NCBI RefSeq assembly: GCF_000014005.1
Contig: NC_008009.1
Span: 2,914,001-2,978,000 of the forward strand
DNA length: 64,000 nt
Direction: 5' to 3'
From: Candidatus Koribacter versatilis Ellin345
GTDB taxonomy: Bacteria > Acidobacteriota > Terriglobia > Terriglobales > Acidobacteriaceae
The first letter of the stretch is position 1; every line of letters begins with the position of its first letter. A model generated the notes under the pieces. The model was given only the letters and a program-made list of their open reading frames with translations. It made no database searches and was not told the origin of the DNA. A program made the translations under genes and the position numbers. This document shows, piece by piece, positions 1 to 64,000 of the stretch.

Positions 1-42
1 GGCGAACAACAGATTCCTCGTTGCGCTCGGAATGACAAGAGG
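1..42. repeat. dispersed intergenic repeat, copy A
   Basis: Read on the minus strand, this edge segment runs from a TTGTCATTC box through a GAGCGCAACGAGGAATCTG stretch to TTGTTCGCC. Related sequence occurs at 55231-55280, and a diverged relative at 4311-4356. All three lie between genes and none has coding potential. It is probably one member of a multicopy chromosomal element. Confidence 0.5.
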
Positions 43-70
43 GGGTGGACTGGCCGCGAGGCGTTTGCAG

Positions 71-190
71 GGGCTGAAGCCCGGAATCTATTGGGCAGTG
101 CTTTTCGGCACGACTGAAGTCGTGCCCTGATACAAAGCCTTTCGAAACGAGTTTTTCAGCAGCCTGTAAAGTCGTGCCCTGATGCAAACC
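71..190. repeat. hairpin cluster with duplicated 20-mer
   Basis: Two perfect hairpins lie here: GGGCT-GA-AGCCC at 71-82 and GGCACGACT-GA-AGTCGTGCC at 107-126. The segment around 117-136 (AAGTCGTGCCCTGATACAAA) recurs at 169-188 with one substitution. No gene covers 1-277. The pattern suits a small repetitive element near the 3' end of the downstream minus-strand gene; there is no T-tract that would make it an intrinsic terminator. Confidence 0.5.
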
Positions 191-277
191 GGGAATCAGA
201 TACAGAGCAAGATCAGAGAAAGAGCAAGATTCGAAGGAAGATCGGATACGAAGCGAAATTTTGAAACGACGCAAGAA

Positions 278-2455
278 TCAGAAGCTGTGGGCGGATTCCA
301 GGATTTCTGACGCGTGGTTGATGGCGGCGGTGGTGAGTTGGATCTGTTCGACTAGGGCTTGCTGGTCGTGGTGCTCGATGGCTTCGGTGATGCCGGGGAG
401 GACGATGGCTTCGTAGCCGGTGGACTCGCCGGGGGCGTAGATGGCGTGACGGAACCAGGGGCGGCTGGGGAGGCCGTTGGTCAGGAAGGCGCGTTCGGCA
501 TCGCGCAACGCGGTGTTGATGCGGGCGGGGCTGGCGGCGCGACCGGCTTTCACCGCGCCTAGCAGCATGCTCCCCGCGGATTGCAGGCGCTTGGAGGCTT
601 TGGTCAGCTCATCGAATTTTGGGCCGCCTTCGGGGAAGGATTCGGCGGCACGTTGTTTCGTGTATTCGATGTAGGCTTCAATTTCCTGACCGTAATCTTC
701 GTAATCGAAGGGGAGAACATCGGCGTCGGCCATGCGGAGGACTTGCAGGCCGTGGAGTCGCGCCATTTGCTGCTCGTAGGCGAACTTTGGATCGGCGAAC
801 TTGGTGAACCAGGTGTAGTCGTCGAAGGCGGAGTGGTAGACGCCGTAGGGACCGTGGCTACCCATGTCGGCGGAGGCGACGCCGATGTGCTCGAGGAACG
901 GGGTGTAGTCGGAGCCGCTGCCGAGATCGCCGACGGCGACATCCTGATGCGGGGGCGCGGCGGAAGAGTGGCGTGCGGAGCCGTTGACATCGGGAAAGAC
1001 TTCGTTGCGCTGCGGCGATTTGCCGGAAGTGCGCTCGGTCCAGGCGTCGTAGACGCTGCCGCCTTGCGGGCTGGGAACGGACTTCGCGACATCGCGCATG
1101 AACTGCTTGAGACTGGGCACCGACGCGGCGGCGAAGTTGGGGCCGGTGACCGCGACGTCCATGTTGAAGTAGGCGACGGCCCCGCTGAGTTCCTGCGCGT
1201 GTTGCTCGACCCATTCAGTGGAGCCGACCATTCCCTGCTCTTCGGCGTCCCAACTGGCGAAGATAATAGTGCGCTTGGGACGCCAGCCTGCTTTTAGAAG
1301 CTGGCCGATGCCGCGCACGGCCTCAAGCTGGGCGACGGTGCCACTGCCGGGATCGGCGGCGCCGAAGACCCAGGCGTCACGATGATTACCGGACAGGACG
1401 ATGTCGCTGGGATACTCGGCGCCCTTGACGGTGCCGATGACGTTCCAGATGGTGCGGTACTCGTAGTGGACAGCGATCTTGAGGTGGACCTTCACCGGGC
1501 CAACACCGAGGTGATATGTGAACGGCAACGCGCCTTGCCACGAGCGCGGAGACTCGGGGCCAGCGAGGTGCTGGAGAATCGGTGAGGCGTCGGCGTAAGA
1601 GAGCGGGAGAACCGGGATCTTGGGCAGGCTGGCGGATTGCGCGGCTTCGGTGCGTTCGGCAGTGGCGCTGGAAGGCGCTCCGGGTGTGGTGGGATCGCCG
1701 GGATAGCGGAACATAAAGTGGACATCGCCACGCTGCACGGCACTGGAGGGACGGTACGGGCCCTTGGGATAGACGTCACCCTTGAAGTAGCCGTCGTCCA
1801 TGGGATCGGAATAGAGGATGACGCCGGCGGCGCCGCGCTGCTGCGCCTGCAGAACTTTTACGCCGCGGAAGATTTCGCCGTAGCGAATGATGACGAGCTT
1901 CCCTTTTACATCTACGCCGGCTTGCGCGAGGGTGTCGAAGTCTTCGGGGCGGCCGTAATTCGCGTACAAGACTTCGGCAGTGACATCGGCTGAAGGCGTG
2001 TAGCCGTTGAAGGCCGGAAGAATGCGGGAGTCTTTGGAGCCATCGTCGCCGTCCACGCGCTCAGGTGAGGGGCCGTGAAGGACGACGCCTTCAGGAGCAA
2101 CGATGTCAATGCTGACGGACTCGGGGATTCCGAAGTAAACCTTGTATTCCTCAATAGAAGCTTGCAGCCCGGCTTCTTTGAACTTTTGCAGGACGTAGTC
2201 GGCGGTTTTGCGATCTTCGGGAGTGGTGGCGAGATGAGGCGTCGCGGTGAGAGCGCGCATGTCTTGCTCGGCGTGCTTGGGATCGGGGACGGCGAGGAAT
2301 TTCTTCTCGAGTGCGAGTTGCGCTATGGGCTTCTCGAATCCGGCGATCGCGTTAGGCGGCTCGAAGACAGACTTCGTCGGGTCACCGAGCTCCGTCCCAA
2401 GGAAGGGAGCGATGAGCAGCGTCCAGAACACGATGAGCGAAACGAGCGGTCTCAT
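278..2455 (-). CDS. exported M28-family metallopeptidase, glutamate carboxypeptidase II-like
   Basis: This is a zinc exopeptidase of about 725 residues with the domain order of glutamate carboxypeptidase II and the transferrin receptor: signal peptide or anchor, protease-associated domain around residues 145-260, M28 core around 340-570, and a C-terminal dimerisation-like helical domain. Two-zinc ligand motifs are visible: GNHRDAWVFGAADPGSG (His near 358, Asp near 368), the Glu pair in SWDAEEQG near 405, Asp in FNMD near 433, and a late His in the GVYHSAFDD stretch. It probably trims short peptides in the periplasm. The ATG at 2455 gives a clean hydrophobic N terminus; a GTG at 2470 would add five residues. 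Neither start has a strong ribosome binding site. The family call is firm, the substrate unknown. Confidence 0.9.
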   Translation of the reverse strand: MRPLVSLIVFWTLLIAPFLGTELGDPTKSVFEPPNAIAGFEKPIAQLALEKKFLAVPDPKHAEQDMRALTATPHLATTPEDRKTADYVLQKFKEAGLQASIEEYKVYFGIPESVSIDIVAPEGVVLHGPSPERVDGDDGSKDSRILPAFNGYTPSADVTAEVLYANYGRPEDFDTLAQAGVDVKGKLVIIRYGEIFRGVKVLQAQQRGAAGVILYSDPMDDGYFKGDVYPKGPYRPSSAVQRGDVHFMFRYPGDPTTPGAPSSATAERTEAAQSASLPKIPVLPLSYADASPILQHLAGPESPRSWQGALPFTYHLGVGPVKVHLKIAVHYEYRTIWNVIGTVKGAEYPSDIVLSGNHRDAWVFGAADPGSGTVAQLEAVRGIGQLLKAGWRPKRTIIFASWDAEEQGMVGSTEWVEQHAQELSGAVAYFNMDVAVTGPNFAAASVPSLKQFMRDVAKSVPSPQGGSVYDAWTERTSGKSPQRNEVFPDVNGSARHSSAAPPHQDVAVGDLGSGSDYTPFLEHIGVASADMGSHGPYGVYHSAFDDYTWFTKFADPKFAYEQQMARLHGLQVLRMADADVLPFDYEDYGQEIEAYIEYTKQRAAESFPEGGPKFDELTKASKRLQSAGSMLLGAVKAGRAASPARINTALRDAERAFLTNGLPSRPWFRHAIYAPGESTGYEAIVLPGITEAIEHHDQQALVEQIQLTTAAINHASEILESAHSF

Positions 2456-2582
2456 TAGGGGCGGAGGCACTTAATCCAGCGACTGGCACAAACAGGTTAT
2501 GGGCAGACAGCGTACACGATTTCGGGTTAGATGCAGAGTGCCGGAAGTAACCGAGGGGGCCGAGCGTTAGGACGATGAAATT

Positions 2583-3557
2583 CTACGCAGACAGGCCGGA
2601 GGGCTCGGCACTGATTGCAGGTTTTACCGACTTTTCAGAAACGACGCGAGTGGCACTTCCGAGCGGGATTTCGGCGACCTTCATCCATTGATGAATTGTC
2701 GGAACAACTTCGCGGATGGAGTTCTCGCCGGCGCGAATGAGATCGGTGGCACGATCGAATCCGTCGTAGGCGAAGCCGTCCACGTTGGGCTCGATAACGA
2801 GGTCGGCGTCGCGCTTCCAGATGCCCGACATTTTGGCTTGTGCGATGGAGAAACATTGGCCGATGACGTCGAAGACATGCCGGGGGCCCTTGAGATTGAC
2901 CCAGTGCGCGCTGAGATAGACGGCGAGGACGCGGTCGGCGCCCATGTCGCGGAGCGGTGTAGTTGGGACGGCGTGAGCGAGCATGCCGTCTACGAGGAGG
3001 CGGCCGTTAACGCGAACGGGCTGGAACATGCCGGGGTAGGCGCAGCTGGCGCGCACGGCTTCTACGATGGGACCGCTGCGGAAGACGACACCTTCGCCGG
3101 TGGTGAGATCGGTAGCGACAACCGCGAGCGGGATGTTGAGTTCCTCGAAAGTTTTGCATTTCACGATCTTGCAGAGGAAACGATCCATGCGGTCGCTGGT
3201 GCAGAAGCCGAGCTTGTTCAGCGACCAGCGCGCGAAGTCTTTGAAGCGCACGATGGCGGCGATCTCCTGCATCTCGCGGGCCGATATACCGGAGCAGAAA
3301 GAGGCGCCGACGATGGAGCCGACGCTGGTGCCGGCGACGAAGTCGATGGGGATTCCCTCTTCCTGAAGGACGCGCAGAACGCCGATATGGGCGAGTCCGC
3401 GGGCGAATCCGCCGCCGAGGGCGATACCGATTTTCGGGGGAGGTGGGGGAGCGGGTAAAGGTATGTCGAGGATGGTTTCTTGCCGGTTGAGTTCGCGGGT
3501 AAAAGCTTTGACCGAGCGAACGATCTTCGAGATATGCGCCACGCGCACCGTCCACAT
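2583..3557 (-). CDS. patatin-like phospholipase
   Basis: This is a 324-residue patatin-family lipid acyl hydrolase. The oxyanion-hole motif GGGFARG is followed by the nucleophile elbow GTSVG (Gly-x-Ser-x-Gly), and the catalytic Asp sits in the VDGML segment, so the Ser-Asp dyad is complete. There is no signal peptide; the N terminus is a short basic leader, suggesting a cytoplasmic or membrane-associated RssA/YlbK-type enzyme rather than a secreted toxin. It stands alone, ending about 130 bp upstream of the M28 peptidase on the same strand. The substrate cannot be told from sequence. Confidence 0.9.
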   Translation of the reverse strand: MWTVRVAHISKIVRSVKAFTRELNRQETILDIPLPAPPPPPKIGIALGGGFARGLAHIGVLRVLQEEGIPIDFVAGTSVGSIVGASFCSGISAREMQEIAAIVRFKDFARWSLNKLGFCTSDRMDRFLCKIVKCKTFEELNIPLAVVATDLTTGEGVVFRSGPIVEAVRASCAYPGMFQPVRVNGRLLVDGMLAHAVPTTPLRDMGADRVLAVYLSAHWVNLKGPRHVFDVIGQCFSIAQAKMSGIWKRDADLVIEPNVDGFAYDGFDRATDLIRAGENSIREVVPTIHQWMKVAEIPLGSATRVVSEKSVKPAISAEPSGLSA

Positions 3558-3651
3558 ACGCGCCTCTGCTCGATAACAAACCCGCGATCGGCGATAAAGA
3601 CGCGCACCAATTACGATGCAGAGTGGGACGGGAGCGCTGCTTTGGTCAAAA

Positions 3652-3694
3652 TCCCCACCCTATCGCGGGATGCGCGACAAGGATGGGGCACCCA
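3652..3694. repeat. GGGTGCCCCA-type dispersed repeat, copy 1
   Basis: On the minus strand this reads ATGGGTGCCCCATCCTTG, a short GC-rich spacer, then AGGGTGGGG. A related arrangement occurs at 61955-61994 (AAGTGGGTGCCCCACCCTT then GAGAGTGGGAT). Both copies are intergenic and hairpin-forming. Confidence 0.45.
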
Positions 3695-3735
3695 TAGTTT
3701 CGTAAGTTGCGAGCAGGGCTTCGACCTGAGATGAT

Positions 3736-4284
3736 GTGGCTTCCAATCCGCTCTTGATCACAAATATGGTGCGTGAATTTTCGGCTGGTGGCGTGGTACT
3801 CCGCATGATCCGCGGACAGTGGCATATTGCCACCATTGAGCCGCATATTGAACGACCGAAGGCTACCCCCAAAAATGATGGCAAGGTGCGGAAACCCCAC
3901 GTGCTGGCGCTGCCTAAGGGCACGGTGGATCCGGGCGAGAAGCCCCGGCAGACGGCGACCCGCGAAGTTTGGGAGGAGACCGGCTTGAAGGCCGAGATCA
4001 TTACTAAGCTCGCCGACATTAAATACTTCTATGTGCGCTCCTGGGGCGACAAGGCTCGGGTGTTCAAAGTCGTCAGCTTTTATCTGTTCCGCTACCTGAG
4101 CGGGAAGCTGGGGAACATTGCGCCGGAGATGCAGCACGAGGTGCAGCAATGTTTCTGGACTCCTTTAGAAGATGCCCCGAAGCTGCTGAGTTATAAGGGC
4201 GAGCGGCAGATGGCGATGGAAGCGGTGGAGTACGTGAAGGCGCATCCGGAGCTGGCGCGGTCGATGCGGGTGGGGGCGGACTAG
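3736..4284 (+). CDS. NUDIX hydrolase
   Basis: This is a 182-residue NUDIX domain protein. The NUDIX box is complete: GTVDPGEKPRQTAT followed by REVWEETGL, matching GX5EX7REUXEEXGU, so the metal-binding and catalytic glutamates are present. Such enzymes cleave nucleoside diphosphates linked to another group; the specific substrate is not evident. Translation could begin at GTG 3736 or at the in-frame ATG 3766, which begins just before the beta-strand REFSAGGVV; the latter gives a 172-residue protein of usual length. It is monocistronic, and a dispersed repeat lies immediately downstream. Confidence 0.9.
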   Translation: MASNPLLITNMVREFSAGGVVLRMIRGQWHIATIEPHIERPKATPKNDGKVRKPHVLALPKGTVDPGEKPRQTATREVWEETGLKAEIITKLADIKYFYVRSWGDKARVFKVVSFYLFRYLSGKLGNIAPEMQHEVQQCFWTPLEDAPKLLSYKGERQMAMEAVEYVKAHPELARSMRVGAD

Positions 4285-4310
4285 GCTTAGACAGTCGGGG
4301 TGATTGACAG

Positions 4311-4356
4311 GGGTTCTTCGACTGCGAACGCTTCGCGTTCTCCGCTCAGGATGACA
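4311..4356. repeat. dispersed intergenic repeat, copy B (diverged)
   Basis: On the minus strand this contains TGTCATCCTGAGCGGAGAA, then a GCGAAGCG core and TCGAAGAACC. It resembles the TGTCAT-to-GAAGAATC layout of the copies at 1-42 and 55231-55280, but with a different centre. It lies between the NUDIX gene and the fad promoter. Confidence 0.45.
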
Positions 4357-4404
4357 GCACACCAATTTGGGAATGGAAATTTCGGTAGTTATTCGCGATT
4401 TTCA

Positions 4405-4434
4405 TTGACTGAATGAGTATTCATTCACTATCGT
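4405..4434 (+). promoter_or_regulatory. probable sigma-70 promoter of the fad operon
   Basis: TTGACT at 4405-4410 matches the -35 consensus at five of six positions. After an 18-bp spacer, TATCGT at 4429-4434 matches the -10 consensus at four of six. The predicted start lies near 4441, giving an mRNA leader of about 240 nt before fadN. The assignment is supported by an operator-like palindrome that fills the spacer. Confidence 0.55.
4410..4427. promoter_or_regulatory. FadR(TetR-family)-type operator palindrome
   Basis: The sequence TGAATGA-GTAT-TCATTCA has perfect 7-bp arms. Read on the minus strand the core is TGAATGA-ATAC-TCATTCA, which fits the published Bacillus subtilis FadR core TGAATGAMTANTCATTCA at every position; the outermost W positions do not match. 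It sits between the -35 and -10 boxes, where a bound repressor would block RNA polymerase. In Bacillus, FadR is released by long-chain acyl-CoA. No TetR-family gene lies in this window, so the regulator would be encoded elsewhere. Confidence 0.7.
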
Positions 4435-4450
4435 TAGCTCAATTGAATAA

Positions 4451-4496
4451 GGCGCACGCCGTGCCATCCTCAACCCCACATCTATCGGCGTGCGCC
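4451..4496 (+). promoter_or_regulatory. 11-bp stem-loop in the fad mRNA leader
   Basis: GGCGCACGCCG at 4451-4461 pairs perfectly with CGGCGTGCGCC at 4486-4496 across a 24-nt loop. It begins about 10 nt after the predicted transcription start and is followed by GTTTGTTTGTT, a weak U-rich tract. It could be an attenuator or a 5' mRNA stabiliser. The rest of 4497-4681 holds no convincing gene. Confidence 0.5.
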
Positions 4497-4681
4497 GTTT
4501 GTTTGTTCCCTGGCAGTTTGATTCGAGCGTGTTGATTCACTTGATCGAAAACTGAGCGGTAAAAGATGGTGGGGAGATTTGCGTCGCGCAGGCAGCTTTT
4601 GAACATCTCAATCAGAGCAGCTGGCGCGTGGGGTGTACCAAACATATAGATCGTCGTCGATATAGGGTGATCTGAACTCTT

Positions 4682-7102
4682 ATGTTGAAGCGCATCGAGA
4701 AGGTTGCGGTTCTAGGCGCGGGGACCATGGGTGCCCGCATTGCTGCTCACTTCGCTAACGCAGGAATTCCCTCTTACTTATTCGATATCGTTCCGCCGGA
4801 TGCAGACGGGCCAGCGCGCAATAAGATTGCCGCGGCAGGACTCGACGCGGCGAAGAAGTCGAAGCCGGCGGCGTTCTTCCATCCGGATCTGGCAAAGCTC
4901 GTCACCGTCGGAAACTTTGAAGACGATCTCAAGAAACTGGGCGAGTGCGACTGGATTATTGAAGCCGTGGTGGAGAACCTTGAGCTGAAGCGCGCACTGC
5001 TGAAGAAGGTAGAAGCGGTGCGGAAGCCGGGATCGTTGATCACGACGAATACCAGCGGACTGCCGGTCAGCAAGATCAGCGAGGGCTTCAGCGAAGACTT
5101 TCGTCGCAACTGGTTTGGCACGCACTTCTTCAATCCGCCACGCTACATGCGACTGCTCGAGCTGATTCCTACTCCCGACACAGACCCCAAGGCGATGGAA
5201 GCGGTTGCGCATCTTGGCGATGTGCAGCTGGGCAAAGGGATCGTGCACGCGAAGGACACACCGAATTTCATCGGCAACCGGATTGGAACGTTCTCGGTGC
5301 TGAACGTGATCCGCGTGATGCAGGAGATGGACCTCTCGATTGAGGACGTGGACGCGCTCACGGGATCGGCGGTGGGCTGGCCGAAGTCGGCGACGTTCCG
5401 GACGATCGACTTGGTGGGGCTCGACATTCTTGGGCACGTCGTGGGCAACATGAAGCAGAACGTGACCGACGAGCGGAGCGATCTGCAAATTCCAGACTTC
5501 TACAAGCAGATGCTGGAGCGGAAGTGGCTCGGCGATAAGACGAAGGGCGGCTTCTATAAGAAGCAGAAGGGGCCGCAGGGTGAAGAGCGGATGGCGCTCG
5601 ATTGGAAGACGCTGGAGTATCACCCGCGCTCCAAGCCGAAATTCCCTGCCTTGGAAGTGGCGAAGACGATCGAAACTACGCCGGAGCGGGTGAAGGCGCT
5701 GCTCGGGCTCGATGGCAATGGGCCGCAGAAGGGCGACAAGGCGGGGCAGTTCCTGTGGACGACCCTGACCGAGTTATGGACGTATGCAGCGAATCGGATC
5801 CCGGAGATCAGCGACACGATTGTGGAGATTGATGCGGCGATGCGCATGGGCTTCAACTGGGAGATGGGGCCGTTTGAGTTGTGGGACGCCGCCGGAGTGG
5901 AGGCGACGGTTGGGCGCATGAAGGCCGAGGGCAAGCCGGTTCCAGCGAATGTGGAGAAGCTGTTCGCTGCGGGCAAGACGCGCTGGTATGACGATTCACC
6001 CAAAGCGCGTTCGGGGCGCTGCTACTTCGATATCGCGAGCGGTGAATATAAAGATGTACCGGTCGCGAACGGCGTGTGGTCGGTCGAGGTCGCGAAGAAA
6101 CAGCACAAAGTTGTTAAGAAGAATGCTGGGGCGTCGCTGGTCGATCTCGGCAACGGCGTGGGCTGCATTGAGTTCCACTCGAAGATGAATTCGCTGGGTG
6201 GCGACATCATCCAGATGGTGAGCTCGACTTTGAAGCCGGGCGGACCGGGCGATCACTTCGACGCGTTCGTCATTACCAACGATGCCGGGAACTTCTCGGT
6301 GGGCGCGAACATCATGATGCTGCTCATGGCGGTGCAGGAGCAGGAGTGGGACGAGGTGGACATGATGATCCGCCAGTTCCAGAACATGACCGCGGCGATC
6401 AAGTTCTCGCAGAAACCGGTAGTGGTGGCGCCATTCGGAATGACGCTGGGCGGCGGGTGCGAGATTGTGCTGCACGCTCCGGCGCGCCAGCCTCATGCGG
6501 AGTTGTATTGCGGGCTGGTGGAAGTGGGCGTCGGGTTGTTGCCGGGCGGCGGCGGATGTAAGGAGATGACGCTGCGCGCGGTGGATGCGGCGACGCGGAT
6601 TCGTCCGGATGGACGCGGCGAGTCGGTGGAGATGATGGAGGCATTCAAGAAGGCGTTTGAGACGATCGCGATGGCGAAGGTTTCGACGTCGGCTGTGGAG
6701 GCGAAGGGATTGGGATTCATCCATCGCGACGACAACATCATTATGAACCGCGAGCGCATTCTTTTTGAGGCTAAGGCCAAGGCAATCGAGATGGTGCGCG
6801 AAGGATACAAGCCTCCGGTTCCGCGGACAGATGTTGCGGTGCCGGGTGAGAGCGTGCTGGCGACTCTGAAGCTTGGCGTGCACATCATGCGGCAGGGCGA
6901 GTTCATTACCGACCACGAAGTGAAGATTGGCAACAAGGTCGCCGATGTCCTGTGCGGCGGCAACGTTACGCCGGGATCGCTGGTGAGCGAGCAGTATCTG
7001 CTGGATTTGGAGCGCGAAGGATTTAAGTCACTCTGCGGCGAGAAGAAGACGCAGGAAAGAATTCAGTTCACGTTGAAGACGGGCAAGCCGTTGAGGAACT
7101 AA
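4682..7102 (+). CDS. fadN: 3-hydroxyacyl-CoA dehydrogenase / enoyl-CoA hydratase
   Basis: This 806-residue bifunctional beta-oxidation enzyme hydrates enoyl-CoA and oxidises the 3-hydroxyacyl-CoA with NAD. The dehydrogenase half comes first: a Rossmann motif GAGTMG at residues 12-17, then the C-terminal dehydrogenase domains. The crotonase half follows around residues 490-720, with the oxyanion-hole region GMTLGGGCEI and a VGVGLLPGGGG segment. This order is that of Bacillus subtilis FadN, reversed from E. coli FadB, and the length is close to FadN. It is the first gene of fadN-fadA-fadE, ending 3 bp before fadA. The ATG has only a weak upstream AGGG. Expected repression is through the palindrome at 4410-4427. 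Confidence 0.93.
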   Translation: MLKRIEKVAVLGAGTMGARIAAHFANAGIPSYLFDIVPPDADGPARNKIAAAGLDAAKKSKPAAFFHPDLAKLVTVGNFEDDLKKLGECDWIIEAVVENLELKRALLKKVEAVRKPGSLITTNTSGLPVSKISEGFSEDFRRNWFGTHFFNPPRYMRLLELIPTPDTDPKAMEAVAHLGDVQLGKGIVHAKDTPNFIGNRIGTFSVLNVIRVMQEMDLSIEDVDALTGSAVGWPKSATFRTIDLVGLDILGHVVGNMKQNVTDERSDLQIPDFYKQMLERKWLGDKTKGGFYKKQKGPQGEERMALDWKTLEYHPRSKPKFPALEVAKTIETTPERVKALLGLDGNGPQKGDKAGQFLWTTLTELWTYAANRIPEISDTIVEIDAAMRMGFNWEMGPFELWDAAGVEATVGRMKAEGKPVPANVEKLFAAGKTRWYDDSPKARSGRCYFDIASGEYKDVPVANGVWSVEVAKKQHKVVKKNAGASLVDLGNGVGCIEFHSKMNSLGGDIIQMVSSTLKPGGPGDHFDAFVITNDAGNFSVGANIMMLLMAVQEQEWDEVDMMIRQFQNMTAAIKFSQKPVVVAPFGMTLGGGCEIVLHAPARQPHAELYCGLVEVGVGLLPGGGGCKEMTLRAVDAATRIRPDGRGESVEMMEAFKKAFETIAMAKVSTSAVEAKGLGFIHRDDNIIMNRERILFEAKAKAIEMVREGYKPPVPRTDVAVPGESVLATLKLGVHIMRQGEFITDHEVKIGNKVADVLCGGNVTPGSLVSEQYLLDLEREGFKSLCGEKKTQERIQFTLKTGKPLRN

Positions 7103-7105
7103 TTT

Positions 7106-8281
7106 ATGCGCGAAGTAGTGATTGTATCGGCCGTCCGGACGCCGGTCGGCAAGGCTTACAAAGGGACGCTGCGGGCAACGCGGCCGGATGATCTGGGCGC
7201 GGTGGCGATCAAGGGCGCTCTGGAGCGGGTACCGCAACTCGACGTGCGCGAGATTGAAGACGTGATCCTGGGCTGCGCCATGCCGGAGGCGGAACAGGGC
7301 ATGAACGTGGCGCGCATCGCTTCCCTGCGCGCGGGATTGCCGGTCGAGTGCTCGGCGATGACGATTAATCGTTTCTGCGCGTCGGGACTGCAGGCGATTG
7401 CGCTGGCGGCGGAGCGGATTCGCGGTGGCGGAGCGGAAGTGATCGTCGCAGGCGGTACCGAGAGCATGACGATGGTGCCGATGGGCGGACATAAGTTCAC
7501 GGCCAATCCGTACCTGGTGGAGACGTATCCGGATTCGTATCTGTCGATGGGCTTGACGGCGGAGCGGCTGGCGGTGCGCCACGGGATCACGCGCGAGATG
7601 GCGGACGAGTTCTCGTACAACAGCCACAAGAAAGCCATTGCCGCGATCGAGGCTGGGCGCTTCGAGGATGAGATCGTTCCGGTGCCGGTGACGTTCGTGA
7701 CGCCGAACGGATCGAAGCCGAAGAAGCAGGAGATATTGTTCAAGGTGGACGAAGGGCCGAGGGCCGACACGACGTTGGAAGCTCTGGCGGGATTGAAGCC
7801 GGCGTTCCACGTGAAGGGCACGGTGACGGCGGGCAATTCGTCGCAGATGTCGGACGGGGCGGCGGCTGCGGTGGTGATGTCGGCGGAGCACGCGAAGAAA
7901 TTGGGGATCAAGCCGCTCGCGAGGTTTGTGGCGTTCGCAACCGCGGGTTACAAGCCGGAAGAGATGGGACTGGGGCCGGTGTTCGCGATTCCGAAGGCGC
8001 TGAAGATCGCCGGGCTGAAGCTCGAGGACATTGATGTGTTCGAGTTGAACGAGGCGTTCGCGGCGCAGGCGTTGTCGGTGATCAAGGAAGCGGGGATTGA
8101 TATCAATAAGGTCAATCCAAATGGCGGCGCGGTGGCGTTGGGGCATCCGCTGGGATGCACGGGAGCTAAGCTGACGGCGACGATCATTCGTGAATTGAAG
8201 CGGCGCAATGGGAAGTACGGGATTGTGACGATGTGCGTCGGCGGAGGTATGGGTGCTGCGGGGATTTTTGAAAATCTTTAA
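7106..8281 (+). CDS. fadA: acetyl-CoA C-acyltransferase (thiolase)
   Basis: This 391-residue thiolase catalyses the last step of beta-oxidation, splitting 3-ketoacyl-CoA with CoA. The acyl-accepting Cys is in NRFCASG (Cys91). The [10 protein letters not shown] segment supplies the catalytic His, and the second Cys is in CVGGGMG near the C terminus. Length and motifs are standard. It starts 3 bp after fadN, so translation is probably coupled. A large inverted repeat begins at its stop codon and separates it from fadE. Confidence 0.94.
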
Positions 8282-8360
8282 ACACGAAGGGCACGAAGTA
8301 CACGAAGGTTTTTTGGGGTTAAGACTTTAAGACCTTCGTTTCCTTCGTGACCTTCGTGTT
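8281..8360. repeat. 29-nt imperfect inverted repeat of the CACGAAGG family
   Basis: The arm at 8281-8309 pairs with 8332-8360 at 26 of 29 positions around a 22-nt loop. Each arm is built from CACGAAGG-like units in tandem. In the mRNA this would be a long hairpin between fadA and fadE. There is no T-tract after it, so it is not a typical terminator. Half-elements of the same sequence type occur at 42621-42645 and 55390-55427. Confidence 0.75.
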
Positions 8361-8395
8361 AAACGAATTTGGGTTTGAATTTGGAGGACGTAGAG

Positions 8396-10189
8396 ATGGC
8401 AACAACCGCATCGGTTTCGAAGCAGCGTACAGTCGGCGGGAGCTTTTTGCTTGAGGAGCACAAGCTCGACAACGTCTTTACGCCTGAGGATTTCAACGAA
8501 GATCAGCAGATGGTGGCGAAGTTGGCGGAAGATTTCGCCAACAATGAAATCGTGCCGATGATTGAGCGGATCGAGCACAAAGAGTGGGACGTGACGCGCG
8601 AACTGCTGAAGAAGGCCAGCGAGGCGGGGCTGACCAACGCTGATGTTCCGGCGGAGTACGGCGGGTCGGAGATGGACAAGGTGTCGTCTGCGCTGATTGC
8701 CGATCACATTGCGAAATCCGGCAGCTTCTCGGTGAGCTACGGCGCACATAGCGGTATCGGCACACTGCCGATCGTGTACTTCGGCACAGAAGACCAAAAG
8801 AAAAAGTATCTGCCGCGCCTGGCGAGCGGTGAGCTGATTGGTGCTTATGCACTGAGCGAGAGCACGAGCGGTTCGGACGCGATGAATCCGCGGACGAAGG
8901 CGGTGCTGGCGGCCGATGGCAAGCATTACGTGCTGAACGGCGAGAAGATGTGGATCACCAACGCGAACTTCGCGGATTTGTACATTGTGTTTGCGAAGGT
9001 GGATGGCGAGAAGTTCACGGCGTTTATCGTCGAGAAGACCTTCCCGGGCTTCTCGGTGGGCGCGGAAGAGAAGAAGCTCGGGATCCGAGGTTCGTCGACC
9101 GCGCCGCTTATTCTCAACGATTGCCAGGTGCCGGTGGAGAACTTGCTGGGCGAGATCGGCAAGGGTCACATCATCGCGTTCAACATCCTGAACATTGGGC
9201 GCTTCAAGTTGGGTGCGGCGTGCGTGGGCGGAGCGCGCAATATCCTGAGCCATACGATTGCGTACGCGAAACAGCGCAAGGCGTTTGGGAAAGTGATCGC
9301 CGACTTCGGGTTGATTCGCGAGAAGCTGGCCCAGATTGTGGCGGGCATCTACACCGGTGAGGCAATGGTGTATCGCACGGTGGGCATGATGGATGTGGCG
9401 CTCGGTGAAGTGGAAAAGGGCGGCGCGGAGGAATCCAAGGAGACGCGCAAGGCGATCGAGGAGTATGCGGTTGAGTGCTCGATCATCAAGGTCTGGGCGT
9501 CGGAGATGCTCGACATGGCCGTGGACGAGACGGTGCAGGTCTACGGCGGGTATGGGTTCGTCGAGGAGTATCCGGCAGAGCGGGCTTATCGCGATTCACG
9601 CGTGAACCGCATCTTCGAAGGCACGAATGAAATCAACCGGATGATCATCACGGGCTTCCTGATGAAGCGCGCCATCAGCGGACAACTGCCGCTGCTGCCG
9701 GCGATCAAGAAGGTGATGGACGAAGTGATGGCGGGGCCATCGACCGACGAGATCGAAGGCGCGCTGGCGGCGGAGCGGACGATCGTGGGCAACGCTAAGA
9801 AGGTCGGGTTGCTGGTGGCGGGCGCGGCGTCGCAGAAGTACATGCAGGACCTGGTCAATCAGCAGGAAGTGATGGGCGCGATTGCGGACATCATCATTGA
9901 AGCGTTCGCGATGGAATCGGCGGTCCTGCGGACGCAGAAACTGATCGAAAGCAAAGGCGAGAAAGAGGCGGAGGTGGCGACGGCGCTGACGCAAATCTAT
10001 ATCGCCGGAGCGATCGGGCGGGTGGAGGCTTCGGCAAAGAAGGTGATGGCTGCGGTGGCCGAAGGCGACATGCTGCGGACACAGTTGATGATCCTGCGGC
10101 GATTGGTGAAACATGAGCCGGTCAACGTGATTGCGTTGCAGCAGCACGCGGCACAGAAGGTGCTGGAAGCCGACAAGTACGCGTTTTAA
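8396..10189 (+). CDS. fadE: acyl-CoA dehydrogenase
   Basis: This 597-residue FAD-dependent acyl-CoA dehydrogenase performs the first oxidation of beta-oxidation. Visible features are the ALSESTSGSDA substrate/FAD segment, WITNANFAD, the QVYGGYGFVEEYP motif, and RIFEGTNEINRM, which contains the catalytic-base Glu region. It has the C-terminal extension of the roughly 600-residue class, like B. subtilis FadE. The ATG at 8396 has GGAGG 8 nt upstream, so it is preferred over an in-frame TTG at 8369. It is the last gene of the operon and is followed by a strong terminator. Confidence 0.94.
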   Translation: MATTASVSKQRTVGGSFLLEEHKLDNVFTPEDFNEDQQMVAKLAEDFANNEIVPMIERIEHKEWDVTRELLKKASEAGLTNADVPAEYGGSEMDKVSSALIADHIAKSGSFSVSYGAHSGIGTLPIVYFGTEDQKKKYLPRLASGELIGAYALSESTSGSDAMNPRTKAVLAADGKHYVLNGEKMWITNANFADLYIVFAKVDGEKFTAFIVEKTFPGFSVGAEEKKLGIRGSSTAPLILNDCQVPVENLLGEIGKGHIIAFNILNIGRFKLGAACVGGARNILSHTIAYAKQRKAFGKVIADFGLIREKLAQIVAGIYTGEAMVYRTVGMMDVALGEVEKGGAEESKETRKAIEEYAVECSIIKVWASEMLDMAVDETVQVYGGYGFVEEYPAERAYRDSRVNRIFEGTNEINRMIITGFLMKRAISGQLPLLPAIKKVMDEVMAGPSTDEIEGALAAERTIVGNAKKVGLLVAGAASQKYMQDLVNQQEVMGAIADIIIEAFAMESAVLRTQKLIESKGEKEAEVATALTQIYIAGAIGRVEASAKKVMAAVAEGDMLRTQLMILRRLVKHEPVNVIALQQHAAQKVLEADKYAF

Positions 10190-10210
10190 CGCTGTGCCTC
10201 TCCCAGAACG

Positions 10211-10241
10211 TAAGGGCGGATACTTCCGCCCTTAATTTTTT
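10211..10241 (+). terminator. intrinsic terminator of the fad operon
   Basis: TAAGGGCGGA at 10211-10220 pairs perfectly with TCCGCCCTTA at 10225-10234 around a TACT tetraloop. ATTTTTTG follows. This is a textbook rho-independent terminator 22 bp after the fadE stop codon. Confidence 0.9.
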
Positions 10242-10348
10242 GTTACTGGCACTTTCCTCCCATTGCAGTGTACAGGCGGACGGGTATGCTTCCCCGGAAC
10301 ATCGGCGGCCTATTCGTGCCGCACACATCGCAAAAACATGGAGAAACA

Positions 10349-10609
10349 ATGAAGAAGAATCTTCAGATTGGCGTTGTAGGAATCGCTCTGTTCCTGGCGG
10401 GGACGGCCGTTGGGCAGAAGGTCAGCGCAAACCGGCATCCGAACCTTGCGGCCGCACAGAACCACGTCGAGATGGCGCGGCAGAAGTTGAGCGCTGCGCA
10501 GCAGGCAAATGAATTTGATATGGGCGGCCACGCGGCGAAGGCGAAACAGTTGCTGGACGAAGCGTACGGCGAGATTAAAGAGGCAGCAGTAACGGCGAAC
10601 CACAAGTAG
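10349..10609 (+). CDS. small exported protein of unknown function
   Basis: This 86-residue protein starts at ATG 10349, with GGAGA 4 nt upstream. An N-terminal signal peptide runs MKKNLQIGVVGIALFLAGTA, with cleavage likely near VGQ-K. The mature part of about 65 residues is charged and helical, with Ala-rich segments that suggest amphipathic helices. It has no Cys and no domain I recognise. It has its own terminator just downstream and is convergent with pcm. A periplasmic role is all that can be inferred. Confidence 0.7.
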   Translation: MKKNLQIGVVGIALFLAGTAVGQKVSANRHPNLAAAQNHVEMARQKLSAAQQANEFDMGGHAAKAKQLLDEAYGEIKEAAVTANHK

Positions 10610-10632
10610 GTCGCGGTTCATCGCAAAAGACA

Positions 10633-10660
10633 GGGCGCGTGCAGCGCCCTTTTTTCATTT
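10633..10660 (+). terminator. intrinsic terminator
   Basis: GGGCGC at 10633-10638 pairs with GCGCCC at 10644-10649 around a GTGCA loop, followed by six T residues. On the minus strand the same stem is followed by TGTCTTTTG, so it may also end the convergent pcm operon. Confidence 0.85.
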
Positions 10661-11337
10661 TAGCGGGCGGGGCTATAGCCCTGGTTGCCGATGAGAGGGA
10701 CGAAACGGCAGTCGTCGAGTTTCGTGCGCTGCAGGCGGCCTGCTTGTTTGCGGACCACGTATAGCGCTTGCAACTCCGGTGAGCCGACGGGGATCACCAT
10801 TCGTCCGCCTTCTGCGAGTTGGTGGAAGAGTGCGGGCGGAAAATCGGGAACGGCGGCGGCGACGAGGATAACGTCGAAGGGAGCCTGGTCGGCGAGGCCT
10901 TCGCTGCCATCGCCGGTGATGACGCTGATGTTGGTGTAGCCAAGATGTTCGAGGTGGATGCGCGCCAGGGCGGCCAACTCGGCATGGCGCTCGATGGTGA
11001 AGACCTGTGCAGCGAGCGCGCCCAGCAATGCGGCCTGGTATCCGGTACCGGTGCCGACTTCGAGAACCTTATCGGCGGGAGCGATCTGGGCGGCTTCGAG
11101 CATGCGGGCGACGATGTAGGGCTGCGATATCGTTTGCCCGAGCGGAATGGGCAGCGGATGGTCGGCGTAGGCATCGGGATGATATCGCGCGACGACAAAT
11201 TCTTCGCGCGGAATGGTGGCCATGGCGTTGAGCACCCGCTCGTCGCGAATGCCGCGCTGGCGGAGTTGGGTATCGATCATGCGGGCACGATCGAGCGCGA
11301 AGCCGGTGAGATCGGGACTAGCTGCCATGTCTGTCAA
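10660..11337 (-). CDS. pcm: protein-L-isoaspartate O-methyltransferase
   Basis: This 225-residue SAM-dependent methyltransferase repairs isoaspartyl residues in damaged proteins. The SAM-binding motif I EVGTGTGYQAALLG is present, the N-terminal MIDTQLRQRGIRDERVLNAM segment is typical of Pcm, and the PREEFV and AYAD motifs follow. It is the last of four co-directional genes, 15 bp after tamB. Its placement behind outer-membrane assembly genes suggests shared expression rather than a direct role in assembly. An internal start (MAASPD) would shorten it by three residues. Confidence 0.93.
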   Translation of the reverse strand: MTDMAASPDLTGFALDRARMIDTQLRQRGIRDERVLNAMATIPREEFVVARYHPDAYADHPLPIPLGQTISQPYIVARMLEAAQIAPADKVLEVGTGTGYQAALLGALAAQVFTIERHAELAALARIHLEHLGYTNISVITGDGSEGLADQAPFDVILVAAAVPDFPPALFHQLAEGGRMVIPVGSPELQALYVVRKQAGRLQRTKLDDCRFVPLIGNQGYSPAR

Positions 11338-11352
11338 AGGTAACGCAGCGAG

Positions 11353-14300
11353 TTAACGTTTGCGCTGCCGCACCTGCACTTCAAATCCTACGACACCGTA
11401 CTCGTCGCGCACGCCTACGATCGAAACATTCCGGTTCACGTTGTACTCGAATTGGATCACCTGCTGGGCTGATTGGGTGAGGTTGGTGATGTACGTCAGA
11501 GTGATATTTCCTGAGACTTGCTGTTCGACGGTGATGCGCGCGTTAGGGTTGTTCTCTGCTCCGCCGACTTCGGGATCAATCTTGATGCGACTGGCGCCGA
11601 AGAGCTTCTGCACGCGACTGCTAATGGCAGCATTCAGGGCCGAGCCAAGAACCGCGCTGGATGCGGTTTCCGTGAACTGCGAACTGCCCGGAGCCATATA
11701 GGGCTGGGTGGTGTGTCCGAAGGCGAGGAGGGCGAAGACATCCGCGGTGGGCAGCGGTGGGTCGGAACGATAACTGGTGTTGAGTTTCTCGGTGGTGCCG
11801 TGCAGGCCGATGGAAATGTCGTAGTCGCTGACGCGCGCTGAGGCCTCGAGATCGAGAACGGGATCGATCTTCGTCGGATTCGCGAAGAGGATGTCGCCGC
11901 GATCCAAGCGATATTTGGTGCCGTTGAAGGTAACGTTGCCTTCGACGATGCTGATGCGTCCGAGAAGGACAGGGCGCAAGGCGGTGCCACGAAGACGAAG
12001 ATCCACGTTCCCGGTGATACGCGCCAGCGAGGTCTGCACTTGCAACTCGGGAGTGGAGATCACGCGAACATCGAAGTGCAAGTTGTTAAGTGGCGAATCG
12101 GGTTTGGGTGTCGCGGGAAGATTCTTGGAAGTTGCGAAATAGCTCGCGAAATCGAAGCGTGGATTCAGTCCGAACTTGTTGATGACGACGTCGCCGGAGA
12201 GCATAGCGTTCTTGACTGTGCCAACGAGGCGAAGGTCGGCGTCGCCGTTGGAGCTGACGCCTTCCGGATAGCGGATGCGGACGTCTTTGCCGGTGGCAGC
12301 AAGATTAAAGCTGATGATGCGGCCGTACCCGATAAATCCGCTGATGGCGAGGTCGCCGCCGCCGGTGTGTGCGGTGAGGCTCTCGACCTGGAGACGATCT
12401 TCGTTGAACACCAGGCTACCGTTGAGATCGCTAAGACCGTTCGGAAGATCGACGTACGATACTCCGGCGTGCTCGATGGTGATGCGTCCGCGGATGGAAG
12501 GATCTTTGATGTTGCCGCCGACGCGGACAGCGATGTTGGTGTTTCCGTAAGCGACGAGATCGGGATTGAAACTCTGGAGGAAGGTGAGGTTGACCTTGCC
12601 GTCGGCGCGGACCTTGATGGGCTGGGTGCCGGTAAGTTGCACGGTGCCTGTAGAAGTAAGGTCGGTGTTCTCGCCGGTGATGCGGAAGGCTTCGAGCTTG
12701 GCGATGCCGCCCTTGTACGTCGCAACCAGCGGGCCGACGTTGCGCAGCGTCTTGCCTTCGACGACGGACTCGTACTTCGGAATTTCGAGCCGAGCTTCCA
12801 GGTCGACCGGGTGACGCAAGGGTCCGGTCACGTGAAGCGTGCCATCGATCGACGAATGACCGCGAGCAATGCCCTGGAGGAAAGGTTGGAGATCAACATT
12901 GCCGAATGCGACGGTGATGTCGCTTGGCAAATCGCCGCGCATGCGAATACTGCCCTTCCCTTCGACGGTTGCGGTGACGAAGTGGGAATTGGTGGTGACG
13001 TCGAGAGTCTCGCCGTGGGTAGTGGCGTCAATGAGGAGTTCGCCTTCTTTCTTGCCGCCTAGCGAGACATTGCCGACGCGCACGTGGCCTTCGATGTGAG
13101 GCTCCGACAGCGTGCCACTGCCCTTGGCGTTGAACTCGGCGATGCCGGTGAGTTTTACCTTCGACGTTTGCACCTCCGGGAACCGTAGAAGGTCTATGCC
13201 GGTTCCACGGAGATCGAACTGGAAGGCCTCGGTTGAGACGTTGATCAAGCCGGAGCCCTCGGCCTTGGCGGAGTCGGAAGTCGCTTGAATGTTTGAGAAC
13301 CTGGCCTCGCGTCCGCTGAATGTGAGATCGGTGGAGAGCGACTGCATCGGCTGACCGTAGGCGGTGCCGTCAATGATCGTGAGCACGCCGGTGCCGCGCG
13401 GATCGAGGCGGGTGCCTTCCATCTGGATCTCGAGGTTGAGCGTGCCCGTGACGGGATAGTTGAAGCCAAGGAGAGCCTGCGCATCTTCGACGCGGGCGTC
13501 GCGAATCCGGGCGTTGCCGTGAAAGACGGACGTATCCGTGAAGGCGCCGTTCTGGAGCGTGGTGCTGGCTGCGACTTCAAAACGCGCACTGCCGCTGCGC
13601 AATACTCCGCCACGAACGGACGCACCGCTCGGCCCGTATGCGACGTATCCGTCAAAAGAATCCCAATGGAAGCGGACGGGCTTGGTTTGCGGAAGAGGCG
13701 CGGGCGTAGTTCCCTGCTTGATCTCCGGCTTCCCTTTTTTGTGCAGCGCCTTCACTAACTCGGGTTCGTGGGTGGCAGCAGTTGGCGGCTTGATAACGGT
13801 TTCGAAATCAGTAAGGCGGAGATGGCCGTTGATATTGGGCAGTGACGGATTGCCTTCGATCGTCCCCTGGAACGAACCCTCGCCAGCGACCTGCAACGGC
13901 ATTTCGTTGCCAAGCTTCATGAGGAGGGGCTCGAGTTCATTCATGTTGGTGGTGGTGAGACCGACAGCGAGATCGAAGTTTCGGGGACTGGCAAAGCCGG
14001 TGGCATTGAGGTGCGTGCCGCGAGATTGCAGGTCGGCTTGCGAGATGCGCACGGAGTTGTCGCGGACCGCGTAGGTGCCCTGGAAGTGCGCTCCAAGAGG
14101 CATCTGATGGGGATCAGCGGTGGCAGGAGGAACGGCGTCGAGGGCGAGCTTGAGTTCGGCAGCGATTGGTCTTCCCTGCCAAGCGAACTCGGCTTTTCCG
14201 GAAGCGGAGCCGACGGCGTGCAGCGAAGAAAGTGGCAAAGAGGTGCTGTGGAACATGGCTGCGATGCGTTCGAGTTGAAGGTTGTGCAACTCGAACTTGC

Positions 14301-15462
14301 CGTCGGCATTTTGCTCGACGGCCTCAATAGCATGCGCGCCTTTGGCACGACTGGAAGGCGATTCAACGTGTTCGCGAGGAGGGGCGTTCCAGTGCAGCAC
14401 GGTGAAAGCACCGCCGACACTTCCACCCAGCGCGTTGAGGGCTACCTGGTCGAAGGCGAGTTTGTCGCGGTCTACGTAGTAATTCGAAGAACCGGAAACC
14501 GAGATCACGTGGACAGAAGGATTGCTCCAGCCGACATCGAGCAGCGTCACGTTGCCGTTGGAGAGGAACCTCTGGGCGTCGAACGCGCCTTTGCCGCGCA
14601 ATTCCACGGAGCCAGATTGCACGCCTTTGACACGAGTGATGGCCGCGATCTGGCGCAGGTCGATCTTTGCGGTGTAGTTTCCCTCGACGCGTGGCTCTGC
14701 GAAGTTCGTGAGCTTGCCATCGAACGCGAGTTCGGAGCGCTCCGAGATAATGTGAGCGGCGCGCATCTCGATCGAGTTACGGTAGAGGCGGAAATCGAAA
14801 ACTGCACCGAGAGAGAACGGGCGCAAGTCGTCGTATTGGGCGTCGAATTTTCCGAGCTCGATGCGGCCGTTGTAGAACTCCGGATTGCTTTGGTAGCCGA
14901 GCCGGATTGTGAGATCGCTCGCGGCGAGGTCAAACGGCGTTCTGCGCTCGTTGACCTTCAGCAGGCCGTTGGTGACTACGAGGTTGCGAACGGCGATGTC
15001 AAAGAGTGGATCCATGGGGCCGGTCGGAATCCCGGCCTTGCGAGTGCGCGGCGTGGGTTGGTTGGTGCTGCCGTCGGGATAAACGAGGAGATTTACGGAT
15101 GGATTCGAGACGTTCAGGTTCTTAAGACTGATTTGGCGCTGGAGGAACGAGACGATGCGAATATTGGCGTCAATGCGGCGGACCTGCAGCAGCGGCGCCT
15201 GACCAGCGGGCTCGAGGCCGTGGATGGTGAGGCTGTCGATTCCGATGCGCAGACGAGCAAGGTTCCACTGGATGCGGCCAATTTCGACTTTGCCACCGGT
15301 GGCATCTTCCAGTTGATTGATGATGCGGTGACGAATGAGTTCGCGGAAGCTGTCGCTGGTGAGGTACCAACCGGTGCAGACGAACGTAAGCAGGACGAGC
15401 GAGCCGTAGACCGCCTGGCGGATCTTGCGACGTTTGCGGGTCGTCGGTTTCGCGTCGGTCAT
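11353..15462 (-). CDS. tamB: TamB-family (AsmA-like) envelope bridge protein
   Basis: This 1369-residue protein has an N-terminal membrane anchor (residues about 16-35), an AsmA-like start (SDSFRELIRHRI, then VEIGRIQWNL), a long body of repetitive beta-strand sequence expected to form a lipid-conducting groove, and a conserved C-terminal TamB domain ending in FEVQVRQRKR. TamB proteins span the periplasm, partner a TamA/BamA barrel, and are implicated in phospholipid transport and autotransporter assembly. Its ATG overlaps the stop codon of the upstream SurA-like gene by 4 bp (ATGA), and the barrel gene lies just upstream, which supports the assignment strongly. Confidence 0.92.
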   Translation of the reverse strand: MTDAKPTTRKRRKIRQAVYGSLVLLTFVCTGWYLTSDSFRELIRHRIINQLEDATGGKVEIGRIQWNLARLRIGIDSLTIHGLEPAGQAPLLQVRRIDANIRIVSFLQRQISLKNLNVSNPSVNLLVYPDGSTNQPTPRTRKAGIPTGPMDPLFDIAVRNLVVTNGLLKVNERRTPFDLAASDLTIRLGYQSNPEFYNGRIELGKFDAQYDDLRPFSLGAVFDFRLYRNSIEMRAAHIISERSELAFDGKLTNFAEPRVEGNYTAKIDLRQIAAITRVKGVQSGSVELRGKGAFDAQRFLSNGNVTLLDVGWSNPSVHVISVSGSSNYYVDRDKLAFDQVALNALGGSVGGAFTVLHWNAPPREHVESPSSRAKGAHAIEAVEQNADGKFELHNLQLERIAAMFHSTSLPLSSLHAVGSASGKAEFAWQGRPIAAELKLALDAVPPATADPHQMPLGAHFQGTYAVRDNSVRISQADLQSRGTHLNATGFASPRNFDLAVGLTTTNMNELEPLLMKLGNEMPLQVAGEGSFQGTIEGNPSLPNINGHLRLTDFETVIKPPTAATHEPELVKALHKKGKPEIKQGTTPAPLPQTKPVRFHWDSFDGYVAYGPSGASVRGGVLRSGSARFEVAASTTLQNGAFTDTSVFHGNARIRDARVEDAQALLGFNYPVTGTLNLEIQMEGTRLDPRGTGVLTIIDGTAYGQPMQSLSTDLTFSGREARFSNIQATSDSAKAEGSGLINVSTEAFQFDLRGTGIDLLRFPEVQTSKVKLTGIAEFNAKGSGTLSEPHIEGHVRVGNVSLGGKKEGELLIDATTHGETLDVTTNSHFVTATVEGKGSIRMRGDLPSDITVAFGNVDLQPFLQGIARGHSSIDGTLHVTGPLRHPVDLEARLEIPKYESVVEGKTLRNVGPLVATYKGGIAKLEAFRITGENTDLTSTGTVQLTGTQPIKVRADGKVNLTFLQSFNPDLVAYGNTNIAVRVGGNIKDPSIRGRITIEHAGVSYVDLPNGLSDLNGSLVFNEDRLQVESLTAHTGGGDLAISGFIGYGRIISFNLAATGKDVRIRYPEGVSSNGDADLRLVGTVKNAMLSGDVVINKFGLNPRFDFASYFATSKNLPATPKPDSPLNNLHFDVRVISTPELQVQTSLARITGNVDLRLRGTALRPVLLGRISIVEGNVTFNGTKYRLDRGDILFANPTKIDPVLDLEASARVSDYDISIGLHGTTEKLNTSYRSDPPLPTADVFALLAFGHTTQPYMAPGSSQFTETASSAVLGSALNAAISSRVQKLFGASRIKIDPEVGGAENNPNARITVEQQVSGNITLTYITNLTQSAQQVIQFEYNVNRNVSIVGVRDEYGVVGFEVQVRQRKR

Positions 15463-16163
15463 TGCACTTCCCTATTGGCAGCCTGTGCTGCGGGTGCGGC
15501 CGAAGGGACGATCCAGCGGATGTCGGCGTGGTTGTGCAATTCCTGCAGCCAGTTGGTCAGCAGGGTTGCCATGCGCTGCTGGCGCAGGATCTCTTCAATC
15601 TTCGGGGAGACGACGGTGAGCTCTTCGGGCTTCTCGCCACGCTTTTGAACTTCCGGAACGTAATTGTTCTTGTAGTAGCTCTCGACGTCGGCGCGCGCGA
15701 TACGGCTCTCGGGACGCAGGCGCAGATTGATGAAGCGGAGTGCTTCCAATTGCGCGGTCGTCTTGCGGCGGACGGTTTCCTGATCCAGGCCGTAGGTCTG
15801 CAAGAGGCTTCGCCAGGCTTCGTCGGTGGTCGCTTGCGGATAGAGTTTACGCAGATCATCGAGCGACTTGGTGATTTCGCGCTCTTCGGCGGCGGCGATT
15901 TGCGAGTCACCGATTTGGGCTTGAATGAGTCGCTGATCAACAAGGTGCTGAAGAACCTCGCGACGATCATTTTCGGTAAAGCTGGAGATGAGGCGTCCCT
16001 GTTGAAGCGCTTCGAAGGCAACGGCCTCGTCCCAATCGCTCTGAAGAATCGGAGTGGAATCCACGGAGGCCACAAGGCGGTCGATCACCTCGCCTGCACG
16101 GGAGCTTGGGACCGCGAGTGCGAGGACAAGTGCCAATCCGAGTTTGTGAACCAGTCGATTCAT
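15459..16163 (-). CDS. SurA N-domain-like periplasmic chaperone lacking a PPIase domain
   Basis: This 234-residue exported protein has a signal peptide (ALVLALAVPSSRAG) followed by a SurA-like N domain: the start VIDRLVASVDSTPILQSDWD is characteristic, with a helical body containing VLQHLVDQRLIQAQI. Classical SurA then carries one or two parvulin domains; here the protein ends after a C-terminal helix and no parvulin sequence is visible. It probably binds unfolded outer-membrane proteins without isomerase activity. It lies between the BamA/TamA-like gene (1-bp stop-start overlap, TGATG) and tamB (4-bp overlap), so the three are almost certainly translated together. Confidence 0.8.
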   Translation of the reverse strand: MNRLVHKLGLALVLALAVPSSRAGEVIDRLVASVDSTPILQSDWDEAVAFEALQQGRLISSFTENDRREVLQHLVDQRLIQAQIGDSQIAAAEEREITKSLDDLRKLYPQATTDEAWRSLLQTYGLDQETVRRKTTAQLEALRFINLRLRPESRIARADVESYYKNNYVPEVQKRGEKPEELTVVSPKIEEILRQQRMATLLTNWLQELHNHADIRWIVPSAAPAAQAANREVQ

Positions 16164-19100
16164 CAGAAGGTTTGACCGATGCTAAAGAAGACGTTGACCC
16201 GCGTGGTGGACGATGTCGAGTTGTCGTTCAGGATCGGGTAGCGCGTCGGATTGATGGCGTAGCCGATGTCGAATCGGACGGGCCCAACCGGCGTATGGTA
16301 GCGAATCCCGAGTCCGACCGCTTGCGCAAGATAACCGTAGTCGCAGGGCGGCGGGTTTGAGCCGTCGGCAGGCTTCTGCGAGCAGGCCGCAATGGTTGGC
16401 TGATGCAACCGCCCGAGGCCAGTCCACATGTGGGAGACGGTGTCGAAGACGTTGCCCATATCGTGAAAGAAGACAAAGCTGAGGTTGTCGTCTACGAAGG
16501 GCAAGGTTGGTGGTGGCATGCGCAACTCAAGGCTGTTCACGAAAAGCGCGTTGCCTCCGATGGGATATCCGGTGAACTGATCGCGCGGGCCGGCCTGGTT
16601 AATGGAGTACCCGCGGAGAGAGTTGCCGCCACCTGCGTAGAAGCGTTCCGGCAGCGGGACGAGAGTGGAATTCTGGTATGGCGACTCGAGACCAATACGC
16701 AAGGACCGCGCGAAGACCCAGTGTTTCGCACCGAACTGGTAGTAGCTGGAGTTCTGTACGAGGATGCGACTGAAGTCCTCTTCAGAACCGAGCCTGGTGG
16801 AAGCAATACCGATATCGGCGGTGGTGTACATGCCTTTGTGGGCGTCGATTGGGTCGTCGCGCCGATCGTAGATGACGGTGACTCCCGGCATGCCGATGCG
16901 CGTCGGTTGCGAATACAGGGGAATGAGTGCGGGATCGATTTGCAGCGTGGTGGGATCTACGTTGACGCGACGATAGCTGTATCGGTAAAGCATCGTCCAT
17001 GTCTTACTGATGACCTGCTCGGCCTGGATGGAGCCTTCGGCGCGCTCCGAGGTGAAGGTCAGTACGTCGGCGGATTTGTCATAGAAACCAGTCAGAGAGA
17101 GGCGCCAGTTTTCCTTTGCGAATAGGCGCGGCGCGGTGTAGCTGACGAGCCCGCGCTGTTCGAGTTTTCCGTAGCGAGCTTTGATGACGAAGGTATGGTC
17201 GCGTCCAAAGACGTTGAGACGCGTCAGTTCGAACGAGAAACGTGGACTCCATCCGGTGGTGCCGTTCGGGGTGTTGGACGATCCCTGGCTGCTGCCGGTG
17301 GCGAACTCGAAGCCGACGCCGTAGTTGAATGTCCAGCGGCGCGCCTCGTCGAGCTGGAAGATTACGTTCCTGCGCTGGGCGGTACCGTCGGGGTCCTGGA
17401 TGGCGACGTTGGCTTCGCTGAAGATTCCCAGGTCGTAGAGGCGACGTTGGGTATCGAGCATATCCAGCTGGCTGAGGGGGTCGCCGTCATGCACGTGCAT
17501 GCGCTTGGCAACAACTCCGGGACGCGTGTAGTGCAAGCCGTAAACATAAACGCGGTCTACGAAGACGCGGGTGCCCTCGTGAATTTCATAAGTCAGGTCC
17601 ATGGAGTGAGGATCGCCGCTGTAAGGGAGCGTGGTGATCTTCATGTCCATGTTGGGAAAGCCGCGATTGAAGTAGTAACTGATGATCGCGTCGCGATCGG
17701 CTGCGACGGCGTACTCGGAATAAGGCTGGCCTTCGTCGAGTGAGAGCTGCGGCTGGAACTCGGCGGTTGGAATCGCGAGATTGCCGATTACGGTGAGAGT
17801 GTGGACGCGCGACTGTTCGCCTTCGTCGATACGGAAGACGATGCGAAGGTCACCACTTTTACCGCGATAGTTGTCCTCGACGTCGGCTTTTACGGATACA
17901 TCTTGAAAACCGTTGGTCTTATAGAGGGCGGTGATGGCGGCAACATCGCGCGCCAGCATGGCCTGGCTGAACTTGCCGTGCGTCAGCAGCATGGTCGCGG
18001 TCTGAACGCTAAGGCGCTCCCGGATCGTATCTTTCGGGAAGTACTTGTTGCCTTGGACGTCCACTGACTGGAGGCTGTGGCGTTCACCAGCGTCAACGTT
18101 GTAAACGATGTCGAGTTTCTGGTTATCGAGGGTGCGGTTTCGCGAGTAGTTGACCTTGACGTCGAAATAACCCTCGGACTGATAGTAGTCGCGGAGGTTG
18201 CGGGTTCCTTCGTTCAGGAGATCGTCGTCGGCTGCGTTCTCTTCGTACACAGGAACATAGCGCTTGATCTTACCGCGGCTGAGTTTCGCGCCTTCAACGT
18301 CAATCTTCACCACCGGCCCGCGTTGCACCGTGAAGATGAAATCCACGGTGTCGCTGTCGTGGTTGTAGGACTGTCGCGCGAGCGTGACCTGGGCTTCGAG
18401 GAGGTCGCGCTTCTGATACTTCTTGCGGAGGCGCTCGAGGGCGCGGGTGGCGTCGGACGCCTTGACCTTGGCGCCGGGCTTGATCTTGGTGATGGACTCG
18501 ACTTCCTCCTGTGTGAATCCCGACTCGCCGTGGACCTCGATTTTGCCGACACGCGCGAGCGGGCCGGGAGCGAGATGGAAAAATACTTCCGCCTGCCGGC
18601 TGTCTTCATGCTTCTTCAGCGTGTAAGTGAAACTCGACTCGTAGTAGCCGTTGTCTTCCATGACGCCGGTCATTTGCGTGATGGCCTGCTTAATCCCGGT
18701 GTCGGTGAGGGCGTGTCCGAGTTCGAGCTTAGTGGCGTTGAGGAGCTGGCGCAGGCTTGGCGCACCTTTCGGGCGGCCATTGAGGTTCACATCACCAATG
18801 AAATAGCGGTATTGCAAGGCGAAGGTGAGAACGACGTCGCCGTTGGGAGCGGGATCGGTTTCAGCGGAGATGTCGGAGAAGAGGCCGGTAGCGAAAAGCG
18901 CCTTAATACTTGCGCTCGCCGCGGCGCGGGTAAAGGGATCGCCCACCTTCACGGTCAGGTACTCGGTAAGAGGGTCGGTGCTGGCTAGGCTCGCGCCCCG
19001 GAACCGGATTTCAGCGATACGTTTTGCGGCTGGCCCGTTGGTGGAAGCAGGGATGTCCTGGGCGACAAGGCGGGCAGAACAGGCGCAAGCCAGCGCGATG

Positions 19101-19171
19101 GCCAGTAGCCACGCAAACGCACCTCGTCGCCAGCTTCCGTGTCTGCACCAGAAACGCAATCGCACCAGCAC
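16163..19171 (-). CDS. BamA/TamA-family outer-membrane assembly protein
   Basis: This is an Omp85-family protein of about 1000 residues: signal peptide (LLAIALACACSARLVAQ), a long periplasmic region containing several POTRA domains (recurring VxKIxVEGxxxxxxxxI-like patterns), and a C-terminal D15/bacterial surface antigen barrel ending in Phe (VFFSIGQTF), as expected for BAM recognition. Because it heads an operon with tamB it may act as the TamA partner, though its size and POTRA content are more BamA-like. The open frame extends to 19342, but that would overlap the divergent ThiF-like gene; the GTG at 19171 just before the signal peptide is preferred, with moderate certainty. Confidence 0.9.
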   Translation of the reverse strand: MLVRLRFWCRHGSWRRGAFAWLLAIALACACSARLVAQDIPASTNGPAAKRIAEIRFRGASLASTDPLTEYLTVKVGDPFTRAAASASIKALFATGLFSDISAETDPAPNGDVVLTFALQYRYFIGDVNLNGRPKGAPSLRQLLNATKLELGHALTDTGIKQAITQMTGVMEDNGYYESSFTYTLKKHEDSRQAEVFFHLAPGPLARVGKIEVHGESGFTQEEVESITKIKPGAKVKASDATRALERLRKKYQKRDLLEAQVTLARQSYNHDSDTVDFIFTVQRGPVVKIDVEGAKLSRGKIKRYVPVYEENAADDDLLNEGTRNLRDYYQSEGYFDVKVNYSRNRTLDNQKLDIVYNVDAGERHSLQSVDVQGNKYFPKDTIRERLSVQTATMLLTHGKFSQAMLARDVAAITALYKTNGFQDVSVKADVEDNYRGKSGDLRIVFRIDEGEQSRVHTLTVIGNLAIPTAEFQPQLSLDEGQPYSEYAVAADRDAIISYYFNRGFPNMDMKITTLPYSGDPHSMDLTYEIHEGTRVFVDRVYVYGLHYTRPGVVAKRMHVHDGDPLSQLDMLDTQRRLYDLGIFSEANVAIQDPDGTAQRRNVIFQLDEARRWTFNYGVGFEFATGSSQGSSNTPNGTTGWSPRFSFELTRLNVFGRDHTFVIKARYGKLEQRGLVSYTAPRLFAKENWRLSLTGFYDKSADVLTFTSERAEGSIQAEQVISKTWTMLYRYSYRRVNVDPTTLQIDPALIPLYSQPTRIGMPGVTVIYDRRDDPIDAHKGMYTTADIGIASTRLGSEEDFSRILVQNSSYYQFGAKHWVFARSLRIGLESPYQNSTLVPLPERFYAGGGNSLRGYSINQAGPRDQFTGYPIGGNALFVNSLELRMPPPTLPFVDDNLSFVFFHDMGNVFDTVSHMWTGLGRLHQPTIAACSQKPADGSNPPPCDYGYLAQAVGLGIRYHTPVGPVRFDIGYAINPTRYPILNDNSTSSTTRVNVFFSIGQTF

Positions 19172-19233
19172 TTTAGCTCTTACTGAGATTCCGGCACCTA
19201 TAATAAACGGTCGGTTCGCGAATCGAGGTCTAT

Positions 19234-20250
19234 GTGCAGTTCCAAGAACGGTACTCCCGGCAAATTCTGTTCCACGGCATTGGGGCTGAAGGGCAGCAGA
19301 GGCTGGCCGCGGGACGGGCAGTAATCGTCGGTTGCGGAGCAACCGGTTCGGCGCTGGCCTCCCTTTTGGCGCGCGCCGGCGTGGGCTATTTGCGAATCGT
19401 GGATCGCGATTACGTAGAGCCGAGCAATCTGCAAAGACAGGGTCTGTTCGACGAGAACGATGCCGCCGAGGCGCTTCCGAAGGCCATCGCGGCAGCGCGA
19501 AAAATCCATGCGTTTAACAGCGAGATCACGGTTGAACCTCATGTGGATGACCTGACTCCCGACAACGCCGACGATCTACTCGCGAACGTGCAATTGATCC
19601 TCGACGGAACCGACAACTTCGAGACGCGCTATCTGATTAACGACTACGCCGTTAAGAACGCCGTGCCGTGGATCTACTCCGCGGCCGTAGGCAGCTACGG
19701 CGTGGCAATGAATATCCTGCCCGGCGAAACGGCTTGCCTGGCATGCGTTTTCCCCGATTCGCCGCGCGGTGTGGTCGAGACGTGCGATACCTCAGGAATC
19801 TTGAACACCGCTGTGAACGAAGTGGCATCGCTCTCAGCGACGGAAGCGTTGAAATATTTTGTCGGCGCCCGGGAGAAGATGCGACGGACGCTGGTCTCAA
19901 CCGATGTCTGGACCAATGAACGGTCGGAGATTCGGACCGGCGGACCGAAACCTGGCTGCCGGTGCTGCGGGAAGCGCGACTTTAGCCACCTGTCCGGGGA
20001 GGGGCGTCCGCATATTTCCTTGTGCGGACGCAATTCGGTGCAGATCCATGAGCGGCAGAGGCCGATCGACTTCGCGATGATGGAGACACGACTGCGGCCG
20101 CATGGCCAGGTACGCCACAACGAATTCGCGCTGCGGTTTTTCCACGAACCTTTCGAGATGACCCTGTTCCCGGACGGACGGGCGATCATTAAGGGGACGA
20201 CGGATATTGGCGTGGCTCGAAGTTTGTATGCGCGGTTCGTGGGATCGTAG
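19234..20250 (+). CDS. ThiF/MoeB/HesA-family E1-like adenylyltransferase
   Basis: This 338-residue E1-like enzyme would adenylate the C terminus of a ubiquitin-like sulfur carrier such as ThiS or MoaD. The nucleotide motif GCGATGSALASLLARAG lies near residue 30, followed by VDRDYVEPSNLQRQ with the conserved Arg, and LILDGTDNFETRYLIND. Zinc-binding Cys pairs are CLAC and CRCCG, and CDTSGIL supplies a possible catalytic Cys. Start is GTG 19234. No thiS, moaD or rhodanese gene is adjacent, so the carrier cannot be named. It is divergent from the BamA/TamA gene with a very short shared promoter region. Confidence 0.88.
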   Translation: MQFQERYSRQILFHGIGAEGQQRLAAGRAVIVGCGATGSALASLLARAGVGYLRIVDRDYVEPSNLQRQGLFDENDAAEALPKAIAAARKIHAFNSEITVEPHVDDLTPDNADDLLANVQLILDGTDNFETRYLINDYAVKNAVPWIYSAAVGSYGVAMNILPGETACLACVFPDSPRGVVETCDTSGILNTAVNEVASLSATEALKYFVGAREKMRRTLVSTDVWTNERSEIRTGGPKPGCRCCGKRDFSHLSGEGRPHISLCGRNSVQIHERQRPIDFAMMETRLRPHGQVRHNEFALRFFHEPFEMTLFPDGRAIIKGTTDIGVARSLYARFVGS

Positions 20251-20356
20251 AGCCAAGTCGGAGTATGGAAAACAGCTACTCTGGTTAACTTAATACTTAA
20301 GAGCCAGTGGGCATCTCTGTTTACTAAAGACTAATCAAACGGAACAGGAAAAACGA

Positions 20357-20379
20357 CCGGACCATCAGGTTCGGTCCGG
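20357..20379 (+). promoter_or_regulatory. 7-bp leader hairpin touching the ribosome binding site
   Basis: CCGGACC at 20357-20363 pairs with GGTCCGG at 20373-20379 across a 9-nt loop. The only purine-rich ribosome binding candidate for the downstream gene, GGAG at 20378-20381, overlaps the 3' arm, so folding could limit initiation at ATG 20390. Confidence 0.45.
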
Positions 20380-20389
20380 AGTAGAACCT

Positions 20390-21148
20390 ATGTTCCGTCT
20401 TGGGCTCCTCGCTCTCGCCTTGACCACCGCTGCGCTCGCGCAGCAAAACCTTCCTGGCACCGTTGTTACGAATGCTCCGCAGCAGATGGTGCCTTCGGCG
20501 CGTCCGTTGGTGACGACGCCGACGATGACGTTGAGCAACGGATTTTCTCCTGCGACGGTGACGATGCCGCAGACGCTAGTGACCGAGCAACCGGCAACGG
20601 TTGTGACGGGACCTGCGAACAACAACATGCCACAAGGCGAAGGTGTCTCGACGGTTGCAGAAGCCGAAGCGGCAGCTGATTTCGATGTGGCGGCGGCAGC
20701 AACGGGATCGGCGTTCAACGTGGGCATTGCAGGTCCAAGCCTGGCGGATATCGCACGGCAATCGAAGAAATACCAGGTGCAGGCGCACAAGACCTACTCC
20801 AATGAAGACGTCGACCGCATGAACCAGCAGACGTCGAACGGTGGAAACGGGATCATCTCGGCGACACATGGCGATGGGCAGCCCATCGTGGCGCGTAATA
20901 CTGGCTTTGAACCATCGAGCGGAATTGCGAACATGCCGGATGCAGCCGGATCCACCGACGAAACGCAGATGGCCAACAACCCCTCGGAAACCAATCCGAT
21001 GAGCGAAGGTCAGACGAACGCGACCGCATCCAATGCCGACCAGGGACAACAGAACACCCAACAGGCCACGACACCGGCAGCGCAGGCTCCGGCGAATGGC
21101 CAAGAACCGGCACAACAGCAGATGCCGGCAAACGACAATCCGCGATAA
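20390..21148 (+). CDS. exported low-complexity protein of unknown function
   Basis: This 252-residue protein has a signal peptide (FRLGLLALALTTAALAQQ) and a strongly biased composition. The first third is rich in Thr, Val, Pro and Gln; the middle has an Ala-rich block (AEAEAAADFDVAAAATG) and a short more ordered segment, GIAGPSLADIARQSKKYQVQ, followed by AHKTYSNEDVDRMNQQ; the C-terminal third is Asn/Gln/Ala/Pro rich. I recognise no domain. The ordered middle may be the functional part. It is monocistronic, with its own terminator. Confidence 0.75.
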   Translation: MFRLGLLALALTTAALAQQNLPGTVVTNAPQQMVPSARPLVTTPTMTLSNGFSPATVTMPQTLVTEQPATVVTGPANNNMPQGEGVSTVAEAEAAADFDVAAAATGSAFNVGIAGPSLADIARQSKKYQVQAHKTYSNEDVDRMNQQTSNGGNGIISATHGDGQPIVARNTGFEPSSGIANMPDAAGSTDETQMANNPSETNPMSEGQTNATASNADQGQQNTQQATTPAAQAPANGQEPAQQQMPANDNPR

Positions 21149-21192
21149 GTTTCGGTTTCGCGAAATTTGCGAAGATACGACGGAACAGTGAG

Positions 21193-21221
21193 AGGCGAGG
21201 CCACGCGGCTTCGCCTTTTTA
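21193..21221 (+). terminator. intrinsic terminator
   Basis: AGGCGAGGCC at 21193-21202 pairs with GGCTTCGCCT at 21207-21216 (one G-U pair) around ACGC, followed by TTTT. It ends the transcript of the low-complexity protein. Confidence 0.8.
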
Positions 21222-21310
21222 ACGTTCCAAAGCGGATGCGTGGCGGAAATTGACGTTCCACTAGATCGAATGGTAAATGCTAGGCTGAAAAGTTGGTCCC
21301 TGGGGTGGCA

Positions 21311-21925
21311 ATGCCGAACTCGATGCACGTGCTAGCGGTTGACGACAACCGGATTCACTCGTACGCGCTGGAAAAAACTCTCAGCAACATCGGCTTCCAA
21401 GTAAAGGCAGTTCACACGGGACAGGATGCACTCTGCGAACTGCGTAGCAAACGATACGATGCCGTCTTGTTGGATGTGAACCTGCCGGAGATGAACGGAT
21501 TTGAAATTTGCTCGGCGATTCGCAGCGACGGCAAGATCCAACAACCGGCGATCGTCTTTCATTCCGCGACCCATGCCTCAGAAGCGACCTTTGCAACTGC
21601 ACGCGAGGTCGGAGGGGACGCATTCCTGACCTACCCGATTGAGACGGAAGCATTGAAGGCCGTTCTGACGCGAGCGATTGAATCGCGCCGAAGCACGGAC
21701 GGAAAACCGATGCTTAGCTGTTGGAAGGACATCGCGAGGTTCTTCAACAAGGGCGTGCGGACGGTGCAACGCTGGGAGGCGATGGGAATGCCGGTGCATC
21801 GACCGCAGCGCGACAAGAACATCGTATTCGCCGATCCTGAAGAGTTGCGGCGCTGGGCCTATTCGAATCTGCGAGAGCACAAGCAGAAGAGCCAATCTGC
21901 CGGCAACAGTAGCTCCACTTCCTGA
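21311..21925 (+). CDS. response regulator with atypical receiver and MerR-like HTH output
   Basis: This protein of about 204 residues has a receiver domain and a DNA-binding tail. The receiver keeps the acidic pair (LAVDDN) and phosphoacceptor Asp (VLLDVNLPEMNG), but the lysine normally preceding the conserved Pro after the last strand is Tyr (AFLTYPIE). The output domain begins at CWKDIARFFNKGVRTVQRWE and ends with FADPEELRRW, a winged-helix arrangement of the MerR/excisionase kind rather than OmpR, NarL or NtrC type. Missing Lys suggests altered or phosphorylation-independent signalling. ATG 21311 is preferred; a TTG at 21293 is possible. No kinase gene is adjacent. Confidence 0.85.
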   Translation: MPNSMHVLAVDDNRIHSYALEKTLSNIGFQVKAVHTGQDALCELRSKRYDAVLLDVNLPEMNGFEICSAIRSDGKIQQPAIVFHSATHASEATFATAREVGGDAFLTYPIETEALKAVLTRAIESRRSTDGKPMLSCWKDIARFFNKGVRTVQRWEAMGMPVHRPQRDKNIVFADPEELRRWAYSNLREHKQKSQSAGNSSSTS

Positions 21926-22058
21926 AGAGAAAAAGTCTCCATTTATCCAGGCAATGTGATTTTTACACCTGCTGCATGAAGTTGGCGGCTATGATGCGTG
22001 GGTGCGTCCCGAAGCTGCGAAGGCGGCGGCGAACGCCTCATGCGCAAAGGAGAATTCG

Positions 22059-22436
22059 ATGTCGGAGAGTTTGTTGGCGCCGATCAAAGGCGCAGAGCAT
22101 CGTGAAGTGGGCGGCGTCGCTGTGGATGTGGTGCCAGTGGGTAATTGCCGGATCAAGCGCGAGATTTACCCGGTGGGCTTCCGGTGGTCGAAGAACATGA
22201 AGCCTCAGGTCGGCACCGACTTTTGTATGCACGCTCATGTCGGGTTCCTGGCACAGGGCGAGATTCATATGGAGTTTGCAGATGGCTGCGTGCAGGAATA
22301 TCGTGCGCCACAGGTGCTCTCGATCGAGCCCGGACATGATGGCTGGGTGGTAGGCAATGAGCCTGCGGTCGTAATCGAAGTCGATTTCGGCAGCGATACT
22401 TGTGAATGGCTGGGAATGACGCCGCATTCGCACTGA
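22059..22436 (+). CDS. small cupin-like protein
   Basis: This 125-residue single-domain protein has a cupin-like pattern: HAHVGFLAQGEIHMEF resembles the first cupin motif with two His residues, and the later IEPGHDGWVVGNEP segment resembles the second. The N-terminal extension of about 40 residues contains RWSKNMKPQVGTDFC. ATG 22059 has AAAGGAG 6 nt upstream. It ends 2 bp before the next gene, so both are likely co-transcribed. Ligand and reaction are unknown. Confidence 0.7.
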   Translation: MSESLLAPIKGAEHREVGGVAVDVVPVGNCRIKREIYPVGFRWSKNMKPQVGTDFCMHAHVGFLAQGEIHMEFADGCVQEYRAPQVLSIEPGHDGWVVGNEPAVVIEVDFGSDTCEWLGMTPHSH

Positions 22437-22438
22437 GT

Positions 22439-22966
22439 ATGAAGATCTCTGTTTTCTGCGGCGTGAGTGTGGACGGGTTCATCGCCCGGAAAAGCCATAC
22501 GTTCGACTTCTTACCGGAAGAGCCCGAGCCGCATGGGTTCGAAGAGTTCTACAAGTCGATCGACACCGTGGTCATCGGACGCAACACTTACCAAGTCGTG
22601 GTCAAGTATTTTCCCAAGTGGTACTACGGGAAGAAGCGCGTTGTGGTGCTGAGTTCGGGAAAGCTGGATTTTTCGGAGGCTCCGAAGAATGCGAAGCTTC
22701 AGCAGATGTCGGGAGAACCGGCCCACATCTTAAGCAAGTTGAAAGCGCTGCGGGTGAAGCACGTCTATCTCGACGGCGGCATCACCATCCAGAGATTTCT
22801 TGCCGTGGGACTGGTGGACCGAATGACGGTCACGCGAGTACCCGTTCTGATTGGTGAAGGTATTCCGCTCTTCGGGCCGGTACCAGGCGACATCAAGCTT
22901 CGCCACGTGAAGACGAAAACGTTCAAGAGCGGACTGGTGACGACCGAGTACGACGTGTTGCGCTAG
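22439..22966 (+). CDS. dihydrofolate-reductase-like (RibD C-terminal type) protein
   Basis: This 175-residue protein has the fold signature of the RibD_C/DHFR family: FCGVSVDGFIARK at the start, VVIGRNTYQVV in the middle, a nucleotide-binding strand KHVYLDGGITIQRFL, and a final VLIGEGIPLFG block. Such stand-alone proteins (YyaP/YwjB type) are NADPH-binding reductases of unknown substrate; it is unlikely to be the housekeeping folate enzyme. The ATG at 22439 follows the cupin stop by 2 bp. An earlier in-frame start inside the cupin gene is rejected. Confidence 0.85.
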   Translation: MKISVFCGVSVDGFIARKSHTFDFLPEEPEPHGFEEFYKSIDTVVIGRNTYQVVVKYFPKWYYGKKRVVVLSSGKLDFSEAPKNAKLQQMSGEPAHILSKLKALRVKHVYLDGGITIQRFLAVGLVDRMTVTRVPVLIGEGIPLFGPVPGDIKLRHVKTKTFKSGLVTTEYDVLR

Positions 22967-23132
22967 AGACCGGCGAAACGATCCACCTTTTTACACGCTG
23001 CTCATGAGTAGCACTTTGGTTCCTACTTCCGCTAAAACGAACATGCAAGGGCAATTGTTGAGCCACAAATATTTGTTGCCCAGCATCTAACGCCCATTGT
23101 GTTGATGTATCTTCACGCGAAGTAGTGAGTCT

Positions 23133-23444
23133 GTGAAAGTCCAACGTAAGCAAAGGACGTTCGTTTTGGAAGATCGCAGCGGGGCGACCTTCACAGTGGG
23201 CCAGAAGATCCCACAGTCAGGAATCTACCGAGTGCAACATGCCGGTCATCGGCAGTCGCACGAAGTGACGCTGCTCGCCGGGGAAGAATTTCCGCGATGC
23301 GCAGGCTGCGTCACTGAGGTGACTTTCTCGCTGCAACAGTCCGCACCTGCCTTGGATTCCGAGCCTGGATTTCGGGTGCGACTCTACGAGCTTCCTCATC
23401 CACAGGACTCGGAAGACACTCACCTCTCGGCGCGGACGGCGTAG
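23133..23444 (+). CDS. small CxxC protein of unknown function
   Basis: This 103-residue soluble protein starts at GTG 23133. It contains SGIYRVQHAGHRQSHEVTLL followed by GEEFPRCAGC, a strand-turn layout with one CxxC pair that resembles the small YjzC-like family (GIYxVxH, then FPxCxxC). A single CxxC plus nearby His residues could bind one metal ion. No neighbour clarifies its role. Confidence 0.6.
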   Translation: MKVQRKQRTFVLEDRSGATFTVGQKIPQSGIYRVQHAGHRQSHEVTLLAGEEFPRCAGCVTEVTFSLQQSAPALDSEPGFRVRLYELPHPQDSEDTHLSARTA

Positions 23445-23536
23445 GAGAGGTTCGGTTTGCTGCCTGTCAGCCAGGTGATCCTCGCTTTTGGGCCCCTTAA
23501 GCTGGCATCAACCTATCTTGAAAGCTAAGGTCCGTT

Positions 23537-23899
23537 GTGCCGACGCGCCACCTGGTCCTCTATCTCGATTGCGAACCTCGTACCTTCAGCCGTGGCGTCC
23601 TGCTGCTGAAAGCGCACGGCCACGCGGTGATCGCTTCCATGGATCCACATGTTGCTCTACGGATCATCGCCCTAGAGCCGGTGACGATGGTGATCATCTG
23701 CGATTCGCTGGAGCCGGGCGTGCGGCAACAGACGATGCATGCGATGCGGGAGATTCGTCCTGGTGTGCCGATTGTGCTGCTCGCGAAAGAGGGTGCAATG
23801 GAACGAGACGCAGCGCAGATGCAGCATACGGTGATCGCGGAGCGCGACGAGAAGACGCTGATGGAGTTGCTCCACAAAGTCATTGACGCAGAGCCCTAA
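23537..23899 (+). CDS. stand-alone receiver-like protein
   Basis: This 120-residue protein starts at GTG 23537 and has receiver-domain length and strand spacing. The first strand is LVLYLDCEP, with acidic residues where the acidic pair would be. ICDSLEPG aligns with the usual phosphoacceptor loop DxxxPG, so the Asp seems kept. PIVLLAKEG follows. The conserved Lys-Pro near the C terminus is absent (VIAERDEKTL). It has no output domain. It is either a weakly phosphorylated or a non-phosphorylated adaptor. An intrinsic terminator follows immediately. Confidence 0.7.
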   Translation: MPTRHLVLYLDCEPRTFSRGVLLLKAHGHAVIASMDPHVALRIIALEPVTMVIICDSLEPGVRQQTMHAMREIRPGVPIVLLAKEGAMERDAAQMQHTVIAERDEKTLMELLHKVIDAEP

Positions 23900-23906
23900 C
23901 AAAAAA

Positions 23907-23930
23907 CCCCGCTGGTTGTGCGGGGCTTTT
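23907..23930 (+). terminator. intrinsic terminator
   Basis: CCCCGC at 23907-23912 pairs with GCGGGG at 23920-23925 around a 7-nt loop, followed by CTTTT and preceded by an A-tract. Confidence 0.85.
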
Positions 23931-24080
23931 CCTACATCAGCATGGAGAGGAACAAGGAGAGGCTCGCTGTCCTCATTTGGTCTGACGCGAGGCCGCTAAA
24001 AACGTTATCCGATCCCGGCGTACTGGGTGTTTTTTCGTCTATCTGATATCTTCTTGCTTCACCCCAGAGGCCTGGCCTAA

Positions 24081-25478
24081 ATGAGCGAGTCCGTAGCCGT
24101 CGTCGAGCGTCCCCAACCAAGCAAGTCTTATCGATGGATCGTCCTGATATTCGTCAGTTTGGCGATGTTTGGGAGCTACTACGCCTATGACGCGCTGAGT
24201 CCGGTGGCGGACCTGCTGAGTAAGCAGCTCGGCTTTACCGACTCCTACATCGGCCTGCTTCAAGGGATTTACAGCTTCCCGAATATCTTCACGGTCGTGC
24301 TAGGTGGATTGTTAATCGACCGACTCGGAGTGAAGAAGTCGACTTTCTTGTTTGGAGTGCTGTGCTTTGTGGGCACGGTGATAACGGTAGTGAACCCTCC
24401 GCATTGGCTGCAATCCGCAGCTCCGACCGTCGCGGTTGCGGTTTCGAAGCCATTCGGGATTTTCGGCGCCGATGTTGAGAACTCCCTACGAGTAGCGCTC
24501 GGCAATTCTCGTTTCATCGTAATGGCCTTCGGACGCCTGGTGTTTGGAATGGGAGCAGAATCGCTCAACGTCGCGGTCACGACGCTCCTGGCAAAGTGGT
24601 TTCGAGGTAAGGAGCTGAGCTTCGCCTTCGGCGTGAACCTCACCATTTGCCGTCTCGGCACGTTCGCGGCCCTAAACTCCCCGACTTGGGCCCGCTCTGC
24701 ATATGAAGACTGGCGCCCCCCATTCCTTATTGCGACCTCAGTCTGCAGCCTGTGTGTAGTCGGAGCTATCGTGTATTGGCTGATGGAGAACTATGCTGAC
24801 AGCCATTACGCCCTGTCTTCCGCGAGCAAGCCGGACAAGATTGTCTGGAAAGACATCTTCAATTTCGGTCTTTCGTACTGGTACATCGTCGGGCTCTGCA
24901 TCCTCTTCTACTCCGGGATCTTTCCCTTCCAGACCTTCGCGGTGAAGTACTTCATGGACGCGCACGGCACCACTCGCGAGTTCGGCGGCTTCCTGTCCAG
25001 CATGCTGACGCTCTTCGCCATGATTGCCACTCCGCTGTTCGGACTCATGGTCGATAAGATCGGCAAGCGAGCTCTGTTCATGATGTTCGGTTCGCTGCTG
25101 CTGATCCCGGTATATCTCATCATGGCCTACGTCCATGTGAGCTTATACGTGCCAATGGCGATGATGGGTATTGCTTTCTCACTCATCCCCGCGGTCATGT
25201 GGCCCTCGGTCGCCTACATCGTCGACGAGTCGAAACTCGGCACCGCTTATGGTGTGATGACGATGATCCAGAACATCGGATTGTTCGGATTCAATCTGCT
25301 AATCGGATGGGAAAACGACCACGCTGGTGCCAGTGCTGCCAATCCTAATGGTTATCGTCTCGGCATGTGGACGTTCTCAATAGTGGGATTCCTGGCAATG
25401 TTCTGTGCTTTCCTGCTGCGCCAGCGCGAGACAGGGCCGCACGGACACGGGCTGGAGACGATCACCGCGAAGGGATAA
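24081..25478 (+). CDS. major facilitator superfamily transporter
   Basis: This 465-residue inner-membrane protein has about 12 hydrophobic segments and the MFS loop 2-3 signature GGLLIDRLGVKKS, repeated in the second half as GLMVDKIGKRA. The N-terminal tail is cytoplasmic and basic, and a longer central loop around SASKPDKIVWKDIFN separates the halves. The substrate is not evident; it resembles broadly distributed transporters of the MFSD1-like sort. It is monocistronic and nearly abuts the convergent DUF4239-like gene. Confidence 0.9.
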   Translation: MSESVAVVERPQPSKSYRWIVLIFVSLAMFGSYYAYDALSPVADLLSKQLGFTDSYIGLLQGIYSFPNIFTVVLGGLLIDRLGVKKSTFLFGVLCFVGTVITVVNPPHWLQSAAPTVAVAVSKPFGIFGADVENSLRVALGNSRFIVMAFGRLVFGMGAESLNVAVTTLLAKWFRGKELSFAFGVNLTICRLGTFAALNSPTWARSAYEDWRPPFLIATSVCSLCVVGAIVYWLMENYADSHYALSSASKPDKIVWKDIFNFGLSYWYIVGLCILFYSGIFPFQTFAVKYFMDAHGTTREFGGFLSSMLTLFAMIATPLFGLMVDKIGKRALFMMFGSLLLIPVYLIMAYVHVSLYVPMAMMGIAFSLIPAVMWPSVAYIVDESKLGTAYGVMTMIQNIGLFGFNLLIGWENDHAGASAANPNGYRLGMWTFSIVGFLAMFCAFLLRQRETGPHGHGLETITAKG

Positions 25479-25486
25479 CCTCGCCG

Positions 25487-26260
25487 CTACTGTCCAGTCA
25501 AAGACTGACGCACGCTCTCCAGGTTCTGTGCGCTGATGTGAATGAAGCCACGACGCGGGCTATCGATGTCGGCAATCAGCAGGAATGAAAAAGACACGGC
25601 TGCGGGGACGATCAGGTAAATTCGCCAGTCTCTGCGATGGGCGCTGAAGGCGATCAATACGCTGCACCCAATCGCAATCGTCAGCATGAGGAGCCACGCT
25701 TCTACCGGGATGCGGTTCCACCACGCGGCCTGGGTGTATCCCTGCGAGTTCAGAACATCATTCATGCCGGCGACGGCGAGGGCGGTGAGAGGACTCGGTT
25801 GCGCGGCAGCGGCGGGCCGTACGGCCTCCCATAGCTGACCTTGCAGCTTGGCGGTCTTGCGCTCGATCTCCTCGACACCCGGCGCATCGCTCATCACGTA
25901 ATCGCGGGTCGAGTAGAAGAGGATCCGCTGGTCGAGGTAAAGGCGCAGCAAGTCTTTCACTTGGGCGGCGGCCTGCGGCGGCAGGAGGTCAGCACGCAGG
26001 TACTCGGTGCCGATCGCGTTGGCTTCGGCCTCTTCGTAGTTTTTGCGCTGATCGTAGCGGTTGATGGCCATCGAAAAACTGAAGCCGATCAGCAGGCCGA
26101 GCAATGTGAGCGATGCCCCAAGCACAAGGCTGAGATCGCTACGCTGGTCGTCGCTGATGGACTTCAGCCTGGTGCGAAAGAAATCGCCGAGGGCAGCAGC
26201 CCCAGCCAGAATGAGGAAGCTAACAACCAGGAGTACGCGTGGGTAGTGGAAGATGATCAT
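25487..26260 (-). CDS. DUF4239/bestrophin-like membrane protein
   Basis: This 257-residue membrane protein has two N-terminal transmembrane segments (VLLVVSFLILAGAAALG, then LVLGASLTLLGLLIGFSFS), a cytosolic helical region containing MAINRYDQRKNYEEAEANAI, and two further C-terminal segments. This layout and the RYDxRxNYExxEANAIGTEYLR stretch are those of the DUF4239 (bestrophin-like) family, whose function is not established. The ATG at 26260 is chosen because upstream sequence is not membrane-like. Confidence 0.8.
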   Translation of the reverse strand: MIIFHYPRVLLVVSFLILAGAAALGDFFRTRLKSISDDQRSDLSLVLGASLTLLGLLIGFSFSMAINRYDQRKNYEEAEANAIGTEYLRADLLPPQAAAQVKDLLRLYLDQRILFYSTRDYVMSDAPGVEEIERKTAKLQGQLWEAVRPAAAAQPSPLTALAVAGMNDVLNSQGYTQAAWWNRIPVEAWLLMLTIAIGCSVLIAFSAHRRDWRIYLIVPAAVSFSFLLIADIDSPRRGFIHISAQNLESVRQSLTGQ

Positions 26261-26527
26261 GATTGGGAAAGGATCCGCTGGTGATGGTACTAGGGCGCGG
26301 CAAAGGTGAGAAGCTGCTTTCGGCTCCGCTTGCCGAGCTCTCAGCAATCATCGCAAGCAACCATTTTGCAAAAATTACACTCTTTCCAAGTGGCTCCGGG
26401 CCCAGAATTCTGGAATACAATCGCCGCTCCTGCGCGAATGGCGCTGTAAGCGGCCTATCTCCAAGTGGATACAACCAGCTCTGCTGAACCGGCATCAAAC
26501 CCCACCAGCAGACCAAAGGCTTGACCA

Positions 26528-27136
26528 TTGACGACAGCAAAAAAGATCCTTTCGACAGGCATTACTGAAGCTGAGGCGATTGAACGGGCAAAGAACGGCG
26601 ATCCTGAGTCGTTTGAGGCGCTTTACGGCCTGCATAAACGACGGGTTTACTCGCTTTGCCTGCGTATGACCGGCAATACTGCCGAGGCCGAAGACCTTAC
26701 GCAGGAGGCCTTCCTGCAACTCTTCCGAAAGATAGCCACGTTCCGCGGCGAGTCGGCTTTTTCGACTTGGTTACATCGTCTGGCGGTGAATGTGGTTCTA
26801 ATGCATTTAAGAAAAAAAGGACTTCCCGAGGTTTCACTCGAGGAAAGTATGGAGCCCCAGCAGGAAGATGGACCGAAAAAAGACATCGGAGCACGAGACA
26901 ATGTGCTGGCGGGGTCGATTGATCGCGTGAACCTGGGACGGGCGATCGAGAGTCTGCCTCCGGGGTATCGGATCATTTTTGTACTGCACGACGTTGAAGG
27001 CTATGAACACAATGAAATTGCCGAGATGATGGGATGCTCAATCGGCAATAGCAAATCGCAGCTCCACAAGGCGAGAATGAAGCTGAGGGACCTGCTGAGA
27101 ACGAATAGAGCCGAAAAGGCCGCAGCAAGACATTGA
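26528..27136 (+). CDS. ECF-type RNA polymerase sigma factor
   Basis: This 202-residue sigma-70 family factor carries region 2 ([46 protein letters not shown]) and region 4 ([20 protein letters not shown], then [20 protein letters not shown]). Region 3 is absent, as in ECF factors. It begins at TTG 26528, with AAAGG upstream. The next gene is a small zinc-type anti-sigma candidate 96 bp downstream, making a regulatory pair. The signal controlling it is unknown. Confidence 0.93.
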
Positions 27137-27232
27137 TTTCGCCCGGAGTTATCGGGTGTGGTGTTGAGAAAGTGAGAGCCAGCCATGAGTGAACAAGGTA
27201 CGGCTGCGGGGAAGAAACGGGGAGAGGTCGCA

Positions 27233-27481
27233 ATGAACTGCGCGGAGTTCCAAAAGGTACTACCGTACATTATCGATACCGGAGGCAATGAGCAGGAACA
27301 GGAGCATCTGAAGACCTGTCCAATTTGCTCCGACCTGGTGCGCGATCTGAAGTACATCGTCGAGCAGGCAAAGCTGCTGGTGCCGATGGAAGATCCGAAC
27401 CCGCGCGTGTGGGACAACATCCAGCATTCTGTCGAGACTGAAGGGCTCGGCAAACCGCAGCAGGCGAAGCGCGGTTTCTAA
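27233..27481 (+). CDS. small zinc-finger anti-sigma factor candidate
   Basis: This 82-residue soluble protein starts with MNCAEFQKVLPYIID and carries the zinc motif HLKTCPIC (HxxxCxxC), the signature of ZAS/zf-HC2 anti-sigma domains. It has no transmembrane segment, so it would be a cytoplasmic anti-sigma protein. ATG 27233 has GGAGAGG 5 nt upstream and is preferred over ATG 27185. Its position after the ECF sigma gene supports a cognate pair. Confidence 0.8.
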   Translation: MNCAEFQKVLPYIIDTGGNEQEQEHLKTCPICSDLVRDLKYIVEQAKLLVPMEDPNPRVWDNIQHSVETEGLGKPQQAKRGF

Positions 27482-27488
27482 ATTTCCG

Positions 27489-27514
27489 GTCGCGGCGTTG
27501 CTCGACGCCGCGAC
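27489..27514 (+). terminator. strong hairpin after the sigma/anti-sigma pair
   Basis: GTCGCGGCGT at 27489-27498 pairs perfectly with ACGCCGCGAC at 27505-27514 around TGCTCG. The downstream TTCCCTTCCC is only weakly T-rich, so termination may be partial. Confidence 0.6.
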
Positions 27515-27638
27515 TTCCCTTCCCATTTGTGTGCCCTTTCGTTCCCTCCTCTGTAATCCGAGCAAGCTCTGAAATCTTCTCTCTTCTACTCAGTTCGGAG
27601 TACGTACTTGTCTCCGATGCTAGAATTTTTCCATCCAC

Positions 27639-28202
27639 GTGAATCCTTCGACCTCAAGCGCGCCCGGCCTGTCGTGTATCTGTCTGACAGGATTCATGGG
27701 CTCCGGGAAAAGCACGGTTGGCGCACGCCTCGCCGAAAGGCTGGGGTGGGCGTTTGTTGATCTCGACGCGGAGATCGTACGTACCCAGGGACAAGCGATT
27801 GCTGAGGTTTTTCGCAATCAAGGCGAAGCGCACTTCCGCCAAGTGGAACATGAGGCGCTGCTGCGGATATTGAATATGCTGGGCGGCCCCACGGTAATCG
27901 CACTTGGCGGAGGGACGTTCATCCAGGAGCGCAACCGTGACCTGCTCTGCCAGCGTGGAGCGACAACGATCTATCTGAGCGGCGAATTTGCGGTTCTTTT
28001 GGAGAGATGCGGCGCCGAGCAAGGCACCCGGCCACTGGCACAGGATATTGAGGAGTTTCGAAAACTTCATGCCGATCGCCAGCCCATCTACCGTTCTGCC
28101 GAGTTGACCGTCGAAATCGGAAACCGGTCGCCCGAAGAAATATCGAGCGAGATTGTGGCAACGCTTGAGAAGAGGAACTCACAATCCGCGGTACCTGAAT
28201 AG
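27639..28202 (+). CDS. aroK: shikimate kinase
   Basis: This 187-residue kinase phosphorylates shikimate at O3 in the aromatic amino-acid pathway. The Walker A motif is GFMGSGKSTVG near residue 19, the shikimate-binding Asp lies in FVDLDAEI, and ALGGGTF is the conserved Gly triplet near the lid; GTRPLAQ carries the ATP-lid Arg. Length is standard. It begins at GTG 27639. No other aro genes lie in the window. Confidence 0.93.
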   Translation: MNPSTSSAPGLSCICLTGFMGSGKSTVGARLAERLGWAFVDLDAEIVRTQGQAIAEVFRNQGEAHFRQVEHEALLRILNMLGGPTVIALGGGTFIQERNRDLLCQRGATTIYLSGEFAVLLERCGAEQGTRPLAQDIEEFRKLHADRQPIYRSAELTVEIGNRSPEEISSEIVATLEKRNSQSAVPE

Positions 28203-28260
28203 TTTCTTTGATCGCGACGCAAGCTGAGGTAGGTTAGTGCAAGTCATTTCTGGAGGTCCT

Positions 28261-28998
28261 GTGCATCTGTTGTCCCGCTCGATCCGCCTTACCGCCGTGC
28301 TCGCTCTGTGTGGATTTTCTGCTTTCGCCAGTGGGAAGGACAAAGAACCTTCCGCCAAAGTGGTGGACTCGGGGAAATTTGGCATTTTTGTGAACGGAAC
28401 GCGCGTGGGCACGGAGACGTTCCAGATCGAACAGACCGTTACCGGGAGTGCGACGCATTGCGATCTTCAGGTCGAACAGGGCGGCAACAAAATCGAGCAG
28501 AAATCTGACATGACGCTGGCCGCCAACGGCGATTTGCTGCGCTATGAGTGGAAGGAACTGAGCCCTGGGAGGTCTTCGAATACGGTGGCGCCCGAGAACA
28601 ACTTTCTTATCGAGCGGATTTTCAATAGCGAGAAGGCAAAGCCTTTCGAGCGGCCGTTTATGCTGCCTCCTTCCACCGTCATCCTCGATGACTTCTTCTT
28701 CACCCACCGCGAATTACTGGCGTGGCGCTTTGTTTTCGGTTCCTGCAAGGCCAACGAGGCCCAATGCAATTTGCCAAAGACGAAGTTTGGAGGGTTGATT
28801 CCACACACCGGCACGCCGGTAATGGCGAGTATCGAGTTTGTGGGCATCGAGAAGATTCCAATCAAGGGTGTCCAGACCGATTTACGGCGCTTCGACCTGG
28901 AAGAGGACGGCGTGAAATGGTCGATATGGATGGACGACGGCTACAAGGTCCAACGGCTGACGATCCCCGCCAACAACACAGAGGTTCTCCGCGATTAA
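28261..28998 (+). CDS. exported protein of unknown function
   Basis: This protein of about 245 residues has a signal peptide (LTAVLALCGFSAFASG) and a mature domain made mainly of beta-strands: FGIFVNGTRVGTETFQIEQ, repeated alternating hydrophobic segments, then VKWSIWMDDGYKVQRLTIP at the end. The pattern resembles DUF3108-like periplasmic proteins but I would not assign it firmly. It has two Cys residues around CKANEAQC that may form a disulfide. GTG 28261 has GGAGG 4 nt upstream and is preferred to 28237. Confidence 0.7.
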   Translation: MHLLSRSIRLTAVLALCGFSAFASGKDKEPSAKVVDSGKFGIFVNGTRVGTETFQIEQTVTGSATHCDLQVEQGGNKIEQKSDMTLAANGDLLRYEWKELSPGRSSNTVAPENNFLIERIFNSEKAKPFERPFMLPPSTVILDDFFFTHRELLAWRFVFGSCKANEAQCNLPKTKFGGLIPHTGTPVMASIEFVGIEKIPIKGVQTDLRRFDLEEDGVKWSIWMDDGYKVQRLTIPANNTEVLRD

Positions 28999-29056
28999 CG
29001 CGGTCATGGCCGCATTGAGCAGCAGTTCCGGATGTTACAATCCGCTTTAACCCATC

Positions 29057-30112
29057 ATGCAAGATAAGAAAATTCCCATAGGTATTTTGGGGGCGACGGG
29101 TATGGTCGGGCAGCGCTTTATTCAGCTGCTCCAAGGTCACCCCTGGTTTGAGATTGTTTGGCTCGCGGCGTCGGAACGTTCCGAGGGCAAGAGCTATGCG
29201 GAAGCCGTCCGCTGGCGTATGAAGACGCGCCTGCCGGAGAACATCGCCAACATGCAGATGTCCCCGGCGGACCCGGCCAATGCTCCTAAAGTGATTTTTG
29301 CGGCGCTCGATTCTGGTCCAGCGAAAGAGCTCGAACCGAAGTTTGCGAAAGCGGGCTGCGCGGTAGTAACGAACTCCTCGGCGTTCCGCATGTATCCGGA
29401 TGTGCCACTTGTGGTACCGGAAGTGAATCCGGACCACATCGCGATCCTGGAGCACCAGCAGTGGCGCAAGGACACCGGCGGCTATATCGTGACCAATCCG
29501 AATTGCTGCGCGATTGGTTTGGTAATGGCCCTCGCTCCTCTGCATCAGCGATTCACCATCGACAGGCTATTCGTCAGCACGATGCAGGCAGTCAGCGGAG
29601 CTGGCTATCCGGGCGTGCCTACGCTCGACATTCTCGGAAATGTGATTCCATACATCGGCGGAGAAGAGCCGAAGCTCGAAGCTGAGACTAAGAAGCTTCT
29701 CGGAACTCACACTTCGGAAGGCATCAAAGACGCTACCTTCGCGATCACCGCGCACTGCAACCGCGTGCCCGTGGAAGATGGACACACCGAGTGCGTATCG
29801 CTGAGTTTCGCTCGTAAGGCGAGTGAAGCCGAGATTCTCGATGCATGGCGTCAGTACTCTGGCGTGCCTCAGCAGTTGGGACTTCCCTCTGCTCCACCCG
29901 TGGTGCTGATATATGACGAGCGTCCGGAGCGCCCTCAGCCGCGGTTTGATGTGGATGCCGGCGGTGGGATGACAGCGACGATTGGCCGCTTGCGACCGTG
30001 CGGACTGCTCGATTGGAAATTTGTGGTGCTCTCGCACAATACGATCCGCGGTGCAGCGGGCGCGGCGATCCTGAACGCGGAGTTGTTGAAGGCGAAGGGA
30101 TTCCTTTCGTGA
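29057..30112 (+). CDS. asd: aspartate-semialdehyde dehydrogenase
   Basis: This 351-residue enzyme reduces aspartyl phosphate to aspartate semialdehyde, the branch point to lysine/DAP, threonine and methionine. The NADP motif is GATGMVGQRF and the catalytic Cys is in NPNCCAIG near residue 150; the catalytic His region is SGAGYPGVP and following. The sequence is of the archaeal/fungal-type subfamily rather than the E. coli type. It is the first gene of asd-lysC-dapB-dapA, with lysC 13 bp downstream. Confidence 0.93.
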   Translation: MQDKKIPIGILGATGMVGQRFIQLLQGHPWFEIVWLAASERSEGKSYAEAVRWRMKTRLPENIANMQMSPADPANAPKVIFAALDSGPAKELEPKFAKAGCAVVTNSSAFRMYPDVPLVVPEVNPDHIAILEHQQWRKDTGGYIVTNPNCCAIGLVMALAPLHQRFTIDRLFVSTMQAVSGAGYPGVPTLDILGNVIPYIGGEEPKLEAETKKLLGTHTSEGIKDATFAITAHCNRVPVEDGHTECVSLSFARKASEAEILDAWRQYSGVPQQLGLPSAPPVVLIYDERPERPQPRFDVDAGGGMTATIGRLRPCGLLDWKFVVLSHNTIRGAAGAAILNAELLKAKGFLS

Positions 30113-30125
30113 GGACTCTGCGCCA

Positions 30126-31496
30126 ATGATCGTCATGAAATTTGGCGGGACGTCGGTTGAGAGCGCGGAGGCGATCGACCGCGTCGCCGGCATCGTGCGT
30201 GGAAGACTCGACCGTCGCCCGACGGTGGTGGTCAGCGCGATGTCGAAGGCCACAGACCAACTGCTCGCGATGGCTGCTGCAGCCGGCGCGGGCGATAAAG
30301 AGAAAGCTGTCACGCTCTGCCAAGCGCTGCGCGATCGACACTTCGGAGTTGCAAGTGCGCTGGTTTCGGACGCCTCGAACCCCGTTCACACTTCAATCGC
30401 CGCCGACTATCTAGCGCTGGAACAACTTCTTGAGGGTATCTGCGCTGTCGGCGAACTGACGCCGCGCACGCAGGACAATGTCGTCGCTTACGGTGAGCGT
30501 ATCAACAGCAAAGTGGTGGCTGCGGCGTTCGCAGCGCGAGGGCTGAAGGCTACGCATGTGGATGCGCGCGAGATCATTGTCACTGATCACACCTTCGGTA
30601 AGGCGACTCCGCAGGTGGCGGAGATCGATCGTCGCCTCATGGCGAAGGTGAAACCGCTCATCGACGACGGTGTGGTTCCGGTGTTGGGCGGCTTCATAGG
30701 GAGCACGCCTGATGGCATCACCACGACTATCGGCCGCGGAGGCTCGGACTTCTCTGCTGCGCTCGTCGGGGCGGGACTAAACGCTGAAGCGATTGAGATA
30801 TGGACCGATGTTGATGGCATGAAGACGACGGATCCGAATCTCTGTCCTGATGCACACCGGATTAAGGTCATCAGCTTCGAGGAAGCAGCTGAGTTGGCGT
30901 ACTTCGGCGCCAAGGTTCTTCACCCAGCGACGGTACTGCCCGCGATCGAGAAGAATATTCCGGTCTATGTGCTGAACTCGCGCAATCCATCGAACGAAGG
31001 GACCAAGATCGTCGCGCGCGCACCGCAGACGCGGAATCCGTTCAAGGCCATTGCGGCGAAGAAGCGCATTACGGTGATCGATGTCGTCGCTGCCCGCATG
31101 TTGATGGCACACGGCTTCCTCCGGCAGATCTTTGAAATCTTTGACCGGCACAAGTGCGCGGTGGACGTCGTCTCAACTTCCGAAGTCAGCGTCTCGCTTA
31201 CGGTGGATTCGAACGAGCGCATTCCAGAGATTGCAGCCGACATGGAGAAACTCGCGTTCGTGAAATACTCCGGACGCAAGGCGATTGTGTGTCTCGTGGG
31301 GGAGAACATCCGCGAGCGTCCGGGCATTGCGGCGCAGGTCTTCACCGCGATTTCCGACATTAACGTCCGCATGATTTCTCAAGGCGCTTCCGAGATCAAC
31401 ATCACGTTCGTGATTGACGAGGCCGATGTGCCCGAGGCTGTGCGTCGATTGCACGCGCACTTCTTCACCGACGTTGATCCGGAGGTGTTTGATTGA
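30126..31496 (+). CDS. lysC: aspartate kinase
   Basis: This 456-residue kinase phosphorylates aspartate, the first step of the pathway. KFGGTSVESAEAIDR is the N-terminal kinase signature, IGRGGSDFSA lies in the catalytic domain, and WTDVDGMKTTDP follows. Two ACT domains occupy the C-terminal 150 residues (from about VIDVVAARM), so feedback inhibition by an end-product amino acid is likely. The stop overlaps the dapB start by 4 bp. Confidence 0.94.
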   Translation: MIVMKFGGTSVESAEAIDRVAGIVRGRLDRRPTVVVSAMSKATDQLLAMAAAAGAGDKEKAVTLCQALRDRHFGVASALVSDASNPVHTSIAADYLALEQLLEGICAVGELTPRTQDNVVAYGERINSKVVAAAFAARGLKATHVDAREIIVTDHTFGKATPQVAEIDRRLMAKVKPLIDDGVVPVLGGFIGSTPDGITTTIGRGGSDFSAALVGAGLNAEAIEIWTDVDGMKTTDPNLCPDAHRIKVISFEEAAELAYFGAKVLHPATVLPAIEKNIPVYVLNSRNPSNEGTKIVARAPQTRNPFKAIAAKKRITVIDVVAARMLMAHGFLRQIFEIFDRHKCAVDVVSTSEVSVSLTVDSNERIPEIAADMEKLAFVKYSGRKAIVCLVGENIRERPGIAAQVFTAISDINVRMISQGASEINITFVIDEADVPEAVRRLHAHFFTDVDPEVFD

Positions 31497-32173
31497 ACCT
31501 TCTGCTGCTGGGCTGCGGAAAAACCGGATCGCTGGTGCGTGACTACGCAATCGAACGCCATCATCGCGTGCGTCTGCTTGATGGCAAGGAAAACGCCGGC
31601 GGCGCTGCAATTACACCTGAACTCGCGCAAGAATTCGACGTCGCGATTGACTTCACCACGCCCGCGGCGGTACTGCACAACATCGAAGCCTGCGCGCGGA
31701 TGAAAAAGAACATTGTCGTCGGCACTACCGGTTGGTACGACGAGTTGCCACGTGTCGAGACATTGGTCAACCAGAGCGGGATCGGATTTGTTTGGGGCGC
31801 GAATTTCTCCTTCGGCGTGAACTTGTTTTTCGAGATCGCAAAGGTCGCGGCGGAAGCGCTTAAGCACGGGTATGGTGGTTCGATCGAAGAACTCCATCAC
31901 GTGCACAAGAAAGACGCGCCTTCCGGCACAGCGGCGAATATCCAACAGGTACTGGAGCAGACTGGCGGGAAGAAGATGGCAATCGCCTCCATCCGCGAAG
32001 GCGACATCCCCGGAACGCATACAATATTGTTGGACTCGGAGTTCGATTCCCTGACCCTGACGCATGCGGCGAAATCGCGACGCGGATTCGCCGAAGGCGC
32101 AGTGAAAGCCGCCGAATGGCTCCAAGGGAAAACGGGCTTCTACGATTTCCGCGATATCTTTCACGAGGTATGA
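31493..32173 (+). CDS. dapB: 4-hydroxy-tetrahydrodipicolinate reductase
   Basis: This 226-residue enzyme carries out the NAD(P)H reduction in DAP/lysine synthesis. The short N-terminal nucleotide motif is GCGKTGSLV, and the catalytic/substrate motif is ELHHVHKKDAPSGTA. It is shorter than the usual 260-270 residues, mostly in the loop after the first Rossmann strands. It starts at TTG 31493 overlapping lysC by 4 bp, with GGAGG 7 nt upstream, and overlaps dapA by 4 bp (ATGA). Confidence 0.93.
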   Translation: MNLLLLGCGKTGSLVRDYAIERHHRVRLLDGKENAGGAAITPELAQEFDVAIDFTTPAAVLHNIEACARMKKNIVVGTTGWYDELPRVETLVNQSGIGFVWGANFSFGVNLFFEIAKVAAEALKHGYGGSIEELHHVHKKDAPSGTAANIQQVLEQTGGKKMAIASIREGDIPGTHTILLDSEFDSLTLTHAAKSRRGFAEGAVKAAEWLQGKTGFYDFRDIFHEV

Positions 32174-33078
32174 CGATGAAACTGCGTGGCTGCGGCACGG
32201 CACTGGTTACGCCCTTTAAGCAAGACGGCAGCGTGGACTTCGCTGCGCAGCGCGCGCTCGTGGAGTGGCAGATCGAGTCTGGCATTGATTTCCTCGTGCC
32301 CTGCGGCACCACCGGCGAAACTCCCACGCTTTCTCATGATGAGTGGCTGAAAGTGATCGCACAGACGGTTGAAGTGAACCACGGCCGCGTGCCCATCGTT
32401 GCTGGCGCCACCTCGAACAACACCGCGGAAGCCGTAGAAAAAGCCAAGGAAGTCGCCGCGATCAAAGGCGTGGATGCCATTCTTACCGCGTCGCCCTATT
32501 ACAACAAGCCGACGCAAGAAGGCCAGTACCTGCACTTCAAGGCGATTGCTGAGGCCGTGGACAAGCCGCTCGTGCTCTACAACGTTCCGGGCCGCACGGC
32601 GGCAAACATTGAGACTGCGACGTTGCTGCGACTCGCCAAGATTCCCAACATCATCGCAGTCAAGGAAGCGAGTGGAAGCCTGCCGCAGATCATGGACGTC
32701 TGCGCGCAAAAACCCGAGGACTTTACCGTGCTCTCAGGTGATGACGCTCTCACGCTGCCGATTCTCGCGGTGGGAGGCGTTGGCCTGGTGTCGGTGGCAT
32801 CGAACCAGATCCCGAAAGAGCTCTCGGAAATGGTGCGGGCTGCGCTGAACAACGACTGGGCCACCGCGCGCAAATTACACAATCATTTCCTTGCACTGAT
32901 GAACGCTAATTTCCTCGAGTCGAATCCGGGCCCGGTGAAGGCAGTGCTCGCGATGATGGGGCGGATCGAGGAAAATTATCGGCTCCCGATGGTTCCCATG
33001 CGTCCCGAGAACCGTGCGAAGTTGGAGAAGATCGCCGCGGAAGCCGGCGTTCTGAAGAACGCAACCGTCGCCCAATGA
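32170..33078 (+). CDS. dapA: 4-hydroxy-tetrahydrodipicolinate synthase
   Basis: This 302-residue aldolase condenses pyruvate with aspartate semialdehyde. The PCGTTGETPTL motif, YYNKPTQEG, the catalytic Tyr in YNVPGRT and the Schiff-base Lys in VKEASG are all present. The start is ATG 32170, which overlaps the dapB stop by 4 bp; a second ATG lies two codons later. It closes the four-gene DAP cluster and is followed 4 bp later by an O-antigen-ligase-like gene. Confidence 0.94.
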   Translation: MTMKLRGCGTALVTPFKQDGSVDFAAQRALVEWQIESGIDFLVPCGTTGETPTLSHDEWLKVIAQTVEVNHGRVPIVAGATSNNTAEAVEKAKEVAAIKGVDAILTASPYYNKPTQEGQYLHFKAIAEAVDKPLVLYNVPGRTAANIETATLLRLAKIPNIIAVKEASGSLPQIMDVCAQKPEDFTVLSGDDALTLPILAVGGVGLVSVASNQIPKELSEMVRAALNNDWATARKLHNHFLALMNANFLESNPGPVKAVLAMMGRIEENYRLPMVPMRPENRAKLEKIAAEAGVLKNATVAQ

Positions 33079-33082
33079 TGCA

Positions 33083-34774
33083 ATGACGCCACCGGCCGCA
33101 GGACAAGGCGATTCTCTTCCGGCCACACTTCCCTCTCGGATTCTCGCGTTTTTTGCCGCTTCGATTCCGATCCTTCTCGCGTGTGTGTATTGCCCCGCGC
33201 TGCAATCGGCATTTTTCCCTCCGAAGAACGCGATATTGGTATGCGCGACGATGGTGCTCGCGATCGGGGTGTTCTTTACTCGGAGCTCAATCCCCTGCGC
33301 TGTGAGCGCAATCGAACGTAATTTTCTCTACGCTGTCGCGGCTTTTTTGTTCGGGGGTCTTCTCTCCGCTAGTTTTTCAGCCCACAAAGAATTGGCGATT
33401 CAACCGCTTCTGATCCTCATTGCCGGATGTCTTCTGATGCCGCTGGCTGCATCGGCCCTGCGCGGCCGCTCCGATTGGTTGATCCATGGCATTGCGATTT
33501 CCGGCTACATCGTCGCAGCAGTCGCAATTGCGAACCGCTTCGGTTTCGACGTCTTCACCCCCTTCGGGTTACACCCGAGCTACTCCGGCGGACGTATGCA
33601 GATTTCGTCTATGCTCGGCAATCCGAACTTCGTCGCCAGCTATCTCGCGACGAGCGCGCCAGCTCTGCTGTATCTCGCGCTGCGCCCGAGCATCAAAGCT
33701 TGGGTTTGGCGCCTGGGATTGGCTGGATCATTCGCCTCCATCTGGTGGACGCAATCGCGTATTGGCTTGCTCTGCTTCTTCGTTGCACTGGCGCTGCCGC
33801 TCCTCGCACGATCGCGCAAGCAACGATGGATCGCAATCGGCGCCGTCCTGGTGCTCTTCGCTGCCTCAGCCTCGCTCGTGAACCGCACCAACCCTCGCTC
33901 ACTGACGACTGCGTCCACAGGCCGTACTTTCTTGTGGCGAGTTTCTCTCGCGGACGGCGTCCACTTGCTCGGCGACGGTCCTGGCACGTTCTACTACACC
34001 TATCCCGAACGCATGGGGCGCTGGTTCGCCGCTCATCCCGATGGGAGCCTTCTTCCCTTCGCCGATATGCAGGAGCATGCACACAACGATTTTCTTGAAT
34101 TTCTGGTCTCCACCGGCGTGCTTGGAGCCGCGGCGTTATTGGCAACGCTCGGCATTGGCGTCGGCAGCCTGCTGCAACGCGTTACTTCTGATCCGAGAGC
34201 ACCCTTTGCCTTGGCAGGTATCGTGGCGCTCCTCCTCGGCGCCTGTTTCGACTTCCCGCTCCAGCGCGCAGAGACCTGGGCTCTGCTGTGGTTATGGTTC
34301 GCCTTCGCCTTTCTCGACTTAAACCGTCGGGTAATTCGGTTTCGAGAACGTGCAACTGTGCTCGCGCCAGCCTCTGCTCTCGGAATCGTCCTGCTTGTCG
34401 TCGTCATGAGGCCAGCGATCGCCAGCTACCACGTGCATGAAGGTCTCGCGTGGGAGGCGCAATCCAGCGACCAGCGAGCTGTTGAGGAATACGCCGCTGC
34501 TCTACGCTGGGACCGCACCAACGCCGACGCCGAGTTCTACCTGGCGCGTGCGCTGGCGAATTCAGGACGCACGCAAGACGCGCTGGAACAAGCCCGCATC
34601 GCGCAATACTGGCTCGACGAGCCCGATCTCTGGGAACTGAGGGCTCGCATCCTCGTCCAAATGGGACACAAGCAGGCGGCCTTGGCGGAATTGGACGACG
34701 GCCTGCGCCGTTTCCCCTATTCCAGCCTCCTCGCATCGGCACGTTCCGAAATCTCCGCCGAACCCGAAAAGTGA
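33083..34774 (+). CDS. O-antigen ligase-like membrane protein with C-terminal TPR
   Basis: This 563-residue integral membrane protein has about 11 hydrophobic segments. A large loop contains GRTFLWRVSLADGVHLLGDG and, further on, MQEHAHNDFLEFLVSTGVLG, the H-N-x-F/Y-L-E pattern typical of the Wzy_C/WaaL O-antigen ligase family. The last 110 residues (SSDQRAVEEYAAALRWDRTN onward) look like two TPR units, probably periplasmic. It likely ligates or polymerises a cell-surface glycan. Position behind dapA suggests co-transcription but no pathway link. No glycosyltransferase cluster is nearby. Confidence 0.8.
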   Translation: MTPPAAGQGDSLPATLPSRILAFFAASIPILLACVYCPALQSAFFPPKNAILVCATMVLAIGVFFTRSSIPCAVSAIERNFLYAVAAFLFGGLLSASFSAHKELAIQPLLILIAGCLLMPLAASALRGRSDWLIHGIAISGYIVAAVAIANRFGFDVFTPFGLHPSYSGGRMQISSMLGNPNFVASYLATSAPALLYLALRPSIKAWVWRLGLAGSFASIWWTQSRIGLLCFFVALALPLLARSRKQRWIAIGAVLVLFAASASLVNRTNPRSLTTASTGRTFLWRVSLADGVHLLGDGPGTFYYTYPERMGRWFAAHPDGSLLPFADMQEHAHNDFLEFLVSTGVLGAAALLATLGIGVGSLLQRVTSDPRAPFALAGIVALLLGACFDFPLQRAETWALLWLWFAFAFLDLNRRVIRFRERATVLAPASALGIVLLVVVMRPAIASYHVHEGLAWEAQSSDQRAVEEYAAALRWDRTNADAEFYLARALANSGRTQDALEQARIAQYWLDEPDLWELRARILVQMGHKQAALAELDDGLRRFPYSSLLASARSEISAEPEK

Positions 34775-34906
34775 CATTCCGGTTCTTCCGTCGGCTGGAT
34801 TTCCAGCGAATCCTAACCAGAGATCACACTGCGCCCATAACACTTTCGTGGTGTAGAATGCGCGCAGTTTCCCAGCAAAGGTCGGTTCATTCTCAGGAGG
34901 GATGTT

Positions 34907-35749
34907 TTGAAACGTCATCTCGCGCTCGTGGCTGTCTTCAGCGTCGCTCAGTTCGCGTTCGCGCAGCTTCCCAACGTCAAGGTTCCCGGCACCAACCAAC
35001 GTGTCACCTCGCAGCGTCAATCTTCGGGTACGCCGTCGCTTACCGGCGTCACCGGAACCTGCAAGAACGGCGCCACCCGCGACATCGTGCTCAAGGTCGC
35101 CAACGTCGATCCCAGCATGCTCAATAACGTGAAGGTCGAAGCGCATCCGCCTTTCATTGTTTCCTCGACCAAGATCGAGAACGGCGAAATCCATGTCACC
35201 GTGAACTCGTCAAGTGCAGTGCCCGCCGGGATGCCGGCCGAATATGCGGCTTCTAACCCAGGTCCCAATCGCTGCGACTTTACCGTGAAGTTCTACAAGA
35301 ACATGGGAGACCAGTACCCAGCGCAGGAACTCGGAGCCAGCACCAAGGCCGATCCTTCCGATGCCTACCTCGCAGCCCAGGAGAAGCAGAAGGAGCAGAT
35401 AGCGGCGCAGCAGAAACAGATTGACGCCGCACAGGCGCAAATGAAGAAAGCTCAACCTCAGTTACAGGCGCACCAGCATGCTTCCGTCGGTGATAAATGG
35501 ACAGTACGCTGGGCTTCGGGTAGCAGCGAAGTATGGACCTTCTCCGGCTTCGATCCGAACATGGCGACGATGGCCTTATTCAAAGGCCCGAGTGGCGATG
35601 TGAAGATCATGTTCGCCGGGATGTTCTACCAGGTCATGATGGGCGAGTGTGCCGCGATGGCGCAGCCCGACGGCGACGGCAAAGTCAGCGGAAAAACCAT
35701 GGGCGGCAACTGCGCCAAGAGTGGCGCCTTTACCGCGACGATCGAATAG
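34907..35749 (+). CDS. exported protein with central coiled coil, unknown function
   Basis: This 280-residue protein starts at TTG 34907, with a strong AGGAGGG 5 nt upstream. The signal peptide is KRHLALVAVFSVAQFAFAQ. A beta-rich domain (residues about 45-140) contains two Cys, then a Gln/Lys/Ala-rich heptad segment (EKQKEQIAAQQKQIDAAQAQ) probably forms a coiled coil, followed by a C-terminal domain starting WTVRWASGSSEVWTFSG and holding Cys residues near GECAAMA and GGNCAKS. The architecture suggests a periplasmic oligomer. I do not recognise the family. Confidence 0.75.
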   Translation: MKRHLALVAVFSVAQFAFAQLPNVKVPGTNQRVTSQRQSSGTPSLTGVTGTCKNGATRDIVLKVANVDPSMLNNVKVEAHPPFIVSSTKIENGEIHVTVNSSSAVPAGMPAEYAASNPGPNRCDFTVKFYKNMGDQYPAQELGASTKADPSDAYLAAQEKQKEQIAAQQKQIDAAQAQMKKAQPQLQAHQHASVGDKWTVRWASGSSEVWTFSGFDPNMATMALFKGPSGDVKIMFAGMFYQVMMGECAAMAQPDGDGKVSGKTMGGNCAKSGAFTATIE

Positions 35750-35770
35750 CGAAACTGAAACTCAGACCGA

Positions 35771-35794
35771 GCGGAGCCTGCGGGCTCCGCTTTT
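35771..35794 (+). terminator. intrinsic terminator
   Basis: GCGGAGCC at 35771-35778 pairs with GGCTCCGC at 35783-35790 around TGCG, followed by TTTT. It serves the exported coiled-coil gene. Confidence 0.85.
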
Positions 35795-35803
35795 GCATAT
35801 ATG

Positions 35804-35830
35804 AAAAATGCCCCTCTGGCTGGAGGGGCA
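35804..35830 (-). terminator. intrinsic terminator, minus strand
   Basis: TGCCCCTC at 35809-35816 pairs with GAGGGGCA at 35823-35830. Read on the minus strand the stem is followed by TTTTT (35808-35804), so it ends the convergent sigma-like gene. Confidence 0.8.
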
Positions 35831-35875
35831 TGGGAAAGGAGAGAGTTGAGTCAACCAATGGGATAAAGGGAATTC

Positions 35876-36400
35876 TTACCAGACCATTTCCGCAACTAGT
35901 TCGCGGATCCGCAGGCGTGCTTCGTGCAAGCCGCGTTTCGATTCGTCGGCGCTGATGCCGAGTGCCCGGGCGACGCGCGCGTGCTCGTAGCCTTCCACGT
36001 CGTGCATCAGGAAAATCAGTTTCTCAGTGGCCGGCAACTGCACCACGGCCAGTTCCAGGTGAACGCGCTTGGTGTTCTCGCGAACGTTCAGGATTTGTTT
36101 CACTTCCCCGCTCTTCAGGGTGAGGGGGCCGATGCTGCACTCCCAACGCAGGATCGCGATCAGAGCGTCGTCAATTTGTGCCGAGGTCGGCGTGGAATTT
36201 TCTGCGAAGGCGCGAACGAAAGTCGCCTCGAGCAGGTGCTCGGCTTCGAGTTCGCTGTTGGTCATCCAGAACGCGAAGGCATAAATCCGATGCCGGTTCT
36301 CTTCGTAAATGCTCTTGCAGCGTTCGATCGAAGTCGTCGCGGTGAAGGCCGGGATAAAGCTCAGGTCGGAGATTGCCACGTTCTGAAGTGTGCTCGCCAT
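35876..36400 (-). CDS. degenerate sigma-70-like protein
   Basis: This 174-residue protein starts at ATG 36400, with AAGGGGG 5 nt upstream. It has the layout of an ECF sigma factor: a region-2-like segment (HRIYAFAFWMTNSELEAEHL, then ATFVRAF) and a region-4-like segment ([20 protein letters not shown], then RALGISADESKRGLHEARLR). Several core-binding and -10-recognition positions are changed: the usual DLTQE stretch reads HLLEA, and the FRxxSxFxTWLxxIA block is missing. It may be a divergent sigma factor or an anti/co-regulator evolved from one. No anti-sigma gene is adjacent. Confidence 0.75.
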   Translation of the reverse strand: MASTLQNVAISDLSFIPAFTATTSIERCKSIYEENRHRIYAFAFWMTNSELEAEHLLEATFVRAFAENSTPTSAQIDDALIAILRWECSIGPLTLKSGEVKQILNVRENTKRVHLELAVVQLPATEKLIFLMHDVEGYEHARVARALGISADESKRGLHEARLRIRELVAEMVW

Positions 36401-36739
36401 TCTGCCCCCTTTTGGGTCTTTTTGGTCTTTTGTTGGGCGGGCTGCTGAACATTGCCTTGCTTCAGCTAACCACTGGAAGGAGGTCACTTGCCATCCCCGT
36501 TCCACTACTCCCTATTGCAATCCCCCTGCCTAACTGATCTGCACCCGCCGAACTGCCTGCGAGCGCTGTGGATTCCCTTGGAACCTTAAGAGAACTAAGG
36601 CCCAATCGGGTATTTTCGAGCCAGTGTTGGTATGTAAAAGCGACGTAGGCGAACCGCTTGACGGGCAAACCCGTACTTCAATGTGGTATCCGGATACCCA
36701 CATTATCCTAAGGTGTTATATCGACGGGAGAAGTCGTAG
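36401..36739. other. intergenic region with several short inverted repeats
   Basis: No gene is evident in these 339 bp between two minus-strand genes. It holds a perfect 12-bp palindrome GTATCCGGATAC at 36686-36697 inside a wider TGTG...CACA symmetry (36683-36702), an ACGGG-CAAA-CCCGT hairpin around 36661-36674, and CCTTA...TAAGG near 36582-36598. None has a T-tract on the minus strand. The palindrome is an operator candidate for the sigma-like gene. Confidence 0.45.
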
Positions 36740-39700
36740 TTAGGATGCGCCGCGCACCGTCTCGGCTTTCCGAGACGCCAGAATTCGTCGAAGAATTCCA
36801 ATTAATTCAGAGACTTGGAAAGGTTTCTCGATGTGTGTAATAGAGTGCTCTTCGAGAAACCCGCGAACCGTGGGTTCGGTGGCGTGCGAGACAGTAAAGA
36901 CGAACCTTGCCGCGAGCTCAGGATGATTTACCAATACCCAGCGGTAAACATCGGGGCTGTCGTATTCTCCCGGCATTTTGCTGTCAATCACGATCGCATC
37001 AAAGCTCTCTGCGCCGAGAAGGCGGATTGCTTCGGCACCGTCTGACGCGCAGGTCACGTCGGCACCGGCGCCGGTGATGAGTTCTCTCTCGAGTTCAAGG
37101 ACCGCCTCTTCATCGTCCACAGCGAGCACCTTGCCGCGGAGCGCGTCGCTCGAGATGATCGGGGCCTGAACCTGCGGCTCGCGTGCCTTAGCTGTCAACG
37201 GAAGCCGTACCTGGAAGATTGCTCCGCCTTCGGCGTGGTTGAATGCGGTGATGTCCCCGCCGTGTTCCTTGACGATGCCGTAACAAATGCTCAACCCAAG
37301 GCCGGTTCCCTTGCCCACAACTTTCGTCGTGTAGAAGGGATCGAAAATGCGCTTCGGCTCCTTGATGCCCGGACCGCTGTCGCGAAATTCGACCAAGGCG
37401 GCGTCATGTTCGAAGTCAATTCCGGCCGACACTCGCAGCGCCCCTCCCCTGCCGCCTTCAAGCATGGCATCCACGGCATTGTTGATGATGTTGAGGAAGA
37501 CCTGCTCCAGTTGATGAGAATCGGCGATGACGTGCGGGAACGCTTCCGAAAAATCCCGTTCTACACGAATGTTATTGAGCTTCAGATCGTAGTCGCGCAG
37601 TGCAAGCGTCTCGTCGATCACTCGTCGCAGGTCAACATCCTGCTTAAGCGGCTTTCGCTGGCGAGCAAACGAGAGCAAATTCTGAACCACGCGGCGAGTG
37701 CGCTGCGTTTGTTTGTAGAGCTTTTGTACGAAGTCGAGAGAGCGCGCCGATAGTGGCTCCTGCTCGAGCAACTGTGCGTAGCCAACGATCGCCGTGAGCG
37801 GATTGTTCAGCTCGTGCGCGACACCGGAAATCAGTTGGCCCACGGCCGACATCTTTTCGCTCTGGAGCAACTGTTCTTGCGTGCGGCGCAAGTCCTCGTA
37901 TGCCCGCGTTGTCTCTTCGTAGAGCCTGACCTTGTCGATGGTAGTGGCAAGCTGCCGGGCAATGGCGACCATCAGGTTGCGATCCATCGCGGTGTACTCG
38001 CGCACGGTTCGACTGCTTAACCCGATCACTCCGAGCGGACGTCCCGAAACCCAAAGCAATACCCACACCCACGTCTGGATACCCAGTTCATTCAGGTGTT
38101 CGCGGGCCACTGGCGGGAGAAGGCCAAGGTGCTCCATGGTCAGGAACTCCGGCCGATTCGCAATCAGCACGTCCAGCAGTTCCTGCGACATCTGCATTTC
38201 CGGAACTTTCGCGCCGAGGCTTGTGGAGCCGACCCAAGCTCTTACGTGCAGCGTCATCGTCTCAGGGTTCGCGATCCATACCGAACCCATCTCGGCGCCA
38301 AACAAATCCGAAACCTGCCGCAACGTGACGTTAAGAATCTCATCGAGATCGAAGGACTGCGCGGCAATTACGGCAATCGTGTTGAGAGCGTTGAGCTCTC
38401 GATTGCGGCGCTTGATCTCATTCTCGATCCGCTTCTGTTCGGTAATGTCGACGACGAAGCCCTGGTAACGAACAACTTTGCCCGATGCGTCGCGCGTACC
38501 GAAACCGTTCTCCAGTACGGTGAGCGTCGATCCGTCCTTCCGCACCAGGTTGGTTTCGAAGTTGCGTACAAGGTTCTTGGCCTGAATTTCGGCGATGATT
38601 CGTTGCCGATCCTCTGGCTTCTGGTAGACCTTCTTTCCAAGTTCGGCGTTCAGGAGTTCGCGGCGATCGTCATACCCGAGCATGCGAACGAATGCGTCGT
38701 TCATCTCCAAGATCCGGCCATCTCCGGTGGTGATGTAGACGCCTTCGCCAACTTCTTCGAACAGCAGACGATATCGCTCCTCCGCCGCGCGACGCTCGGT
38801 TGTGTCTTTCACGATATGGATCGTGCCCAGCCCCGCCGTTCCCCCTTCCGAGTAGGACGACGTCGACACCAACGAGTAGCCACCGAAACATGGATCTGGA
38901 CCCTCCATGTACCCCTCATCTTGTTCATTGCAATAAGGGCAATGGATCTTGGGAGGGACATTGGGTAGGACAGACCCGAGAGGTTCGTGGATCACTTCGT
39001 TAATTTTTTTGCCGAGCCTTTGCAGCAGCGCGCGGTTGGTTCGCATAATGCGCCCTGCATCGTCGTGCACCAGGATGATGTCGTCGATCGAATCGAACGT
39101 GCTTACCCATTGGCGCTGCGAACGAACCACCTGCTCGAACATGTGCTGGTTTTCCAGTCCGATGCCAAGCTGATCTGCGATGGACGACAGGAACGCCAGT
39201 TCTTCCGGCAAGAACACCCGCTTCCGCGGCAAACCGAGATTGATCGTACCGGTCACGGTGTTCTTGCCCTTGACGGGAACCACCACAACCTGGGCAACGT
39301 GCATTTCGCCGAACAAGCTCGCCGTTTCGGTATCGCTCTCGGAGGGCAGAAAGGTTCCGGGCGCACCAGCATGGATGAATGCTCCCGCGTGGCTCTCATC
39401 CAGTTTCAGCACGCGTCGGCTGGATACGTAACGCTCCGTGAGCCCAATCTGTTGCTGGATCAGCAGCTTGTCTTGCAACATGTAGCGATACCACGCGCAC
39501 GAGGCACCGGTATGCTTCTTCAATTGCTCCAGCGCGCTGACCACCAAGGTTCCGGACTCGTGGGTTCGTGCCACCATGTTGGTGATGCCGTTGATCAGGC
39601 TGAGCCGTTCGGTGCGCTCGCGCGAATGGTCGAGCACGATGATCAACATGCTTAACCCGAGCAAAAGCTCAATCGCGACGTCGAGTCCGGAGTAACCGTG

Positions 39701-40246
39701 CGGGCGTCCCGGATTTGCGTCGAGGTGAAGCACGCAGAGCATCGGTACCATGAGCCAGGCACCGAATTGGCGTCGCCCGCTGGCGAACAGAACGAGTTGG
39801 AGCGCCGCGATCCAGCAAATCGCTGCCGTGGTAACGATCACCGCCACGAGAAGCACGCGACTGTCGCCCCAGATGGCGCGCATCGCCACCGCGCAGATCG
39901 CAACCAGCGCAAGACCCAGAATCCATATCTCTGCGGATTTCTTGCGAACGTACTGCAGTACCGCGAGCGAAAATCCTGTAACCGCAGCCACGTAACAGAG
40001 CTGCGACAGCAAGATAATCTCCGGCACCATACGGATGGCCGGCAGAGCGCTTAGGAGCCGGTAAGCAAGGTAGGCGGCCCACCCCAAAACCCAGGGAAAA
40101 AGGTACTTCTCCCGGAATGTCCGGTAGACCAGAACAGTCGCCGCAAGCAGGACCAGGACATCTGGTCCTTTGGTCAACACATCGGCGTATAGCAATTGGT
40201 CGAGGACCTGTTGCCAAAAACCGCCTGAAGTGGCTGGCGACATCAT
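36740..40246 (-). CDS. membrane hybrid histidine kinase (7TM-like, GAF, PAS, PAS, GAF, HisKA, HATPase, receiver)
   Basis: This hybrid sensor kinase is about 1170 residues long. The first 220 residues hold about seven hydrophobic segments. A GAF domain follows, then a PAS domain with an unusual Cys cluster (IHCPYCNEQDEGYMEGPDPC), a second PAS domain (GDGRILEMNDAFVRMLGYDD), a second GAF domain, the phosphoacceptor H-box GVAHELNNPLTAIVGYAQLL, an ATPase domain with NIINNAVDAML and GTGLGLSICYGIV, and a C-terminal receiver (LAVDDEE, VIDSKMPG, IEKPF) with all key residues. The start is uncertain: ATG 40246 or TTG 40285. It is divergent from an HD-GYP regulator 107 bp away, a likely partner. Confidence 0.93.
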   Translation of the reverse strand: MMSPATSGGFWQQVLDQLLYADVLTKGPDVLVLLAATVLVYRTFREKYLFPWVLGWAAYLAYRLLSALPAIRMVPEIILLSQLCYVAAVTGFSLAVLQYVRKKSAEIWILGLALVAICAVAMRAIWGDSRVLLVAVIVTTAAICWIAALQLVLFASGRRQFGAWLMVPMLCVLHLDANPGRPHGYSGLDVAIELLLGLSMLIIVLDHSRERTERLSLINGITNMVARTHESGTLVVSALEQLKKHTGASCAWYRYMLQDKLLIQQQIGLTERYVSSRRVLKLDESHAGAFIHAGAPGTFLPSESDTETASLFGEMHVAQVVVVPVKGKNTVTGTINLGLPRKRVFLPEELAFLSSIADQLGIGLENQHMFEQVVRSQRQWVSTFDSIDDIILVHDDAGRIMRTNRALLQRLGKKINEVIHEPLGSVLPNVPPKIHCPYCNEQDEGYMEGPDPCFGGYSLVSTSSYSEGGTAGLGTIHIVKDTTERRAAEERYRLLFEEVGEGVYITTGDGRILEMNDAFVRMLGYDDRRELLNAELGKKVYQKPEDRQRIIAEIQAKNLVRNFETNLVRKDGSTLTVLENGFGTRDASGKVVRYQGFVVDITEQKRIENEIKRRNRELNALNTIAVIAAQSFDLDEILNVTLRQVSDLFGAEMGSVWIANPETMTLHVRAWVGSTSLGAKVPEMQMSQELLDVLIANRPEFLTMEHLGLLPPVAREHLNELGIQTWVWVLLWVSGRPLGVIGLSSRTVREYTAMDRNLMVAIARQLATTIDKVRLYEETTRAYEDLRRTQEQLLQSEKMSAVGQLISGVAHELNNPLTAIVGYAQLLEQEPLSARSLDFVQKLYKQTQRTRRVVQNLLSFARQRKPLKQDVDLRRVIDETLALRDYDLKLNNIRVERDFSEAFPHVIADSHQLEQVFLNIINNAVDAMLEGGRGGALRVSAGIDFEHDAALVEFRDSGPGIKEPKRIFDPFYTTKVVGKGTGLGLSICYGIVKEHGGDITAFNHAEGGAIFQVRLPLTAKAREPQVQAPIISSDALRGKVLAVDDEEAVLELERELITGAGADVTCASDGAEAIRLLGAESFDAIVIDSKMPGEYDSPDVYRWVLVNHPELAARFVFTVSHATEPTVRGFLEEHSITHIEKPFQVSELIGILRRILASRKAETVRGAS

Positions 40247-40353
40247 CGCGGAATGCCCTGCATCATATAACAGTGTTGCTGCCAAAGCCTTATTTATCGC
40301 GGGTTTCCGCTAGGTGACAGAACTGGTTCTCGTTGTACAATTGGGCAAACGTT

Positions 40354-41457
40354 ATGCCCACCGACCGTATTCTTGTCGTCGACGACGAAGAACCAATCCG
40401 GGAAATTGTCTCGTCCATGCTCAGCAATGCCGGCTATAAGACCCAGCAAGCGGGTTCCGGATTGCAGGCCCTCGCCGTGCTCGAATCGGGGGAAGAGTTC
40501 GAACTGATGCTTTCCGACCTAATGATGGCTGAATTGGACGGAATCGGGCTGCTGGAGAAGACCAAGGAACGTTACCCGGATATGCCGGTCGTCATGGTCA
40601 CGGCCGTCCACGACATCTCGGTGGCGTTGGCCGCCATCCGTAACGGCGCTTACGACTACCTGCTCAAGCCCTTCGAACGTGAGCAACTACTCGCCATGGT
40701 GCGTCGCGCCCTGGAGAACCGGCGCCTGAAGCTCGAGAATCGCGCCTACCAAACGAATCTGGAATCCTTGGTTTCCGCCCGCACTGAGCAGTTACGTCAG
40801 GCCATGGCCGACCTGGAGCGCTCCTACGACATCACCCTGGAAGCCCTCGGCGACGCATTGGATTTGAAGGATGCCGAGACGGAAGGCCACTCCAAGCGCG
40901 TGACGGCGTTCACCATCGCGATCGCCCGCGCCATGGGCCTCGAAACCGAGAAGATCCGCGTGATCGCCCGCGGCGCCTTCCTCCACGACATTGGCAAGAT
41001 GGCGATTCCCGACGCCATTCTTCGCAAACCTGGCCCACTAACGCCGGAAGAAGTCGCGATCATGCGCGAGCACTGTTACCGCGGCTACCACATGCTGCGC
41101 AAGATTCCCTTCCTCTACGAAGCGGCGGAAATCGTCTATGCGCACCAGGAGTTTTATGACGGCACCGGCTATCCACGGGGATTGAAGGGCGAGCAGATTC
41201 CGCTCGGGTCACGCATTTTCGCGGTCGCCGATACGCTTGATGCAATCACCAGCGATCGTCCATACCGCGCCGCGCAGTCGATCCAAGCCGCACGCGAAGA
41301 GATCGCACAATGGTCGGCGCGCCAATTCGACCCGAAAGTGGTGGATACGTTCCTGCAGATGCCGGATACGATCTGGCGCGACCTGCGTCGTGAAATCGAC
41401 CAGCAGGTCTATCGGTTCGCCTACGCGCAGAAGAACACTAAGGTCGGCAACGCCTAA
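40354..41457 (+). CDS. HD-GYP domain response regulator
   Basis: This 367-residue regulator has an N-terminal receiver with full phosphorylation residues (LVVDDEEPIR, MLSDLMM, YLLKPFE), a coiled linker, and an HD-GYP phosphodiesterase domain: GHSKRVTAFTIAIARAMG, HDIGKMAIPD, then AHQEFYDGTGYPRGLKG carrying the GYP motif. Such proteins usually hydrolyse cyclic di-GMP. ATG 40354 is preferred over TTG 40333. It shares a short divergent promoter region with the hybrid kinase, so a two-component link is likely. Confidence 0.93.
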   Translation: MPTDRILVVDDEEPIREIVSSMLSNAGYKTQQAGSGLQALAVLESGEEFELMLSDLMMAELDGIGLLEKTKERYPDMPVVMVTAVHDISVALAAIRNGAYDYLLKPFEREQLLAMVRRALENRRLKLENRAYQTNLESLVSARTEQLRQAMADLERSYDITLEALGDALDLKDAETEGHSKRVTAFTIAIARAMGLETEKIRVIARGAFLHDIGKMAIPDAILRKPGPLTPEEVAIMREHCYRGYHMLRKIPFLYEAAEIVYAHQEFYDGTGYPRGLKGEQIPLGSRIFAVADTLDAITSDRPYRAAQSIQAAREEIAQWSARQFDPKVVDTFLQMPDTIWRDLRREIDQQVYRFAYAQKNTKVGNA

Positions 41458-41459
41458 AC

Positions 41460-42617
41460 CTAGAGAACTGAAATTGCCTGCTCCAGGTCAGTGATGAGGT
41501 CTTCCACGTCCTCAATGCCGACCGAGATGCGCACCATGCCATCGGTCAGTCCGATGGCCGCTCTTCCCTTTTCGCCCAGCGCAGCATGCGTCATTGTCGC
41601 CGGATGCGAGATCAACGTCTCCACTCCACCAAGCGATTCACCCAACGTGCAAACTTTCACTCGTTTCAAAAGCTTCTTCGCGTTGTTGAGCGATCCGGTT
41701 TCGAATGTGATGAGCGCGCCGAAGCCCGTCATCTGCTGCTTCGCGAGCTCGTGCTGCGGATGGTCTGGCAATCCCGGATAGAACACTTTCTTGATCTTCT
41801 TCTGCTTCGCGAGGAAATCGGCGACGACCCGCCCGCTCTCGTCATGCTGTTTCATGCGGACGGCAAGAGTCTTCACGCCGCGCAGAATCAGCCAACTTTC
41901 AAACGGCGACATGATCGCACCGACTGATTTTTGAATGAACGCCAGCTTCTCGGACTGCTCTTTCGTCGTGCAGACCAGCACACCGCCAAGTCCGTCGCTA
42001 TGGCCATTGAGGAATTTCGTCGTGGAGTGCAGCACCATGTCGGCGCCGAGGGCAATCGGCTTCTGAAAATACGGCGACATGAAGGTGTTATCGACAACAA
42101 CCTCGGTGCCCTTCTTGTGCGCGATCTGCGAGATGGCCTCGATGTCGCTCAGCACCATCAGAGGGTTCGTCGGCGTCTCGATGTAAACGTACTTCGTGCT
42201 CCTGCGGATCGCCTTCTCGGTCGCCTTCAGGTCCGACGTATCGACGTACGTAAACTCCAGCCCGTAATTCACCAGCACCTGGTTGAACAACCGCGGCACG
42301 CCACCATATACGTTCGACGAACAAACAACATGGTCGCCCTTCTTCAACAGCGAGCACATCGCGCTCACTGCCGCCATCCCGCTGGCAAAGACCTTGGAAT
42401 CTACGCCGCCCTCAAGCGCAGCGAGGTTTTTCTCCAACCGATCACGCGTTGGATTCGACACCCGCGAGTACTCATAGCCGAGACGCGGCTTGCCAAGTTC
42501 GTCCTGGGCGTATGTGGAGGTCGCGTAAATCGGAACACCGACGGAACCAGTCAGTTGCTCCGGTTCTTGCCCAACGTGAACACACTTCGTCGAAAACCCA
42601 GAATCTTTCTTGGCCAT
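41460..42617 (-). CDS. Cys/Met-metabolism PLP enzyme (cystathionine gamma-synthase or gamma-lyase type)
   Basis: This 385-residue PLP enzyme belongs to the trans-sulfuration family. The YEYSRVSNPTRDRLEKNLAA segment binds the cofactor phosphate of the partner subunit, TPTNPL carries the substrate-binding region, and the Schiff-base Lys is in HSTTKFLNGHSDGLGG. Sequence alone does not separate gamma-synthase, gamma-lyase and related activities. Downstream of a cysteine-synthase-like gene, a role in cystathionine metabolism is likely, either forward (to methionine) or reverse (to cysteine). Its 3' end is 2 bp from the convergent HD-GYP gene. Confidence 0.9.
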   Translation of the reverse strand: MAKKDSGFSTKCVHVGQEPEQLTGSVGVPIYATSTYAQDELGKPRLGYEYSRVSNPTRDRLEKNLAALEGGVDSKVFASGMAAVSAMCSLLKKGDHVVCSSNVYGGVPRLFNQVLVNYGLEFTYVDTSDLKATEKAIRRSTKYVYIETPTNPLMVLSDIEAISQIAHKKGTEVVVDNTFMSPYFQKPIALGADMVLHSTTKFLNGHSDGLGGVLVCTTKEQSEKLAFIQKSVGAIMSPFESWLILRGVKTLAVRMKQHDESGRVVADFLAKQKKIKKVFYPGLPDHPQHELAKQQMTGFGALITFETGSLNNAKKLLKRVKVCTLGESLGGVETLISHPATMTHAALGEKGRAAIGLTDGMVRISVGIEDVEDLITDLEQAISVL

Positions 42618-42620
42618 AAA

Positions 42621-42645
42621 TTCCTTCGTTTCCTTCGTGTTTAAA
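42621..42645. repeat. CCTTCGTG-type dispersed half-element
   Basis: The plus strand reads TTCCTTCGTTTCCTTCGTG followed by TTTAAA, the same tandem units as the arm at 8332-8360. It fills the 38-bp gap between the two sulfur-metabolism genes, so it is transcribed within their mRNA. Confidence 0.55.
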
Positions 42646-42655
42646 GATTTTGAAG

Positions 42656-43603
42656 TTATTCGTTGAAGTGATACGGATCCTTAGACAGGTACCGCTCAGC
42701 CGAGTCCGGAATAATCGTGACGACCCGCTTCCCCGGCCCCAGGCGTTTTGCCAACTCTAAACTCGCAAACACTGCCGCTCCCGAGCTCGACCCCGCCAGT
42801 ACGCCTTCTTTGGCCGCCAGATCTTTGATTGTCCGGAACGCATCCACGTCTTTCACGGCGATCACTTCATCGCAAACGCTGCGATCGAAGGTTGCGGGAA
42901 TGAAGCTCGCGCCGATACCTTCTACGGCGTGCGGCCCGCTCTTGCCGCCGCCGTACACCGACGCCTGCGACTCCACCAGCACGCACAGCGTCTGCGGCGA
43001 CCGCTCCTTCAAGTAGCGCGCCACTCCCGTGAACGTCCCTGCCGTGCCTGCACCGAGTGCGATGGCATCAATCTTGCCGCCCATCTGTTCCCATAACTCG
43101 CGTCCGGTCGTCTCATAGTGGAAATCAGGATTCGCCTGGTTCTCGAACTGCCCTGCTAGCCACGAGTTCGGAATCTCGGTCAGGAATTTCTTGACGAGCC
43201 GGATTGCGCCTTCCATGCCTTCGGCGTCCGGCGTCCGATACACCTGAGCACCAAGAGCCTCCATCAGCATGACTTTCTCTTTGCTGAATTTCTGCGGGAC
43301 GGCGAGGACGACCTTGTATCCGCGGCTTACGCCGATCAGCGCCAAGCCGACGCCGGTGTTACCCGCTGTCGCCTCGAGAATCGTCGCGCCCGGCTTGAGC
43401 ACGCCTTCCTTTTCCGCGCGCAGGATCATGCCCAGGGCAGCGCGGTCTTTAATGCTTCCGCCCGGGTTAAGAAACTCGAGTTTTACGTAGATGTCGGCGA
43501 TCTCCGGCGGCACCATCTTGCGCAGGTGAAGCATCGGGGTCTGGCCAACGAGTTCAGAAATATCTTCGGCGACGCGGAGAGTGGACATCTCAGATGTATT
43601 CAT
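42656..43603 (-). CDS. cysteine synthase / cystathionine beta-synthase-like PLP enzyme
   Basis: This 315-residue fold-type-II PLP enzyme has its Schiff-base Lys in NPGGSIKDRAA, the phosphate loop GAGTAGTFTGVARYL and the late SSSGAAV motif. The substrate loop is TAGNTG rather than the TSGNTG of classical CysK, and the QFENQANPDFHYETTG stretch is conserved in the family. TAGNTG is a feature I associate with the B. subtilis MccA (YrhA) cystathionine beta-synthase group, so reverse trans-sulfuration with the downstream gene is a real alternative to cysteine synthase. Start is ATG 43603 or, five codons later, ATG 43588. Confidence 0.85.
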   Translation of the reverse strand: MNTSEMSTLRVAEDISELVGQTPMLHLRKMVPPEIADIYVKLEFLNPGGSIKDRAALGMILRAEKEGVLKPGATILEATAGNTGVGLALIGVSRGYKVVLAVPQKFSKEKVMLMEALGAQVYRTPDAEGMEGAIRLVKKFLTEIPNSWLAGQFENQANPDFHYETTGRELWEQMGGKIDAIALGAGTAGTFTGVARYLKERSPQTLCVLVESQASVYGGGKSGPHAVEGIGASFIPATFDRSVCDEVIAVKDVDAFRTIKDLAAKEGVLAGSSSGAAVFASLELAKRLGPGKRVVTIIPDSAERYLSKDPYHFNE

Positions 43604-43640
43604 AAGAAAAAGGCCAACCCTTCAGGCTATCGGGTCGGCC
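43604..43640 (-). terminator. intrinsic terminator/attenuator abutting the cysK-like start codon
   Basis: On the minus strand GGCCGACCC (43640-43632) pairs with GGGTTGGCC (43620-43612, one G-U pair) around an 11-nt loop, followed by TTTTTCTT at 43611-43604, directly against ATG 43603. It could end transcription of the upstream membrane-protein gene, or act as an attenuator in the cysK leader. No ribosome binding site fits between it and ATG 43603. Confidence 0.75.
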
Positions 43641-43673
43641 GCCGAATGGTCAACGAGCTTGTCACAACTTCCG

Positions 43674-44162
43674 CTAAGCAGACCGCCTTTGTACCTCTTC
43701 GCTTCCTGGGCGCGGGATCTCCACCACGCTCTCCGGATGCGGCAGCACTTCGCGGAGGGCCCAGTCAATCCGCTGGATCGAGTCGCGCGTGATCTTCTCC
43801 AGGTGCGGATCGTTCTTCGCGTACACCGACAAACTGATCGCTGTCAGGGCATTCCGAACGTGGTGGTTCATTTCGGCAATCATCCGCATCCGCGCTTCAT
43901 CGGCGCGCAAATGCGCATCATAGTGGCGCAGTCCTGCGCCAGTCACAATCGCCGTAATCACCCCGACAAACACATCCGACATCAACAGCGTGCGCTCGGT
44001 GGGCCCGGTGAGGCTGTCCATGGCAATCTGCACGATGAGCATCGCCGTGCCAATCAGCACGCCGGCCGCGATAGCGCGCACCACGCTATGACGGACCATG
44101 TTCCTTGGGTACACAAACAACGACATGTCGGGACGCCAGTAGCGTCTGCGCTCTGCGGTCAC
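43674..44162 (-). CDS. membrane protein with a histidine-kinase-like H-box but no ATPase domain
   Basis: This 162-residue protein starts at GTG 44162. Two transmembrane segments (VVRAIAAGVLIGTAMLIVQI and SDVFVGVITAIVTGAG) precede a cytosolic helical segment whose core MIAEMNHHVRNALTAISLS looks like a kinase dimerisation/phosphoacceptor helix; a second helix with ITRDSIQRIDWALREVL follows. No ATP-binding domain is present, so it cannot phosphorylate itself. It may accept phosphate from another kinase or act as a dimerisation partner. Confidence 0.75.
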   Translation of the reverse strand: MTAERRRYWRPDMSLFVYPRNMVRHSVVRAIAAGVLIGTAMLIVQIAMDSLTGPTERTLLMSDVFVGVITAIVTGAGLRHYDAHLRADEARMRMIAEMNHHVRNALTAISLSVYAKNDPHLEKITRDSIQRIDWALREVLPHPESVVEIPRPGSEEVQRRSA

Positions 44163-44294
44163 TTTCTTCCCCTGTGCGAATGGCGTCCCATGATGCTAAG
44201 GGTTGATCGAGTGTTTATCAACCCGTAAACAGAGCTGCTGCCGGAATTCTGTGGATTGAATCGCGCTTCATCCCAAACGCATCTGAAGTGCCAA

Positions 44295-45134
44295 ATGTCC
44301 AACCCAACTTCCAAAGTCTGGATGATCACCGGCGCTTCCCGTGGCTTCGGTGCAGAAATTGCCGCGGCTGCACTGGAGAGGGGCCATCGCGTTGTTGGGA
44401 CCGCGCGACGCGTTGATTCTCTTCCTGCGCCTGCGGGCCCGGAAAAATATCTCCGCGTGGCGCTCGATGTGACTTCTCGCGAGCAAGCCGAAAACGCAGT
44501 TTGCTCCGCGTGCGAATCCTTTGGTCAGATCGATGTGCTGGTGAACAACGCGGGCTACGGATTGTTGGGCTCCGTCGAAGAAACGAGCGCCGAAGAAATC
44601 GAGCGCCTCTTTCAGACGAACGTCTTCGGTCTTCTCCATGTCACTCGCGCCGTATTGCCCATCTTTCGCAAGCAACGCTCTGGACACATCATCAACATGT
44701 CATCGGTGGGTGGCTTCAGTGCACGCCCTGGATGGGGACCATACTCCGCGACAAAGTTCGCGGTGGAAGCACTCACCGAATCGCTGCACGCGGAACTTGC
44801 ACCACTCGGCATTCACGTGACCGCGGTCGAGCCGGGATCGTTTCGCACCGACTTCCTCGACACCACTTCGCTCGTCTCCACGAAGAACCGCATTCCGGAT
44901 TACGATTCGACCGTCGGCAAGATGCGCGAATTCGTGGTTGGACGTAGCGGTTTCCAGCCCGGCGATCCGAAGAAGCTTGCACAAGCGATTCTTCAACTCG
45001 CCGATCTCGCGGATCCACCGGTGCGGCTTCCTCTCGGAACCGATACCTTGCGCCGCATCGACGAAAAACAAGCGTTCGTAAAAGAAGAAACCGAGAGGTG
45101 GCGTACCCTCTCGGCTTCAACGGACTTCGTTTGA
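44295..45134 (+). CDS. short-chain dehydrogenase/reductase
   Basis: This 279-residue classical SDR has the cofactor motif TGASRGFG, followed by an Arg-rich strand end (TARR) favouring NADP, the NNAG motif in LVNNAGYGLLG, the catalytic Ser in MSSVGG and YSATK as the active-site Tyr-Lys. The substrate is unknown. ATG 44295 is chosen because it begins just before the first beta-strand; an earlier ATG at 44256 adds an unconserved tail. Its stop codon directly touches the stop codon of the convergent cytochrome gene. Confidence 0.9.
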   Translation: MSNPTSKVWMITGASRGFGAEIAAAALERGHRVVGTARRVDSLPAPAGPEKYLRVALDVTSREQAENAVCSACESFGQIDVLVNNAGYGLLGSVEETSAEEIERLFQTNVFGLLHVTRAVLPIFRKQRSGHIINMSSVGGFSARPGWGPYSATKFAVEALTESLHAELAPLGIHVTAVEPGSFRTDFLDTTSLVSTKNRIPDYDSTVGKMREFVVGRSGFQPGDPKKLAQAILQLADLADPPVRLPLGTDTLRRIDEKQAFVKEETERWRTLSASTDFV

Positions 45135-46274
45135 TTAGTGCGCAGCCGCCGCCGGTGCTTCCGGCTTCTGGAAGGTCTTCGCGTCAATCGGCGCGTTCAC
45201 CTGCACCGAATCCACTTTCATGGTGAACCGTCCCAGCGGTCGTGCGATCGTCCACTCGAATGGGATCTTCGCGCCGCTCTGGTCGCGATAATCTGCGAAG
45301 TCCACCTGTGTCGGGTTACGACCCAGCGGCGTATCGGCATAGCGCACCATGCGCACCAGCAGGCCGCTTTGCTTGTCGAAGAACAACGTAACCGGCGCCT
45401 GCCCGGGGTTCTTGCCAATCACAACGTTCATCTCTTTCCCGTTGATCGTATCGGCCTGCACCGTACGAATCTCGGCGAAGGCTTTACGCGGATCGCTCGG
45501 CACCAGGAACTGCGCATCGAGCTTCGCGGCATACTGCTCGTCTCCGTTCATCGGCCGTAGCGGACGCCCCGGGAACGATAGCCAGCCGTCTTCGCCGTTG
45601 TAGGCTGTCACGCTGTCCTTGTCGCCCATATGCGCCACCGACACGCGGCGGACGGGCGTCTCTTCGAAAATCTCCACGGAAACAGCGCGCCCCGGTCCCA
45701 TCCCCATGTTCGCCTTTTCTGTCACCGACTTCAGCTTCGCAATCGCGTCGGCACCGCCAACGGCCTTCAAATAGGCGTTGATGATCGGATCGGCCGAACC
45801 CCGTTCGGCGTTGTGCTCGTGGTGCTGCTTCTCCATCTCCTCGGTGCTGACCGCCGCCTTCGCTTGCTCCGGAATCTCCGGCACTCCCCGCGGATGCGGC
45901 GTACCGCGATGGCAAGTGTTGCAGCTCACTTCCTTCTTGCCCTCGAAGTTTTCCTGGTTGATGGTGATCATCATCGCCATCATTTTGCGCGCGGTTTTCT
46001 TCTCTTCCTTGTCGTCCTTATCGAACGCGCCTTCCACATGGCAGAAGTCGCATTCCACACCCAATGAGTTCGCAATGAACTGCATGGACGGAATCAACTG
46101 GTCGGCGGGAATGTCCTTGAGGACCTGAATGTTCTTGAACTGCTGTACGGCGGTCTTTGTCCCCCCGCCTTGTGGCGCCTGCGCGGGCCGCGCGGCGATC
46201 AATACAGACGCGGCGACGAGTACTCCGGATGCGACGGCGGAGAAGCGCACCATTGCGCCTCGATTCAATGTCAT
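45135..46274 (-). CDS. dihaem cytochrome c, reaction-centre cytochrome subunit-like
   Basis: This 379-residue exported protein has a signal peptide and two CxxCH haem sites, CDFCH and CNTCH, within about 50 residues. The first domain (IPADQLIPSMQFIANSLGVE, then CDFCH) resembles the cytochrome c subunit of photosynthetic reaction centres, a family widespread in Acidobacteria with no photosynthesis genes. The second half, about 220 residues, is beta-rich and resembles outer-membrane lipoprotein-like domains (GEDGWLSFPGRPLRPMNGD). It probably shuttles electrons in the periplasm. Partner and physiological role are unknown. Confidence 0.85.
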   Translation of the reverse strand: MTLNRGAMVRFSAVASGVLVAASVLIAARPAQAPQGGGTKTAVQQFKNIQVLKDIPADQLIPSMQFIANSLGVECDFCHVEGAFDKDDKEEKKTARKMMAMMITINQENFEGKKEVSCNTCHRGTPHPRGVPEIPEQAKAAVSTEEMEKQHHEHNAERGSADPIINAYLKAVGGADAIAKLKSVTEKANMGMGPGRAVSVEIFEETPVRRVSVAHMGDKDSVTAYNGEDGWLSFPGRPLRPMNGDEQYAAKLDAQFLVPSDPRKAFAEIRTVQADTINGKEMNVVIGKNPGQAPVTLFFDKQSGLLVRMVRYADTPLGRNPTQVDFADYRDQSGAKIPFEWTIARPLGRFTMKVDSVQVNAPIDAKTFQKPEAPAAAAH

Positions 46275-46365
46275 GGATTCAGCCCCTTAAGGAAGTGGAG
46301 CAAGTCTAACAAACGCGTTCGCACGTGCAAGAGGTTCGGCATCTTCTTTACATTTCCACGACGCC

Positions 46366-47517
46366 TTACCGCCCCGCGTAAAACTCGCGATTCAACTGAA
46401 CCAACCGCTCATTCGTCAGCTTTCCGCTCGCCACCATCCGCCGCAGAAAGTGCGGAAAGCTTTCCCGTAGTTCCATAAACCGCTCACGTTGCATGAGCTC
46501 ATATAGCGCAATGGCCAACACGTGCATACCGCCATCCTGTATTCGCCAGTACTCCCGCTCGTCTTCTTTCATCCCCATGGACTGCGTGATCGTCTGCTCG
46601 AGCGCCTGCACGCAATCTTCTTCGACGAAGCCTTCGAACTCGTTGTAACCATACGACGGATCGTGATGCTTCACTTTGTCCATCAGGAACGCATCATGCC
46701 GCAGCGACTCGATGGCCTGCACGGTTGCGGGAGACTTGAGGTCATAAGGCGGGTGCATCATCTCGTGCACCGCGTTATGCAACACAATGTCGAACGGATA
46801 TTCAAAGTGCGTCAGAAACCGCGTGCCGGTGATCTTGATCCCATGCGGCTGCGAGTAATACAGCAGGTCCACTTCAATCCTATTGTCCGGCAGCGCATGT
46901 CCCAGCACCTGTTCCTGGAGCGGCACAATGTTGTATTGCACAAGTTGCTTCTCGATCTGCGGCGCCTTCGCCATGATCTGTGGCCGAATGTGTTGCGACC
47001 AGTCTTCGTCAAATCCAACCCGCTTTAACGCTCGGATCGCCGCAATCGCATGCGGACGAACCTGCATGAACTCGGTGAAATTTGGGGCGGAGTAATAGGG
47101 CGTCTGCTTCAGCCGCTCACGAATATCATTCGGCTTATCGAGCGCCACCAACATGTCATCGAGCGAATCGCCCGGCTCTACTGAGAGAATCAGCGCCAAG
47201 TCTGCCGAGATGATCCCCTTGTTCTGGTCCTTGATAATTCGTTTGAGTGCAACGAACTCGGCCTTCTCGGCCGGAGTAAACTTCGGCGCTAGCCGGTCGT
47301 AGTCTGCCTGGTAAAACTTCAGGTAATAGGGATCGCCACTCAAGACATTGAGTGCGCAAAGCGCGTCGTACTTCAGCGAAGGCCGAACATCCCAGCGCGT
47401 CTCGTGGTGCTCAACGACCGCGGGCGGCAAATCGTCGATCGGCATCACCCGCCGCTGTGCAAACGCCGCAGCGGACAACGCCACCAGCATTAACAGAAAC
47501 GTCGCGAACCTCATCAT
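46366..47517 (-). CDS. exported protein with HExxH motif, possible metallopeptidase
   Basis: This 383-residue protein has a signal peptide (FATFLLMLVALSAAAFAQ). Near residue 245 lies VLHNAVHEMMHPPYDL, an HExxH zinc-binding motif of the zincin type; a downstream Glu in GFVEEDCVQALEQ could be the third ligand. The N-terminal half is helical, rich in charged residues, with LAPKFTPAEKAEFVALKR. I cannot place it in a known peptidase family. It is in the same direction as the VWA genes but separated by a hairpin, so it may have its own promoter. Confidence 0.7.
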   Translation of the reverse strand: MMRFATFLLMLVALSAAAFAQRRVMPIDDLPPAVVEHHETRWDVRPSLKYDALCALNVLSGDPYYLKFYQADYDRLAPKFTPAEKAEFVALKRIIKDQNKGIISADLALILSVEPGDSLDDMLVALDKPNDIRERLKQTPYYSAPNFTEFMQVRPHAIAAIRALKRVGFDEDWSQHIRPQIMAKAPQIEKQLVQYNIVPLQEQVLGHALPDNRIEVDLLYYSQPHGIKITGTRFLTHFEYPFDIVLHNAVHEMMHPPYDLKSPATVQAIESLRHDAFLMDKVKHHDPSYGYNEFEGFVEEDCVQALEQTITQSMGMKEDEREYWRIQDGGMHVLAIALYELMQRERFMELRESFPHFLRRMVASGKLTNERLVQLNREFYAGR

Positions 47518-47530
47518 CCCCCTTAAACAC

Positions 47531-47555
47531 GAAAGCCCCGCTAAAGTAGCGGGGC
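47531..47555 (-). terminator. hairpin terminator after the VWA pair
   Basis: GCCCCGCTA at 47535-47543 pairs with TAGCGGGGC at 47547-47555 around AAG. On the minus strand a short TTTC follows, 18 bp after the stop of the first VWA gene. The T-tract is weak but the 9-bp stem is strong. Confidence 0.65.
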
Positions 47556-47572
47556 TTCGCGTTGCTTGAGTC

Positions 47573-48841
47573 TTATCGCACAGCCGCGTTGGTCTCCGGC
47601 TTACGCACCGGCGGATTGGCCGCGGACTGCGTCTGTCCCGCGTAATAGCCCGCGCGCGTCCGAACCTGCAGGGCCTTGAAGCCCTTCGACTTCGCCTCTA
47701 CCTTCACCTGGCGATAGCCACCACGCGCTTGTGGATTCGTCGGCTTGTACGAAATCGTGTACTGGTTGCGGATATCGTGCGCGATCTGCTGCGTGATCCG
47801 GCTCACTTCGTCGAGGCTCTGCGGGAAGAACGCCACGCCACCGGTGGATTCCGCCATCTCACGAAGTGCACGTTGCGCGCGACGCTTATGCCCACCGGTT
47901 TCATCCAGAATTCCGATGGTGTAAATCGTCGGCCCGTTCTCCTGCTGCACCTTGCGGATCGTCTGCTCCAACGTATTGAGGCTGGCATCGTCTTCACCGT
48001 CCGTAACGATGAACAGAACCTTCTTCTCCAGCTTCGGAGCCTTCATCAAGTGCGCGTTCGAGGCCAGCACCGCGTCGTACAACGCCGTGCCACCACGGGT
48101 CTCGTACTTCTCCAGTGCCTCTTTCAGTTTCGCAACGCTGTCGGTGTAGTCCTGGTCGAGATAATAATCGTCGTTGAAGTTCACGACGAACACCTCGTCC
48201 TCTGGATTGCTGGCTTTCACGAGGTTGATCGTCGCCGCATTCACTGCCGGACGCTTGTCCCTCATTGAGCCGGAGTTATCGATCACAACGCCCAGCGCGA
48301 CAGGAATATCTTCGTGCCGGAATGACGTAATCTGCTGTGGCTCGCCGTTCTCGTAAACCGTAAACGAGGTCTTATCGAGGGTCGTGATCAACCGCTGCCG
48401 ATCGTCGACCACGGTCGCGTGCAGGCGAACTTCTTCAACCTGCTTCTTGAACGTGTACACGCCGCCGACTTCGGAGTCGGGATTTTGCCCGTTGCCGCGC
48501 GAACTGCTCGCGGGAACGTTGACCGTATCTCCCGGCTGGTTCGGCGACTTCGGAACCGGCGCCTCGGACTGGCCGTTCTCGATTGGCATCACCAGGCCAT
48601 TGTCCGTCTTACCCTGCTGGCCGGGTTGAGGTTGCGCCGAATTCTGCTGCTGCTGCCCCTGCGCTGGCTGCGAACCATCGTCAATCGGCATGATGAGCCC
48701 GCCGTCAGACTTGCCCTGCTGGCCTGCCGGAGGTTGGGAATTCTGATTTTGCGGCTGTGAGGTGTTTTGCCCAAACGCAAGGGCGCCTAGGAGTACGAGC
48801 GGTAACGCGCGGAGGGGGAACGAACTATTCCGAAGGTGCAT
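47573..48841 (-). CDS. exported VWA-domain protein with internal repeat
   Basis: This protein of about 422 residues has a signal peptide (SSFPLRALPLVLLGALAFGQ), a Gln/Pro/Asn-rich linker with a duplicated unit (GQQGKSDGGLIMPIDDG and GQQGKTDNGLVMPIENG), then a von Willebrand A domain with the metal site DNSGSM and the FIVTDGEDDAS motif, of the acidobacterial VWFA-related type. A beta-rich segment (VEEVRLHATVVDDRQRLIT) precedes the VWA domain. It probably mediates protein-protein or surface interactions. ATG 48841 overlaps the end of the upstream VWA gene by 17 bp; an earlier ATG at 48865 is less likely. Confidence 0.85.
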   Translation of the reverse strand: MHLRNSSFPLRALPLVLLGALAFGQNTSQPQNQNSQPPAGQQGKSDGGLIMPIDDGSQPAQGQQQQNSAQPQPGQQGKTDNGLVMPIENGQSEAPVPKSPNQPGDTVNVPASSSRGNGQNPDSEVGGVYTFKKQVEEVRLHATVVDDRQRLITTLDKTSFTVYENGEPQQITSFRHEDIPVALGVVIDNSGSMRDKRPAVNAATINLVKASNPEDEVFVVNFNDDYYLDQDYTDSVAKLKEALEKYETRGGTALYDAVLASNAHLMKAPKLEKKVLFIVTDGEDDASLNTLEQTIRKVQQENGPTIYTIGILDETGGHKRRAQRALREMAESTGGVAFFPQSLDEVSRITQQIAHDIRNQYTISYKPTNPQARGGYRQVKVEAKSKGFKALQVRTRAGYYAGQTQSAANPPVRKPETNAAVR

Positions 48842-49913
48842 AGTAACCAGTCTTCGCGAAAACATGGAGCGGAGGCAAGCCCTTAGGCGGGTTCAGACGG
48901 ACCTTGATTTTCCGCCATTTGCCATCCTTCGCTGGTTTACTTGGACGGTATCCGAGTACATATTGGTTGCGCAGCTCTACTCCTATCTTTGTGGCTACGT
49001 CCGCCAATTCATTGACGTTATCAATCGGGAACATACGTCCGCCGGTCCAATCAGAGATTTCCCCGAGCAGTGCTGGCCCCGCCATCTCTTCCGTTGTCGT
49101 CGGCGCCAGGTCATAAATTCCGATGGCATAAATCTGCACATCGGCCTCGCGCACCATGCTTTTAATCTCGTTTTCCGTATACCGGCTATGGTTGTCGCCG
49201 CCATCGGAGATGATCAGCAGCGCCTTCCGTTCGTACTTCGCCTGCCGCATCTTGTTCATGCCCAGGTAAATGGCATCGAGCAGCGACGTCCGGTCTTTCG
49301 GCTGAAGAATCGTCAACTTCTCCTGGATATCCTCAATCCTGTTGGTGAAGTCCTGCAACACTTCCGGCTTGTCGTTGAAGGCGACCACAAAGAACTCGTC
49401 ATCCGGATTGGCGGTCTTAAAGAACTCGACAATCGCCTCGCGCGATTTATCAATCTTGTTCGACATCGACCCGCTCATGTCGAAAATCACGCCGATGGAC
49501 ACCGGAGCGTCTTCGCTCGAGAAGTGCCGGATCTGTTGCGGAATGTTCTGGTCCAGAACTTCGAAATTCTCTTTCTCAAGCCCGGTTACCAGCCGGTTGT
49601 CCGGATCGGTCACGGTTACCGGCACCAGCACGATATTCACATCCACCCGCATCGGACGGGTATGGGTATTCACGTCAGCAGGATCGCCTTGCGGCGGGGT
49701 AGGAGGCTTTGGCGCCTCGCGAGGCTGCACGTGGACCTCGTTACTGTCCACCTGCGCGAGCCCGGGAACTGCAAAACCGACGATCACCGCCAGTAACATC
49801 ATCCATCCGAGAAGGGTGAGGCGAAAGCGAGATGGCGCCGACACTCCGGCGCGCGAGACTTGCAGGATCCACGCGGCAACTGGCACGTGCACCATACAAT
49901 TCCTGCTGCCCAT
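48825..49913 (-). CDS. exported VWA-domain protein
   Basis: This protein of about 362 residues is a paralogue of the downstream gene. It has an N-terminal signal or anchor (LTLLGWMMLLAVIVGFAVPG), a short linker, a beta-rich segment (VNIVLVPVTVTDPDNRLVTG) and a VWA domain with the intact metal site DMSGSM and LIISDGGDNHS. ATG 49913 has AAGGAA upstream. The C terminus (HVFAKTGYYAPSE) matches the family. Both VWA genes form a translationally overlapping pair; tandem duplication is the simplest origin. Confidence 0.88.
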   Translation of the reverse strand: MGSRNCMVHVPVAAWILQVSRAGVSAPSRFRLTLLGWMMLLAVIVGFAVPGLAQVDSNEVHVQPREAPKPPTPPQGDPADVNTHTRPMRVDVNIVLVPVTVTDPDNRLVTGLEKENFEVLDQNIPQQIRHFSSEDAPVSIGVIFDMSGSMSNKIDKSREAIVEFFKTANPDDEFFVVAFNDKPEVLQDFTNRIEDIQEKLTILQPKDRTSLLDAIYLGMNKMRQAKYERKALLIISDGGDNHSRYTENEIKSMVREADVQIYAIGIYDLAPTTTEEMAGPALLGEISDWTGGRMFPIDNVNELADVATKIGVELRNQYVLGYRPSKPAKDGKWRKIKVRLNPPKGLPPLHVFAKTGYYAPSE

Positions 49914-50341
49914 AATGGGTTCCTTCTTTCGGTGTGGGGCAGATGTTACCACAGGAACCACGACCCAAATCAGGCTCTGCTTGCGGCCCTGTGAGAGTAC
50001 CTGTCGACTCTACTGAGATGAAAAAGTCCACAGCTTTGGTTTACTTCCTAAGCTGCTACAATCTCCGGCAAGCATCCGCTACGAATGACCCTTGCTACCC
50101 CAAGACGATCCGGGATTTGCGCAATCTCCCGTGCGGATGTCTCCCGTAACCTCAAATCCTACGCCCTCAGACGGTTGAGCTCGCATTTCGTTACTCCTAT
50201 GCCCGCTAATTTTCCTGTGACGAATCCCAGCAATCGCGGGGCGAGCCCGAAGCGAACTCTACTCCTTTCACGTTTGCTCGCAAGTCAACATTCTGTAGAC
50301 ATTTCGTCACTCCCGACGATGGCTGAAAGGGCAAGCCGGCC
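49914..50341. other. divergent intergenic region, no gene found
   Basis: These 428 bp separate the minus-strand VWA pair from the plus-strand cell-wall operon and must contain both promoters. I see no convincing hairpin, operator or small gene. The start of the amidase gene (GTG 50342) has GAAAGGG about 11 nt upstream. Confidence 0.5.
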
Positions 50342-51817
50342 GTGAACTTTCGTACTCCCGCACGATGGTTCCCCCTGGCACTTGCCGCACTCGCCGCCGT
50401 GCTCTGGCTCTCGCCGCGCGCGCAGACCCAATCCGAGCGCCATCTCACTGTCTATTCCCAATCTGCAACCTACTCGGTGAATCTGCTTCCCTACAGCGGT
50501 CAGGTGTACGTCGGCGTCTCCGATGTCCTGGAACCTCTCGGCAATGTTGAGGCCCGTGAGGACGGCAAGAAATGGAAGCTTCGTTTCACCCCCTCCGGCG
50601 GTCGCGAAATCAACGCCGAGTTCCAGGAAGGTAAGAACAAGGGCAAGATCCACAACCAGGACGTTCAGCTCTCCGCCAACTTCCACATGGAGAACGGACG
50701 CGGCTACATCCCTCTCCACAACATCGGAGCCATGCTTCCCTTTTTCACCGGCCAACAAACCGATTTCCGCGAAACCCCTCTCCGCCTTTTCATCGGCGGC
50801 GTCGCGATCAGCTTCAAAGAGCAGGTTGAGAAGGGCTCATCGCCCAAGCTCATCCTGAACTTCACCGGCCCGGTGAATCCGATGGTCGCCACCGAACCCG
50901 GCCAGGTTAAGCTCGTCTTCCGGCGCGATCCCGTCGTCAACGCCGGCGCGGAAAAAGTGCAAACCGGCGACGCCAACATTACCGGCTACTCCTTCACCGA
51001 CGCCGGCGGCACCGCCCAGATCACCGTCAACGGCGCCGTACCCCTTACCGCTGCGTTCTCCGACGGCAATCGCACCATCACCATCCAACCCGCCCCAGGC
51101 GTGCAGATTGCAGCCGAGCCGCCCAAGACGCAGGAACCAGCGCAGCAAGCCGCACAAACTCCGACCGCGCCCGCACCTATACCGCTGGGGCCTACGCAGC
51201 CCGCAGCGCCCGCCGCTCCACCGCAGCCGCGCTTCGTTGTCGTTCTTGACGCAGCCCATGGTGGAGACGAGCGTGGTGCCGCCATCACTGACAAGATCGC
51301 CGAGAAGGACGTGAACCTCGCCTTCGCGCGACGCATTCAGCACGAGTTGCAAACTCGCGGCGTAGTTGCAACACTTCTCCGCTCCAATGACGCCACAATC
51401 AACGTTGACGACCGCGCCGTCTCCGCCAACGCCGCGCACCCCGCGATTTACGTCTCAGTTCACGCGGCCAACCTCGGCAATGGCTTACGAATCTTCACTG
51501 CACTCATGACGCCCGCTGGTGTGGCCACGCATACGTTCCTGCCATGGCACCAGGCGCAGGCGCCGTATCTCGATTACAGCTCGCAGGTCGCAGGTTCCAT
51601 CTCGGCCGAGTTGAGCAACCGCCAGATTCCGGTCACCGCGCTTCCAGCGCCGCTGCGGCCCATGCGCAACATCGCTGCGCCCGCAATCGCCATCGAACTC
51701 GCACCACCGGACGATGAAGTGACGAACATCAATAGCCCCGAGTACCAGAACAACGTCGCCGCTGCGGTCGCCAACGGTATCGCCGCCATGAAGCCGAAAT
51801 TGCTGGGGGCCAGATGA
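50342..51817 (+). CDS. N-acetylmuramoyl-L-alanine amidase (amidase_3 type)
   Basis: This 491-residue exported amidase starts at GTG 50342. A signal peptide is followed by a copper-amine-oxidase-N-like domain (residues about 35-145), an AMIN-like beta domain around 160-250, a Pro/Ala/Gln linker, and a catalytic domain from about residue 298: VVLDAAHGGDERGA (first zinc His), IAEKDVNLAF (zinc Glu), YVSVHAANLG (second His) and AIELAPPDDE (catalytic Glu). It would cut the amide bond between muramic acid and the stem peptide. Its stop overlaps the GerMN start by 4 bp. Confidence 0.9.
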   Translation: MNFRTPARWFPLALAALAAVLWLSPRAQTQSERHLTVYSQSATYSVNLLPYSGQVYVGVSDVLEPLGNVEAREDGKKWKLRFTPSGGREINAEFQEGKNKGKIHNQDVQLSANFHMENGRGYIPLHNIGAMLPFFTGQQTDFRETPLRLFIGGVAISFKEQVEKGSSPKLILNFTGPVNPMVATEPGQVKLVFRRDPVVNAGAEKVQTGDANITGYSFTDAGGTAQITVNGAVPLTAAFSDGNRTITIQPAPGVQIAAEPPKTQEPAQQAAQTPTAPAPIPLGPTQPAAPAAPPQPRFVVVLDAAHGGDERGAAITDKIAEKDVNLAFARRIQHELQTRGVVATLLRSNDATINVDDRAVSANAAHPAIYVSVHAANLGNGLRIFTALMTPAGVATHTFLPWHQAQAPYLDYSSQVAGSISAELSNRQIPVTALPAPLRPMRNIAAPAIAIELAPPDDEVTNINSPEYQNNVAAAVANGIAAMKPKLLGAR

Positions 51818-52407
51818 TTCCACGCCACCTGCAGATCATGGCCGCCATACTCCTGATCCTCGCCGTCGGCCTCGGCTACTACAACTACCGACTGAAGCAC
51901 CGCGCCGAGCGCCGCCAGCCCAAACCCGCGCTCGCCGAGCTTCCTGTGGCTCCGCCCGTTTCCGGGCCCACGAGCACCGCAACTCTCTACGTGGCCGATG
52001 ACAAAACCGGCCTGCTCACGCGTTCTTCCGTGACCATCCCGTTGCCGCCGGATAGCAGCGAACGGACTCAGCAGATCTTGCGCAACCTGCTCACCCTCTA
52101 TCAAACCGCGCCGACGACACACAACATTGGCGAAGGTTCGGATGTGAAGAACGTTTACTTCGTGAAGAACGGCCTCGTGGTCGTGGACTTCAACGGTGCC
52201 TTTGCCGACAAGCATCCCAGCGGCATCCTCGCCGAAGAGTTGACGGTCGCTTCGATCGTCGCCACGTTGCGCGCCAATAACCCTCAAGTTGAAAAGGTGA
52301 AATTCCTGGTGGAAGGAAAAGACCGCGACACTCTCGCCGGCCACGCCGACCTCGCAACGCCGCTCGATGCCGTCAACTTCTCGCAAATGGTGAAGGACCT
52401 GCAATGA
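51814..52407 (+). CDS. GerMN-domain membrane protein
   Basis: This 197-residue protein has one N-terminal transmembrane segment (MAAILLILAVGLGYYNYRL) and a GerMN domain: LYVADDKTGLLTRSSVTIPL, then LLTLYQTAP, VKNVYFVKNGLVVVDFNGAF and SGILAEELTVASIVATL. GerMN domains occur in spore germination protein GerM and in many non-spore-formers. It lies between an amidase and glutamate racemase, overlapping both by 4 bp, which points to a cell-wall role here. Confidence 0.88.
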   Translation: MIPRHLQIMAAILLILAVGLGYYNYRLKHRAERRQPKPALAELPVAPPVSGPTSTATLYVADDKTGLLTRSSVTIPLPPDSSERTQQILRNLLTLYQTAPTTHNIGEGSDVKNVYFVKNGLVVVDFNGAFADKHPSGILAEELTVASIVATLRANNPQVEKVKFLVEGKDRDTLAGHADLATPLDAVNFSQMVKDLQ

Positions 52408-53279
52408 GTCGTCAGCGGCCCGTGATTGGAGTCTTCGACTCCGGCTTCGGCGGACTCACCGTGCTCCGCGAAATCGTCCGCCTCGTCCCCAATGCTGAAT
52501 ACCTCTACTTCGGCGACACCGCCCGTCTTCCCTACGGCACGAAATCCGCGGATACAGTCGCGCGGTATGCGTTAGGCGCTTGCCACTTCCTTGAGGGCCA
52601 GGGCGCCGAACACCTCGTCATCGCCTGCAACACCGCCACCGCCCTCGCCATGGACGCCATCGAAGCCAAGGCCAACGTTCCCGCCATCGGCGTCGTCGAG
52701 CCGGGCGCAAGCGCCGCGGCGGCAATCAGCAAAACCCGCAGCGTCGCCGTAATCGGTACCGAAGCCACAATCAGCAGCCACGCCTACCACCACGCCCTCG
52801 AGCGGCTCGGCATCAACGCTTATGAAAAAGCCACACCCCTTCTCGTCCCGTTAGTCGAAGAAGGCTGGACCGATCATCCCGTCACCAAGCAGGTTGCCGA
52901 AATTTATCTGCAAGACGCCTTTGTCCGCCGCGAGCAACGCAGCGACGTCCTCGTCCTCGGCTGCACCCACTACCCGCTGATCCGTCCGTTGCTGCGCAAA
53001 GTCGTCCCCAGCGACGTAGCGATCGTCGACTCCGCCGAATCCACCGCCAAAGCTCTCGCGAAAAAACTCGGCATCGCCCCGCCATCCGCCTCCGCCGCAG
53101 GCGCCACGCAAGCCGCCGGTGCACGCGCGCAAATGGCCCCCAGCGCCCCCGAACCCAAGGAAGGTACTCCCGACTTCCGCTTCTTTGTTACCGACTCAGT
53201 GCAGAAATTTCGTCGCTTAGGCTCAGGCTTCCTCGGCCATCCGGTGGACAACGTCGAGCATGTGGATTTGGGTGGCTAG
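52404..53279 (+). CDS. murI: glutamate racemase
   Basis: This 291-residue enzyme makes D-glutamate for peptidoglycan. FDSGFGGLTVLREI is the N-terminal signature with the catalytic Asp/Ser region, one catalytic Cys is in ACNTATA and the other in LGCTHYPL. Near residue 220-250 there is an Ala/Pro/Gln-rich insertion (PPSASAAGATQAAGARAQMA) before the last strand, not present in typical MurI. It overlaps the GerMN gene by 4 bp and is the last gene of the amidase operon. Confidence 0.94.
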   Translation: MSRQRPVIGVFDSGFGGLTVLREIVRLVPNAEYLYFGDTARLPYGTKSADTVARYALGACHFLEGQGAEHLVIACNTATALAMDAIEAKANVPAIGVVEPGASAAAAISKTRSVAVIGTEATISSHAYHHALERLGINAYEKATPLLVPLVEEGWTDHPVTKQVAEIYLQDAFVRREQRSDVLVLGCTHYPLIRPLLRKVVPSDVAIVDSAESTAKALAKKLGIAPPSASAAGATQAAGARAQMAPSAPEPKEGTPDFRFFVTDSVQKFRRLGSGFLGHPVDNVEHVDLGG

Positions 53280-53297
53280 GTCTCGTAATATCGCTCC

Positions 53298-53693
53298 TCA
53301 CCCGCTATACTGCTGATCGCTCACGTGCTCCATCCAGTCGACGACCTTGCCATCGTTCTTCTCCTGGATCGCGATATGAGTCATCCCGCTGGTCGGCGAC
53401 GCGCCGTGCCAATGCTTTTCTCCCGGCGAAAACCAGACCACATCGCCCGGACGAATTTCTTCCACGCTCCCGCCCCAGCGGCAAACCCGCCCCACTCCCG
53501 CCGTTACGATCAGCGTTTGTCCGAGCGGATGCGTGTGCCACGCCGTCCGCGCACCAGGCTCAAACGTTACACTCGCGCCCTGAACCAGCGCCGGATCCGG
53601 AGCCTGGAACAGTGGATCGATCCGCACACTCCCCGTGAACCAATCCGCGGGCCCCTTGGCCGAATGCTGCGAACCTGCTCGCCGAATCTCCAT
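53298..53693 (-). CDS. cupin-domain protein
   Basis: This 131-residue single-domain cupin has the first motif [20 protein letters not shown] (two metal-binding His), then [20 protein letters not shown] with the second-motif His residues. It resembles quercetinase-like/carboxymuconolactone-associated cupins often next to oxidoreductases. ATG 53693 has GGAGGGG 9 nt upstream; ATG 53702 would sit directly on that site. It follows a tautomerase and an aldo/keto reductase gene on the same strand. Confidence 0.85.
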
Positions 53694-53714
53694 CTCTCTC
53701 ATCCCCTCCGGTCG

Positions 53715-53954
53715 TTAGGGCAAATCGCTCTCGTCATACCCCGGCTTTTTGTAAAGCGTGCCAATGTTCGGCTTCACTTCAGCGAGATAGACCTTCTTCG
53801 CCCAATCGCCTGCCTTGACCTCTTCCATCGCAACCGAAACGGATTCCTCTCCGTAGTGCAGAATCTCCGTCACCGCTTTAGTAATGGCTTCCGCCAGACG
53901 CGTCTTCTGCGCCTCGGATTTGCCCGGCCACAACTTCACAATTACATGTGGCAT
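53715..53954 (-). CDS. 4-oxalocrotonate tautomerase-family protein
   Basis: This 79-residue protein has Pro directly after the initiator Met ([20 protein letters not shown]), the position of the catalytic amino-terminal proline once Met is removed. The [12 protein letters not shown] helix and the [12 protein letters not shown] region fit the small tautomerase fold. AGGAG lies 8 nt before the ATG. It sits 11 bp after the aldo/keto reductase stop, forming a three-gene unit with the cupin. Confidence 0.85.
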
Positions 53955-53965
53955 TCACTCTTCTC

Positions 53966-55046
<1,081 letters not shown>

Positions 55047-55230
55047 TAGCACGACAACCCGTGTCTCCCATCACATCCTCTTCCCAAATCACGCGATACT
55101 CTGCGCAAGTGGCCCAGTCCCACCAGCCCGACCCGGCTCTTTGAAATCTCGATAAGCAGCGATCTCCAGCGATCTCCGGACGAACTATCTAGCGGCCAGC
55201 CCAGACTCCAGCCTCCCTCTCCGTCACCCT

Positions 55231-55280
55231 CTCTTGTCATTCAGAGGAGGGCGGCAGCCCGACGAAGAATCTGCTGTTCC
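55231..55280. repeat. dispersed intergenic repeat, copy C
   Basis: CTCTTGTCATTCAGAGG begins the element, which ends CGAAGAATCTGCTGTTCC. The opening TTGTCATTC and closing AATCTG-TGTTC boxes are shared with copy A at 1-42 (minus strand), while the centre differs. Confidence 0.5.
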
Positions 55281-55347
55281 GCGATCAGCAAAAATCACTC
55301 TCAATCTCGTGAAAACTCGCCCTCGAAGCCGAAATAAAACGCGTTTC

Positions 55348-55375
55348 CGTGCAAATTTCAGCCACAAATTGCACG
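55348..55375. repeat. 10-bp inverted repeat with one bulge
   Basis: CGTGCAAATTT at 55348-55358 pairs with AAATTGCACG at 55366-55375, with one bulged A and a 7-nt loop. CATTTTCCCC follows, so on the plus strand it has a weak terminator-like look. Confidence 0.4.
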
Positions 55376-55389
55376 CATTTTCCCCAAGT

Positions 55390-55427
55390 TTCCTTCGTGC
55401 TTCCTCCGTGCCCTTAGTGTTCAAAGA
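55390..55427. repeat. CCTTCGTG-type dispersed element
   Basis: The sequence TTTCCTTCGTGCTTCCTCCG is followed by TGCCCTTAGTGTTCAAAG. These are three diverged copies of the CCTTCGTG unit at about 11-bp spacing, as in the arms at 8281-8360 and 42621-42645. Confidence 0.5.
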
Positions 55428-55559
55428 CTTGGCTTTCGGCTCTAACTCCTACGCCGAGAGGAATTTACCTCTAACTATCTTTAGAAAGAGGAATTTGCGA
55501 ACATTCCATAGTCTAAGTCACTGAAAACAATAGAGGGGTGGGGGAGGGGTACCCCCGTC

Positions 55560-56546
55560 TCACTGCACATTCACATAGATCGTCGTCTTGAAGATCCCCT
55601 GCGTGCCGTTCGCCTGCACCGTCAAACGATGCCTCCCTGGCGTCAACGCAACATTCGTATCGATGTCCTTGCTGCGGTCGGTGAAATTCAGCGCGCCGTC
55701 GATGTAGATCTGTGTGAAGTAAACCGGCTGCCCAGCGTTAGCTTGCACATGAACCGGTGAGGAAACCGTCTGCCCGTCCTTCAAGCTGCAAATCGTGACC
55801 GAAGGATCGACCGTGCGGTCAGGCTTGCAGACATTCGTCGGCCCGGACACATTGACGTTCACTGACTGGCTGTAGAACGCCCCGCCCTGGGGATGTGCCT
55901 GTACCGTTATGCGGTGCTTCCCGGGATACAGCATCAGCCACTGGTTGGCCTTGGTGATGTTCAGACCGGTGTTGAAAAGTTCGTAGCGCACGCCGTCTAC
56001 GTAAATCAGCGAGTACGGCGAACTGCCGCTCTCGTTGATGGCATAGCCCACGTGCACCGGCGACATTACCGTCTGCCCTTCTGTCAGCGTGCAGAAATTG
56101 ATCGCATGGTCCGTTGTCGGTGTCGAGCACGGCGTCTCCTCATACGTCGCGTAAAAGGTCTTGTAGAAGCTGCCGACGGCGTCGTTGAACTTGAATGTGA
56201 TCTGCTGCGGGCCACTGACGCTGGGATCGAGCGGCAAAATCGTGTCCATCATATCCAGCGTTCCCAGGTGCTGCGGCTCCGGATAGATCTCCCTCCCATT
56301 GATGGTGAGGGTGTAGGTGATCGGCCAGTGAGTATCGGTGACCCGCATCACCCCGATTTCGGAGTTCGGGTTGAAAGACGAACCATCCGGCGGCCCGCAG
56401 AGAGTCACGCTGCGGTTGGCCACCGCAGGACCACACCAGACGTACCAGGGATTGTTGTAAGTATCAGGGGCCGGAAATTGGGCGGAAGCAACCAACGACA
56501 GGGCCAGGACGCAGAATGCAAGCACCAGCAACCAGTGAGCTTTCAA
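55560..56546 (-). CDS. exported protein with three Ig-like repeats
   Basis: This 328-residue protein begins at TTG 56546, with GGGAGG 6 nt upstream; a longer frame to 56600 lacks such a site. A signal peptide (WLLVLAFCVLALSLVASAQ) is followed by three domains of about 100 residues sharing the order: VxLCxxxxG or INFCTLTEGQTVMSPVHVGY, a central IYVDG strand, a PGKHRITVQAHP or PGRHRLTVQANG strand, and a closing VNV. Each has a Cys near its start. This Ig-like/bacterial adhesion layout suggests a surface or periplasmic binding protein; ligand unknown. Confidence 0.8.
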   Translation of the reverse strand: MKAHWLLVLAFCVLALSLVASAQFPAPDTYNNPWYVWCGPAVANRSVTLCGPPDGSSFNPNSEIGVMRVTDTHWPITYTLTINGREIYPEPQHLGTLDMMDTILPLDPSVSGPQQITFKFNDAVGSFYKTFYATYEETPCSTPTTDHAINFCTLTEGQTVMSPVHVGYAINESGSSPYSLIYVDGVRYELFNTGLNITKANQWLMLYPGKHRITVQAHPQGGAFYSQSVNVNVSGPTNVCKPDRTVDPSVTICSLKDGQTVSSPVHVQANAGQPVYFTQIYIDGALNFTDRSKDIDTNVALTPGRHRLTVQANGTQGIFKTTIYVNVQ

Positions 56547-56833
56547 AGGAGACCTCCCAGGGTATGGGGAGCAGCACTGGCCAAAGATGATGGCGGTCAA
56601 GCTGCTGTTGTCTGCGTAAGTAACAACTCATACCGCTTTGGCAATGTGGTCGTCCCCGGGGCAACCGGAGCTGTTGGCAAACTTTTACTCGCATTCCGAC
56701 ACAAGACCATTTACAACGTCACCAAAGGCCAATGCAGCTCTGCTACTTTTGCGAGTCGCGCAACCTCGTTTTTCGTTATAGCTTCCAACTGAACACCGGG
56801 CCCAAGTAGTTCTCGAAAAGGAATCCGGCACTC

Positions 56834-56971
56834 ATGTCAGACACAAATGTTTGGTTACTTGGTTTGGAATCGGTCATCGGAATCGGCGCTGTGGTGGGGT
56901 ATCTCCTGACCAAGGCCTACGCCGAAATCGGCCGCGAGTTACCGTGCCGCAAGCCCCGGCGCCGGGCGTAA
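56834..56971 (+). CDS. 45-residue single-pass membrane protein (predicted)
   Basis: ATG 56834 opens a 46-codon frame encoding MSDTNVWLLGLESVIGIGAV, a further short hydrophobic stretch (VGYLLTKAYAEIG), and a basic tail (PCRKPRRRA). One transmembrane helix followed by positive charges suits a small inner-membrane protein with its C terminus in the cytoplasm. AAGGAA lies upstream at slightly long spacing. It ends about 70 bp before the lipoprotein gene in the same direction. It is short enough that chance cannot be excluded. Confidence 0.5.
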   Translation: MSDTNVWLLGLESVIGIGAVVGYLLTKAYAEIGRELPCRKPRRRA

Positions 56972-57039
56972 AAATCGCGAACGCGCTTCGCGCGCAGCCC
57001 CAGCTAACATCCCACTACCCTGCCTGCATCAAAGAAGAC

Positions 57040-57390
57040 ATGCGTATCGTCCTCGCACTGCTGCTGATTCTTCCGTTCGTCGCCTGCAATCAACCGCAGA
57101 GCCCAGACCAGATTCGCGAAAAAACGGCTAACGCCACTGCCGCCGTCAAAGCCGACACCAAGGCCGTCGCCGACGGACTCAAGGAAGGCCTCGGAAAGAA
57201 CACATCGGTGAATATCAATTCGGCGACGAAGGATGAGTTGATGAAGTTGCCGGGTGTCACCGACGCGCGCGCCGACCGCATCATGGCCGCACGGCCTTAC
57301 GACACGACGGATGAGCTCGTCAGCAAGAAGGTGCTGACCAAAGGCGAGTACGACCAGATTGCGAACCGCATCACCGCCAAGAAGATGTAA
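57040..57390 (+). CDS. lipoprotein with ComEA-like helix-hairpin-helix domain
   Basis: This 116-residue protein has a lipoprotein signal ending in LPFVAC (Cys lipidation site near residue 16), a short charged helical linker (TANATAAVKADTKAVADG), and a C-terminal helix-hairpin-helix pair: VNINSATKDELMKLPGVTDA, RADRIMAARPYD, then VLTKGEYDQIANRI. HhH domains of this type bind DNA in ComEA competence proteins. Here the domain is tethered to a membrane. No other competence genes are near. ATG 57040 is chosen for the signal peptide; longer frames start in non-signal sequence. Confidence 0.8.
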   Translation: MRIVLALLLILPFVACNQPQSPDQIREKTANATAAVKADTKAVADGLKEGLGKNTSVNINSATKDELMKLPGVTDARADRIMAARPYDTTDELVSKKVLTKGEYDQIANRITAKKM

Positions 57391-57413
57391 CAGAATTTCC
57401 CGCGCCAATGATC

Positions 57414-57442
57414 GCCCGGTTAACGCCGGGCTTTTCTTTTTC
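57414..57442 (+). terminator. intrinsic terminator
   Basis: GCCCGG at 57414-57419 pairs with CCGGGC at 57426-57431, followed by TTTTCTTTTTC. It ends the HhH lipoprotein transcript. Confidence 0.85.
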
Positions 57443-57601
57443 TACGCAGAACCAGAATCCGTCTGGCGACGCTCCAGGGCCCTTGCGTTCCATGCAAATT
57501 GCGGCAGACAATTGACATACTGCACACCGAACGTGCAAACTGCCATTCTCCACCGTTTGGAGTGCAATACATACTAGTCTTGTAACCGACTCGAACCCTC
57601 G

Positions 57602-58048
57602 ATGACCGTGCAAAGAGTGTCGTACACGCTGGAATCGTCGCTCGACAGCGTGAACAAAGCGGAAGAAGAAGCGACAAAGATTGCGACCCGTTCGGGCTTC
57701 GATGAAGACGAAGCGGGCCGGATTTCGATGGCAGTCCGCGAAGCCACCGTAAACGCGGTATTGCACGGCAACCACTACGACACCAGCAAGCGCGTCACCC
57801 TGTCGTTCGAGACCACGGGGGACGAGCTGATTATCACGGTGCAGGACCAGGGCCCGGGACTTGACCCTACCGGGGTAGCAGATCCATTGGCGCCCGAGAA
57901 TTTATTGAAGCAGTCCGGACGGGGAATTTTTCTGATCCGGGCCTTCATGGATGATGTTCAGTTTCGGAACCTCGAACCCGGAACAGAAATTAAATTGATT
58001 AAGCGGGTCCACGCGACCACGTCGGACCATAAGGAGGCTTCCCAGTGA
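57602..58048 (+). CDS. anti-sigma-factor-type serine kinase (RsbW/SpoIIAB-like ATPase)
   Basis: This 148-residue GHKL ATPase has the N box in VREATVNAVLHGN, the G1 box DQGPGLDP, and the G2-like QSGRGIFLIRAFMDD. The organisation is that of partner-switching kinases that phosphorylate an STAS antagonist and bind a sigma factor. The next gene, overlapping by 4 bp (GTGA), encodes just such an STAS protein, so the pair is cognate. No sigma-B type factor or RsbU phosphatase is adjacent; the target may be encoded elsewhere. Confidence 0.9.
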   Translation: MTVQRVSYTLESSLDSVNKAEEEATKIATRSGFDEDEAGRISMAVREATVNAVLHGNHYDTSKRVTLSFETTGDELIITVQDQGPGLDPTGVADPLAPENLLKQSGRGIFLIRAFMDDVQFRNLEPGTEIKLIKRVHATTSDHKEASQ

Positions 58049-58389
58049 CCATGAAAGCAAGCTCACGGCAGGTAAATGGCGTCACCGTCATTGACCTCAG
58101 CGGGCGTATCACCCTCGGCGAAGGTAGTGTGGTGCTGCGCGATACCATTCGCGACGCCGTCGCTCAGGGCAACAAGAAAATTCTGCTCAACCTCGGCGAT
58201 GTGACCTACATCGACAGCTCCGGTATTGGCGAGCTGGTCAGCGGCTTCACCTCCGTCCGCAACCAGGGCGGCGAGCTCAAGCTGCTCAATCTGACCAAGA
58301 AGGTCCATGACCTTCTCCAGATCACCAAGCTTTACACCGTCTTCGATGTGAAAGACGACGAAGCTACGGCGATCGCCTCCTTCAAGTAA
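58045..58389 (+). CDS. STAS-domain anti-sigma factor antagonist (RsbV/SpoIIAA-like)
   Basis: This 114-residue STAS protein has the regulatory phosphoserine motif in VTYIDSSGIGELV, plus GVTVIDLSGRITLGEGS at the start and LLNLTKKVHDLL near the end. When unphosphorylated it would bind the kinase encoded just upstream, releasing that kinase's target. GTG 58045 overlaps the upstream stop by 4 bp and has AAGGAGG about 9 nt before it; ATG 58051 is an alternative. A terminator follows at 58414. Confidence 0.92.
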   Translation: MTMKASSRQVNGVTVIDLSGRITLGEGSVVLRDTIRDAVAQGNKKILLNLGDVTYIDSSGIGELVSGFTSVRNQGGELKLLNLTKKVHDLLQITKLYTVFDVKDDEATAIASFK

Positions 58390-58413
58390 CCCGCTCAACG
58401 TGGGAGCAAATTA

Positions 58414-58448
58414 GCCTCGCGGTCGAAAGCCGCGGGGCTTTCTTGTTT
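58414..58448 (+). terminator. intrinsic terminator
   Basis: GCCTCGCGG at 58414-58422 pairs with CCGCGGGGC at 58430-58438 (one G-U pair), followed by TTTCTTGTTT. Confidence 0.85.
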
Positions 58449-58505
58449 AGCGGGTACCCGAACGTACTCTAGCTTCGGCCATCCGCGCTCGCTATCATTT
58501 CACCG

Positions 58506-59252
58506 ATGCCCACTGCTCAAACTCTCCACTGTCCGAACTGCGGCGCCGCTGTCTCCAGCGATTCCTCGAAGTGTGTTTACTGCAACGCGCGGTTGGCCAC
58601 GGTGTCCTGCCCGTCGTGTTTCGGCATGATGTTCATCGGTGAAAAGTTCTGTTCGCACTGTGGCGCGGTGGCCCATCGCACCGAAACCGGCCCGGACGGG
58701 AAGATGCTCTGCCCGAAGTGTGGCGAGCAAGAGATGAAGACTATACAGGTGGGTAAAAGCCACTTCTGGGAATGTCCAGCGTGCGACGGCATGTGGCTCG
58801 ACGCCACCACGCTGCAGCAGATCTGCGCCGAGAAAGAGGAACAAGCAGCCGTAATCGGTATGCCCACCGAGCCGCGTGAACCCGTGCACGTCGACACCAA
58901 CTTCAAGTACGTTCCCTGCCCCGTCTGCACTCAGTTGATGAACCGCGTGAACTTCGCGCGCATGTCAGGCGTCATCGTAGACGTATGCAAAGCGCATGGA
59001 ACCTGGTTCGACAAAGATGAATTGCGCCGACTGGTGGAGTTCATTCGAGCCGGTGGACTCGACAAAGCGCGAGCGCGGCAGAACGCCGACCTGGAGGCCC
59101 AGCACGAACGACTGAAGAATGCAGGAAATGCAGGGATACCAGCGAGCATGCGCGCTGCGGTCGAAGGCGAGTGGAGCAGTGGACGCTCCGACCATTCGAG
59201 TGTGGATGCGATCCTCGACTTCGCCTCTTTCATTGCGACACTGCTGAAATAG
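58506..59252 (+). CDS. multi-zinc-ribbon protein with two zf-TFIIB-type domains
   Basis: This 248-residue cytoplasmic protein begins with two zinc-ribbon pairs (CPNCGAAVSSDSSKCVYC and CPSCFGMMFIGEKFCSHC). Then come two zf-TFIIB-like modules: CPKCGEQEM with ECPACDGMWLDATTL, and CPVCTQLM with DVCKAHGTWFDKDEL. The W-hydrophobic/F-D-x-x-x-L ending is the family signature. The C-terminal 80 residues are charged and helical. It is likely to be structural or nucleic-acid/protein binding. It is 116 bp after the STAS gene but behind a terminator, so it is not clearly in that operon. Confidence 0.85.
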   Translation: MPTAQTLHCPNCGAAVSSDSSKCVYCNARLATVSCPSCFGMMFIGEKFCSHCGAVAHRTETGPDGKMLCPKCGEQEMKTIQVGKSHFWECPACDGMWLDATTLQQICAEKEEQAAVIGMPTEPREPVHVDTNFKYVPCPVCTQLMNRVNFARMSGVIVDVCKAHGTWFDKDELRRLVEFIRAGGLDKARARQNADLEAQHERLKNAGNAGIPASMRAAVEGEWSSGRSDHSSVDAILDFASFIATLLK

Positions 59253-59272
59253 ATCACCGGCGTCCGGGCGAA

Positions 59273-59329
59273 CCCCACCGTGCTCGAACCACCTTGGTGT
59301 GGTTCCACGAAATCTTCAGCACGACGGGG
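59273..59329. other. nested stem-loop between genes
   Basis: An outer stem pairs CCCCACCGTGCT (59273-59284) with AGCACGACGGGG (59318-59329), 10 of 12 positions. It encloses a perfect inner hairpin, GAACCAC at 59286-59292 with GTGGTTC at 59299-59305. CCTTTTGT follows shortly after. It may terminate the zinc-ribbon transcript or be a structured RNA. Confidence 0.45.
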
Positions 59330-59480
59330 CCTTTTGTCCCACAATGATTCCCAAATTGTTCTACTCTGTCAAAACTTACAGTTAGGAAAATTGTTAATTA
59401 CCGACTATCCTTCCTCATCCGCCAGAATAGCTGTTTCTTAACCAGTCCCAGGCGGATTGGTGTCCAGGAGAGTGCGTTCG

Positions 59481-60134
59481 ATGAACTTCCGCAAAGCCGG
59501 ATTGCTGCTGGCAGTGCTGCTTCTATCCACCTTGGGCTTGGCCCAGACCACGGCGCAAAGCCAGCCCCCGACTCAGAGCCAGCGGTTTCTGGTGCCCGTC
59601 ACTGAGTACCAACCCATCACCGGCAAGCAGCGCCTCCAGTGGTTCGCGGATGCCACCGTCGGCCCCGAGAGCCTGCTGCTGGCCGGCCCGTGGACTGCGG
59701 GCTGGAACACGATCTTCAACTCTCCGAAAGAGTACGGACCGCACATCGAGGGCTTCGGCAAGCGCTACGGTATGCGCCTGACGGGCGTCTCGACCGGCAA
59801 CGCGATGACAGCGACCTTCGGCTCGTTCTGGGGCGAGGACCCGCGCTACTTCAAGTCTCCCCACCCAGGCTTTAAGAAACGCGCCGGATGGGTAATCGTT
59901 TCGCCGTTCATCGCACCGCATCGTGACGGTACATGGCATCCCGCATACGCGTACTACATGGGCACAGTTGGCAACAACTTCCTCTCGAACACCTGGCGTG
60001 CCGAGAGCGAGAGCCACGCCAGCGACGCCGCGATTCGCTGCATGACCGGCGTGCTGGGAAGCATGGCTTCCAACGCCTTCGCGGAATTCTGGCCCGACGT
60101 TTCGCACGCGATCTTTAAGACGAAGAAGAAGTAG
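59481..60134 (+). CDS. exported protein of unknown function
   Basis: This 217-residue protein has a signal peptide (KAGLLLAVLLLSTLGLAQ). The mature part begins with a Gln/Pro/Thr linker and then LVPVTEYQPITGKQRLQWFA. Small and aromatic residues are frequent (WTAGWNTIF, ATFGSFWGEDPRYF), with a YAYYMGTVGNNFLSNTW segment that could be an outer-membrane or membrane-associated helix. I know no function. ATG 59481 has AGGAGAG 8 nt upstream. Confidence 0.7.
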   Translation: MNFRKAGLLLAVLLLSTLGLAQTTAQSQPPTQSQRFLVPVTEYQPITGKQRLQWFADATVGPESLLLAGPWTAGWNTIFNSPKEYGPHIEGFGKRYGMRLTGVSTGNAMTATFGSFWGEDPRYFKSPHPGFKKRAGWVIVSPFIAPHRDGTWHPAYAYYMGTVGNNFLSNTWRAESESHASDAAIRCMTGVLGSMASNAFAEFWPDVSHAIFKTKKK

Positions 60135-60202
60135 CCGTCAGCTGAAACGCGCTTATTCCTCAGCAGTGTAGAATCGCATCGCTTCGCACTGCTGAGGACC
60201 CC

Positions 60203-61951
60203 ATGACCTACTCCGCGCGCATCGCGCTCGCCTTCTTTTCCCTATTCCTCTTCCTCCCGAAAATCAGTTTCGCCGTCGATCAAGCCCTCAACGGCTACGA
60301 GCCCAAGTGGTGGAAAGAAGCAGTTGTATACCAGGTCTATCCGCGCTCGTTCAAAGACTCCAACGGCGATGGCATTGGCGACCTGAAGGGCATCACCTCG
60401 AAGCTCGATTACCTGCAATCGCTCGGCGTGGACGTCATCTGGCTGAGCCCGCACTACGATTCCCCCAACGCCGACAACGGCTACGACATCCGCGATTACG
60501 AGAAAGTGATGAAGGAGTTCGGCACCATGGCCGACTTCGACGAACTTCTCAAAGGCGTGAAGGCTCGCGGCATGCGCCTGGTGCTCGATCTCGTGGTGAA
60601 CCACACTAGCGACGAGCATCGCTGGTTCGTCGAGAGCCGCAAGTCGAAGGACAATCCGTATCGCGATTACTACATCTGGCGCCCCGGCAAAGACGGTGGC
60701 CCGCCGAATAATTACACCTCATTCTTCTCCGGCTCCGCGTGGACGCTCGATCCCACGACCAACGAGTACTACCTGCACTGCTTCGCGGTGAAGCAGCCTG
60801 ACTTGAACTGGGACAACCCAAAAGTCCGCCAGGAAGTGTATTCCCTGATGAAGTTCTGGCTCGACAAGGGCGTGGACGGATTCCGCATGGACGTCATCCC
60901 CTTCATCTCGAAACTGCCCGATCTGCCGGACATCCCGCCCGAGTATCGCGAACGTCCGCAGTACTTCTACACCCAGGGGCCGCATCTGCATGAATATCTG
61001 CAGGAAATGAATAAAGAGGTTCTCTCGAAGTACGACATGATGACGGTCGGTGAGGCGTTCGGCGTCACGCTCGAGGGCACTCCGATGCTGGTGGATGAGC
61101 GCCGTCACGAACTCAACATGATCTTCAACTTCGATGCGGTGCGAATTGGACATCCCTCGACACCATGGATCGGCTGGACACTGCCAAAGCTGAAAGCGAT
61201 CTATACCGACGAAGACCAGAAGCTGGATCAACACAGTTGGAATACGGTCTTCCTGTCAAACCACGACAATCCCCGCGTAGTCTCTGCCTTTGGCGACGAC
61301 TCTCCGGAGTGGCGCGAGAAATCAGCGAAGCTGCTCGCGACGATGGTCCTCACCCTCAAGGGCACTCCGTTCATCTATCAGGGCGACGAACTCGGCATGA
61401 CCAATTATCCGTTCAAGGGCATCGAGGACTTCGACGACATCGAAGTAAAGAACGCGTGGAAGGAATACGTGGAGACTGGACGCATCAGCAAAGAACACTT
61501 CCTCGACAACGCCCGGCGGGTGGCACGCGACAACTCGCGCACTCCGATCCAGTGGGATGATTCGAGCAATGGTGGCTTCACCACCGGCAAGCCCTGGCTC
61601 GCGGTAAACCCGAATTACAAGAAAATCAATGCTGCAGAGGAGCAGAAAGACAAAGACTCCGTCTACCAATACTTCCAGCGCATGCTGGCCTTCCGCAAGA
61701 CGACCAAGGCTTTCAGCTACGGCGATTACAAGGACCTCGATCCGCAAAACGAAAAGATCTTCGCCTACACGCGAACGCTCGGAAAAGAGAAGTATCTCGT
61801 CGTGCTTAATTTTTCGAAGGATGCGCTGAAGTATTCCCTGCCCGGAGTGAAGGCGGGAAAACTGGTGATGTCGAACGAAGGTGCGGCGGAGGAGAACGCG
61901 ACCACGCTAATGATGAAAGGCTGGGAAGCCCGGGTTTACAGAGTCGAGTAA
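60203..61951 (+). CDS. exported GH13-family alpha-glucosidase / oligo-1,6-glucosidase-like
   Basis: This 582-residue enzyme has a signal peptide (IALAFFSLFLFLPKISFA) and a full GH13 catalytic core: WWKEAVVYQVYPRSFKDSNG at the start, DLVVNHTSDEH, the nucleophile in GFRMDVIPF, the acid/base Glu in MTVGEAFGV, and the transition-state Asp in FLSNHDNPR. The QVYPRSF start and length are those of alpha-glucosidase/trehalulose-type GH13 subfamilies, which are usually cytoplasmic. Export implies cleavage of oligosaccharides in the periplasm. Specificity is not determined from sequence. Confidence 0.93.
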   Translation: MTYSARIALAFFSLFLFLPKISFAVDQALNGYEPKWWKEAVVYQVYPRSFKDSNGDGIGDLKGITSKLDYLQSLGVDVIWLSPHYDSPNADNGYDIRDYEKVMKEFGTMADFDELLKGVKARGMRLVLDLVVNHTSDEHRWFVESRKSKDNPYRDYYIWRPGKDGGPPNNYTSFFSGSAWTLDPTTNEYYLHCFAVKQPDLNWDNPKVRQEVYSLMKFWLDKGVDGFRMDVIPFISKLPDLPDIPPEYRERPQYFYTQGPHLHEYLQEMNKEVLSKYDMMTVGEAFGVTLEGTPMLVDERRHELNMIFNFDAVRIGHPSTPWIGWTLPKLKAIYTDEDQKLDQHSWNTVFLSNHDNPRVVSAFGDDSPEWREKSAKLLATMVLTLKGTPFIYQGDELGMTNYPFKGIEDFDDIEVKNAWKEYVETGRISKEHFLDNARRVARDNSRTPIQWDDSSNGGFTTGKPWLAVNPNYKKINAAEEQKDKDSVYQYFQRMLAFRKTTKAFSYGDYKDLDPQNEKIFAYTRTLGKEKYLVVLNFSKDALKYSLPGVKAGKLVMSNEGAAEENATTLMMKGWEARVYRVE

Positions 61952-61954
61952 GCC

Positions 61955-61994
61955 AAGTGGGTGCCCCACCCTTCCCCGAACCGGAGAGTGGGAT
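61955..61994. repeat. GGGTGCCCCA-type dispersed repeat, copy 2
   Basis: AAGTGGGTGCCCCACCCTT at 61955-61973 contains a GTGGG-TGC-CCCAC hairpin and is followed by GAGAGTGGGAT. It resembles the minus-strand reading of 3652-3694. It lies directly between the convergent glucosidase and exported-protein genes. Confidence 0.45.
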
Positions 61995-61998
61995 GCGA

Positions 61999-62997
61999 CT
62001 ACTTCGGCGGTTGCGGTGTCGTCTCTCCCTTTACGGTCTTCTTCGGCGGCGCATTCACCTTCGGATTTTGCTTCACCGTACCGTTTTCTTCACTTTCACG
62101 CATGGTTGAGAAGCTGGTCTTCTGCCCGTTGGCGTCGGTCTGCATTTCGGCGCGGCTCGCGGCCTCAGCGGCGCGGTTCCCTTCATCCTCGGTCTGCCCG
62201 ATACCCTCCGCGTTCAGGTACGTCGGCTTCTGCTGCTTGTCCCGGGTTACTTCGCTCTTCTCGTTCGCCTGGTTGTAAGCCTGCGGATTCATCGGCGCCA
62301 CGCCTTTGTCGTTCGAGTCGCGAGTTTTTGCATAACCTGCCGCGGAACTCGTCGGCGCCGTGGTCTCGCCTACACTTTGGGTGTCCGAGGTCGTCACAGA
62401 AGAACCGTGTACCCCGGTGTGACCGCCCGCAGGATAGACCGCATGTTCTTCGGTGCTTGTGCTCACCGTCCGGGTATTCGCAGCGGCAGCCGACGTCTCT
62501 GCAGCGTTGGAACTCATCTGCACGCTGCTATTGAGCTGCGTATTGGCATCGTCGTTCACCGGACGCTGCATGAGCGCCATCAGCACAACCTGCCCCGTTC
62601 GTAGTGCCCCATTGTTGGGGACAGTCGAACACTTATCGGAGATCTGTTTTACGTCCGCAAGCGTCAGGGTGTCGCCCGTGTCGGCGTTCGCGGGCTTGCT
62701 GTCGCCGTCCACGCTCTTCACCGAGCCGCTGATCTCCACCGTCTGCCCGATGAACTGCTTCAGGCGATCGGTGCTGCCTTCGAGCTTGAACGTCTTTCCA
62801 CTGACCTGGTCGGTGACGGTGTAGTTGTCACCTGCGCTATTCAGGCAGCCGCGGACCGTTTGCGGTTTCACTGTGGATTGATCCGGCGTCGGGGCCGTTT
62901 GATTGGCTTGGATCTGTTGCGGGTCGGTTGTCATCTCCGAGGTTTGGCAGAACCCGGCAGTGGCGACGAGGCAGAGGGCAAACGTGAGCGTTTTCAT
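61999..62997 (-). CDS. exported protein with OB-like N-terminal domain and low-complexity tail
   Basis: This 332-residue protein has a signal peptide (KTLTFALCLVATAGFCQ). Residues about 45-125 form a small beta domain (VRGCLNSAGDNYTVTDQVSG, then FKLEG and QFIGQTVEISGSV) resembling the OB-like DUF5818 family. The remaining 200 residues are Ser/Thr/Asn/Ala rich and probably disordered, ending NAPPKKTVKGETTPQPPK. Function unknown. Confidence 0.7.
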   Translation of the reverse strand: MKTLTFALCLVATAGFCQTSEMTTDPQQIQANQTAPTPDQSTVKPQTVRGCLNSAGDNYTVTDQVSGKTFKLEGSTDRLKQFIGQTVEISGSVKSVDGDSKPANADTGDTLTLADVKQISDKCSTVPNNGALRTGQVVLMALMQRPVNDDANTQLNSSVQMSSNAAETSAAAANTRTVSTSTEEHAVYPAGGHTGVHGSSVTTSDTQSVGETTAPTSSAAGYAKTRDSNDKGVAPMNPQAYNQANEKSEVTRDKQQKPTYLNAEGIGQTEDEGNRAAEAASRAEMQTDANGQKTSFSTMRESEENGTVKQNPKVNAPPKKTVKGETTPQPPK

Positions 62998-63078
62998 AGA
63001 CCACCCCTTCGTTTAGAGGGGCAGAGTTGACTCAGGGTTGTAGCCCGGCGTTCATCTCTGCACTGGTAGACTAGTCGG

Positions 63079-63780
63079 GTGAGCGAGACTAGTACCCTGC
63101 CCGCCACGAGCGGCTTCGATTGGCACGGCTTCGATGCCTATTTATTCGATATTGACGGCACCCTGCTCAACAGCCGCGACTGGGTGCATTACAACGCCTT
63201 CCATACGGCGTTGCAGCACGTCTATCAGTGTGATGCGAGGATTGATAATGTCCCCGTTCATGGCAATACCGATATCGGGATCCTGCGCGCCGCCGCTGCC
63301 CTCTGCGGCGTCGGAGGCGAACGCTTCGAGCACGGCTTGGTTGAGGCCCAGAAATTGATGGCTGGTGAGGTCGAAAAGCATGCCGATCAGCTTCGCCCTG
63401 AGCTCTGCCCGTCCATTCGCGAGTTGCTGGATCGATTGCATGTCGAAGGAAAGCTGATGGGCGTTTGCACCGGCAACTTGCAACGGATCGGCTGGACCAA
63501 GCTGAAGGCTGCCGGAATCCGCGACCGTTTCGCTGTCGGAGGCTTCAGCGATCACCACGAGTTTCGCGCTGACATCTTCCGCCACGCCATGGAGCAAGCC
63601 ACGAACCGTCTCGGCAGCAACGCAAAGGCCTGCTTTATCGGCGACACTCCCAACGACATCCATGCCGCGCAGAAACTCGGAATGCCGGTGGTCGCCGTCG
63701 CCACGGGCATTTATCCAATCGAGCAATTGCAGGCGTTGCATCCCACGCACTGTGTCCCGTGTTGCAAGGAGCTTCTCTAA
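63079..63780 (+). CDS. HAD-superfamily phosphatase
   Basis: This 233-residue HAD hydrolase has motif I LFDIDGTLLNSRD (nucleophile and acid/base Asp), motif II GVCTGN, Lys in GWTKLKAAG, and motif IV IGDTPNDIHAA. The cap sits between motifs I and II, as in phosphoglycolate phosphatase-like enzymes. It starts at GTG 63079. The truncated gene beginning 3 bp downstream is likely co-transcribed. Confidence 0.9.
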   Translation: MSETSTLPATSGFDWHGFDAYLFDIDGTLLNSRDWVHYNAFHTALQHVYQCDARIDNVPVHGNTDIGILRAAAALCGVGGERFEHGLVEAQKLMAGEVEKHADQLRPELCPSIRELLDRLHVEGKLMGVCTGNLQRIGWTKLKAAGIRDRFAVGGFSDHHEFRADIFRHAMEQATNRLGSNAKACFIGDTPNDIHAAQKLGMPVVAVATGIYPIEQLQALHPTHCVPCCKELL

Positions 63781-63783
63781 CCG

Positions 63784-64000
63784 ATGAGGACAGCTCTTTG
63801 GGGTGCGATTCTACTGGCTGCCGCGAGCGTCGCGGCACAGGACCTGCCGTCTCCGAATACACCGGCGGTTGAGGCCAAGGTGCCGTCGCAGAAAGCGGAA
63901 AAGCCCTCGAAGAGCGAAGAAAAACAGGCGAAACACGAGTTCTCAGAAGGGATGAAGCGGCAAAAGGCCGGAGACTTGCAGCAGGCCTACGAACATTTCG
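63784..64000 (+). CDS. exported protein, truncated by the window edge (possible TPR start)
   Basis: ATG 63784 opens a frame still open at the window end. The first 72 residues include a signal peptide (RTALWGAILLAAASVAAQ), a Pro/Ser/Lys/Glu-rich linker, and EGMKRQKAGDLQQAYEHF, which looks like the first helix of a tetratricopeptide repeat. It follows the HAD gene by 3 bp. Nothing can be said about the missing part. Confidence 0.6.
   Translation, partial: MRTALWGAILLAAASVAAQDLPSPNTPAVEAKVPSQKAEKPSKSEEKQAKHEFSEGMKRQKAGDLQQAYEHF

Follow-up and report, generated by a model that had tools for sequence, protein, structure and literature searches.

Positions 43653-43604 on the minus strand of the 64,000-nucleotide stretch of DNA analysed here (the window) very probably form the promoter and the very short leader of a cysK-like gene, and the terminator-like hairpin lying across them is either a by-product of these sequences or a secondary terminator at the level of the genus, and is very unlikely to be an attenuator. 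A preliminary description of the region had offered two readings of the hairpin: attenuation of transcripts from upstream in response to a sulfur metabolite, or translation from ATG 43588 with a promoter inside the region. The internal promoter gained support from its conservation across the family; the other elements of these readings fared worse, as described below. The elements are as follows, G001 being the sole other genus member compared (its cysK-like protein is 90% identical).

43648..43653, minus strand: -35 element TTGACC, kept in G001
43630..43647, minus strand: promoter spacer of 18 nt, containing the left arm of the hairpin
43640-43632, minus strand: hairpin left arm GGCCGACCC, 9 nt (TCGTTACCC at the same place in G001)
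43631-43621, minus strand: hairpin loop GATAGCCTGAA, 11 nt
43624..43629, minus strand: -10 element TAGCCT, inside the hairpin loop
43620-43612, minus strand: hairpin right arm GGGTTGGCC, identical in G001
43611-43604, minus strand: T-run TTTTTCTT, abutting ATG 43603-43601 (TTTTCCTT in G001)
43604..43618, minus strand: predicted 5' leader of 13-15 nt, T-rich and without a Shine-Dalgarno sequence, for a transcription start predicted at 43618-43616

The hairpin itself is real. Its stem consists of nine pairs, seven of them G-C and one G-U, and the T-run TTTTTCTT follows immediately 3' of the stem, as in an intrinsic terminator. The 37-nt hairpin folded at -18.4 kcal/mol (z -4.1), a stability that none of 200 shuffles equalled, while three longer pieces around it were less striking when folded against shuffles (z -0.7 to -1.4). 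An intrinsic terminator combines a stable GC-rich stem with a short loop; the loop here has 11 nt, and a generic terminator scan limited to loops of 8 nt or fewer did not report the hairpin for that reason. The initial observation of a 9-bp stem with a T-run ending at 43604, next to ATG 43603, was therefore borne out by both sequence and folding.

A promoter of the sigma-70 type, TTGACC-N18-TAGCCT, occupies 43653-43624 of the minus strand and shares part of this stretch with the hairpin; its -35 and -10 hexamers are separated by 18 nt, within the 16-18 nt expected of this class, and the -10 box TAGCCT agrees with TATAAT at three of six positions. A generic scan of the sequence did not list this promoter. 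The left arm of the hairpin falls within the spacer's 3' half, and the -10 box lies within the loop. Transcription usually begins 6-8 nt from the -10 box, and we therefore place the start at 43618-43616. The predicted leader is then GTTGGCCTTTTTCTT or 1-2 nt shorter; reading it by eye revealed no Shine-Dalgarno sequence, in agreement with the earlier remark that the hairpin leaves no room for a ribosome binding site. Since the -10 box is 20 nt from the ATG, in this genome as in G001, the gene here would have a short leader and not be strictly leaderless, a layout that puts the end of the -10 box some 5-8 nt ahead of the start codon. An mRNA begun at this promoter lacks the left arm, and the hairpin cannot form in it; counted from the predicted starts, the first 73-75 nt folded at about -10 kcal/mol with other pairings. 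The hairpin could be formed only by transcripts arriving from upstream.

To follow the promoter through the family, we took the 118 of 150 family genomes in which an ortholog of the cysK-like gene was located with E no higher than 1e-90, and upstream sequence was read for 117 of these orthologs (42 search loci and 75 stretches of at most 500 nt), a truncated copy in G122 being left out of the set. The main counts refer to 115 orthologs, with two further rows (G094 and G041) added separately, and cover the last 130 nt before the start of the match plus 15 nt. The pair TTGAC-N-(16-18)-TAnnnT occurred in 67 of the 115 orthologs, representing 41 of 65 genera, as against a mean of 0.32 of 115 (maximum 3 in 50 rounds) in dinucleotide shuffles, and in none of 113 at 131-275 nt upstream. 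Both added rows carry it, which raises the count to 69 of 117 orthologs and 43 of 67 genera. A looser count, requiring at least five of six matches to TTGACG, a hexamer picked after looking at the sequences, gave 68 of 115, compared with 1.8 in shuffles and four on the other strand. Elements, spacing, position and conservation are thus matters of direct comparison among the sequences.

The 68 scored promoters are uniform. The spacing is 17 nt in 34, 18 nt in 33 and 16 nt in one; the commonest -10 boxes are TACCCT (29), TACTCT (14) and TAACCT (11), and all 68 aligned promoters read TAnnCT, with C at the fifth base although the scan left that position free. In 57 of the 68 the first in-frame start codon lies 2-13 nt after the -10 box, and in 38 a candidate GTG stands exactly 5 nt past it, 10 of these 38 also having an in-frame ATG within 14 nt. 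These distances suggest that the relatives' genes with a start 2-13 nt after the -10 box are leaderless or have short leaders.

The TTGAC/TAnnnT pair is missing in 48 of the 117 orthologs. Among 47 orthologs without it (of the 115), TAnnnT stands 4-26 nt before an in-frame ATG or GTG in 32, versus 10.7 in shuffles (maximum 17), and is absent there in 15; the narrower TAnnCT was found in this position in 28 of 47, versus 3.5 in shuffles (maximum 10). Many of these orthologs may accordingly rely on a -10 box with no good -35 box ahead of it. In orthologs that lack a good -35 box (L111, L120, L124, L128-L132, L137 and L138), the ATG is often preceded by TGCTACACT or CCTGATAGACT together with a short T-rich leader. 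Several other genera also combine a -10 box with a short T-rich leader before the ATG, for example gagaggttttgtt or agtcggttctttt, of similar length and with no hairpin, so that the T-run before the cysK-like gene needs no terminator to explain it. Comparing the cysK leaders of relatives, as had been proposed at the outset, thus upheld the promoter and not the hairpin, which is not conserved outside the genus.

In other genera the promoter is extended. The pattern TTGAC-N(12-13)-TTCCGTAnYCTGTA had 15 matches in 14 of the 150 family genomes, all directly before the cysK-like gene (L178-L192), and the reversed pattern, run on the 150 genomes as a control, gave none among the matches listed; this genome has no match to the strict pattern. 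In this extended form TTCCG precedes the -10 box and GTA follows it, and 14 of the 15 extended promoters have GTG at 5 nt. One genome (G010) has the cysK start region twice, once on contig C135 and once on C142 (L187 and L192), with the same promoter and slightly different coding sequence. The conservation of spacer bases exceeds the needs of a plain promoter and may reflect a regulator site. A more elaborate proposal, which we consider unlikely, would join two ideas: that in this genus one 50-bp stretch serves as both the cysK promoter and the terminator of the preceding gene, the terminator being kept despite a replaced left arm, and that the extended promoter of the other genera holds the site of an undescribed cysteine regulator.

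The arrangement is rare within this genome. In a 464-kb sample, the full TTGAC/TAnnnT arrangement preceded one of 317 called ORFs, the cysK one, and it stood before 6 of 27,805 ATG or GTG codons on both strands; a general leaderless layout was thus not seen for the full pair. By word counts that rest on crude ORF calling by length, TAnnnT alone was commoner than in the genome at large across most of the 45 nt ahead of first ATGs, with no clear leaderless peak, and Shine-Dalgarno words peaked clearly at gaps of 4-11 nt. In the excerpted text of a published survey, leaderless genes were inferred in all three Acidobacteria covered, at 9.7-19.4% of genes (mean 13.3%; PMC3160421). The excerpts returned by our literature search contained nothing evidently on a leaderless cysK promoter of this kind.

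The gene served by the promoter and its neighbours on the same strand are as follows.

42656..43603, minus strand: cysK-like gene, 315 aa, start ATG 43603, TIGR01139, Pfam PALP
41460..42617, minus strand: cystathionine gamma-synthase/lyase family gene, Pfam Cys_Met_Meta_PP (500.8 bits), 38 bp after the cysK-like gene
43674..44162, minus strand: upstream gene, 162 aa, with its stop codon 33 nt before the hairpin

The cysK-like gene encodes a PALP enzyme by Pfam and scored 352.9 bits with the NCBIfam model TIGR01139 (cysteine synthase A), whose cut-off is 350.95; the genome holds a second cysK-like gene, 42% identical. In an alignment of N-termini, the beginning MKT-E---LRVAED that many relatives share lines up with ATG 43603. 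This alignment ruled out ATG 43588, the start suggested in the preliminary description. The Met at ATG 43588 is kept in G001, G130, G154 and G079; the closest relatives retain it, and it is replaced by another residue in other relatives. The downstream gene, for which no NCBIfam model reached its cut-off among the best 25 of 45, is probably an operon partner of the cysK-like gene. The upstream 162-aa protein resembles HisKA weakly, below the cut-off, and by eye has an apparent membrane part. A relative with 63% identity precedes cysK in G001, and no further relative was found before cysK in the other loci, 75 of which cover only about 350 nt upstream. Further upstream, a strong 12-bp hairpin with a T-rich tail (45118-45087, minus strand), typical of a terminator, lies 16 nt after a cytochrome gene (45135-46274, minus strand) and overlaps the end of a convergent ORF (44256-45134, plus strand), presumably a short-chain dehydrogenase.

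Taken together, these observations suggest the following scheme, in which start site, sigma factor, leader length and mode of translation are predictions from the sequence. RNA polymerase with a housekeeping sigma factor would bind TTGACC-N18-TAGCCT and begin transcription near 43618-43616, inside the right arm of the hairpin. The resulting cysK mRNA, with a 13-15-nt leader and no Shine-Dalgarno sequence, would be translated from ATG 43603. Relatives would use the same promoter with a start codon that is often still closer, giving leaderless GTG or ATG genes. The hairpin would lie outside the main cysK mRNA and would not attenuate cysK; it would arise incidentally from the promoter and leader sequence or would, in this genus, act as a secondary terminator on transcripts coming from the upstream gene.

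What the hairpin does is a separate question, and the two leading answers concern the hairpin only and are both compatible with the promoter. We scanned the last 90 nt of the 115 orthologs for stems of at least 7 bp with a loop of up to 12 nt and a T-run. Such a hairpin was found in only two, this genome and G114, and not in the other 113. The G114 hairpin encloses its own -10 box and ends in a T-run abutting the ATG; with 7 bp, of which three are G-U, it folds weakly (-7.6 kcal/mol), and it is absent from G056, a genus-mate with the same -10 box and leader. Folding of 68 orthologous promoter stretches gave a mean z of -0.16, with no conserved structure. From the stem scan of 115 and the folding of 68, an RNA structure conserved in the family was rejected. 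The two genus members were the most stable of the 68 stretches (z -3.6 and -2.6), followed by the unrelated G135 at -2.55.

G001 keeps TTGACC and 28 consecutive bases (43635-43608) that comprise the -10 box, the right arm and most of the T-run; the first five left-arm bases are not kept. Its left arm retains four of the nine in-register pairs, and the corresponding 37 nt folded at -5.8 kcal/mol. We had considered the hairpin wholly lost in G001; this was rejected when folding of 60 nt gave a longer alternative hairpin, in which the same right arm pairs with bases of the -35 box and the spacer (-16.7 kcal/mol, z -2.4 to -2.7). The alternative pairing could be either a coincidence, most bases being shared, or the outcome of selection for a terminator in this genus, and because of it we kept a genus-specific terminator as a live rival.

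We put at somewhat better than even the chance that the hairpin is a functionless product of promoter and leader sequence. Its absence from 113 of 115 orthologs, the near-zero mean z over the 68 stretches, and the weak G114 stem missing in G056, which indicates that such hairpins come and go, all fit this reading. So does the abundance of similar elements. In the 464-kb sample, which includes the window and was searched on both strands for stems of at least 8 bp with a T-rich tail, there were 128 such stems, so that hairpins of this kind are not rare; 83 of them do not lie just after a called ORF end, and some will precede start codons by chance. Against a chance origin stand the z of -4.1 of the isolated hairpin and the fact that both genus members fold better than most shuffles.

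The other possibility, which we hold tentatively and at rather less than even, is that the hairpin works as an intrinsic terminator for the upstream gene (43674-44162), placed on the cysK promoter in this genus and shielding it from read-through. It lies on the same strand as the upstream gene, 33 nt past the stop codon, the upstream gene is present in both genus members, the two promoter stretches rank first and second of 68 for folding, and in the two genomes one and the same right arm and T-run pair with left arms that differ. The loop argues in the other direction: among the 45 hairpins that closely follow ORF ends the loop measures 3-9 nt and never exceeds 9, whereas loops of 10-12 nt occur in 21 of the 83 elsewhere, a class in which the cysK hairpin itself was tallied, the crude ORF caller having apparently chosen an antisense ORF in place of the upstream gene. 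Moreover, the G001 structure is longer and bulged with G-U pairs, other genera have short T-rich leaders with no hairpin, and the z-scores come from only two genomes that share most of the sequence and are not independent, with the unrelated G135 close behind.

Far less probable than either is an attenuator or a riboswitch of a new kind controlling cysK through read-through from an upstream start: a terminator-like element does stand directly before a sulfur gene that has no Shine-Dalgarno sequence, but there is no Rfam match and no conserved structure in the family, the predicted start lies inside the hairpin, and only 33 nt separate the upstream stop codon from the hairpin. At gathering scores, Rfam found no family in the whole 64-kb window; with E up to 10, the sole matches in positions 43450-43850, to ctRNA_p42d (E 0.72) and to sX14 (E 1.3), fell far short of the respective cut-offs. 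A conserved structured leader, the mark of a riboswitch, was thus found neither with Rfam nor in the 68 promoter stretches. The preliminary description had recognised no SAM riboswitch class and suggested a covariance search; the search agreed, with only noise-level matches near the hairpin. Sulfur-responsive attenuation therefore received no support from Rfam, from family structure or from the predicted start in the right arm, and a sulfur-sensing switch is very unlikely. The excerpts from the literature search likewise held nothing combining riboswitch, cysK and Acidobacteria. A transcription start downstream of a hairpin that merely ends the upstream gene had been named as the finding that would tell against attenuation; the predicted start comes near to this, falling within the hairpin and not downstream of it; the hairpin, for its part, possibly ends the upstream gene.

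We thus regard the region as a promoter of ordinary type, well conserved and followed by a short leader, on which a hairpin is superimposed in one genus, either by chance or as a secondary terminator. This removes a false riboswitch candidate and exposes a general trap, in that a terminator-like hairpin at a start codon can be made up of a promoter spacer, a -10 box and a T-rich leader. As a by-product, the analysis yielded a promoter of cysK-like genes conserved in 43 of the 67 genera examined in one Acidobacteriota family, with leaderless-type starts in many, and the start site and regulation of cysteine synthesis in this group become directly testable.

Transcription attenuators and SAM-type riboswitches are a class of sulfur-gene control. 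As in these systems, a terminator-like hairpin precedes a sulfur-metabolism gene here; unlike them, the region has no conserved structured leader and no Rfam match, and the promoter lies inside the hairpin. With intrinsic (Rho-independent) terminators it shares a GC-rich stem, a T-run behind that stem and a place 33 nt past the upstream stop codon, but it differs in its 11-nt loop, in overlapping a conserved promoter and in its lack of conservation outside the genus. The region also resembles the leaderless and short-leader genes characterised in the excerpts from PMC3160421, in which a TANNNT -10 box stands some 12 nt ahead of the start codon and there is no Shine-Dalgarno sequence: a close -10 box without a Shine-Dalgarno sequence is found here too, whereas the distance from the -10 box to the ATG is 20 nt, for an expected leader of about 13-15 nt, and a -35 box is kept in the cysK family as well, many of whose members carry extra bases on either side of the -10 box, TTCCG upstream and GTA downstream.
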